A stretch of 35,822 nucleotides of DNA from a bacterium. Its GTDB lineage: Bacteria > Planctomycetota > Planctomycetia > Pirellulales > Pirellulaceae. The stretch lies in the NCBI GenBank assembly GCA_024743355.1, contig JANSWS010000026.1, positions 1 to 35,822 of the forward strand, written 5' to 3'. Position 1 is the stretch's first letter, and every line of letters begins with the position of its first letter. Below the pieces are notes generated by a model. It did no database searches. It saw only the letters and a program-made list of their open reading frames with translations, and was not told the origin of the DNA. The position numbers and the translations under genes are program-made. Of the stretch, positions 1-35,822 are shown piece after piece.

Positions 1-110
1 TCGCAGATGCCCACGACCTCGCAAGCGGGATGTTCGGCGACCATCCGCAGATTGTCGCCCATGTGCATGTGCTCAAAAGAAATTGCGGCAACTCGAAAGT
101 GTTGGGTCAT
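1..110 (-). CDS. Gfo/Idh/MocA-type oxidoreductase, N-terminal fragment
   Basis: The gene runs leftwards off the window; only about 36 codons are visible. The ATG at 110 (minus strand) has a good Shine-Dalgarno GGAGA about five bases upstream. The translation begins MTQHFRVAAISFEHMHMGDN and continues with a stretch ending in CEVVGICD. A beta strand at the N-terminus followed by a helix and then a second strand ending in VVGICD is the start of the Rossmann NAD(P)-binding fold of Gfo/Idh/MocA oxidoreductases, a family highly expanded in planctomycetes. The usual GxGxxG loop is replaced by SFEHMHMGDN, a variant found in some members. The family call is an inference from this short piece; the substrate cannot be told. 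Confidence 0.55.
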   Translation of the reverse strand, partial: MTQHFRVAAISFEHMHMGDNLRMVAEHPACEVVGIC

Positions 111-486
111 GAACGTCTCCGTTCGCTGGTGTAACATTGTGGGCGGCAGCGATCGAAAGATGTTGTACACAATTTTCGCAGCCAGCGATAAGACGAGCGC
201 GTAGGCGGAGAATCGCCGGCTACTCATCCGCGCGACGCATTCCGAGCAGCCAAGATGGTTTGCCTCAGCTCAGGCCTTGGGATGCTCCGCCGCCCAATCC
301 CTAAATGCGCAATCTGCAAACGTGCAGGGCCCAAACGCCCGATCTCAAGAAACGCAATTCCCAGACAGGTTCCAGAGGCGCGAGGCAAACCAATCGGAGC
401 AGAAGGCGTCGGAGAAAGGCTCAACGCGAGTTCCCCGACAGGTATACGCTACGCTCGACTATTGCCGCTTAACGATCGGTGTCCGA
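111..486. other. intergenic region with no gene recognised
   Basis: This 376-base stretch separates the divergent-looking 5' end at 110 from the 3' end of the Gly-rich protein gene at 487. I see no ORF with a plausible start and codon pattern, no RNA gene and no strong hairpin. It presumably holds the promoter of the oxidoreductase gene (minus strand), but no clear -35/-10 pair was recognised. Confidence 0.4.
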
Positions 487-2136
487 CTATTGGCCGTTTG
501 AATTGCCTTGGCCGTTATCGCCCTGAGGTGGATTTCCTTCCCCGGGTTGGCCCTCGCCGGCTGCGTTATCACCAGCCTGACCCCCGGCACCTTGGTTGCC
601 AGCAGCGGGAGGCTCGGCTGGCTTATCCTCAACGTGTTCCAACTCGGCACCTTCAACGATATCCGGATAGCGTTCTGCAAAACCGGGAATCGCTTCGACC
701 AGATCCATGATGTCCTCAATGGGAGTCTCAGCTTGCTGCAAAAGACTGTTCACGTCCTTGACGGGTGCGATGTCATTGACGGCTTCCTGCAATGCTTCCA
801 GCTTTTCTGTCAATTCGGTAACGACCGCCTGAAGTTCCGCTGGCATTTGAGCTACGGACAGCGGACGGCCGATCTTTTTCGGGATTTGACCGTCCGCGAC
901 GGCTCGGCCATTCAAGCACAGGTGCACCACTTGCATAATCTGATTTACTTTGCGGCGGGCCAGAATGGTTTGCCAATCTTGCGTGTCAATCGCCTTGGGC
1001 TTACTGGCACGGCCGCCGCCGGCGCCACCATAACCGCCGTAGCCGCCCATACCACCCATGCCGCCCATGCCACCGTACATGCTATCGCCGCCGTAGCCTC
1101 CGCCTCCGCCATCTCCGCCGTAACCGCCGCCGCCGTAGCCACCCATCATTCCGCCGTAGCCACCCATGCCTCCGTACATGCCACCGCCACCTGCGGCTCC
1201 AGTGGCCCGCTGCAGCAAATCGTCTTCTTTTTCGTACCAGGCGACGAGTTGTGTGTAGGTGAAGTGGGCCAAGCTAAACAGATAGTTTTGCTTCTGCTCG
1301 TCCGAAAGCGAGCTACTGCTGATTTGAGTCAGATATTCGGCAGCGCTCAGCCGTACGCTGGGCAATTCTTCCGGATTGCCCAGCCGCTGGATAGCATTAT
1401 CCGCGACTGCAGCTACTCCCGTGGCTCCCAGGCAATCAAAAGCTCGACGGACCATCCACGCATGCGTGGGCGCGTCCAAATCGGTGGCGGCTTCGCTATT
1501 GACGATGCCCACAAGCATTCTGCCAATCGCACTCTTCTGCTGTGGATTCCAGTCACTGAAGAATCGGCCGATGTGACGCTCGAGTCCATACAGAGCGATG
1601 CACCGAAGATAGGCTGGGTTGGTATCGTCTCCCGCGACTTTATACAGGGCCGCCAATGCACCGGCAGCCGGCGACGGGGGCTCGCTGCGGATAGCGGGCA
1701 AATCATCCAATTCTGCCAGCAGAGCCAGGGCATTGATCCGTGACTGGGGGCTGAAGTTCTTGCCTTGGGCGATCCCCGATCCAAATTTCACGATTTGGTC
1801 GATAACAATCTTTCGCGCCTCCGCCGCCTCTGGACGGTAGGTCGCCAAGTACTCGTTGTAGATCCCCATCCGAATGCTGGAGTAGCGATCGACATCATCG
1901 GGACTTGTGAGCCGACGCATTTCCGCTTCGACGACTTTGGCCAAGGCTCCTCTGGCAGCATCCGTGGCAGCACTGCCCTTGGCCAGATCTCGAGCAAGTT
2001 TCCGTTCGCCCCGGGACGGCTCGGTGACTGGCAGCGTGGCGAATTTCTGCGCCATCAGCTGCGAGCCGAACAGCATCACAGCAACCACAGACAGGATTAC
2101 TGGCTGATAAGATCTAACTCTGCCTTGAGAGAACAT
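487..2136 (-). CDS. secreted protein with Gly/Tyr/Met-rich linker, unknown function
   Basis: This 549-residue protein has no recognised function. Residues 1-30 form a signal peptide (hydrophobic VILSVVAVMLFGSQLMA, cleavage likely after MAQ). An alpha-helical region to about residue 305 has spaced helices resembling HEAT-type repeats. A low-complexity block follows (about 310-385) of GGYGG, GGMGG and GGDGG units. A helical segment with a coiled-coil look (AELQAVVTELTEKLEAL) comes next, then an acidic Pro/Gly/Asn/Gln-rich tail. I chose the ATG at 2136 because GGAG lies eight bases upstream; two GTG codons immediately upstream (2145, 2142) are too close to that site. The family looks planctomycete-specific. 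Gly-rich tracts invite slippage, so length variation between strains is likely. Confidence 0.8.
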   Translation of the reverse strand: MFSQGRVRSYQPVILSVVAVMLFGSQLMAQKFATLPVTEPSRGERKLARDLAKGSAATDAARGALAKVVEAEMRRLTSPDDVDRYSSIRMGIYNEYLATYRPEAAEARKIVIDQIVKFGSGIAQGKNFSPQSRINALALLAELDDLPAIRSEPPSPAAGALAALYKVAGDDTNPAYLRCIALYGLERHIGRFFSDWNPQQKSAIGRMLVGIVNSEAATDLDAPTHAWMVRRAFDCLGATGVAAVADNAIQRLGNPEELPSVRLSAAEYLTQISSSSLSDEQKQNYLFSLAHFTYTQLVAWYEKEDDLLQRATGAAGGGGMYGGMGGYGGMMGGYGGGGYGGDGGGGGYGGDSMYGGMGGMGGMGGYGGYGGAGGGRASKPKAIDTQDWQTILARRKVNQIMQVVHLCLNGRAVADGQIPKKIGRPLSVAQMPAELQAVVTELTEKLEALQEAVNDIAPVKDVNSLLQQAETPIEDIMDLVEAIPGFAERYPDIVEGAELEHVEDKPAEPPAAGNQGAGGQAGDNAAGEGQPGEGNPPQGDNGQGNSNGQ

Positions 2137-2400
2137 GGCCACCACTCCGCAATGGGTTGGGTCGAAAGATTAAACTGCTTGGTTCGACGAGGTAGGCTTC
2201 CGCCCGCATCACAACTCTCAGCACATCATCAACGCACGTGTTGTCAGCATTGGATAGCCGGAGCGTTGGATGGCTGGGATGGTCGCTTGGTCCACTTCGC
2301 ACGAGGCGAGCTCTTTATCGGAGCCCCAGGAAGACAAGTAATAGGTACGCCCGGGACCTGCGCAGCCTACTAATAGGCTATCCGACGGCAGCGGCAATTG

Positions 2401-2637
2401 TCAACTTTTTCCAGTATTTTGCCGTTCTTTAGGCCGCTTGATGTTGGACTTGGGCTGTCGCTGGCCAGCCAACCCACCAGAAGCAAGTGCCTTGTTCCCC
2501 GCGAGGCGAATTGCTTCACCGAGCTTTCTACCCCCCAGTCGTTGTGAAGCTACACGCCGCGCGTGGCAGGGAACTGGTCTTCTGAGGGGCTCGAAAGCGA
2601 GAGCGGCGGTAAATGGAATCTTGAACCGCCCGCTCAT
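2401..2637. repeat. putative interspersed repeat, ORF-like on both strands
   Basis: Both strands read open here: a 78-residue frame on the minus strand and a longer one on the plus strand. Neither has a clear ribosome binding site. The translated minus-strand text (Arg/Leu/Ala-rich, with GGRKLGEAIRLAGNKALA) resembles small 'hypothetical proteins' that recur many times in Rhodopirellula-type genomes. I take this as an interspersed element rather than a gene; that identification is from memory and unverified. It abuts, and by a few bases overlaps, the stop codon of the dihydrouridine synthase gene. The remaining bases from 2137 to 2400 hold no gene I can support. Confidence 0.35.
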
Positions 2638-3734
2638 TCATTGCAGCTGGAACCTTGGACGCGGTGGACTTCCGGAGGCGGATAAACCCCCGGTTGGTCC
2701 TGTGAGTACCAGCGATCGAGCACGGACTTCCAGTCTTCCCAGCAGCGAATTTTGGTGAACTCTGGCCGCACCTGCTCGAATTGGGGATGGGAGGCTGAGT
2801 ACTTGATACCGAATTTCCGCATTAAAGGACCTGTGCGGGCTGAACCGTACAGCTGGGCAGCTAATTCCCAGTGCTTTACCAGGACCTCTCGCTGTCGGAA
2901 TACGCTGGGTGGGGGCGGCAGCTCTTCGCCCCGTGCCAAGGCGCGTGCCTGTTCGAAAATCCAAGGATTTCCAATGGCGCCGCGGGCTACTGTAACGCCG
3001 TCCACACCCGTTTCGCTCATCATGCGAAAGCAGTCCTCGGCCGTAAACAGGTCGCCGCTCCCCAGGATCGTTTGCTGAGGAAATTCTCGCTTCAGATCGG
3101 CTAGGAACTCCCAACGACTGGGGCCTCGATAGCGTTGAACAACGGTGCGACCATGCACGGTGGCAGCCGCGATGCCACGGTCGAAGGCGCCCCGCAGAAT
3201 CTCAAAAAACTGGTCCCTGCTCTGGTTAGAGTCGTCGATGCCTCTCCGCATCTTGACGGTTACTGGAATATGAGAAGGCACCATTTCACGGGTTCGCGAG
3301 ACGATTTCCAAGGCCACATCGGGCTGGCTGAGATGGAATCCCCCTCGGCAGCGGCCGAGTACCTTTTTGACCGGGCAGCCAAAATTGATGTCAATGACAT
3401 CGAAGCCCGCAGCCGCCAGCCTTTTTGCACCTTCGGCAAATTGTTCTGGCTCGGCCCCCATCAGCTGGCCCGCAACCGGCTTTTCGTCTTCGGAATTGAA
3501 CAAGAAATGCTTGTTCTTGGCGCGGTCCTTCAATTGCACCAGAAATTGATCCAACATCACCTCGCACAAACTGTAGCTGGCGCCGTGCTGCCGAGCGATC
3601 CAGCGCATGGGCCAATCGCTATAACCGCTGAGCGCGGCCTGGACCACCGGAAAGCCAATATGAACGTTGCCAATCCGGAGCGGCCGGCTTGAGGATTCAG
3701 CTGCATTTGGAATTAGCACTTGTAGATCCGACAC
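2634..3734 (-). CDS. dus: tRNA-dihydrouridine synthase (Dus family)
   Basis: This FMN enzyme reduces uridine to dihydrouridine in the D-loop of tRNA. The 366 residues show the TIM-barrel hallmarks in order: the first strand and FMN loop (AALSGYSDWPMR, about 34-44), GQLMGAEPEQFA, then DINFGCPVKKV with the catalytic Cys at about 120. VTVKMRRGID, TVHGRTVVQRYRG and ILGSGDLFTAED follow, and finally VARGAIGNPWIF, which binds the flavin phosphate. The GCPxKKV motif is closest to DusB/NifR3-type enzymes, but the subfamily is not certain. The start is GTG at 3734 with AAGG about ten bases upstream; a GTG five codons further in is an alternative. The gene is divergent from rpsR. Confidence 0.93.
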   Translation of the reverse strand: MSDLQVLIPNAAESSSRPLRIGNVHIGFPVVQAALSGYSDWPMRWIARQHGASYSLCEVMLDQFLVQLKDRAKNKHFLFNSEDEKPVAGQLMGAEPEQFAEGAKRLAAAGFDVIDINFGCPVKKVLGRCRGGFHLSQPDVALEIVSRTREMVPSHIPVTVKMRRGIDDSNQSRDQFFEILRGAFDRGIAAATVHGRTVVQRYRGPSRWEFLADLKREFPQQTILGSGDLFTAEDCFRMMSETGVDGVTVARGAIGNPWIFEQARALARGEELPPPPSVFRQREVLVKHWELAAQLYGSARTGPLMRKFGIKYSASHPQFEQVRPEFTKIRCWEDWKSVLDRWYSQDQPGVYPPPEVHRVQGSSCNE

Positions 3735-3930
3735 CTAGGTGATACCTTTCTGAGTTCTCGAATTTTCGACGAAAAGTTGAAATCGGGCGATGATCATCGA
3801 CCTGGAGCGGAGCCCGTCGGAAGTCTTGATTTCGTTCCGTTGGGGCCGGCTCAACATCGTTGCTCATCTGCTGGTTTCGTGCGGATAAATAGTCGTTGTT
3901 CCATATCAATTGTGGTGGAAGAGGTTAAGT

Positions 3931-4215
3931 ATGTCCACGCTGCGTCGAGCGCCAACGGCAAAGAGCCGGGCCCGAAAACGCTCAAGAATTCGATCGAGGA
4001 CCAAGAAAAAGGATCCTCTGTACGTCGATGGCAAGCGCCCACGGCCGATGTTCGTGGATTATCGCGACCTGGAAACACTGAAGAAGCTGGTCAATCGGCA
4101 CGGAAGAATCGTCGGCCGAAGGAAGACTGGCTGCTCCGCAGTGAGCCAGCATGCGGTCACATCCGCCATCAAACGAGCCCGTTTCATGGCCTTGCTTCCG
4201 TATGTGGGCGAGTGA
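3931..4215 (+). CDS. rpsR: 30S ribosomal protein bS18
   Basis: This is a component of the small-subunit platform that pairs with bS6 and contacts 16S rRNA. The 94-residue product has a very basic N-terminus followed by the S18 core: FVDYRDLETLKKLVNRHGRI, then KTGCSAVSQHAVTSAIKRAR and the ending ALLPYVGE. These match the family pattern of DYKD.. LKxYI..xGKI.. RxTG.. Q..L..AIKRAR..LLPY. I chose the ATG at 3931 over an in-frame ATG at 3910 because GGAAGAGG stands just upstream and the protein then has the usual S18 length. It is monocistronic here, away from rpsF and rplI, and is followed directly by an intrinsic terminator. Confidence 0.95.
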   Translation: MSTLRRAPTAKSRARKRSRIRSRTKKKDPLYVDGKRPRPMFVDYRDLETLKKLVNRHGRIVGRRKTGCSAVSQHAVTSAIKRARFMALLPYVGE

Positions 4216-4253
4216 TTGACATCACTCTGCCATGAAAAATTATGAGCGAATCC

Positions 4254-4290
4254 AAAACGCCTCGTGAAAGCGAGGCGTTTTGTTTTGGCA
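4254..4290 (+). terminator. intrinsic terminator of rpsR
   Basis: A perfect 11-base-pair stem is formed by AAAACGCCTCG (4254-4264) and CGAGGCGTTTT (4271-4281) with the six-base loop TGAAAG. It is followed by GTTTTGG, so the T tract on the plus strand is continuous apart from one G. It lies about 40 bases after the rpsR stop. The A run on the 5' side would also give a U tract in minus-strand transcription. Confidence 0.9.
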
Positions 4291-4388
4291 TTCTTGTTCA
4301 TCGCTCCATCATCGAATCGGGTTACGAGCTACCGATCCAAAGCCGTAGCGAACGGCGACTAAGGCGTACGGCAGATGAATTCTGACCC

Positions 4389-4513
4389 GTAGCCACGCTC
4401 GCCAGAGCGTGGTCGACGACGTCCACCGTCTGGCGACGACGTCCACCGTCTGGCGACGTCGTCCACTGTCTGGCGACGACGTCCACCGTCCATCGTCTGG
4501 CGACGGTGGCTAC
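4389..4513. repeat. palindromic element with 20-bp internal tandem repeats
   Basis: The ends are imperfect inverted repeats: GTAGCCACGCTCGCCAGAGC at 4389-4408 against the reverse complement of the right end, GTAGCCACCGTCGCCAGACG (4494-4513). The first eight bases match exactly. Inside is a 20-bp unit, GTCCACCGTCTGGCGACGAC, repeated at 4421-4440, 4441-4460 and 4461-4480, with a partial copy from 4481. There is no coding potential beyond chance. It resembles MITE/REP-like elements dispersed in planctomycete genomes and sits between the rpsR terminator and the TfoX-like gene. Confidence 0.75.
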
Positions 4514-4557
4514 AATTGCTACAAAAACCTGCTTGGAACGCAAGCCATAGAGTTGCC

Positions 4558-4890
4558 ATGTCTTCCTCAGGCAAAGATCGCCGCCGCATTTCGGAATTGC
4601 GTAACTTAGGTCCCAAATGCGAGTATGATCTCAACTCGGTTGGGATCGATTCCCTGGACGATCTTCGAGAACTAGGGGTCGAGCAGGCGTTTGTTCGTGT
4701 TGTAATTGGCCGCATGCGGCGTGGCCAGGATGTCTCTTCGCTAAACCTCAACTACCTGTACGCTTTGCACGGTGCGCTGTATGACGTGGATTGGCGGCGG
4801 CTAGCCGCAGAAGACAAGCAAAGATATCGATTGTTTCTGGCAGACATGAGAGCCTCGGGGAGCCTCAAACGCCGCGGCCCGAAGCCGTGA
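4558..4890 (+). CDS. TfoX C-terminal-domain protein
   Basis: The 110-residue protein consists almost entirely of a TfoX_C-type helix-hairpin-helix domain. The visible landmarks are ELRNLGPKCEYDLNSVGI (about 10-28), DDLRELGVEQAFVRV, then SLNLNYLYALHGALYDVDW. These match the family pattern LxNLGPKS..L..VGI..DL..LG...Y..L, then LNLLYALEGAL...W. In TfoX/Sxy of gamma-proteobacteria this domain accompanies an N-terminal domain and acts in competence gene control. Stand-alone versions are common and their role is unknown. The start is ATG 4558; only a weak ribosome binding site is visible. An in-frame ATG 42 bases upstream would add residues encoded by the repeat end. Confidence 0.82.
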   Translation: MSSSGKDRRRISELRNLGPKCEYDLNSVGIDSLDDLRELGVEQAFVRVVIGRMRRGQDVSSLNLNYLYALHGALYDVDWRRLAAEDKQRYRLFLADMRASGSLKRRGPKP

Positions 4891-4970
4891 TTGGCCTGAC
4901 AGATTCCTGGAAATTCCGGATTCCCGTCGTTTTCAAACCTGTGTCTGCTTTGGGTTGAGGTGGCAAAGTC

Positions 4971-5744
4971 ATGAATGATTCGGGGCTAACCGAGCAAGAG
5001 CGAGCCATCTACCAATGGCAGATGTGGGTACCGGATTTTGGCGAAAGCGGACAAGCCAAACTGAAGGGTAGTTCGGTCTTGGTGTCCCGCGTCGGTGGCG
5101 TGGGTGGATTAGTTGCCTACCAGCTTGCGGCGGCCGGCATTGGCAAGCTAGTCGTGGCCCATGCGGGCAACGTGAAACCCAGTGATCTGAATCGCCAGTT
5201 GTTGATGACGCACGCGCAGATAGGTAAGCCAAGAATCGAATCGATTGAACGCAGGTTGAAAGAACTCAATCCGCGATTAGAAGTGATTGCGGTGGGGGAG
5301 AATGTATCGCCCGCAAATGCAGAGGATCTGGTTTCCCAGGTCGATCTGGTGGTGGATTGCGCGCCGCTGTTTCCGGAACGCTTCGCCATGAATGATGCCT
5401 GTGTGCGTCAGGCCAAGGCGATGTTCGAGTGCGCGATGTATGAACTGGAAGCTCAGATAACGACCTTGGTGCCGGGGAAAACGCCCTGTCTGAGGTGCCT
5501 GTATCCTGAAGAGCCGCCGACTTGGACCAGGGAGTTTCCCGTTTTCGGGGCCGTTTCCGGCACGGTTGCCTGCATGGCCGCCATGGAGACCATCAAGGTT
5601 ATTGCCGGTTTGGGCGAGCCCTTATTGGGGAAGCTTTTGAAATTCGACCTCCGCGACATGAGCTTTCATACATTAAAGATTTCTCGTCGGATGGACTGCG
5701 GCGTTTGCGGCGCTGACCGAAGGAACGACGATCGCCAATACTGA
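4971..5744 (+). CDS. ThiF/MoeB/HesA-family E1-like enzyme, divergent active site
   Basis: Family members adenylate the C-terminal glycine of a ubiquitin-fold sulfur carrier. The 257-residue protein keeps the family length and several landmarks: an N-terminal YQWQMWVPDFGESGQAKL segment, DLNRQ (Arg75), an Asp at 129 in VVDC, and the two zinc-binding pairs CLRC (173/176) and CGVC (243/246). Other catalytic positions are changed. The nucleotide loop reads SRVGGVGG (Arg40 where the first Gly is normal). The usual DxD after strand 2 is HAG, and the DN after VDC is PL. The same combination appears in a clade I recall from other bacteria, so it is probably not decay. The start is ATG 4971 with AGGTGG upstream. 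The MoaD-like gene follows after ten bases, so the two are probably co-translated partners. Confidence 0.85.
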   Translation: MNDSGLTEQERAIYQWQMWVPDFGESGQAKLKGSSVLVSRVGGVGGLVAYQLAAAGIGKLVVAHAGNVKPSDLNRQLLMTHAQIGKPRIESIERRLKELNPRLEVIAVGENVSPANAEDLVSQVDLVVDCAPLFPERFAMNDACVRQAKAMFECAMYELEAQITTLVPGKTPCLRCLYPEEPPTWTREFPVFGAVSGTVACMAAMETIKVIAGLGEPLLGKLLKFDLRDMSFHTLKISRRMDCGVCGADRRNDDRQY

Positions 5745-5754
5745 GGAGGACAAC

Positions 5755-6030
5755 ATGAGTGTCCGCTTAAGACTTCCTGCCAACATGCGATCCTTGGCCT
5801 CGGATCAATCCGAAATTGCCATCGATGGAACCACGGTAGGAGAATGTTTGCAGAATCTCGCGCAGCAATTTCCTGAATTGGAATCGCGTCTGCTGGATGC
5901 GGAAGGCAATCTGCAAGGCTTCATCAATGTCTTTGTCGACAACGTCAGTATTCGCGAACTGCGGCAGTTGCGGACGCCTGTGTCGGAGGGCAGCGAGGTC
6001 TTAATCGTCGCCGCTTTGGCGGGCGGTTAG
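5755..6030 (+). CDS. MoaD/ThiS-family ubiquitin-like sulfur carrier
   Basis: This small beta-grasp protein of 91 residues ends in AALAGG; the terminal Gly-Gly is the site that E1-like enzymes adenylate and thiocarboxylate. The pattern is typical: an N-terminal strand (VRLRLPANMRSLA), a central helix (TVGECLQNLAQQFPEL), FINVFVDNVSIR, and EGSEVLIVAALAGG. The ribosome binding site GAGGA lies a few bases upstream of the ATG. The gene follows the E1-like gene closely and its stop TAG shares two bases with the stop of the oppositely directed ABC ATPase gene. It may be a MoaD-type molybdopterin synthase subunit, but no moaE is in the window, so another sulfur-transfer pathway is possible. Confidence 0.87.
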   Translation: MSVRLRLPANMRSLASDQSEIAIDGTTVGECLQNLAQQFPELESRLLDAEGNLQGFINVFVDNVSIRELRQLRTPVSEGSEVLIVAALAGG

Positions 6031-6704
6031 TGCTCTACCGCAATATCGCCTGGATGACGCAGCTTCAGCCGGTGAGATGGAGGCTCGCGGACCAATTCCA
6101 ATCGCACGTCCGCAAGTGCTTCCGCTTCTTCCAGGTTATGCGTGACGTGCAGCACGCTCACACCCGTCTGTTGATTGACCCGCTTGAGCAGATCTTGAGT
6201 CGCGCCGCGAGTATCGGCGTCTAGAGCGCTCAGCGGTTCATCCAACAGCAGAACTGACGGTCCAAACGACAGAGCGCGGCCCAGCGCCACGCGTTGCGAT
6301 TCCCCGCCGCTCAATCCCTGGACACCGCGCGGAAGTAGCGATTCGATCCCCAGTACTTCGGCCAGCTCGCGGACGCGGGCCGCTATCTTGTCGCGTGGTT
6401 GCCGTCTCAGCCGCATAGCGAACTCAAGATGCTCCCGCACGCTGAGCGTTGGGAAGAGGGCCAGGTCCTGGGGAACATAACCAACTTGGCGATCACCGGG
6501 CAGCGCGTCAGTAACATCGTGCTCATCGATCAACAGCTTGCCTGACGAAATTTTTCGCAGTCCACAGATCGATTCCAGAATGGTTGTCTTGCCGATCCCG
6601 GTCTTGCCCATCAGCACAGCGTACTGCGCATGTTCAACGCGAAAGGAAATGTCGTCGACCAAATAGTCGCCGGCCCGAACGGTAACATGTTGAAGCTCAA
6701 TCAT
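6027..6704 (-). CDS. ABC transporter ATP-binding protein, molybdate/tungstate type
   Basis: This 225-residue ATPase energises import by the permease encoded just upstream. Walker A is GKTGIGKTT (about 36-44), the Q-loop lies in VGYVPQDLALFP, the signature is LSGGESQRVALGRAL, Walker B is VLLLDEPLSALD and the switch His is in LHVTHN. The C-terminal TOBE domain of classical ModC is absent, so the protein is a bare nucleotide-binding domain. The ATG at 6704 forms an ATGA overlap with the permease stop, which decides the start; an in-frame extension upstream lies wholly inside the permease gene and is not coding. The gene is tail-to-tail with the MoaD-like gene. Confidence 0.9.
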   Translation of the reverse strand: MIELQHVTVRAGDYLVDDISFRVEHAQYAVLMGKTGIGKTTILESICGLRKISSGKLLIDEHDVTDALPGDRQVGYVPQDLALFPTLSVREHLEFAMRLRRQPRDKIAARVRELAEVLGIESLLPRGVQGLSGGESQRVALGRALSFGPSVLLLDEPLSALDADTRGATQDLLKRVNQQTGVSVLHVTHNLEEAEALADVRLELVREPPSHRLKLRHPGDIAVEH

Positions 6705-7540
6705 GTGGTGAGTCCGGTTCCGAACCAGCGAAGAAAAAGCAGCACCACCACAGCCATGGCCACCATCAACAGGGATACCGCCACCGCGGCATCGAGTTCG
6801 CCAACGCTCAATTCGAGAAACACGGTTGTGGACAGCACTTCCGTCCGAAATCGCGTTGCTCCGGCGAAAACGAGAATGGGACCAAACTCGCCCAGAGCCC
6901 GGGCCCAAGCAATCGTGGCCGCGGTAATCATTCCCCGCCATGCTTGAGGCAAGGCGATCTGTAAAAATGCCTGAGCCCTGGTGCAACCCAGCGTGCGGGC
7001 GACATCCTCGGCTCGCGGGTTGATCTGATCAAAGGTGACACGCATGGTCCTGACTGCAAAGGCGCAGGCTACGGAAAACTGTGCAAGCACAACTGCTGGC
7101 CAGCGATAGGTCACCGGAAAATGCAAGTCATCGCGCAGCCATGATTCCAGTTTCCAGTCGCCCATCGGCAGGTGGAACAGAATCAGCAAACTCAGCCCCA
7201 GCACGAGAGGTGGCAGCACGATGGGAATGTCGACCAGGGTATCGATCAACCAGCGGCCCGGAAATCGGTATCGCGACAACAGATATCCCAAGGGCGTAGC
7301 CACCCACAAGGAAAGAATTGCGGCAATGGTGCAGGTTAGTAGCGTCAAGCGAAAGGCGGCTTGAATTTCAGGCTTGAGCAATGCCTCCCGAAACTCGCCA
7401 AAGGACGTAAAAAGCAGATCTGCCGCGAGCAACAAAATGATCAGCAGGATGAAACAAGCAGAAAGCCCGCCCATGATCAAAAAGAAGAGCATGTCGCTGC
7501 GGCTTCGGTGCGGTCGATGGACATGCTTGGTGGAAGGCAT
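6701..7540 (-). CDS. ABC permease, molybdate/tungstate type (ModB-like)
   Basis: The 279-residue membrane protein has five to six hydrophobic segments. It carries the EAA loop motif typical of ModB/CysT permeases: EDVARTLGCTRAQAFLQIALPQAWRGM, in which the conserved glycine (ARTLG) contacts the ATPase. Other family traits are PLGYLLSRYRFPGR, DIPIVLPPLVLGL and the ending RALGEFGPILVFAG, as in molybdate permeases. The start is probably ATG 7540, preceded by an in-frame GTG; no strong ribosome binding site separates them. An internal ATG at 7492, before the first membrane segment, is also possible. Translation is coupled to the ATPase by a 4-base overlap. The binding protein gene lies beyond the kinase gene on the same strand. 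Confidence 0.9.
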   Translation of the reverse strand: MPSTKHVHRPHRSRSDMLFFLIMGGLSACFILLIILLLAADLLFTSFGEFREALLKPEIQAAFRLTLLTCTIAAILSLWVATPLGYLLSRYRFPGRWLIDTLVDIPIVLPPLVLGLSLLILFHLPMGDWKLESWLRDDLHFPVTYRWPAVVLAQFSVACAFAVRTMRVTFDQINPRAEDVARTLGCTRAQAFLQIALPQAWRGMITAATIAWARALGEFGPILVFAGATRFRTEVLSTTVFLELSVGELDAAVAVSLLMVAMAVVVLLFLRWFGTGLTT

Positions 7541-7706
7541 CACGTACGGCTGACTGGACTACTGAATAAGGGCACGCCCGGTGAACAAAAGATCGAAAAT
7601 CAGAAGTATGACCTGAGTTTTCTTTCTTGACTATACGCTAGAATTCTCGCACGAATTCAAAAGGTTGGCTGGATGCTAAGCTAGCAGTTTATACGGAGAC
7701 AGCACG

Positions 7707-8723
7707 ATGGTGGGTGTGGGGGAGCGACTGGGTCATTATCAAATCATGCGTCAGCTGGGTTCTGGCGGAGCGGGGCACGTGTTTCAAGCTCTGAACCACG
7801 AAACCGGGGAAGAGGTAGCCCTGAAAACACTCAACGACCACGGCAAGGTAACGGAGGATATTCACAAAAGATTCATCCGTGAGATCTCGGTGGCACAGAA
7901 GCTGAAACATCCCAATATCGTTCGTTACGATGACTGCGGGCTGGATGAAGATGTACTGTACTTCACCATGGAGTTGGTTCCATGGGGTACCCTGGCAGAC
8001 GTGCTGACCCGACGCGGTTCGCTAACGTGGCAGGAGGCAGTTGAGTGTGGTATGCATGTGTGTGATGGATTGCAATATTTGCATGAGGCAAACATCATTC
8101 ACCGCGATCTCAAGCCTGCCAATATTTTTCTTTCCAAGGATGGCCAGTTGAAACTCGGGGATTTCGGCTTGGCCCGAGATTTCGATTCGAGCCGTTTAAC
8201 CATGGATGGCCAGACGGTAGGGACCGCCAAATACATGTCGCCCGAACAAGCTCGCGCCGGCAGCATCGATGGACGAGCTGACGTGTACGCACTTGGCTGC
8301 ATATTGTTCGAAATCCTGGCGGGTCGGCCACCATTTGTGCTGGATGATCCGCATTCGCCAGCAGCCTACGTGCTTATGATGCAGAAGCACGTTGAAGAAC
8401 AGCCGCCGAAAGTCTCGGATTTCTGCGGCAGTTGTCCTCAGCCTCTGGTGGATCTCGTTGACCGCATGCTGGCCAAGGATCCGAATCAACGTCCCGCAGA
8501 CGCGAAGAAAGTCCGCGCAGCGCTGGAAGGAATCTTGGTTCCAGGTGACGGGGCTACCGAGGCAACGCAAGATGGCGCTTCCGTTGCCCGCGAAACCAAG
8601 TCGTTTACCGAGCGTTTGCAAACTGGGGCCACGGCAAACCGCAAAGCCAATCCAGTCGTGTTGGCAATCGTGGCCCTCGTTGTTTTGGCGGTGATTGCGA
8701 TTGCCATTTTTGCAGCCCGCTAA
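7707..8723 (+). CDS. Ser/Thr protein kinase, PknB-like, tail-anchored
   Basis: The 338-residue protein is an eukaryotic-type kinase: Gly-rich loop LGSGGAGHV (18-25), Lys40 in VALKTL, Glu in the C-helix, catalytic loop HRDLKPAN (132-139), DFG at 152-154, and GTAKYMSPEQA as the activation-segment end. All catalytic residues are intact. A Thr/Ser/Ala-rich linker leads to one C-terminal membrane segment (about 315-336) followed by AAR, so the kinase faces the cytoplasm and almost nothing lies outside; no PASTA or other sensor domain is present. The ATG has GGAG about eight bases upstream. The gene sits in antisense orientation between the permease and binding-protein genes of the ABC system. Confidence 0.93.
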   Translation: MVGVGERLGHYQIMRQLGSGGAGHVFQALNHETGEEVALKTLNDHGKVTEDIHKRFIREISVAQKLKHPNIVRYDDCGLDEDVLYFTMELVPWGTLADVLTRRGSLTWQEAVECGMHVCDGLQYLHEANIIHRDLKPANIFLSKDGQLKLGDFGLARDFDSSRLTMDGQTVGTAKYMSPEQARAGSIDGRADVYALGCILFEILAGRPPFVLDDPHSPAAYVLMMQKHVEEQPPKVSDFCGSCPQPLVDLVDRMLAKDPNQRPADAKKVRAALEGILVPGDGATEATQDGASVARETKSFTERLQTGATANRKANPVVLAIVALVVLAVIAIAIFAAR

Positions 8724-8837
8724 AGGCGCATGGCATGGTTTCGCACAGGGCATGGAGCGGTAGGATGGCTCCAAGCCGCCCAAAAAGCAATCGTTCCAGG
8801 CAAGTTCGCGGTCTCAGGCTGAGAGCAATTCGCAGGC

Positions 8838-8860
8838 AGAGCGTCAGGGTGTGACGCTCT
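8838..8860. terminator. hairpin between convergent kinase and binding-protein genes
   Basis: A perfect nine-base-pair stem, AGAGCGTCA (8838-8846) and TGACGCTCT (8852-8860), encloses the loop GGGTG. It overlaps the stop codon of the minus-strand binding-protein gene. There is no T tract on either side, so it is a possible processing or termination structure rather than a classical intrinsic terminator. Confidence 0.4.
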
Positions 8861-10412
8861 GATCTGCGCCCTGATCTGCGCCCTGATCTGCGCCCTGATG
8901 TGCGCCACCCGAGGTTGGTTTTGCCTCGAGCTGCCAACGAAAGCCTTCGGCGGCAAAAATATCCTGGCTTTCAGCCGAACAGATTTTTTCAAACAGGCGT
9001 GACGCCAACTGCGGATACGGCGATTCTTTGCCAACCGCCCACGGCTGGATAGCTGTCGAGCACTGCAAGCCCTGAATCTGAATGGCGTCCAACTCATCGG
9101 CGGAACCTGCCGCATTGCTCAAGTAAACCACGGCGGCATCCAACGAACCTGTCTTCAACTGGTTCACCAGCATGTCGCCGGTGGGTGACTGAACCGTAAC
9201 GTTGGCCATGATTTCCTGCTGCACTCCGCCTTCGCGAAAGGTGTTCTGAGTGATCCAGCCCATGGCGCACTGCTTTTCATGTCCCACGCCGACCCGTAAT
9301 CCTGGTTGAGTTAAATCACGGAGTGAGGCGATTTGATGTGGATTGCCCTTTTGTACTAAGATCACCAACTCGTTCTGCGAAACGGAAATCGGCTCTGGAA
9401 ACAAATCGGACACTTGCTGCATGAACTCGGTGTCGCAAGCGAAATAGGCATCCGGATGCTGTCCGCTCTTCATCTGGGCTACAAGAATTCCGCATCCGTT
9501 GTAGACCCTCGAGACCTTGACCCCCTCACGTTCTTCGAAAGCTGTGATGGTTTCCTCGATGGCTGGCCGCAGCATCGAGCCGGCAAAAACAGATAGCTCC
9601 GGCTGGTCATTCCAGACATCGGTGCCGCTTGGACGAAATCCGAACTGTTCGTAATACTTCATCCCGCGGTCTCGGGCGGCAACGAAACGTGCAAAGTGCA
9701 GCGCTGCGGCCGGCCGCTGACTGCCAGCCAGCACGCCGATGGAAACCTGCGAGTTGGCATCGGCCAATTCCGCAAGTTCGACATACTCCAGTTCTGGGTA
9801 GGGATGAAGCACCGCGTCGTAAACGATGCCTGCATCGGCAGCTCCAACATTGACATCATTGGCCACGTCCGTGACGGTTGTCCGAAAGGCGTTGGTCGCC
9901 TGCTCCAGCCTCTTCCACTTGCCGCTTGAACTGAGGACCTCGCGTGTGATCTTGCCGACAGCGGCTGCCTCAGGCATTGCTTGTACCAACTGGACATTGC
10001 CGGTCAGTAAATCTTCCAAGGATTGAATGCTCTTGGGATTCCCTTTCCGCACCGCCACCACCGCTTGCATACGGGCCAAGGGCAGAGTCTCTTGAATTAG
10101 TTTCTTGTCTTTACCTAGAGCCAGATAGCTGTCGTCGGCGGGCAGGTAGAGATCTCCTGTGCCGCTGACTTCCATCTGGGAGAGCAATGTCTGAGACGGT
10201 CCATATTGAATCACAACCCGCCGTCCGGTTTCCTGTTCATAGGCTGTTCGAATCTCTTCCATGACCGCCTGGTTGCTGGCGGCGCAATACAGCATGATAG
10301 CTTCGCCATCGAAAGACGATGCGGAAGGCTGACTGTCGCTCCGGCTTAGCAACCACAGCATGCCACCCAACGCGATTATCGAAGCGAACATCACCAAGAC
10401 AGTTTTTGACAT
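8844..10412 (-). CDS. membrane-anchored tandem ModA-like substrate-binding protein
   Basis: The 522-residue protein has an N-terminal hydrophobic anchor or signal (about 4-23) and two consecutive periplasmic-binding-protein type 2 domains. Lobe A (about 38-260) starts IMLYCAASNQAVMEEI and lobe B (about 275-490) starts LSVFAGSMLRPAIEETI. Both contain the family's KxGNP and GxxDAxxVY-like motifs (AADAGIVYDA; SLDAAVVYLS). A single copy is normal for ModA/SBP_bac_11 proteins, so this is a fused duplication. The C-terminus carries GADQ repeats made by a 12-bp DNA repeat. The start is ATG 10412, with a weak ribosome binding site. It probably serves the ModB/ModC-like genes beyond the kinase. Molybdate, tungstate or a related oxyanion is inferred. 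Confidence 0.87.
   Translation of the reverse strand: MSKTVLVMFASIIALGGMLWLLSRSDSQPSASSFDGEAIMLYCAASNQAVMEEIRTAYEQETGRRVVIQYGPSQTLLSQMEVSGTGDLYLPADDSYLALGKDKKLIQETLPLARMQAVVAVRKGNPKSIQSLEDLLTGNVQLVQAMPEAAAVGKITREVLSSSGKWKRLEQATNAFRTTVTDVANDVNVGAADAGIVYDAVLHPYPELEYVELAELADANSQVSIGVLAGSQRPAAALHFARFVAARDRGMKYYEQFGFRPSGTDVWNDQPELSVFAGSMLRPAIEETITAFEEREGVKVSRVYNGCGILVAQMKSGQHPDAYFACDTEFMQQVSDLFPEPISVSQNELVILVQKGNPHQIASLRDLTQPGLRVGVGHEKQCAMGWITQNTFREGGVQQEIMANVTVQSPTGDMLVNQLKTGSLDAAVVYLSNAAGSADELDAIQIQGLQCSTAIQPWAVGKESPYPQLASRLFEKICSAESQDIFAAEGFRWQLEAKPTSGGAHQGADQGADQGADQSVTP
8859..8906. repeat. 12-bp tandem repeat, four copies, in-frame in the binding-protein gene
   Basis: CTGATCTGCGCC is repeated perfectly at 8859-8870, 8871-8882 and 8883-8894, with a fourth copy (one change) at 8895-8906. 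On the minus strand it encodes successive GADQ-like units at the extreme C-terminus of the tandem ModA-like protein. The unit length is a multiple of three, so copy changes keep the frame. Confidence 0.9.
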
Positions 10413-10842
10413 TGTGCTTACGCCGCTTGTTCAAGAAGTTGAATCATCTAAGACTTCATCAACGATTAAGCTCTCACAGGCGAATAGCGGGATCCGCGTT
10501 GCCTTCGGACGTCTTAAGGCAAATCAGCGGCCCGCGCTCTTCGCTGGACTGCCGTATTGTAGCCCGGCCGTTTCTGATGAGCCAATCCAAAGTCAGCATG
10601 CCATCCGCCGCTTAGGACAGCCCAGGGCGGTTGCCGCCTGCGCAATTTAGGACAAACACAAGGGATGGACGGAGTCTGTAGTTGCAAGATGAAGAAAACA
10701 AGAAATTTTCAGAGACCGGAGGCCAGGCCACGCTAGACTGATATATTCGGATTACTTTCGTCATGCCAAAACGCCTATTCCCTTGCCCTGCACTTTGGGT
10801 GTCTAACGCCTTTTTCCCGACGCCTTCATGGGATTGAGATAG
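10413..10842. other. intergenic region between divergent genes, no gene recognised
   Basis: This 430-base stretch lies between the 5' ends of the binding-protein gene (minus) and the lipoprotein gene (plus) and should hold both promoters. The short open frames in it lack ribosome binding sites and recognisable protein features. I found no convincing operator palindrome, riboswitch or RNA gene by eye; in particular I could not recognise a molybdenum-cofactor-type riboswitch. Confidence 0.4.
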
Positions 10843-11826
10843 ATGATCACAAGAACTTCGCGGCAAATCCTGTTCTGGGGATTAGGTCTGGTGGCAGGTA
10901 CCGTAGCTGCCTGCCAGGTACCAGTGTTTCGCTATGCACTGGAGCGCTGGAAGAGTGATCGCTACGAGATTCTGGTATTGGGCGAGGAGCCATTGAATGA
11001 GCAGCAACAGCAGTTGGTAGCGCGATTGTCGAAGGCCCTTGATTCAGAGCCGGAGTCGCCTTCCGCTGTGCGATTCATCAGCGTCACGGACGGGCTGGAT
11101 CCAGGTCTGCGAGATCTGTGGCACGCACGATCTAACTCAGAACAGCCACTGATGATCGCCCTTTACCCGAAGCGTTCGCAAGTTCCAAATCGATTGGCTT
11201 ATTCGGCCGGCTTGACGGAAGATCATGTGAATCAATTGCTGGATTCACCGGTGCGGCAATCGATTTTCAGTAAATTGCTGCAAGGCGATTCGGCCGTTTG
11301 GGTGTTTGTGCCCTGCGGTGATTCCGCTAAAGATGAAGCTGCCTACCAAATCCTGGAATCCCAATTGGCTAAGGAAGCTCAGCTGATTGAATTGCCGGGT
11401 GTGGAAGAGTTGGAGATTTCAGAAGAAGTCCTGGATAGCTGCAAAATTGATTTGCGGATTGGTTTTTCCATCGTGCGTTTGGAACGAAACGATGTTCAAG
11501 AAGATTTTCTGCTACAAACTCTGCTCAACAGCGAGTCGGATTTGCGCGAGTTCGATGAGCCCTTGGTGTTCCCCGTTTTTGGGCGCGGTCGCGTTCTCTA
11601 CGCCCTGGTCGGAAAAGGGATTTCAGCAGATACCATTCGCTCGGCCACAAGCTTCATGACCGGCCCTTGCTCTTGCCAAGTGAAAGAGCAAAATCCGGGC
11701 TTCGATATGCTGCTAAGCGGAGATTGGGAACAGGCAATTGGAGAGGTTCTGATCAGCAACCCCATTCCCGCCGGAGATGCTCGCCCGAAGCTGCTCACCA
11801 TCCCACCCGGTAGAACAGGCCGCTGA
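10843..11826 (+). CDS. putative lipoprotein, planctomycete conserved, unknown function
   Basis: The 327-residue protein has a short basic N-terminus, a hydrophobic segment and a lipobox-like VAAC, so export and lipidation at Cys24 are likely. The mature part mixes alpha and beta: YEILVLGEE, PLMIALYPK, a helix, AVWVFVPCGDS, then EDFLLQTLLNSE, VFPVFGRGRVLYALVGKG and a CSC motif in TGPCSCQVKEQNPGFDMLL. It ends in IPPGRTGR. I do not recognise an assigned family, although the layout (two thioredoxin-like or Rossmann-like halves) resembles conserved planctomycete proteins found near transporters. The ATG at 10843 has only a weak upstream GAG. It precedes the GntP-type permease by 211 bases and may be separately transcribed. 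Confidence 0.75.
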   Translation: MITRTSRQILFWGLGLVAGTVAACQVPVFRYALERWKSDRYEILVLGEEPLNEQQQQLVARLSKALDSEPESPSAVRFISVTDGLDPGLRDLWHARSNSEQPLMIALYPKRSQVPNRLAYSAGLTEDHVNQLLDSPVRQSIFSKLLQGDSAVWVFVPCGDSAKDEAAYQILESQLAKEAQLIELPGVEELEISEEVLDSCKIDLRIGFSIVRLERNDVQEDFLLQTLLNSESDLREFDEPLVFPVFGRGRVLYALVGKGISADTIRSATSFMTGPCSCQVKEQNPGFDMLLSGDWEQAIGEVLISNPIPAGDARPKLLTIPPGRTGR

Positions 11827-12037
11827 CGGTTGCTGCATTCTCCAATCTGCGGAACCGGTTTGGGATGCGATCATGGTACCCCCTGACCACGCATACCATC
11901 GCGGTACCGATTTCTTCCTATTTCTCGCTTCCAGGGGAAGAAATCCATCGGCCCTGCGGAGGGTCGCAAACCGCTGGCCGAGATTTGCTAAAACATACAC
12001 AACGAGCATCCCAAGTGTATGAGCTGCTGAGGCTGTG

Positions 12038-13414
12038 ATGGATTGGTATCCGATATTGGTGTTGGTAATTGGCGTAGCGGTCGTGATTGGACTGATCATG
12101 GTCCTGCGGATCAATGCCTTTTTTGCCCTCATATCCGCGGCCATGGTGGTCAGCCTGCTCTCTCCAGGTAGCGGAGAAGAGAAGATCGCGCGGGTAGCGA
12201 CTGCCTTTGGCGCTTCCGCCGGTGGAATTGGCATTGTCATCGCCATGGCGGCCATCATTGGCAAGTGCCTGATGGATAGTGGCGCGGCGGATCGCATCGT
12301 GCGCTCGTTTACGAAGGCTTTAGGAGAAGAACGCGCGCCAATTGCTTTGATGGGCAGCGGGTTCGTTCTTTCCGTACCCGTGTTCTTCGACACTGTTTTC
12401 TATTTATTAGTGCCTCTGGCACGCTCGTTGTGGCTAAGTAAACGCAAAAACTATGTTCTGTATACGACTTCCATTGTGGCCGGAGGAGCCGTGACGCATT
12501 CCATGGTGCCTCCAACGCCAGGGCCGCTGGCGATCGCCGATAACCTGGGTGTAGATCTCGGGCTGATGATCGTTATGGGAGCTTGCGTGGGATTGGTAAT
12601 GTCGGTGGTTGGACTGGGTGTTTGCTGGGTACTCAACCGATGGTACGAAATTGAAATGCGTCCCTATGCCGGACAACCGGAGCCAAAGCCCATCGATGAT
12701 CAGGCTTTGCCACCGTTGGGAATGTCTTTGTTACCCGTTGTCTTGCCGGTAGTGCTCATAGCAGCGCACACGGTCACATCGATGTTGGCAGACAAAACTG
12801 CTTTTGCATGGCAGATAGCCTTAAATATTACGGGCATTCTGGGGAACCCGAATCTGGCGCTGATGATTTCCGCAGCCATCTCCGTGGGATTGGTGATTCG
12901 CTACCGTGGTTGCTCGTTGCTCGATATGTCGGATTCCATTGAGCAGGCGTTGATGAGTGGCGGTTTGGTTATCTTGATCACCGCAGCGGGGGGAGCTTTT
13001 GGCAAAATGCTGGCGGCTGCTGGAATCCAGAATACGATCCAATCGCTGCTTGGCAGCGACAGTTCTGTTACCGGATTGACGGTGTTGCTGGCCGCGTTTG
13101 GCGTCGCCATGCTGATCAAGTTTGCCCAGGGGTCTGGTACCGTGTCGATGATTACGACCTCCTCCATGTTCGCGGCCATGGGCTTTACTGCTGAGCAGCT
13201 AGGTTTTCATCCCGTTTATCTGGCGACTGCGATCGGCAGTGGATCCTTGGTTGGGGATTGGATGAACAACAGCGGCTTCTGGGTTTTCTCCAAAATGAGT
13301 GTACTGACAACGGAGGAAACGCTGCGGACGTGGTCGGTGCTTACTGCATGTCTTGGATTCACTGGGTTGCTGACCACAGTGGTGGGGGCCGTGTTTTTTC
13401 CTTTGCTCAGCTAA
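12038..13414 (+). CDS. GntP-family permease (gluconate or related organic acid)
   Basis: This 458-residue inner-membrane protein has about 12 hydrophobic segments. It shows the GntP/gluconate:H+ symporter features: GIGIVIAMAAIIGKCLMDSGAADRIV (about 65-90), SVPVFFDTVFYLLVPLA, AGGAVTHSMVPPTPGPLAIADNLGVDLG, ITAAGGAFGKMLAAAGI, FAQGSGTVSMITTSSM and the final GSGSLVGDWMNNSGFWVFSK. The substrate may be gluconate, glycerate or another sugar acid; this cannot be told from sequence alone. The ATG at 12038 is chosen because GAGG stands five bases upstream; an adjacent GTG at 12035 is less well placed. Confidence 0.93.
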   Translation: MDWYPILVLVIGVAVVIGLIMVLRINAFFALISAAMVVSLLSPGSGEEKIARVATAFGASAGGIGIVIAMAAIIGKCLMDSGAADRIVRSFTKALGEERAPIALMGSGFVLSVPVFFDTVFYLLVPLARSLWLSKRKNYVLYTTSIVAGGAVTHSMVPPTPGPLAIADNLGVDLGLMIVMGACVGLVMSVVGLGVCWVLNRWYEIEMRPYAGQPEPKPIDDQALPPLGMSLLPVVLPVVLIAAHTVTSMLADKTAFAWQIALNITGILGNPNLALMISAAISVGLVIRYRGCSLLDMSDSIEQALMSGGLVILITAAGGAFGKMLAAAGIQNTIQSLLGSDSSVTGLTVLLAAFGVAMLIKFAQGSGTVSMITTSSMFAAMGFTAEQLGFHPVYLATAIGSGSLVGDWMNNSGFWVFSKMSVLTTEETLRTWSVLTACLGFTGLLTTVVGAVFFPLLS

Positions 13415-13689
13415 CTTTTGGCCTGCCCAATCATGGATTCGCCAGAGAGCCAGCAGGTTGCTTGCCTGTTGGGGCTGCCGCCAACCGGCGAGCGTAGCAT
13501 GGAAAATTATCAGCAGTGGCTGATGGCGGCATTCGTACTCCTTGGACAGGGACTGCTGTGATTTCGCTATGCCAACGGGGGAAATTGGCGGTTGCCCGAG
13601 AAAACTGGTAGACTTTAGGAGTGGTCTCTTGGAACCCCCGGACCGCAACCTACCACCCCGCCTTCTCCGCCGTTCGCCCGGAGACGAAC

Positions 13690-16600
13690 ATGCTAAGCTA
13701 CGCGCGAGCTCTGCTGGCTCCCAATCGGTCACCTTTTCGTTTGCTTCGAAGGGTGCGAACTGCCATAGAGCTTAACCCTCGCCGACTCGCCGCCCTGGCA
13801 CCTTTGCTGGTATTCGTTAACGCGAGTTCCATTTGCGATCAGTGCATTGCTGATGAGACCCATCAGCCTCCTAGAGCTTTCGTTCAATTGAGTCAGGACT
13901 ATTGTCTGGACTGCCATACAGGCGGCGATGCAGAGGCACGATTGGACATCAGTGCTATGAATGATACGCAAGTATCGACTTTCTATATGGACTGGCGGCG
14001 CGTTGCCCGGGTTCTGCAAGAAGGCTCGATGCCGCCAACGGATGCTGAACAGCCACCGGGTTCGCAACTGCAAGAAGCCGGTCGAGCGCTTGGGACTGCC
14101 TTGCAGCAAGCGACGCTGGAAGCAGCCGATGATCCGGGACCACAGGTTGTCAGGCGATTGACCAATGCCGAGTTTGACTATTGCTTGGAAGATTTGACAG
14201 GCTTGCGGCTGGGACTGGGCAAGGGCCTGGTAAGCGACAGCGTGGGTGGATCCGGCTTTACCAACTCAGCCACAGCGCAGTTCATGCAAGATGTGACGAT
14301 GGAACGCTATCTCGAAGCGGCAAAGATCGTCGCCGAGCATGCCATGATTGGAACCGGTCCGCTCTATTTCTTTGAAGATCCTGGGCAAACGGGAATGGAG
14401 ATCTCGGCCGTGCGTCGCATCCAGGACATCTATCGCAAGTATGGTTTCCGAGCGGCCGCGGGAGAGGGCGCGGAACCCTACGGTATGCAGCGGTTTCCCC
14501 AAGCATTCAAGGTTTGCTGGCAGTTTTTGCATCGCGAGCAGCTCGGTATGGGAGACGTGAGTTTGTCCGAGCTGGCAAGGGAAGCGGATATCGAGCCCAA
14601 ATTCGCCCTTCACATCTGGGAAGTTTTGAATCGCCCGCAGCCGCAATTTCCCTTGGATCAAGTTTGCATGGCCTGGAAGCAGATACCGGCCCCGGAAGCC
14701 GTTGACGCAGATTGGCATGAACAGATCTCAGTGCACGCCGAAGCCTTGTTCGAGAAGATTCAGTATTGGCAAGATCGGCTAGCCTCTTCCGCTTCGGATG
14801 AGGAAGAGGCTGCCTTGCTAAGCGGGCAACCGATGCAGGTTCCAACCGAAGTTGACTTTGTGGCTCGTGCGGTTCGACGCCGCGTTCGACAGCAGGATGC
14901 CTTTACGCCGGATTTGAACAACGCCAGTCTCTACGACAAAGATGGACGCGTGCGCTTGCAGATCAATGTGGAAGCCGCCAGTTCGGAATTTGTCGGCCAG
15001 CCGGCAGTCGTTTTTTCGCAGGCCCAATTCGAGTTCAGGGTCTTCAACGAAGTCGAGAAGCCACCTGTTCCGCTGGTTTCTGTATTGACTCCCCAAGCCA
15101 AGCAAGAATTAAAACTGGGTGAGCATCCATCAGGGAGCACGATCGGTGAATCTGAGTTTGTGGTAACAGTGGGACTTCCGCGGATCATCGAAGTGGAGCT
15201 GCCCGACGATTGTCGCGTGGGTGAACTGACCGTACGCGCACGACTGGATACGGAACTCAGCCGGGATGCGGTAGTTCGCTGCTCGATTCGGGACATCACC
15301 AACGATGGCAATGAGTTTTCTAACCGGCCTGGTCGCGAATATTCCTCACTGCTTCGCGACCCCAACTCAGAACGCATGGACGATTGGCAACAGGGACTGA
15401 CCCAATTCGCCCTTGCCCTGCCGCAGATCTCTCATCGCGAGCCGACTCCATCGGATCGGGATCCCATTCCTGAGCCCTACGACAACACCTATAACCTGCC
15501 GGAACGCAACCATTTTCATACTGCGGTCAAATACTATCGAGACGATCGGTTTCTCACCGAGCATATTCTTCCCGAAGCAGCGATCGAAGAACTCGACCGG
15601 GCCTGGGCCGACCTGTTGAGTTCGTTCGACTATCACGATGTGAATCTCCGCTTTACTGCCGATAAGTTTGGGCTGGAGCTGGGCGAGCAGACGATTGCCA
15701 GTTTGGAGCCAGATTGGTTGCGGTCGCAATCGGAGACGGTGCGTTCATTGCTTGAGGCTTATCGTGACGAGTATCAAACCATCCAGCATATGTTGGAGTC
15801 AGCACAGCGGAGACATCTGACAGATTTGAATGAGTTCGCAAGCCGCGCTTGGCGTCGACCACTTACCAGCCGGGAACAAGATCGCCTTCGTGATTTTTAC
15901 CAGGCTCTGCGGGACTCTGCTCAAAGCCATGCAGAGGCACTGCGAGGCACACTGGCGCGGGTGCTGGTAAGTCCCAGTTTTCTGTATCGTGTGGAACGGT
16001 CGGGCGTCGAACCGTCGGTTACTGGGCTGTCGACTACTGACCGGTCGGACACGGGAATGGGCGGCGAGCTGGATCCTTTCTCACTGGCCAGTCGACTCAG
16101 CTTTTCCATTTGGTCGTCTGTGCCAGATGCAGAACTTTTAGCCTTAGCCAGCTCGGGAGAATTGGTTGAAGATGCTGTTCTTCGAGAGCAGGTACAACGG
16201 ATGCTTGCCTCTCCCAAGTCGCGACGGATGGCTACGGAGTTCTTTGGGCAGTGGCTGGGCTTCTATCAGTTTGACCAGTTTCGAGGAGTTGACACCGGTC
16301 GCTTCCCCGAATTTGATCCACAGTTGCAGGAATCGTTGTACGACGAGGCCATTTCATTCTTTGAGCACATCCTTCGCGAGGATCGTCCTTACAGCGAGAT
16401 TTTTCAAGCTGACTATAGCGTTCTGGACCAGCGAGTCGCGGCTCATTACGGTCTTGCCGACGGGGACACGGCTACTGCTTCGATCGAGATTGCTGACAGC
16501 GATACCCAAGCAGCCGATGAGCTGCCTGAGCAGGTCGCGCCGTTGGAATCCAAGCTGCGCGACCTGCGAGAGCAGCATCGTGGCGGAGTGCTTGGCTTGG

Positions 16601-17196
16601 GTGCCATCCTGACATCGACGTCCGCGCCTTTGCGAACGAGTCCCGTCAAACGCGGAGACTGGGTATTGCGGAGGCTGCTTGGGACACCCGTCCCGCCGCC
16701 GCCGGCGGATGCTGGCTCGATCCCGGCGGAAGAAGCTTTGGGTGATGGCATGACGGTTCGGCAAAGGTTGGAGATGCATCGCATGCGTGCGGAGTGCATG
16801 AACTGTCACATTCGAATCGACCCGCTAGGCTTTTCCCTGGAGAATTTTGATTCGCTTGGCCGCTGGCGGGAAGACTATGTGGATGGAAAGCCCGTCGATG
16901 CATCGGGAACGACGGTGGAAGGTTTTGACATTCAGGGCGTGGATGGGCTACGCAAGTTCCTGCAGCGTCAGGATAGCTTGCTGCGGCGAAATCTGGCCGC
17001 GAGATTGACGGCATATTTTTTGGGCCGGGCCGAGACAGTCTACGATGCCGCATTGATAGAACGCATAGCTCGGGATTTAGAAGTGGACCCGCGGATCTCG
17101 ACTGCAGTTACAACCCTGGTGTGCAGTCCGCAGTTCCAGAAGATACGCCAGCGTGGACCATCGGTCGCGGCCAAAACAGGAGCAGGTGAATCGTGA
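13690..17196 (+). CDS. DUF1592/DUF1588/DUF1585 planctomycete cytochrome-type protein
   Basis: The 1168-residue exported protein has a long basic N-terminus and a hydrophobic segment (about 33-47). A haem-binding CLDCH (72-76) lies in a planctomycete-type cytochrome c domain. DUF1587 follows ([20 protein letters not shown], about 132-152). A long middle region with a beta-rich insert precedes DUF1595 and DUF1592 ([36 protein letters not shown]). DUF1588 comes next ([20 protein letters not shown]...[14 protein letters not shown]), with a second CxxCH, CMNCH, at about 1036-1040. DUF1585 forms the end. No enzyme activity is established for the family; redox or polymer degradation roles are proposed. 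The ATG at 13690 has GGAG six bases upstream. The stop overlaps the DUF1552 start. Confidence 0.93.
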
Positions 17197-18617
17197 AGCA
17201 GCAATTTTCCACAATCAATCCGCCGCGGTCGAACGCAGCATCCGCAAGTGTTGCTCGCAGGAGCTTTTTCAAGCGTGGTTTGCGAGCGACGGGGGCTTTA
17301 CTCACGCTGCCTTGGATGGAGTCGCTTGCTTCGGCAGAAGAGACTGCGTTGCTGCAACCACTGTCGACGCAGGATGGAAAACCTCCCGTTCGATTTGGCT
17401 GTGTCTATTTCTCCAACGGCGTCGAGCCTGAGCATTGGTGGGCTAAGAAATCCCCAGCGGCCGCGGCTGGCGGTGGTCAGCAACAGATTCAATTCGGACC
17501 GGGCTTGGCCCCGCTTCAGCAACTGGCAGATGAGATCACCTTCATCAAGGGACTCTACAACGAACAAGCGGCTAAACACCCCAGCCCGCACATGGGCAGG
17601 ATGGCTAATCTATTGTCCGGAGCTTGGGTCAGCCGGGATCAGTCCAGCATTCGAGTCGGGAAGAGCATGGATCAAGTGTTGGCCGATGAGATTGGAAGAT
17701 CTTGTGAGGTTCCAAGCCTGGCTCTGGGCGTGGAACCGACGGAGCTGAGGTTGGAAGATGGGTTGTCGATGATCTATGGCTCATGCATCTCTTGGGCTTC
17801 TCCGACCAAGCCCGCAACAAAGGAAATTTATCCGGCCCGTGTCTACGATCTCATTATGGGTAGCGCGGGAGATCGCCTGCTCGACCGGAGTATTCTGGAT
17901 GCGGTGGTTGATGATGCGCGGCGCATGCAGCAGACCGTTTCGGCCGCCGATCGGGTTAAGCTGGATGAATACTTTGACTCGATACGAGATATCGAGAATC
18001 GCATTGATCGCGCCCGCAGAGAAGAGCGACTGGAAGGCTGGCAACCGTCCGCTACCGAGCCCACCTTTGGCCGACCGCCCGAGGCTTTGCCGCAGAATGT
18101 CTCGGAGCACATGCGGCTGATGTTGGATCTGATCGTGCTGGCCTTTCAGATGAACAAGACCCGCATCGCGACTTGTATGCTCAATAACGATCTGTCGCAA
18201 ATGAACTTCGGTTTTTTGGAAGGCGTCGAGGGAAGCTTGCATCTGGATCTGACCCACAATGGTCGCGATCCGAAGCTGGAAGCTATGTATCTGAAAACAA
18301 ACCAGTTCCACGTAGCCCAATTCAGGTACCTGCTGGAACGCATGCGGTCGATCGATGAAGGCGGGACGTCATTGCTGGACAATTCCATACTGATGCTGGC
18401 CAGTAATCTTTTCGACGGCGATCGCCACGAGGCGGATGAGATGCCTGTCTTGCTGGCCGGTAGTGCGGGAGGTGCCTGGAAGCACGGACGCATCATCGAT
18501 GTTCGCCAAAGCGAGAGCAATGAACGCAGGGCTTGCAATCTGTACCTGTCGATCATGGATCAGATGGGCGTGCGCTTGCCGGCATTCGGAGACGCGACAC
18601 AAAGACTGGACATCTGA
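17193..18617 (+). CDS. DUF1552 protein, Tat-exported
   Basis: The 474-residue protein is almost always encoded next to DUF1592-type proteins in planctomycetes. A twin-arginine signal is visible (ARRSFFKRG at 21-29, hydrophobic [11 protein letters not shown], then MESLASA). The mature part has the family's [68 protein letters not shown]-like ([22 protein letters not shown]) and [13 protein letters not shown] motifs. The fold is related to the DUF1501/alkaline-phosphatase-like group, but no activity is known. It starts with GTG at 17193 inside a GTGA overlap with the preceding stop, with AGGTGA upstream, so translation is coupled. Confidence 0.92.
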
Positions 18618-18668
18618 CACCTTAGCCTTATGCCACCTGAGCCGAGTTACCGGTAGGGGAATTGGTTT

Positions 18669-19589
18669 ATGAAACTTGGCTCAGAGGATCCTGTTGAATG
18701 GCTAGCTGTTCGCTGGCTGCAGGAACAACTGGACGCCTTGCAACACCAGAAACCCCATGTCTTGGCCGATGTGGATCCGGAAGGCGTGCATCAGATGCGA
18801 GTTGCGACCCGTAGAATGCGGGCCGTGCTCCGCGTCTGCAAAGACCTGCCAGCGTGCGAGAAGCTACAGCGGCAAAAAGCCGACCTGAAGTGGTTGGCCA
18901 GCCAACTTGGTGCGGTGCGTGATTTGGATGTGGAGTTGGCGAGTCTTGATTCTGCAGGCGACGCTATGCCGGCCGAATATGCTTCAGGCTACACATGCTA
19001 CCAACAACATTTGCAGCGAGAACGGCAAGCGGCTCTTCACGAGTTGAGGCTCAGTGTAAATGGTCCGCGTTATGCCGAGTTGACTCAGGGGCTTGCCGAC
19101 TTCGTCAACTCCTACCAACGGCAGGAGCATCGCGGAGAACCGACGATTCGCGATGCGGCACAGGCTTGGATCAACAAGCAGTATCGACGCGTGCTCCGTG
19201 ACGGACGGACCATCCAACACGATTCGGCAGACGCTCGTCTGCATGCTTTGAGAATCGACTGCAAACGCTTGCGATATCTGTTCGAGTACTTTCGTCCCGT
19301 ATACGGCGCTTCGCTGAAGAATGCCATACGTGAGCTAAAAGTACTGCAGAATGTGCTGGGTGAAGTTCAAGATTCCCACGTGGCCATGCAACGTCTGCTG
19401 GACCATGCTGAAGTCCAATCGCCGACCTCCAACAGCAGGTTCACGCTGATGGCCTTAGGGCATTTGTATTGCTTGCAGGGCCAACGGTTAAGCCGGGCGC
19501 GAAGTCAATTTTTTCAGATCTGGCCCGGTTTTGACCAGCAAGGAAGGCGCAAACGGCTGCTCGCTAGACTGCGAGAGAATCGGTCGTAA
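18669..19589 (+). CDS. CHAD domain protein
   Basis: The 306-residue all-helical protein contains two CHAD half-repeats. The conserved basic motifs are visible: GVHQMRVATRRMRAVLRV (about 39-56), LGAVRDLDVEL, then LHALRIDCKRLRYLFEYFRPVYG (about 190-213) and LQNVLGEVQDSHVAMQRL. CHAD domains bind inorganic polyphosphate through these His/Arg/Lys clusters and often accompany CYTH triphosphatases; no CYTH domain is present here. The protein is probably cytoplasmic (no signal). The ATG at 18669 follows GGGGAATTGGTTT; it stands 51 bases after the DUF1552 stop and could be in the same transcript. A terminator-like repeat lies about 130 bases downstream. Confidence 0.93.
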   Translation: MKLGSEDPVEWLAVRWLQEQLDALQHQKPHVLADVDPEGVHQMRVATRRMRAVLRVCKDLPACEKLQRQKADLKWLASQLGAVRDLDVELASLDSAGDAMPAEYASGYTCYQQHLQRERQAALHELRLSVNGPRYAELTQGLADFVNSYQRQEHRGEPTIRDAAQAWINKQYRRVLRDGRTIQHDSADARLHALRIDCKRLRYLFEYFRPVYGASLKNAIRELKVLQNVLGEVQDSHVAMQRLLDHAEVQSPTSNSRFTLMALGHLYCLQGQRLSRARSQFFQIWPGFDQQGRRKRLLARLRENRS

Positions 19590-19698
19590 GAAGCTATTCG
19601 AAAGCCATTACCCAGAGTTCGCTTTGTGTTTCGGATAAGTCCTTGCCCGTTGCGGTCGGCGTACTGAAAGCGTTCCGAGTGGTGGCGAATCGACTCCT

Positions 19699-19788
19699 GC
19701 CGTAACATCGCTCCGCCTTTCAGCGCAGCTTCACAGCTGCGCTTGATTTTTCGTCGCGTCAGCGGAGCTTGTTACGAGCCTACTTGTG
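19699..19788. repeat. 90-bp palindromic repeat, copy 1
   Basis: This sequence is identical over all 90 bases to 20247-20336. The outer arms are imperfect inverted repeats (CGTAACATCGCTCCGC against GCGGAGCTTGTTACG). Inside is a perfect nine-base-pair hairpin, AGCGCAGCT (19722-19730), TCAC, AGCTGCGCT (19735-19743), followed by TGATTTTTC, which looks like an intrinsic terminator on the plus strand and would serve the CHAD gene. Confidence 0.9.
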
Positions 19789-19802
19789 CGTAGGCTCGTA
19801 AC
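19771..19802. repeat. perfect 13-bp inverted repeat joining 90-bp repeat and tandem array
   Basis: GTTACGAGCCTAC (19771-19783), TTGTGC, GTAGGCTCGTAAC (19790-19802). The left arm is the end of the 90-bp repeat and the right arm is the beginning of the first tandem unit. The two repeat families therefore share this terminal sequence in opposite orientation. Confidence 0.9.
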
Positions 19803-20104
19803 CAACGAGCACCTGGGTGATCCGAGGTTCGAGCACCGCCATGCAAAACAGCCGACGGGTGCGCAGTGCAGTTACGGCTGGGTGGACGCGATGAAGTAGG
19901 CTCGTAACCAACAAGCACTTGGGTGAAGCGAGGTTCGAGCGTTGTCATGCAAAACAGCCGACGGGTGCGCAGTGCAGTTACGGCCAAGGTGGACGCGATG
20001 AAAGTAGGCTCGTAACCAACGAGCACCTGAATGAAGCGAGGTTCGAGCATCGCCATACAAAATAGCCGACGGGTGCGAAGTGCAGTTACGGCTGGGGTGG
20101 ACTC
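19790..20104. repeat. tandem array of about 107-bp units, three copies
   Basis: Units begin with GTAGGCTCGTAACCAAC at 19790, 19896 and 20004 and end near GGTGGAC. Unit lengths are 106, 108 and about 100 bases, with roughly 90% identity by eye. The third unit loses similarity after about 20102. Each unit contains the shared GCCGACGGGTGCG...AGTGCAGTTACGGC block. Length differences that are not multiples of three, and the absence of a ribosome binding site, argue against the open frame on the minus strand being a gene. Confidence 0.88.
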
Positions 20105-20246
20105 GTTTCTGCTGAGTGTGGGAGGCACTCGGAACGCGACGGGGTGAACGGGGCCAGCTGTAGTCTGATGTGGGCAGTTTCGTTCCATGCGGCCCGTGGA
20201 TATCGGGGAAGTGCGCACATTCCGGGTCGCACGCGGCCGAACTCTC

Positions 20247-20336
20247 GCCGTAACATCGCTCCGCCTTTCAGCGCAGCTTCACAGCTGCGCTTGATTTTTC
20301 GTCGCGTCAGCGGAGCTTGTTACGAGCCTACTTGTG
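20247..20336. repeat. 90-bp palindromic repeat, copy 2
   Basis: This is an exact second copy of 19699-19788 in the same orientation, 458 bases further on. It carries the same hairpin (AGCGCAGCT at 20270-20278, AGCTGCGCT at 20283-20291) followed by a T run at 20295-20299. It ends 17 bases before the parB stop codon. Bases 20105-20246, between the array and this copy, hold no feature I recognise. Confidence 0.9.
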
Positions 20337-20353
20337 TGTTGACTCGCCGTGGT

Positions 20354-21460
20354 TCACGCTGCCTTGCTATCGGAACGAGGGCAAAGCAGACTGCAGATTC
20401 TTTCAAATTCTTCGGGATTGGCGAAACTGATCACGATTTTTCCGCGACCGCGAGCGTTTTGGCGGATGTCAGTTTTGGTCCCCAGCGATAGCCGCAGTTG
20501 CTGTTCCAGGGCGGCGATCTGTGGCGAAGGGCGGTTGGCGGTACGACTACCAGAGGGGCGATGCAGACCTTCCTGCTCGTCTTCGGCCTCCAATGTCTCT
20601 GCTACGCGACGCTCCGTTTCGCGAACGCTCCAGCCCTCGCCCATGATCTGCCGAGCGAAATCCATCTGCTGCTCCTCTTCGCCCAGAGGAAGCAGGGCCC
20701 GAGCATGACCGGCCGTCATCTTTTCTTGCTGAATCCACTGTTGGATCTCTTCGGGCAATTCCAGCAGCCGCATCAAATTGGCAATCGTACTGCGATCAAT
20801 TTTGAGCCGCTTCGCCAAGTCCTCCTGCTTGCACTGATGCTGGTCAATGTAACGCCGAAAAGACATAGCCTTTTCGATGGCATCCAGATCTTTGCGCTGC
20901 AGGTTCTCGACAATGGCAAGCTCGGCTACCAGGCGATCGTCGGCCTCGCGGACCTCCGCGCGAATCCGGCTCAAACCGGCTCTTATTGCGGCTCGCAGTC
21001 GGCGTTCACCGCTAATCAGCTGGTAGCGATTTCCAACCTGCCTTACCAGGATGGGTTGGAGTTGTTCGTGTTCGCGAATGCTCTCAGCCAACGAGGCCAG
21101 TTCTTCATCATTGAATTTGCGTCGCGGCTGAAACGGATTGTTGTCGATCTCCGAAACGGGGATCTCCAACACGCCTCGCGGCGTTTCAAATTGCTTGAGC
21201 GAAACAGCACCGGTTACCTCGCGTTTGACTTGCGACGCGTTGTCCCGCATCGGCTGTCCAGCAACTGCCTGGACTGGCAGTTTTCCAGCCTGGGCTGAAG
21301 TATGCGATGCGCTAGGGCTTTTCGTGACCGACGAATGCGAGGCAGCTGCCGATGGTTTGGATGGTGCATCCGGCATCGATGCGCCGCCAGAGTCGTGCTC
21401 CTCCAGCGGGGTTCCAAGTAATGCAGCCAAGCCTTTGCCAAGACGACGATCTTTAGTCAC
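20354..21460 (-). CDS. parB: chromosome partitioning protein ParB
   Basis: ParB is the CTP-dependent parS-binding clamp of the ParABS segregation system. The 368-residue product starts RLGKGLAALLG, the ParA-interacting N-terminal motif, followed by a long Ser/Ala-rich linker. The ParB/Sulfiredoxin-like domain follows: IPVSEIDNNPFQPRRKFND, then LAESIREHEQLQPILVRQ, YQLISGERRLRAA (GERR-type CTP motif) and AIVENLQRKDLDAIEKA. The helix-turn-helix QEDLAKRLKIDRSTIANLMRLL and a dimerisation tail complete it. GTG at 21460 is the start: GGAGGT stands nine bases upstream and the start overlaps the parA end by eight bases. I saw no parS palindrome in the window. Confidence 0.94.
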   Translation of the reverse strand: MTKDRRLGKGLAALLGTPLEEHDSGGASMPDAPSKPSAAASHSSVTKSPSASHTSAQAGKLPVQAVAGQPMRDNASQVKREVTGAVSLKQFETPRGVLEIPVSEIDNNPFQPRRKFNDEELASLAESIREHEQLQPILVRQVGNRYQLISGERRLRAAIRAGLSRIRAEVREADDRLVAELAIVENLQRKDLDAIEKAMSFRRYIDQHQCKQEDLAKRLKIDRSTIANLMRLLELPEEIQQWIQQEKMTAGHARALLPLGEEEQQMDFARQIMGEGWSVRETERRVAETLEAEDEQEGLHRPSGSRTANRPSPQIAALEQQLRLSLGTKTDIRQNARGRGKIVISFANPEEFERICSLLCPRSDSKAA

Positions 21461-22199
21461 GTTCGAGCACCTCCATGCACAATTCCAAATAGGCTCGGCA
21501 GCCACGTGAGCGGGGCGCGTAGTCCATTACGCTGATGCCGTGGCTCGGGGCTTCTGAAACAGCTACGTCACGCGGGATGACAGTATCGAAGACGATATCG
21601 CCAAAGAACTCGCGGACCTCGCTGTCTACTTCATGGGTCAGTTCCAGGCTGGGATCATACATCGTCAGCAGGATTCCGCCAAAGGTCAATCTGCCTTGGC
21701 CACGCTGCATAACATCACGAATTACATGAATCATTTGGGTCAGGCCCTCCATGGCGTAGTATTCGCATTGGATAGGCATCAATACTTCTGTGCTAGCACT
21801 CAGCGCGGCCTGCGTCAGTTGGCCCAAGGAGGGAGGGCAATCGATCAGCACAAAGTCGAACGAGGCCATGCCGGTGTCAAGATTTTGTCTGAGTACGGCG
21901 GAATCACTCGATTCACCGCGTTCCAGACGATCCACGTCTACGAAACTGCGGCTGCCAGGCAGAATGCGTAGATTCTCCCAACTCGTATCCTGCAGACTCT
22001 CCCGAAGTGGTTTGTCGAGTAAGAGGGGATGGGCCTCCGATGGGGTAGCTCCAATGCCGCTGGTCGCATTGCACTGCGGGTCCAAGTCGATGAGGAGCGT
22101 GCGTTCGCCAGCGGTCGACAAGCCAACTGCCAAGTTGACCGCCGTCGTCGTCTTGCCAACGCCACCCTTTTGATTCGCTATGCAGATAATCCGAGCCAT
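21453..22199 (-). CDS. parA: chromosome partitioning ATPase ParA
   Basis: The 248-residue deviant Walker ATPase partners ParB. Deviant Walker A is KGGVGKTT (11-18), Walker A' is LLIDLDPQCNAT, Walker B is FDFVLIDCPPSLG, and the C-terminal IPRDVAVSEAPSHGISVMDYAPRSRG block is characteristic of Soj/ParA. The ATG at 22199 gives the canonical MARIICIANQKGGVGKTT start. The end overlaps the parB start by eight bases, so the two are translationally coupled. No other replication or rsmG-type genes neighbour it; the next gene upstream is an FG-GAP lipoprotein whose stop lies 62 bases away on the same strand. Confidence 0.95.
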   Translation of the reverse strand: MARIICIANQKGGVGKTTTAVNLAVGLSTAGERTLLIDLDPQCNATSGIGATPSEAHPLLLDKPLRESLQDTSWENLRILPGSRSFVDVDRLERGESSDSAVLRQNLDTGMASFDFVLIDCPPSLGQLTQAALSASTEVLMPIQCEYYAMEGLTQMIHVIRDVMQRGQGRLTFGGILLTMYDPSLELTHEVDSEVREFFGDIVFDTVIPRDVAVSEAPSHGISVMDYAPRSRGCRAYLELCMEVLERD

Positions 22200-22261
22200 G
22201 CCGGATTTTGCCGAATTCGATTCGGCGCGTGAATGGCAAAATCGCCGTCTTCAATCCAATG

Positions 22262-23926
22262 CTAGCTTTTCGAGGTTCGATGCGCGGATTCCTGTCTGGT
22301 TAGCCCGGTCTCGGCGGGGCCTTCATTCCACCAAACTGATATCCATGTTTCCAGCGGAATGAATTGATCGAATTCTCCCACTGCGATATCGACATCTCCG
22401 TCGTTATCAAAATCACCCAACTCAATGCAGGGATGCTGATCCAGGGAGAGATCCAGACAGTGGCGAAGAAAACTGTGATCCGGCTGTTGCTCAAACCAAA
22501 TCAATGTGTTGATTTCGGAATCATCCCAAATCATGCCACAGGCGGCGATGTCCAAATCGCCGTCACCATCCAAATCAGCGATCGCCGAACCATAGGCACC
22601 GACCATCGGTGCGATCAGATGTTCTTGGAACAGTAAGCGGACAGGCTTATTCGAAGGTGCTCCTGCTGCCGTGATATTCTCCGAGCGATTTTCCAGCCAG
22701 CGTACACCGTGATGAGGCTTGGCGAGATTGGAGTCCATACTGTCACCGTTGGTTAGCACAATGTCCATATCTCCGTCAGCGTCCAGGTCGGCGATCTCGA
22801 TACTGCTGCAGCCAAAGTCAGGCACTGGTCCGTTGTAAAGAATCTTGGGTACAAAATGCGCTTGCCCGTCATTGAGATAGGCGGTGACGGACTCGAATTC
22901 CTGACTGTGCAAGACGATTAGGTCCAGGTCGGCATCGGAGTCGATGTCATGTATCCACACGTGGCTCGCACCATGCCGGGGGTCGACCGTTGTCGTCGTA
23001 AAGCGTACTTCCTCGGAATCCGGATCGCGCAAAAGCAGCTCAAGTTTTCCGCTCTCGTGATATCCAAACACGGCCACGATAACATCCAGTAGTCCGTCGC
23101 CGTTAAAGTCGCCGGCCTTTACGTCGGCCACTCGGCCCACATCGGTAAGCAATTCCATACGGCTGCTGCCTGGCTCCGGATTGGCCTGAGCGAAGCCTGG
23201 AGGGAAGTAATAGACTCCGCCCAGTTGGTGATCTTGGGGCGTCATGTTACCGATGTCGGCCACTAGAAGACCGGCTTCCCCTTGACCTAAAAGATCGACC
23301 CTTTCTACGTGCGTTGCTTGCTTCACCTGGGCGCATAATTGCTGTTCAGCCTGACCGGACGCGCGGTCCCAACGAATTCGACAAACCTGGCCAGAGAGCA
23401 TATCCGTCACGTAAAGTCCATCGTCGGCAGCCAGTAGATGCGAAACCGCAGGCTTGATCTTGCCCGCGGCGGACATGATGGATTCCCGCCGAAACCGGAT
23501 GGGGCTGCTCGACAGATCTTCGATCGGTGCGGGGATTTGCAATTCGTCAGGGGCTAGTGACAGGTAGTACTTTAGGATGGAATCTTGAGAGGGTGGGCGC
23601 AAATCCTTGCGGCCAGACTTGCTGTAGAAGTCAAATCCACGTTGAACCTCCTGTGGCCAGTGACCTTTGGGATAAGTCAGGGGATCCGGAGGAACGTGAC
23701 AATCTCCGCAAAATCGTACGACGGCCTCGGCCGAAGCCGGTGTGACATCCGCCAGCTTGTCGTAACTTGCCGATTCCTGACGAGACGGGCGAGAGCAGCC
23801 GGAAAGCATGCTTGGGGCAAGCAAGCAACTCAGACAAAGGAAAAGACACGCCCATCTCCCAATCGCGGCGCAGCATCTACCAAGGCTGATTGACAAACCT
23901 CTCCGCCATTGCGGAATTTCCAACAT
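22262..23926 (-). CDS. FG-GAP repeat lipoprotein with N-terminal haem motif
   Basis: The 554-residue protein has a signal peptide with lipobox LSGC (Cys44), then a CGDCH haem-binding motif (73-77) in a short cytochrome-like segment. FG-GAP/VCBS blades follow, each with a calcium-binding DxDxDGxxD loop: DFNGDGLLD, DIDSDADLD, DLDADGDMD, DLDGDGDLD and DFDNDGDVD. Such proteins form seven-bladed beta-propellers on the cell surface or in the periplasm. The ATG at 23926 is preceded by AGAGTGAATTC. It is read in the same direction as the CRTAC1-type gene upstream (208 bases away) and parA downstream. The precise role is unknown; haem plus propeller suggests redox-linked sugar or surface chemistry (inference). 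Confidence 0.88.
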   Translation of the reverse strand: MLEIPQWRRGLSISLGRCCAAIGRWACLFLCLSCLLAPSMLSGCSRPSRQESASYDKLADVTPASAEAVVRFCGDCHVPPDPLTYPKGHWPQEVQRGFDFYSKSGRKDLRPPSQDSILKYYLSLAPDELQIPAPIEDLSSSPIRFRRESIMSAAGKIKPAVSHLLAADDGLYVTDMLSGQVCRIRWDRASGQAEQQLCAQVKQATHVERVDLLGQGEAGLLVADIGNMTPQDHQLGGVYYFPPGFAQANPEPGSSRMELLTDVGRVADVKAGDFNGDGLLDVIVAVFGYHESGKLELLLRDPDSEEVRFTTTTVDPRHGASHVWIHDIDSDADLDLIVLHSQEFESVTAYLNDGQAHFVPKILYNGPVPDFGCSSIEIADLDADGDMDIVLTNGDSMDSNLAKPHHGVRWLENRSENITAAGAPSNKPVRLLFQEHLIAPMVGAYGSAIADLDGDGDLDIAACGMIWDDSEINTLIWFEQQPDHSFLRHCLDLSLDQHPCIELGDFDNDGDVDIAVGEFDQFIPLETWISVWWNEGPAETGLTRQESAHRTSKS

Positions 23927-24133
23927 GAATTCACTCTTGTGCTTTGCGATTGCGTGAGTCTAGACGCTGGACCATTAAAAACCCCAATGCAGGCCTCGTG
24001 TTTCGCGCCTTTGTTCAGATGCTGCGAAAATTGACCTAGCCCGGGGGAGTCATTTTTCGGAAGAATTCCTGGTAACTGATTGACCCCGCTGGATCAACCG
24101 AGTCAGCATGGATGCGATCCGTTTGAGTTCCAA

Positions 24134-24406
24134 TCACTCTGGTTCAACGACGGTCAGGCATTGATTGACTTTCACCGGGCCCAAGCTTTGGGTCTGCCCG
24201 CTGGGCCAGTGAATCTCCAGCTCTGCGTAAGTGTCGCTGTCGAAACCAAAGAACAGTTCTTGCTGACTCTGTGAAAGGTAGCTACCACCACCAAAGAGTT
24301 GCCGTGTAAGCTGTCGAGTATCCGTTCGGGCGATGACAATCGCACCGATCGGAGTGCGTGGACTTTGTCTTCCGATGAGACGAACACGCAGCCAGTTTGC
24401 CTGTTT
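24134..24406 (-). pseudogene. frame-displaced ASPIC/UnbV domain of the upstream CRTAC1-type gene
   Basis: Reading the minus strand one base further on than the upstream frame gives a clean 90-residue continuation: KQANWLRVRLIGRQSPRTPI, then GAIVIARTDTRQLTRQLF, GGGSYLSQSQQELFFGFD and LEIHWPSGQTQSL, ending VVEPE before TGA. This is a textbook ASPIC/UnbV domain (RxPIGAxV, GGGSYLSQS, FGLG-like, IxWPSGxxQ). It lacks its own start codon and ribosome binding site. The upstream reading frame ends at TAA 24405-24407, exactly where this begins, so the two parts belong to one protein separated by a one-base shift. Confidence 0.85.
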
Positions 24407-25802
24407 ACAGTAGAGGGCTGTGCCAAAGATTGGAAGAAACCAGTTCCGGATAACCGTCGTTATTCCAATCCAGGACCGCGCATCCGCGTCCTACTTCTTT
24501 GTTGCGGAACGCTTCGTGGGGTAGTACACGGCGAAACCGACGCGATCCAATGTTTTCCAAGAGCACCGGTTCTTGTTCCATCTCAAATGCCGCAGGCTCG
24601 TATTCCACGCCACCGTTCACCACGAAAACATCTTCGTCACCGTCGCAGTCGAGATCTGTGGCAACCACCCCAAAGCCGACCACCGGAGGAAATTCCCCGG
24701 ACAGGCCGAATTTAAGGGAATCATAGGAAAAATTCAGTCCCTGGCTGTTATACAACGCCATGTATTCGTGATCGAAATTCGTGACAAACAAATCCGATAG
24801 GCTGTCACCGTTGGAATCCAGCAAGGCTACTCCCATGCTGGCGTTCGGAACCCCCACGCCATCAACGGCCAATCCATACAGCACGGCCTGCTCTTCGTAT
24901 TTGCCGCTTTCGTCCGCAACGAAAAAATGATTCGCGGTCATATCGTTGGTGACGTAAAGGCTCGGATAACGATCGTTTTCAGACAAACGGAAAGCCAGGA
25001 TTCCCAGACCGCGACCTGTGTTCGGAGAAGTAAACACGTGATCGGATCTTTGAAAGCTGCCCTCCGAGAATCGGCAGAACCAATCTGGAAGCGCGTCAAA
25101 CTTCATCGGGGGGCAAACATCGCGTCTGCCTCCCCACCAACCAATGCATTCGGGATTATTCTCGAAGCTCCAATTCACATAACCCGTTCCGTACAAGTCC
25201 AGTTGTCCGTCCGAGTCGGCATCGAACCAAGCAACGGATGTACTCCAAGGGATGTTGGCTAGCCCGGCCGCTTGCGTAGCATCCGTGAAGGTCCCGTCGC
25301 CCATGTTGACGTACAGTCTGAGCCCGTGAAATCCATATACGATCAGGTCCGAATAGCCATCGCCGTTGAAGTCCGCGGCTGCCACGCCGTGCGCGTATAG
25401 ATCCTCCGCCGCCAAGCGTGCCGCCGCAGTTACATCGCCAGCCTCGTTGGGGGCGAGATTGCGCAAAAGGTTGCATGACTTGCCCAGCACCGTCGACTGG
25501 TCCGCGTCAATGCCGCCACCGCAAGGGAAGAATAGATCGCACCTTCCGTCCTCGTCAAAATCAATGCATCCTACTCCTGCCCCGATGATTTCCAAGATTG
25601 CATACAAGGCCGCTTCGCGACCCGTATCACAGCGGACACCGCGTAGCGCAGGCAGATCGATGGGGGTGAGCTGAATTCTCGATGTCGGGCTAGGCGGTGG
25701 CACTACCAACACCGGATATTTCTCGGAGCGACAACCCAGCATGGCCGACTGTCCGCAACACCCGAGCAGCAAGAGTGCGATTTTTATAGCGCGATGCATC
25801 AT
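24405..25802 (-). CDS. CRTAC1-type FG-GAP lipoprotein, truncated by frameshift
   Basis: The 465-residue product has a hydrophobic N-terminus with a lipobox (LLGC or MLGC). FG-GAP repeats typical of CRTAC1/ASPIC proteins follow: GCIDFDEDGRCDLFF, AAADFNGDGYSDLIV, AWFDADSDGQLDLYG, ALLDSNGDSLSDLFV, TDLDCDGDEDVFVVNGG, and finally GRGCAVLDWNNDGYPELVSSNL. Family proteins then have an ASPIC/UnbV domain; here TAA intervenes and the domain continues in another frame (24134-24406). The restored protein would have about 555 residues, the expected size. Two adjacent ATG codons (25802, 25799) could start it; no strong ribosome binding site is seen. A ten-base inverted repeat lies just upstream. Confidence 0.85.
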   Translation of the reverse strand: MMHRAIKIALLLLGCCGQSAMLGCRSEKYPVLVVPPPSPTSRIQLTPIDLPALRGVRCDTGREAALYAILEIIGAGVGCIDFDEDGRCDLFFPCGGGIDADQSTVLGKSCNLLRNLAPNEAGDVTAAARLAAEDLYAHGVAAADFNGDGYSDLIVYGFHGLRLYVNMGDGTFTDATQAAGLANIPWSTSVAWFDADSDGQLDLYGTGYVNWSFENNPECIGWWGGRRDVCPPMKFDALPDWFCRFSEGSFQRSDHVFTSPNTGRGLGILAFRLSENDRYPSLYVTNDMTANHFFVADESGKYEEQAVLYGLAVDGVGVPNASMGVALLDSNGDSLSDLFVTNFDHEYMALYNSQGLNFSYDSLKFGLSGEFPPVVGFGVVATDLDCDGDEDVFVVNGGVEYEPAAFEMEQEPVLLENIGSRRFRRVLPHEAFRNKEVGRGCAVLDWNNDGYPELVSSNLWHSPLL

Positions 25803-25832
25803 CGGGCTGGATTTTGAGAGAATAATAACAAG

Positions 25833-25877
25833 TGCGTAAAGATGAAGAGATGTTAATTGTTACTATTTCTTTACGCA
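25833..25877. promoter_or_regulatory. inverted repeat in AT-rich promoter region of the CRTAC1-type gene
   Basis: Perfect ten-base arms TGCGTAAAGA (25833-25842) and TCTTTACGCA (25868-25877) flank 25 AT-rich bases. On the minus strand this overlaps TTGCGT, 17 bases, TAACAT, a possible -35/-10 pair upstream of the gene starting at 25802. It could be an operator or an mRNA leader hairpin; the spacing of the arms fits a looped site more than a simple dimer site. Planctomycete promoters are poorly defined, so this is tentative. Confidence 0.4.
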
Positions 25878-25989
25878 AGCGAGTTGCCCCTTAGAGGATC
25901 GTTAGGTTTCTTTCAGGACCCCTGCAGGACTGTAAAGTTCGGGAGTCTTTTCGGCCGCTGGGGCTTGATGCCACATTAATTGGACGGCA

Positions 25990-26033
25990 ATTAGTCGCTT
26001 TGGCGTTAGCCGCGGTTCTCTTCGGTTTTCGGA
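25990..26033. repeat. 44-bp interspersed repeat, copy A
   Basis: This stretch matches the reverse complement of 28867-28910 at 42 of 44 positions (core TTTGGCGTTAGCCGCGGTTC). It lies in the leader of the pyruvyl-transferase-like gene and supplies a TTG codon at 26000 that opens a spurious N-terminal extension of that frame. The rest of the 25803-26140 gap holds no gene. Confidence 0.85.
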
Positions 26034-26140
26034 TCGGTTTTAAGCTAAGGTGGAGGCTGCCGGGTAATGGGCTGGAAGTTGGCATCTCAACTGACGAGGT
26101 TCCCCAGACCGTGCAGGCCAAAATCCGAGTGGAGAGATCG

Positions 26141-27409
26141 ATGCAACGCCGTAGTTTTGTGAGCATGCTGGGCTTACTTAGCCTTGGTCTAAAACGAGGG
26201 CGAGCCGCGGATGAGGGCCCAGCCAGGGTCCTGCTGCGATCTTCCTGGCAGACCGTGAATATTGGTGATATCGCCCACACACCCGGGGTGCTGGCGCTAC
26301 TGGAGAGATACCTGCCCGAGGTACAAGTCACTCTTTGGCCCAGCCAGCTTTCGGACGAAGTTCGGGACTTGCTCGTCAAACGCTTCCCGCGTTTGGACTT
26401 TGCCGAAGATGCGGAGACACTCGAGCTCGCGTTCCAAGAGTGTGACTTCATGCTGCACGGATCGGGGCCTTCTCTGGTGGCGGAAAAGGACCTGCGACGA
26501 TGGAGCGAGGCAACCCACAGGCCCTTTGGTGTCTACGGGATTACTATGTCTCCTCAAGAGTCCACTTCAACCACTGCGACTTTGCCCTCCAAGACGCGCA
26601 GTACTCTGCAGCTGCTAAGCCAGGCTGAGTTTGTGTTCTTCCGCGATTCGAGGTCGTTGCGGTACGCCCAACAACAGGGATGTGAATGCCAGGTGATGGA
26701 GTTTGGACCTGATGGTGCATTCGCCTGCGATCTCAGGGACGATGAGCGAGCGAATCAGTTTCTGAAGCAACATGGTCTGCAGCCACAGAAGTTCGTGTGC
26801 TGCATTCCGCGCTTGCGCTACACACCCTATTGGAAAATACCTTCCAAAAACCGACCCTTTGACGCGACGAAGCATGCGCGTAACGAGGAAATGAAGGAGC
26901 ACGATCATCGCCAGCTAAGAGAGGCCATCATTCAAATCGTGGAAAGAACGGATCTGAGTGTGCTGATCTGCCCGGAAGATCAAACCCAGATGGAGGTCGG
27001 CAAGGAATTACTTTACGATCCCCTGCCCCAATCGGTGCAATCCCGAGTCGTCTGGCGGCCGGACTACTGGTTGACCGGCGAGGCGATCAGTACCTATGTG
27101 CGGAGCCTGGGCTTGTTCGGCAATGAAATGCATTCTCCCATCATGTGCATTGGAAATGGGGTGCCGGCCATCGTCTGTCGCTTTGCCGAACAGACCTCAA
27201 AGGGTTTCATGTGGGAAGATATCGGCCTAGGAGACTGGTTGTTTGACTTGGATCAAGAAGATCAGGTGCAAAAGATTGTTCCAGCCGTATTGGAGATGGT
27301 ACAAGATCGCGAACTGGCAATGCGCAAAGTCGAACAAGCCAAGAGCTTCGTCGTGAAGCGTCAAAAGGAGACTATGGGACAACTTGGGATGGCAATTCGT
27401 AGCCCTTAA
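26141..27409 (+). CDS. polysaccharide pyruvyl transferase-family protein with export signal
   Basis: The 422-residue protein begins [17 protein letters not shown], which resembles a twin-arginine signal peptide, then shows the PS_pyruv_trans layout. [14 protein letters not shown] corresponds to the family's NxGD motif, [15 protein letters not shown] is the next strand, [13 protein letters not shown] is the GG/GS glycine loop, and [14 protein letters not shown] precedes [11 protein letters not shown]. The C-terminal lobe contains [27 protein letters not shown] (family: R.H...A...G.P.I). Such enzymes transfer ketal pyruvate to polysaccharides. The start ATG 26141 has GGAG six bases upstream. 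An export signal on this family occurs in planctomycete members and suggests periplasmic or surface location; activity is not proven. Confidence 0.85.
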
Positions 27410-27417
27410 CGCTCCTA

Positions 27418-27572
27418 GGCTGTGAATTAATCCACCACATCAAAAACACATCGTCTCAGATTCTGCTTTTGTTGCATCTAATCTCGTCTAACTGCTACTT
27501 GAAGGACGAGAACAGTAGTTTCAAAAGAGGGGTTTTGTCGCTGAATCGGTGCGGCCCAATTAATTCACAACC
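27418..27572. repeat. nested-palindrome element with 14-bp terminal inverted repeats
   Basis: The termini GGCTGTGAATTAAT (27418-27431) and ATTAATTCACAACC (27559-27572) are inverted repeats with one mismatch. Nested inside are CTTTTG/CAAAAG (27466-27471 and 27522-27527) and TCTCGTC/GACGAGA (27482-27488 and 27505-27511), symmetrically spaced ten bases apart. It has no open frame. It could be a MITE-like element or a structured RNA; it follows the pyruvyl-transferase-like gene by nine bases and may act as its 3' structure. Confidence 0.6.
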
Positions 27573-27597
27573 TCTTCGCGACTAAAACCCATTGTCT

Positions 27598-27655
27598 CCC
27601 AGTGCCACGGCCCTCAGTCCGCAAAGTTGGCTCTCAGTGCGGAACGCACGACAGG
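27598..27655. repeat. 58-bp direct repeat, copy 1
   Basis: CCCAGTGCCACGGCCCTCAG onward is repeated almost exactly at 27725-27782 (about three differences). It ends with the hairpin GTGCG-GAA-CGCAC followed by ACAGG, the same module found in the second repeat cluster near 33.9 kb. Confidence 0.85.
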
Positions 27656-27724
27656 TCGAAGGTCCGGCAGATTGAGCCCAGCGTCAAAAGACGAAAGTCG
27701 GCCCCCAGTGCGCACTGGGTGGCT

Positions 27725-27860
27725 CCCAGTGCCACGGCCCTCAGTCCGCAAAGTTGGCATTCAGTGCGGAACGCACGGCAGGATTTAGCCTCGGACTTCA
27801 GTCCGAGGTTCCAATATGCACACCGCCCCCAAAGTCGCGAAGCGACGACAGGAAAAGGCG
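27725..27860. repeat. 58-bp direct repeat copy 2 plus composite hairpin repeat
   Basis: The second copy of the 58-bp repeat (27725-27782) runs into a composite block. GTGCG-GAA-CGCAC is followed by the palindrome CCTCGGACTTCAGTCCGAGG and then GTCGC-GAA-GCGAC plus GACAGGAAAAGGCG. Bases 27762-27860 match 33944-34043 closely. No protein is encoded convincingly. The remaining bases to the surE stop at 27931 are short AACCAGGCCG-type direct repeats and hold no gene. Confidence 0.85.
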
Positions 27861-27930
27861 TTACCAACCAGGCCGACGCCAACCAGGCCGCCACCAACCA
27901 AAGTCCAGCCCAGAGATCTTCCCTGAAAAA

Positions 27931-28707
27931 CTACTGAATGCGCAGATCCCAGGACTCCATTTTTTCCAGTTCGCCGGCGTCTGTGAGATCAAATTTGAGC
28001 GGTGTGACCGTTACGTGGCCATCTGCCAAACAAGTCAAATCGGTGGGGTGATCGGTTCGCTTCGGCGGCGGGTCATTGGTGGCCCAAAAGTAGTCGCGCC
28101 CCTTCGGATCTTGCCGTTTGATGTAGTGTTCACCGTAGCGTTCCACACCCATGGGTACGACACGGACTTGAGGCATTTTTCCGGAGCGATAGGCCTCTAC
28201 CGCGGCACTGGGGATGTTGACGTTGTACAGCTGCGGTTGCCCAGACTTTTGCTCAAGGACTTGTTGAATGAGCGGGATGGCAATCTTGGCAGCTGTGGCA
28301 AAATCCGCATGCGGATCCCACTCCAAAGAAATGGCAAAACTGTTCAAGCGGAAGAAAGCACCTTCGATCGCCGCCGCCACCGTGCCCGAGTAAAGCACGT
28401 TGATTCCCGCGTTGAGTCCGCCATTGATGCCGCTGACCACCAGGTCGACGGGTTCGTCAATCAATTCTGAAACACCTAGCTTGACGCAGTCCGCAGGGCT
28501 ACCTTCCACGGCAATTCCATGTAATTCATCGCCATCCCAGATTTCCTTGCAGACCAGAGGCTCCAGAAAGGTGATGCTGTGACTAACGCCACTCTGCTCC
28601 GTAGCGGGAGAAATCAGCGTCACTTTCCCCAGCGATTCCAGCTCATGCTTTAGCGCTGCAATACCAGGGGCATAAACTCCATCGTCGTTTGTTAGTAAGA
28701 TTCGCAA
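27931..28707 (-). CDS. surE: 5'/3'-nucleotidase SurE
   Basis: SurE is a metal-dependent nucleoside-monophosphate phosphatase. The 258-residue form starts MRILLTNDDGVYAPGI, whose DD (8-9) binds the metal. It has SPATEQSGVSHSIT, VEGSPADCVKLG, and VVSGINGGLNAGINVLYSGTVAAAIEG with the Asn metal ligand. I chose TTG at 28707, because AGGAGA stands four bases before it and family proteins begin at exactly this residue; a longer frame from 28773 would add 22 residues without support. The C-terminal part (GRDYFWATNDPPPKRTDHPTDL) is typical of longer SurE versions. It is followed by the interspersed repeat cluster. Confidence 0.93.
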   Translation of the reverse strand: MRILLTNDDGVYAPGIAALKHELESLGKVTLISPATEQSGVSHSITFLEPLVCKEIWDGDELHGIAVEGSPADCVKLGVSELIDEPVDLVVSGINGGLNAGINVLYSGTVAAAIEGAFFRLNSFAISLEWDPHADFATAAKIAIPLIQQVLEQKSGQPQLYNVNIPSAAVEAYRSGKMPQVRVVPMGVERYGEHYIKRQDPKGRDYFWATNDPPPKRTDHPTDLTCLADGHVTVTPLKFDLTDAGELEKMESWDLRIQ

Positions 28708-28866
28708 AGTTCTCTCCTGTGAACTCTTCCCTGTTGGTTGATCCAAACGCTCTACACGCTGACGAAGTACCATCTTACGGCTGCGAGATGAAAAAACGGC
28801 TCTCGTGCTCGTAAGCCGGCGATCGACGGGCTACCTGCCTAACACTTCGCCGAACCTTAAAATTTG

Positions 28867-28920
28867 TCCGAAAACCCAAGAGAACCGCGGCTAACGCCAA
28901 AGCGGCTAATGGTTTTCGGA
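28867..28920. repeat. 44-bp interspersed repeat, copy B, with 10-bp terminal inverted repeats
   Basis: TCCGAAAACC (28867-28876) and GGTTTTCGGA (28911-28920) are perfect inverted repeats. Bases 28867-28910 are the inverted counterpart of copy A at 25990-26033. It lies between the M28 peptidase 3' end and the surE 5' end. Confidence 0.85.
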
Positions 28921-28974
28921 TAGGACTCTTAGTCCGCACAAGTGAGGCAAGCGCTGCGTTTGCCGCGGACCAGA

Positions 28975-30684
28975 CTATTCCTGGTCGCGACTGGCGATCG
29001 CGGCTTGACGGGCAGCCTCGAATTCATCTCCGGGTAACCATTCCGGCATCTTCGGCTGGTTGGCTACCTCCCATCCCACGTGCATCAGCAAGCGGGCATC
29101 GTCGATGGCACCCTCCAGATTCCAACTGTCATCGTATTCGTCGCTGGGTTGGTGGTAGATGTTCTTAGTCCAAGCATCCCACTGTTCTTTCCCCCAGCCA
29201 TCGGGACGTCCAACGAAATGAACTCCTTGGTCCAAGTACACACCCGGAACGCCAACCTGTGCCAAGCTGAATTGATCGGAGCGATAGTAGTAGCCACGGT
29301 CTGGAAATACCTCGGGAACAACATTACGACCCTGCCAGCTGGCCACTGCCTCAACCAGTGGATCGAGATCCGACTTTCCATTACCAACAATGCTGACATC
29401 AAAGGTTTTGCCCAAGAAGTTGATGCCGTCGATATTCAGCACGGCAGCCATATAGCCGGCCGGTATCGGCGGGTTCTCGGCCAGATACTTTGAGCCAAGT
29501 AGGCCTTGTTCTTCAGCGCCCACGAATGCGAACATGATCGAGCGTTTAGGAGGTTCCTGAAGACTGGCGAATGCCTTGGCTATGCTCAACAGGGCTGCGG
29601 TACCGGACGCGTTATCCACCGCGCCGTTGTAGATGTTGTCACCGCTTGCGTCGCGTTCGGCAGCCAAGCCTAAATGATCATGGTGCGCAGTAAACACCAC
29701 ATATTCATTACGCAGTTCGGGATCCGAGCCTGGGATGACGCCAATCACGTTGCCGGTCAATTGCTCTCTGGAGGCCGCTGTAATCGCGAACTTGGTCGAT
29801 ATCCCCAAGGGTACCGGTCGGAAGTCACGGCTTTGGGCAGATTGGATCAACGCGTTCAAGTCTTGTCCGCCCAGCTGCATCAAGCGTTGGCAAGCCTCCT
29901 CCGTCAACCATCCATTGACTAAAGTGTTTTCCTCTCCCGTGTCGGCCAAGCGGAATTCCTCTCCGGACCAAGAAGTTTGGACGACTTGGTAGGGGTAGCC
30001 CGCAGAGGCGGTGGTATGAAGAATCAGCGCACCGGCGGCTCCCATTCTTGCAGCCATCGCATATTTGTAATCCCATCTTCCGTAGTAGAGTCGCCGTCGG
30101 CCGGCAAACAAATCCGGGTCGTCCTCTGGATCATTGTTCAACATCACCAGAATTTTCCCCGAAAGGTCCATCCCTTTGTAATCGTCCCATTGGTATTCCG
30201 GGGCTTGAATTCCATAGCCAACGAACACCAAGTCTCCGGCGACTTCAACGGTATCACTGACGGCTTGGCCGCTAACCAACATCATGTCGGAGTGATGATT
30301 CAAAGTCAGCGATTGGTCTTGGGAGCGAAATGTGACGCTGGTTGGCGGCGCCGTGGATACTCCGACCAGGGGAACCTGTTGAAACCAGGTTCCATCTCCA
30401 GCTCCAGCCTGGATTCCCAACGACTCCAGCTCGCAACGGATATAGAGTTGTGCGAGCTGATCCCCGCGCGTTCCTGGACCTCTACCTTCCAATAGATCAT
30501 CGGCTAAAAAACGAATGTGGCTTCTCAGGTTGGGGTCGGATATGTGAGTGGCAGCCTGTTGGGCAACCGGCGTGGGTTGCCAAGCGTCTTGGCAATGACT
30601 CACACGGAGATCCCAATTGCTACTTAACAGGAACGCCACCAGAAGTGGGCCGCAAATGCTGCACGTCCGACTAAAATCATGCAT
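28975..30684 (-). CDS. M28-family metallopeptidase with PA domain, exported
   Basis: The 569-residue protein has a hydrophobic N-terminal signal (about 8-22), a PA (protease-associated) insert around GDLVFVGYGIQAPEYQWDDYKGMDLSGKILVML, and an M28 di-zinc peptidase domain. The zinc ligands are present in order: His in TAHHDHLG, Asp in NGAVDNASG, Glu-Glu in GAEEQGLLGS, Asp in NIDGIN, and His in YHQPSDEYD. M28 enzymes are aminopeptidases or carboxypeptidases acting outside the cytoplasm. ATG 30684 is chosen; GTG 30696 is a possible earlier start and neither has a clear ribosome binding site. It is divergent from the sulfatase gene. Confidence 0.92.
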   Translation of the reverse strand: MHDFSRTCSICGPLLVAFLLSSNWDLRVSHCQDAWQPTPVAQQAATHISDPNLRSHIRFLADDLLEGRGPGTRGDQLAQLYIRCELESLGIQAGAGDGTWFQQVPLVGVSTAPPTSVTFRSQDQSLTLNHHSDMMLVSGQAVSDTVEVAGDLVFVGYGIQAPEYQWDDYKGMDLSGKILVMLNNDPEDDPDLFAGRRRLYYGRWDYKYAMAARMGAAGALILHTTASAGYPYQVVQTSWSGEEFRLADTGEENTLVNGWLTEEACQRLMQLGGQDLNALIQSAQSRDFRPVPLGISTKFAITAASREQLTGNVIGVIPGSDPELRNEYVVFTAHHDHLGLAAERDASGDNIYNGAVDNASGTAALLSIAKAFASLQEPPKRSIMFAFVGAEEQGLLGSKYLAENPPIPAGYMAAVLNIDGINFLGKTFDVSIVGNGKSDLDPLVEAVASWQGRNVVPEVFPDRGYYYRSDQFSLAQVGVPGVYLDQGVHFVGRPDGWGKEQWDAWTKNIYHQPSDEYDDSWNLEGAIDDARLLMHVGWEVANQPKMPEWLPGDEFEAARQAAIASRDQE

Positions 30685-30824
30685 GATGTAGATCACTGAA
30701 TAAGTTCACGAAGGCGGAATAACGGGGCTATGATGGTTGCCTATGCTGCCGAAAAGGTCAGCATGGCTCTCAACTATTCAATACGAAAACCTCAAGGACG
30801 CCAGTCCTATCGCTGAGGAATGCG

Positions 30825-32273
30825 ATGAAGAATTTGCTTTTACTTTGCTCAATGACAGCCATTTTGCTTCTGTCGGCGACCGATCTTCCAGCACAGGCGG
30901 AACGCTCACCGAATATTGTGCTGCTGGTCGCAGATGACTTGGGCTATGGTGAGCTGGGCTGTCAGGGGAACCCACAAATTCCTACTCCCCATATCGATGC
31001 ATTGGCCGAGGGAGGGGTTCGATTTACACAGGCTTACGTAACGGCGCCGAATTGCAGCCCTTCTCGGGCGGGTTTCTTTACCGGCCGCATCCCGATGCGG
31101 TTTGGTTACGAATTCAATCCCATTGGGGCTCGCAACGAAGATCCGGGTACTGGGCTGCCAAACGATGAAATTACGCTGGCCGAGTGTCTACATGATGCCG
31201 GCTACTCTACCGGCTTGATTGGCAAGTGGCATCTTGGTGGTGCCGCCGATTATCACCCCTTGCGACATGGATTTGACGCTTTCTTTGGCTTCAGTCATGA
31301 AGGGCACTACTTCGTTCCGCCACCTTGGCGGGATACTACGACGATGCTCCGCAGGAAAGGGCTGCCGTCATCGGCGGGCGATTTGCGATACCAAGTGTCG
31401 GAAACACTGCTCTATTCTTCGCATATGGGGCATGATGAACCGGACTATGACGCCAACAATCCCATCGTGCGAGTCAGTCAGCCTGTGGACGAGCAGGAGT
31501 ATCTCACTGACGCCTTCGCCAGGGAAGCTTGCGCTTTTATCGAACAGTATCACTCAAGTCCCTTTTTTCTGAGCGTGACTTTCAACGCGGTACACAGTCC
31601 CTTGCAGGCCAAAAATGCAACCCTTAAAAAATTCGCCGCCATCGAAGATATGCATCGACGCATCTTCGCGGCCATGCTGAGCGATCTCGATACCGCAGTC
31701 GGAAGGATCGTTGCCTGTCTGGAGCAGCACCGATTGCGAGAAAACACACTGATCGTGTTTCTGAGTGATAATGGTGGTCCGACCAAGGAGCTAACCTCCA
31801 GCAACCTGCCATTGCGGGCCGGCAAAGGATCGATGTATGAAGGCGGACTCCGCGTGCCCTTCATCGTGCAATGGCCCGGTACGGTTCCGGCTGGCCAAGT
31901 TCGGACAGAGGTCGTCAGTTCGTTGGATATTTTTCCCACAGCTGTAGCCAGGACTCAAGCAAGCTTGCCGCCCAATCTCGATGGCTACGATTTGATGCCA
32001 ATTCTGCTTGATCCCAACGCCAAGTCACCACACCAGCAACTCTTCTGGCGGCAAGGTGGTCGGGCCGCGCTCAGGTCCGGAGCCTGGAAGATCGTGGCCC
32101 CAGACAATCGTGCCGACAATCGTGCCGACAGTCGTCGATGGGAACTCTACAACATTGACTCCGATATTGGGGAAAGCCGAGACCTGGCGGCCTCTGAGCC
32201 AGAACAACTGGACGCACTGGTGCGGACCTGGGAGACAATGAACGCAGCGATGGCGGAGCCCAGGTTTCGCTGA
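30825..32273 (+). CDS. type I sulfatase, exported
   Basis: The 482-residue arylsulfatase-type protein has a signal peptide (1-24, ending PAQA). The nucleophile motif C77-S-P-S-R81 in NCSPSRAGFFTGR is of the Cys type that maturases convert to formylglycine. Metal ligands include the D37-D38 pair (VADDLGYGELGC) and the DNGG of FLSDNGGPTKE. IGKWHLGG and HSPLQAK supply further active-site Lys and His residues. Such enzymes desulfate polysaccharides and are very numerous in marine planctomycetes. The ATG has GAGG seven bases upstream. A 12-bp in-frame repeat gives DNRADNRA near the end. truD follows ten bases after the stop. Confidence 0.94.
   Translation: MKNLLLLCSMTAILLLSATDLPAQAERSPNIVLLVADDLGYGELGCQGNPQIPTPHIDALAEGGVRFTQAYVTAPNCSPSRAGFFTGRIPMRFGYEFNPIGARNEDPGTGLPNDEITLAECLHDAGYSTGLIGKWHLGGAADYHPLRHGFDAFFGFSHEGHYFVPPPWRDTTTMLRRKGLPSSAGDLRYQVSETLLYSSHMGHDEPDYDANNPIVRVSQPVDEQEYLTDAFAREACAFIEQYHSSPFFLSVTFNAVHSPLQAKNATLKKFAAIEDMHRRIFAAMLSDLDTAVGRIVACLEQHRLRENTLIVFLSDNGGPTKELTSSNLPLRAGKGSMYEGGLRVPFIVQWPGTVPAGQVRTEVVSSLDIFPTAVARTQASLPPNLDGYDLMPILLDPNAKSPHQQLFWRQGGRAALRSGAWKIVAPDNRADNRADSRRWELYNIDSDIGESRDLAASEPEQLDALVRTWETMNAAMAEPRFR
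32103..32126. repeat. 12-bp in-frame tandem duplication inside the sulfatase gene
   Basis: GACAATCGTGCC occurs at 32103-32114 and 32115-32126, followed by the related GACAGTCGTCGA. It encodes DNRA twice in a surface-loop-like region near the C-terminus. The unit length keeps the reading frame. Confidence 0.85.
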
Positions 32274-32283
32274 TGTGGACCCC

Positions 32284-33483
32284 ATGAAAATCAAGCAGCA
32301 ACGAGACGATTTTGTCGTCCAGGAAATCTCTTCCATCCCCATGAGCGGTGGCGCTCATGCGATCTACCACTTGCGCAAGTCGGGTATAGGTACTGCGGAA
32401 GCCTTAGATATTGTGGCCCGCGTGTGGGGCATCCCCCGTCGAAGCTTGCGATTTGCAGGGCGCAAAGACCGACATGCAGTGACGATTCAAAAAGTAAGCA
32501 TCGAAGGCGGGCCCAAAGATGCTTTTGAGGCGGAAGACTTCGGTCTGCAGTATCTGGGGCAGGCACCGCGGCCCATAACGGCTCAGGATATTGAGGCCAA
32601 TCGGTTTCAAATCCGCGTCCGCGGACTTTCGCTGGAGAAAGCCACGCTGCTTCAACAGCTGATGAGCAGCGATCTATTGTGCGTCCCCAATTATTTCGGC
32701 CCGCAGCGTTTTGGCTCGGTCGCTACGAATGGCGAGTTCGTCGCCCAACCCTGGTGTCTTGGTAACTACGAGCGAGCACTCTACCTGGCACTGGCAGAGG
32801 ACAATGCTCATGATTCGCCACATGAGAAAACGCAGAAAGATATCCTCAAGCAAAACTGGGGGAATTGGATTGCCTGCAAGCAAGAACTCGCTCGCAGCAA
32901 TCGCCGCAGCGTCATTACGTATTTGGTGGATCACCCGCAGGGCTTCAAGAAAGCTGTCGCTCTGATCGATCGGGACATGCGAAGTTTGTATGTGTCCGCT
33001 TTCCAATCCCGGCTGTGGAATCGAATCGTCGCACTCAGGCTTCGCCAACTTAATGCTGCATGGCCGGAGTGTGACCAGGGACATGCGGGAACGTTGGTGT
33101 TCCCGCATGCGAGCCTCCGGCATGTGGCGGAAACCGACATCGTCGCGACAGAAGTGGAAAGTCCATTGCGGCAGCTGCGGATTCCACTGCCATCAAGCCG
33201 CCCCACCCGCTGGCCGGAAGGCATCCGTTCGCTGGCTGAGCAGGCAGCGGGAGAATTCGGGTTGCGGCTCCATCAATTGCGTTTCTCGCATCCCAGAGAT
33301 GTGTTTTTCTCACGGGCGCAGCGGGACGTGCTGATGACAGTACAGGAATCCTCAGCCGAGGTCCAAGGCGACGAGCTGGCCAAGCAGCCGGAACAGTACC
33401 AGGTCGCGCTTCAGTTTCAATTGCCTGCTGGCCAATACGCGACGACCCTGTTGAGTGGGCTCGAGATGGTGCTGGGAGTTTGA
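32284..33483 (+). CDS. truD: tRNA pseudouridine(13) synthase TruD
   Basis: TruD makes pseudouridine 13 in tRNA. The 399-residue protein begins MKIKQQRDDFVVQEI, the family's usual N-terminus (xDFxVxE). It carries the catalytic motif GRKDRHA with Asp62, then RPITAQDIEANRFQIRVRG and VPNYFGPQRFG. Further signatures are SAFQSRLWNRIVALR and, in the C-terminal part, LRFSHPRDV and QLPAGQYATTLLSGLEM. I prefer ATG 32284 over GTG 32275 because family proteins start at MKIK-like residues. The gene starts ten bases after the sulfatase stop and may be read from the same transcript, although function is unrelated. Confidence 0.94.
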   Translation: MKIKQQRDDFVVQEISSIPMSGGAHAIYHLRKSGIGTAEALDIVARVWGIPRRSLRFAGRKDRHAVTIQKVSIEGGPKDAFEAEDFGLQYLGQAPRPITAQDIEANRFQIRVRGLSLEKATLLQQLMSSDLLCVPNYFGPQRFGSVATNGEFVAQPWCLGNYERALYLALAEDNAHDSPHEKTQKDILKQNWGNWIACKQELARSNRRSVITYLVDHPQGFKKAVALIDRDMRSLYVSAFQSRLWNRIVALRLRQLNAAWPECDQGHAGTLVFPHASLRHVAETDIVATEVESPLRQLRIPLPSSRPTRWPEGIRSLAEQAAGEFGLRLHQLRFSHPRDVFFSRAQRDVLMTVQESSAEVQGDELAKQPEQYQVALQFQLPAGQYATTLLSGLEMVLGV

Positions 33484-33521
33484 CGTAGGTTTTTAAGCAG
33501 GATGCATCTGACGACAAATTC

Positions 33522-33558
33522 ACTCTCCCACGGTGAGAGTCGGCCGTCTCAGCGGCCG
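33522..33558. repeat. short hairpins after truD
   Basis: ACTCTC (33522-33527) pairs with GAGAGT (33535-33540), and CGGCCG (33541-33546) pairs with CGGCCG (33553-33558). The two hairpins are adjacent, with no T tract. This resembles dispersed CTCTCCCACGG...GGCCGGTGAGGGGG elements common in planctomycete intergenic regions (from memory) and could act as a transcript end for truD. Confidence 0.5.
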
Positions 33559-33639
33559 GTGAGGGGGTTATCGCGGTACGGACGGCCGTTGCCAGCCCAT
33601 GCAGTTAATTCGTAACGCGTATGCGTAAATCGATGTCCA

Positions 33640-33848
33640 CTCCGCCGCCCTTTCCTGTCGTCGCTTCGCGACTGGGGATTTCGATGTCGTCCGCATTCCT
33701 TGGGCTAAAGCCCAAGGCTAATTCATGCCGTCGCTTCGCGACTAAGACCACCGACCCACCCAAGCGTTGGCCCTGAGTCCCTGCACGATTGCTCCATTGC
33801 GTCGACTTTCCATCAGCACTGGGTTGCTTTTCAGTGCGGAACGCACGG
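33640..33848. repeat. repeat cluster with inverted GTCGC-GAA-GCGAC modules
   Basis: GTCGCTTCGCGAC occurs at 33660-33672 and 33730-33742, the reverse complement of the module at 34017 and in the 27.8-kb cluster. Around the first copy the match extends to a TTTCCTGTCG flank. Between them lies the palindrome CCTTGGGC-TAAA-GCCCAAGG (33698-33717). A GTGCG-GAA-CGCAC module sits at 33834-33846. No gene is supported. Confidence 0.8.
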
Positions 33849-33943
33849 CTCGCAAAGGAGAACCATCCGATAACAGCATTTGTCCACAATTCACATGCGT
33901 CTTCCAACGCGGAATGTAACGAAGGGTCGGCACAGTGGGCTTT

Positions 33944-34043
33944 CAGTGCGGAACGCACGACAGGATTTAGCCTCGGACTTTAGTCCGAGGAATCAGGCCT
34001 CACCCCGCCCCCAAAGTCGCGAAGCGACGACAGGAAAAAGGCG
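33944..34043. repeat. composite hairpin repeat, second locus
   Basis: CAGTGCGGAACGCACGACAG starts the block, followed by CCTCGGACTTTAGTCCGAGG and GTCGC-GAA-GCGAC with GACAGGAAAAAGGCG. It matches 27762-27860 at about 90% by eye, in the same orientation. It ends 12 bases before the stop codon of the JetC-like gene. Confidence 0.88.
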
Positions 34044-34055
34044 CTACCGAGGTGG

Positions 34056-35822
34056 TCAGCGGGGCTTGGCAGAAGGTACTGCTGCGCCTTCCGTATCGCG
34101 GCGCTTTCCTTTCCAGGAACTGGATGCACCCGCTGCGCCGACGGCTTGTTCATAGTCCTCCGCGGTGAGCGAAATGACTTCGCTGGTGCGCGTGCGTTCG
34201 TTCTTTACTGTGTGTAGATAACGTCCCACATAGGGTTCGGTCACCCTGGCCTTGGCATCCAAGGGAGCTACGATCAGCAACTGCAGACCAAACTTCTCGA
34301 ACAATTGCAGCGCGTAGTCGGCAAAGCGATCATCGACTTTGGAGAACATTTCATCGACAACTACAAAGTGGAAACGATCGTCGTCATCCATGGTTGGGTC
34401 GATGTCAAATTGGTAAGCGATGGCTGCTACCAGGATGGTAAAGGCCAGCTTGGCTTTCTCTCCACCGGATTGACCCGAGCTATCTTCGTAGCAGCTATGT
34501 TCTTCTCCAGTGACCACGTCGAGTTCCCGAGAGGCGAAGTCAAACCAGCGTCGTACATCGGTGACTTTGTCACGCCATCGTTCTTCTTCTCGCAGCCGGT
34601 GAATCAGTTTCTCAATCTGTTGGTAACGTGCTTCGTTCACCTCCGGGTCTGCCTCGAAGCCGCTATCGAGGCATTGTCGCAAAAGCGTCTGAAAATCCTT
34701 GATCTCCCGGTCGTCCGCCTTGCGCGGCTCGAGCCGCATGTAGGTTCCCTCGCGATATTCCAACTGCTGAAGGCAGCTATTGAGCGTGTCGATTTTACTC
34801 TGAATCTCTTGCTTCTCGCATTGCAAGGCTGCGTGGAAGACGCCCAGTTCCTGAATCACCTTTTCGTTCAGCCGCTGTTGGAAACGCTGCTCATACTTGG
34901 GGAGATCGTCGCGTCGCAATTGTTCGAGCAAGCCCAAGAAGCCATCCAAGTACAACAAGTCCGCGCGTAAGTCCGCCTTTTCTTCCGGGCTGTCGCTGAG
35001 GAACCTCTGCATGGCTCGCACGATCTCTGCTTGCAAGGGCTCGCTTTTCCGAGTCAGCTTGGTTAGCTTGTGCTGAAGGTCTCGCGTTGCCTCATTCTGA
35101 AGCTCCGAGAACTCGACAAAATCCTGGACCTCCGCCAGCTTTTCGGCCAGGCTCAGCTCTAGCGGCTCGAACATGACGCGATGCGCGTTCAAGCTCCCCT
35201 CCGCCTCACGGGCCTGCAAAATCGATTCATACTTTTGCAGGAGATGATTGGCCTGTTCGTTTTCTCTCTGCAGTCCACTTTCCAGGGCAATTGCGGAATC
35301 GCGTTCGCCTTGAGCAGCGGATTTGGCTGCCAGGGTTTTGTCCAACTGCTCTCTCAGCACGCGGACGGCATCGTTCGAGTCCTCAATGGCTTTGCGCTCT
35401 GCCTCCAATTGCTCGATTTCATGGCGATGCCTCCCCACGTCGATCGATTCAAAGTCGCTGACCGACAGAGCTGCTTCCACCGCAGCCATCTGGACGGAAA
35501 CTCGCTTTGAGTCGCTTTCGAGTGTTTGGATGGAGTCCAAAACTTCGGACTCCTGCTGCCGTAAGCTTTCCAGGCTCTCACGTAACTCGTGCAGTCGCTC
35601 GGCGTTGTCCCAGCCCAGCACAAAATTGCGGGAGCTGAAGCTACTTTGGCGATCGTCCTTCTCATGGTGCTGACGGCCGTATTTGACATGGCGTTGTCGG
35701 GTCAAGGCAAGTCCCGGCGATCGCTGGAATTGTTCCATGTCTTCACAGCAACGAAAATCGAAGCGACGTGCGAGCTCGCTTTGTACCCAGGCGGATAACT
35801 CGTGGTCTTGCCTTACTCGCAA
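34056..35822 (-). CDS. jetC: Wadjet JetC-like SMC-family ATPase, C-terminal part
   Basis: The gene runs off the right edge, so only about 588 C-terminal residues are seen; complete JetC proteins have roughly 1100. The visible start AWVQSELARRFDFRCCEDMEQF, followed by ALTRQRHVKYGRQHHEKDDR and NFVLGWDNAERL, matches the middle of JetC/MukB-like ATP-binding proteins. Long coiled coils follow (about 75-350). The ABC signature is SGGEKAKLAF (452-461) and Walker B is FVVVDEMFSKVDD (486-498), with catalytic Glu491. JetC pairs with JetA and JetB to form a condensin-like complex that recognises plasmids by loop extrusion, and JetD cleaves them. No jetD follows it; JetA and JetB would lie beyond the edge. 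Confidence 0.85.
   Translation of the reverse strand: MRVRQDHELSAWVQSELARRFDFRCCEDMEQFQRSPGLALTRQRHVKYGRQHHEKDDRQSSFSSRNFVLGWDNAERLHELRESLESLRQQESEVLDSIQTLESDSKRVSVQMAAVEAALSVSDFESIDVGRHRHEIEQLEAERKAIEDSNDAVRVLREQLDKTLAAKSAAQGERDSAIALESGLQRENEQANHLLQKYESILQAREAEGSLNAHRVMFEPLELSLAEKLAEVQDFVEFSELQNEATRDLQHKLTKLTRKSEPLQAEIVRAMQRFLSDSPEEKADLRADLLYLDGFLGLLEQLRRDDLPKYEQRFQQRLNEKVIQELGVFHAALQCEKQEIQSKIDTLNSCLQQLEYREGTYMRLEPRKADDREIKDFQTLLRQCLDSGFEADPEVNEARYQQIEKLIHRLREEERWRDKVTDVRRWFDFASRELDVVTGEEHSCYEDSSGQSGGEKAKLAFTILVAAIAYQFDIDPTMDDDDRFHFVVVDEMFSKVDDRFADYALQLFEKFGLQLLIVAPLDAKARVTEPYVGRYLHTVKNERTRTSEVISLTAEDYEQAVGAAGASSSWKGKRRDTEGAAVPSAKPR

Follow-up and report, generated by a model that had tools for sequence, protein, structure and literature searches.

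The repeat island between the CHAD-domain gene and parB is very probably a local REP/REPIN cluster, which consists of hairpin modules with a GTAG foot, has the RAYT encoded on contig C280 of the same genome as its probable trans-acting mover and has been shaped by local growth or homogenisation. Judged from its sequence, such a RAYT-linked REP/REPIN cluster is ordinary in kind, and the trait that distinguishes it is the presence of long, highly variable loops. The window, i.e. the whole stretch of 35,822 nucleotides that was analysed, corresponds to contig C629 in a genome of 8.31 Mb, which has been assembled into 823 contigs.

Since CHAD is located on the plus strand and parB on the minus strand, the island lies between converging genes (Table 1). 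From left to right, it contains an A module, a 6-nt junction, two B modules and one complete element of the order B-spacer-A. The first-pass annotation had described two 90-bp copies without a single difference, separated by 458 bp, and three units of about 107 bp between them. Indeed, positions 19699-19788 and 20247-20336 are identical, the adjacent base differs on both sides, and the three units start where the B modules start. Upon extension to 106 bp, the A copies are 95% identical, and the tandem array from 19790 to 20102 has a period of 108 with 2.9 copies and 87% matches. Both the 90-bp element (A) and the array unit (B) are modules of a single composite element. It had also been stated that the array unit begins with the exact reverse complement of the end of the 90-bp element. 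The complementarity is exact, with GTAGGCTCGTAAC at the start of the unit and GTTACGAGCCTAC on the plus strand of the 90-bp element, but the 13-mer stops five bases short of the 90-bp end. At the right border, where a decayed remnant of another B head probably follows the second A module just ahead of the parB stop codon, the repeat family extends to position 20346. An Rfam scan of the window yielded three matches at the gathering score, none of which is located inside the island.

Table 1 Features of the repeat island and its neighbouring genes (positions in the window)
Feature	Position	Strand	Remark
CHAD-domain gene	18669..19589	+	left neighbour, converging on the island
Module A, copy 1 (left 90-bp element)	19699..19783	-	GTAG foot at 19783
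Nine-pair inner hairpin, then TGATTTTT	19722..19743	+	second copy at 20270-20291
A/B head-to-head junction	19771..19802		13-bp inverted repeat with a 6-nt gap
GTTACGAGCCTAC	19771-19783 and 20319-20331	+	
Flank common to both A copies	19784-19788		outside module A
Module B, copy 1	19790..19878	+	
Module B, copy 2	19896..19984	+	17 nt past copy 1
Module B, copy 3	20004..20092	+	19 nt past copy 2; opens the complete element
Complete composite element B-spacer-A	20004..20331	+	328 bp, GTAG feet outward
Spacer of the complete element	20093..20246		154 nt
Module A, copy 2 (right 90-bp element)	20247..20331	-	GTAG foot at 20331; closes the complete element
Probable remnant of another B head, decayed (GTTGACTCG)	20332..20346	+	after the second A module, as read from the sequence
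parB	20354..21505	-	right neighbour, converging on the island

Read from the GTAG foot, module A consists of GTAGGCTCGTAACAAGCTCCGC, about 45-50 variable bases and GCGGAGCGATGTTACGGC, and module B consists of GTAGGCTCGTAACCAACGAGCAC, a comparable variable stretch and GTGCGAAGTGC(A/C)GTTACGGC. The aligned modules are 85-88 nt (A) and 87-93 nt (B) long. The A alignment comprises 25 modules of 30 rows; five rows of more than 100 nt were dropped, four of which start one head early and one of which is a 106-nt copy. The GTAG foot, which as an unpaired GTAG or GTRG tetranucleotide is typical of REPs and REPINs, is present in 25 of 25 aligned A modules and in 23 of 24 aligned B modules, a rate that is biased upward because the modules were gathered by a fuzzy head search. 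The module map, for which heads were searched with mismatches allowed and which is biased towards copies whose head is intact, contains 55 modules (29 A and 26 B), shortened rows and the rows of the contigs C691 and C193 being left aside. A complete element is composed of a B module, a spacer of 137-239 nt and an inverted A module; the 17 aligned elements have a total length of 315-418 bp and their GTAG ends point outward. In these 17 elements, column identities were averaged by region on 321 of 425 alignment columns. The B stem has a mean of 0.94 on one side and 0.92 on the other, and the A stem 0.97 and 0.96, compared to 0.50 and 0.49 in the two loops and 0.64 in the spacer. Inverted doublets and clusters are a trait of REPs and REPINs, and both occur here: the 17 complete elements are inverted doublets, and several clusters were found. 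Some open reading frames run through the elements. However, a coding reading was rejected, as no credible Pfam domain was detected in the 42 ORFs (at least 80 aa, closed at both ends) that overlap the 55 modules (weak matches at 0.0014 and 0.007) and as the translations of separate copies are, by eye, mutually out of frame.

Many dispersed extragenic copies, a further trait of REPs and REPINs, were found in the genome. The exact 13-base head GTAGGCTCGTAAC occurs 62 times on 21 contigs, in forward orientation in 38 cases and in reverse orientation in 24, and its reversed-pattern control occurs 0 times in the same genome. The first-pass annotation had made its mobile-element interpretation dependent on the occurrence of the sequences outside the island, which these dispersed termini confirm. 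A blastn search with a 661-bp island query against the own genome returned 95 matches at E values of up to 10, the window itself counted, of which the weakest are probably due to chance. Moreover, sequence-only models of the two modules gave at least 53 (A) and at least 55 (B) matches at E values of up to 0.01 among the best 150 of 2,869 and 2,705 candidates, respectively, and one place can match both models. As 150 candidates were scored per genome, copies may be missed. Across the family, the exact head is present in 19 of 241 genomes, and only the window genome (62) and G013, which belongs to the same genus (115), exceed three copies; the remaining 17 genomes contain 1 to 3 exact heads each. 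With the module models, at least three weak partial A matches were obtained in G013 and none for B among the candidates scored; in the other 13 members of the genus, no match was present among the best 150 of 1,493 to 3,410 candidates per relative.

In 11 of the 23 repeat-bearing contigs of the window genome, a copy is located no more than about 110 bp from a contig end, and the copy number in the genome is therefore probably a lower bound. The same contig ends, together with the fragmentation into 823 contigs, could be taken as a sign that the island is an assembly artefact, in which repeats were collapsed or misjoined. However, contig C629 continues far beyond both borders of the island, the modules are found on many contigs, and G013, a separate assembly, contains repeats of like design. 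An artefact is therefore highly improbable, although the assembly could have the count of B units incorrect.

The genome contains eight matches to Y1 transposases, one of which is the gene on C280. Its product scores 186.8 bits against the NCBIfam model REP_Tyr_transpos (cut-off 80) and matches the E. coli TnpA-REP (4er8) at 7.9e-36; the HxH and Y..NP motifs are kept in the alignment, and the homology is domain-wide, including WQPR.WEH. Six exact heads are located within 1 kb of the gene, on both sides; one B module lies so close that its foot and the TAG stop codon of the gene have one base in common. No exact head was found in the 1.8 to 3.3 kb surrounding the other seven Y1 genes, some of these stretches ending at contig ends. 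Thus, the TnpA-REP gene for which the first-pass annotation had recommended to search is present (G000:C280:4647-5300, minus strand). As is typical of REP/REPIN systems, this cognate RAYT gene encodes the HUH and tyrosine motifs and has the repeat on both sides. The earlier suggestion that a single REP/MITE-like mobile family built both structures of the island is supported by the dispersed termini and by the location of the RAYT gene among copies.

A similar arrangement exists at other RAYT loci. Fourteen loci were collected and 12 of them were scanned, leaving out L096, which is cut by a contig start, and L114, which shares its contig with L091. In 10 of these 12 loci, a GTAGG-headed 13-mer is found on both sides of the gene within 1 kb, and the same flanking scan was negative for all 12 parB loci and for all 66 mock genes placed along the window. 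The ten RAYT loci carry eight different GTAGG heads, for instance GTAGGCTCGTAAC, GTAGGCCGGAACA, GTAGGGTGGGACA and GTAGGCCGTAACA. At L095, whose product is a distant Y1 protein with 30% identity, the 13-mer is headed by GTGG, and L093 has no repeated head within 1 kb, a GTAGGCCGGACC head being readable on its right flank. The RAYT tree and the identity matrix cover 10 of the 12 loci, without L117 and L095. A locus-specific pairing of RAYT and REP is a habit that has been described for other systems (PMC6006769, PMC3733652, PMC3116915). In Neorhodopirellula pilleata (L115, NZ_SJPM01000004.1, 1524-3377), the RAYT gene is embedded in a regular GTAGGCTGGGT-headed array with a spacing of about 121 bp, and within 1 kb of the gene one head occurs 11 times and the other 8 times.

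Since the complete elements end in 13-bp inverted repeats and encode no credible protein domain, they could be regarded as MITEs of an ordinary insertion sequence of the DDE type, whose termini would be the TIRs of a deleted transposon. This origin is very unlikely, because the termini bracket the RAYT gene on C280, because the conservation comprises hairpin-forming modules that reach 85-93 nt deep from each end behind the GTAG foot, and because an equal pattern surrounds other RAYT genes. An integron cassette array, or a set of attC remnants, would likewise consist of stem-loop sites with AAC/GTT cores, which are served by an integron integrase. Indeed, the cores of the modules superficially read AAC...GTT, and the genome encodes an integron-type integrase on C387 (370.7 bits, cut-off 265). 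The core pair of an integron attC site is RYYYAAC ... GTTRRRY. This pair was found in 0 of the 55 modules, no head with up to two mismatches is present on the integrase contig, which is short (4435 bp), and the modules are arranged in inverted order and without recognised coding cassettes. The attC reading, which is extremely improbable, was therefore rejected on the basis of the core motifs and the integrase contig. The integrase match at 2110-3042 of L163 (C387) is a strong one, and a simple core-pair scan found no attC-like site on that contig.

As a RAYT-associated family, the repeats of the window resemble several described systems. They have in common with the GTAG-tagged REPs and REPtrons, as these are presented in PMC3733652, PMC6006769 and PMC2817692, a hairpin with a GTAG foot, a large number of dispersed copies, the occurrence in pairs and clusters and a cognate RAYT gene with repeats beside it. 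Moreover, Planctomycetes including R. baltica are listed as REP hosts (PMC3733652). The REPINs of Pseudomonas fluorescens SBW25 are also built as units of an inverted REP doublet with a spacer, and they form ordered clusters of near-identical tandem units, with a cluster beside the RAYT gene (PMC3116915). However, the SBW25 doublets are reported to peak at distances of 71 and 110 bp, taken between conserved 16-mers, whereas the elements of the window genome span 315-418 bp, and the pairing of two different modules in a complete element is another difference from these REPINs (PMC3116915). In TIRtrons (TIRYT), a RAYT-like gene is located between long inverted repeats, which can form a repeat family; their TIRs are described as mostly unrelated to GTAG repeats, whereas the ends of the window family carry the GTAG foot (PMC3733652). 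E. coli REPs have bulged stems, as does module A, and the REPs of Marinomonas, which are 42 and 38 nt long, have large and poorly conserved loops (PMC8266576). A deviation concerns the size: REPs are described with a length of 20-40 bp (abstract of PMC3733652) and with loops of 2-20 nt (Table 1 of PMC3733652), whereas the modules of the window family (85-93 nt) and their loops (about 45-50 nt) exceed both ranges. This comparison covers the text and Table 1 of that study, whose figure with the R. baltica consensus sequences could already show planctomycete REPs with long loops (PMC3733652).

An imperfect palindrome over the foot, another trait of REPs and REPINs, is formed by module A and is weaker in module B. 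Folded as single-stranded DNA, the A module of the window has a z-score of -6.4 and leaves GTAG unpaired. The A stem comprises 15 pairs, and 98.9% of the cells are paired in the 25 aligned modules, compared to 28-58% in slid controls. Changes on both sides occur in 2 of the 15 pairs, nine pairs are invariant, and the number of further pair types (4) is not above that in shuffles (4.2). Thus, the covariation support for the A stem is thin. The consensus stem of B has 14 pairs, none of which is compensatory, and one B copy of the window that was folded gave z-scores of -1.7 and -1.0 on the two strands, which are not distinct from shuffles.

The comparison with G013 suggests which part of the repeat could be recognised. 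The RAYT of G013 is 59% identical to that of C280, and the G013 repeats, whose modules have a length of about 32 nt, have the foot and the basal stem GTAG-GC-T-CGTAAC ... GTTACG-GC in common with the window family, while the rest differs. The window family therefore looks like ordinary REPs with loops that have been expanded by about 50 nt. From the conserved foot and stem, it may tentatively be proposed, with somewhat less than an even chance of being correct, that the elements are expanded-loop hetero-REPINs, of which the transposase would read the GTAG foot and the basal stem only, and that the loops may carry passenger DNA. Such a recognition would leave the roughly 50-nt loops of both modules free to diverge, beyond the spacer.

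The bases that precede the heads vary with the module. The A heads are mostly preceded by CAA (C in 27, A in 25 and A in 32 of 34 distinct flanks), and T is the commonest base at position -1 of the B heads (14 of 26 distinct flanks). At one end of the G013 repeats, T is found at positions -1 and -2 in 18 of 22 flanks each, and at the other end the majority sequence is CTGGA (17 to 20 of 24 flanks per base); these counts were made with 22 and 24 distinct heads from part of the 115 heads of that genome. It has been reported that TnpA-REP proteins cut at CT and that one of them also cuts at CA (PMC8266576), with which CAA in front of the window A modules and TT or CTGGA in G013 are compatible. 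A cut in the few bases before the foot is thus a reasonable prediction and no more, and by analogy our guess is that the window family would be cleaved in the bases just before GTAG.

Copies of the same locus are more alike than copies of different loci. For A, the identity is 0.916 within and 0.729 between loci, and for B it is 0.848 within and 0.748 between loci; in both cases, 0 of 5000 label shuffles reached the observed value (p 0.0002). The comparison included 29 A modules in 19 loci (11 within-locus pairs) and 26 B modules in 16 loci (12 within-locus pairs), with C280 counted as three loci. Identical A pairs exist in the window island and on C81. The likeness within loci indicates that the clusters grow or are homogenised locally; the recent duplication or gene conversion that had been assumed from the perfect identity of the 90-bp copies is thereby supported in kind, and the data fit tandem duplication as well as gene conversion. 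B-B junctions with 17-20 nt between the modules recur on C629, C803 and C449, and this spacing may reflect a preferred event, although the head-based search biases the view. Of 11 shortened model matches away from contig ends, nine lack the tail and two lack the head, two of the nine also missing the first 1-2 head positions and same-locus copies not being independent; the clusters may thus grow by events that are anchored at the head.

By analogy to known enzymes, the RAYT of C280 would act in trans as a probable nuclease that recognises the foot and the basal stem on single-stranded DNA. It would then move or copy the element, as suggested by its association with the repeats and by the biochemistry of other TnpA-REP proteins, and local growth or homogenisation would have given rise to the identical A pair and to the B-B-B run of the island. 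A search of the genus, where parB was found in 12 of the 14 other genomes, yielded no empty site. CHAD is located beside parB, within about 1.5 kb, in none of these 12 relatives, the contig of L109 ending about 90 bases past parB, and the island may lie at a breakpoint of gene order. In the 12 relatives, parA is located beside parB in all cases.

The position of the island could also mean that it is a terminator or barrier between the convergent genes CHAD and parB, which is kept for this function, mobility belonging to the past. The neighbours are indeed convergent, and the nine-pair hairpin with a T run that the first-pass annotation had noticed is present in both 90-bp copies. However, among the 29 A modules, the hairpin and T run occur in the two window copies only, and the terminator look is therefore not a feature of the family; the label "terminator-like" that had been given to the element is not supported as one of its properties. 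Moreover, the hairpin points along the plus strand only, and two terminator-like matches in the region are no excess over shuffled sequences (mean 1.4, sd 1.2). A conserved terminator function thus has very little probability as an explanation for the island. The hairpin of the window could still have the side effect of terminating CHAD transcripts, and the REP/REPIN cluster might possibly affect the expression of parB or CHAD.

The ten RAYT loci with their eight GTAGG heads provide a planctomycete instance of the RAYT/REPIN partnership, which comes with natural variants. The two genomes that have the foot and the basal stem in common and differ in the rest would allow a direct test of the part of the REP that is read by the transposase. 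Moreover, a hairpin with a T run in such genomes may belong to a repeat element and is not necessarily a dedicated terminator, and it has to be considered that assemblies break at such repeats.

The genome contains further repeats. The Acido-Lenti-1 motif (RF01687), which has been given for Acidobacteria and Lentisphaerae (PMC2864571, Table 1), occurs three times in the window, at 33698-33743 (plus strand), 33945-33990 (minus strand) and 27763-27808 (minus strand), and one pair is inverted at a distance of about 200 bp. In the genome, 24 matches are present on both strands, 22 of which are above the gathering score, and seven of eight Acido-Lenti-1 stretches show further short adjoining hairpins, for instance GTCGCTTCGCGAC or CCGTGCGTTCCGCACTG. 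A link of these elements to a Y1 transposase was not found in the eight Y1 loci. Here, Acido-Lenti-1 has the look of a dispersed palindromic DNA element and may thus represent a mobile repeat rather than an RNA gene. A further family with GTAGGCTCG heads (GTAGGCTCGCTAA / GTAGGCTCGTGAA), which is distinct from the window family, is present at G000:C691:4734-4982 and 7111-7536, where it forms inverted pairs that are about 205-220 bp across.
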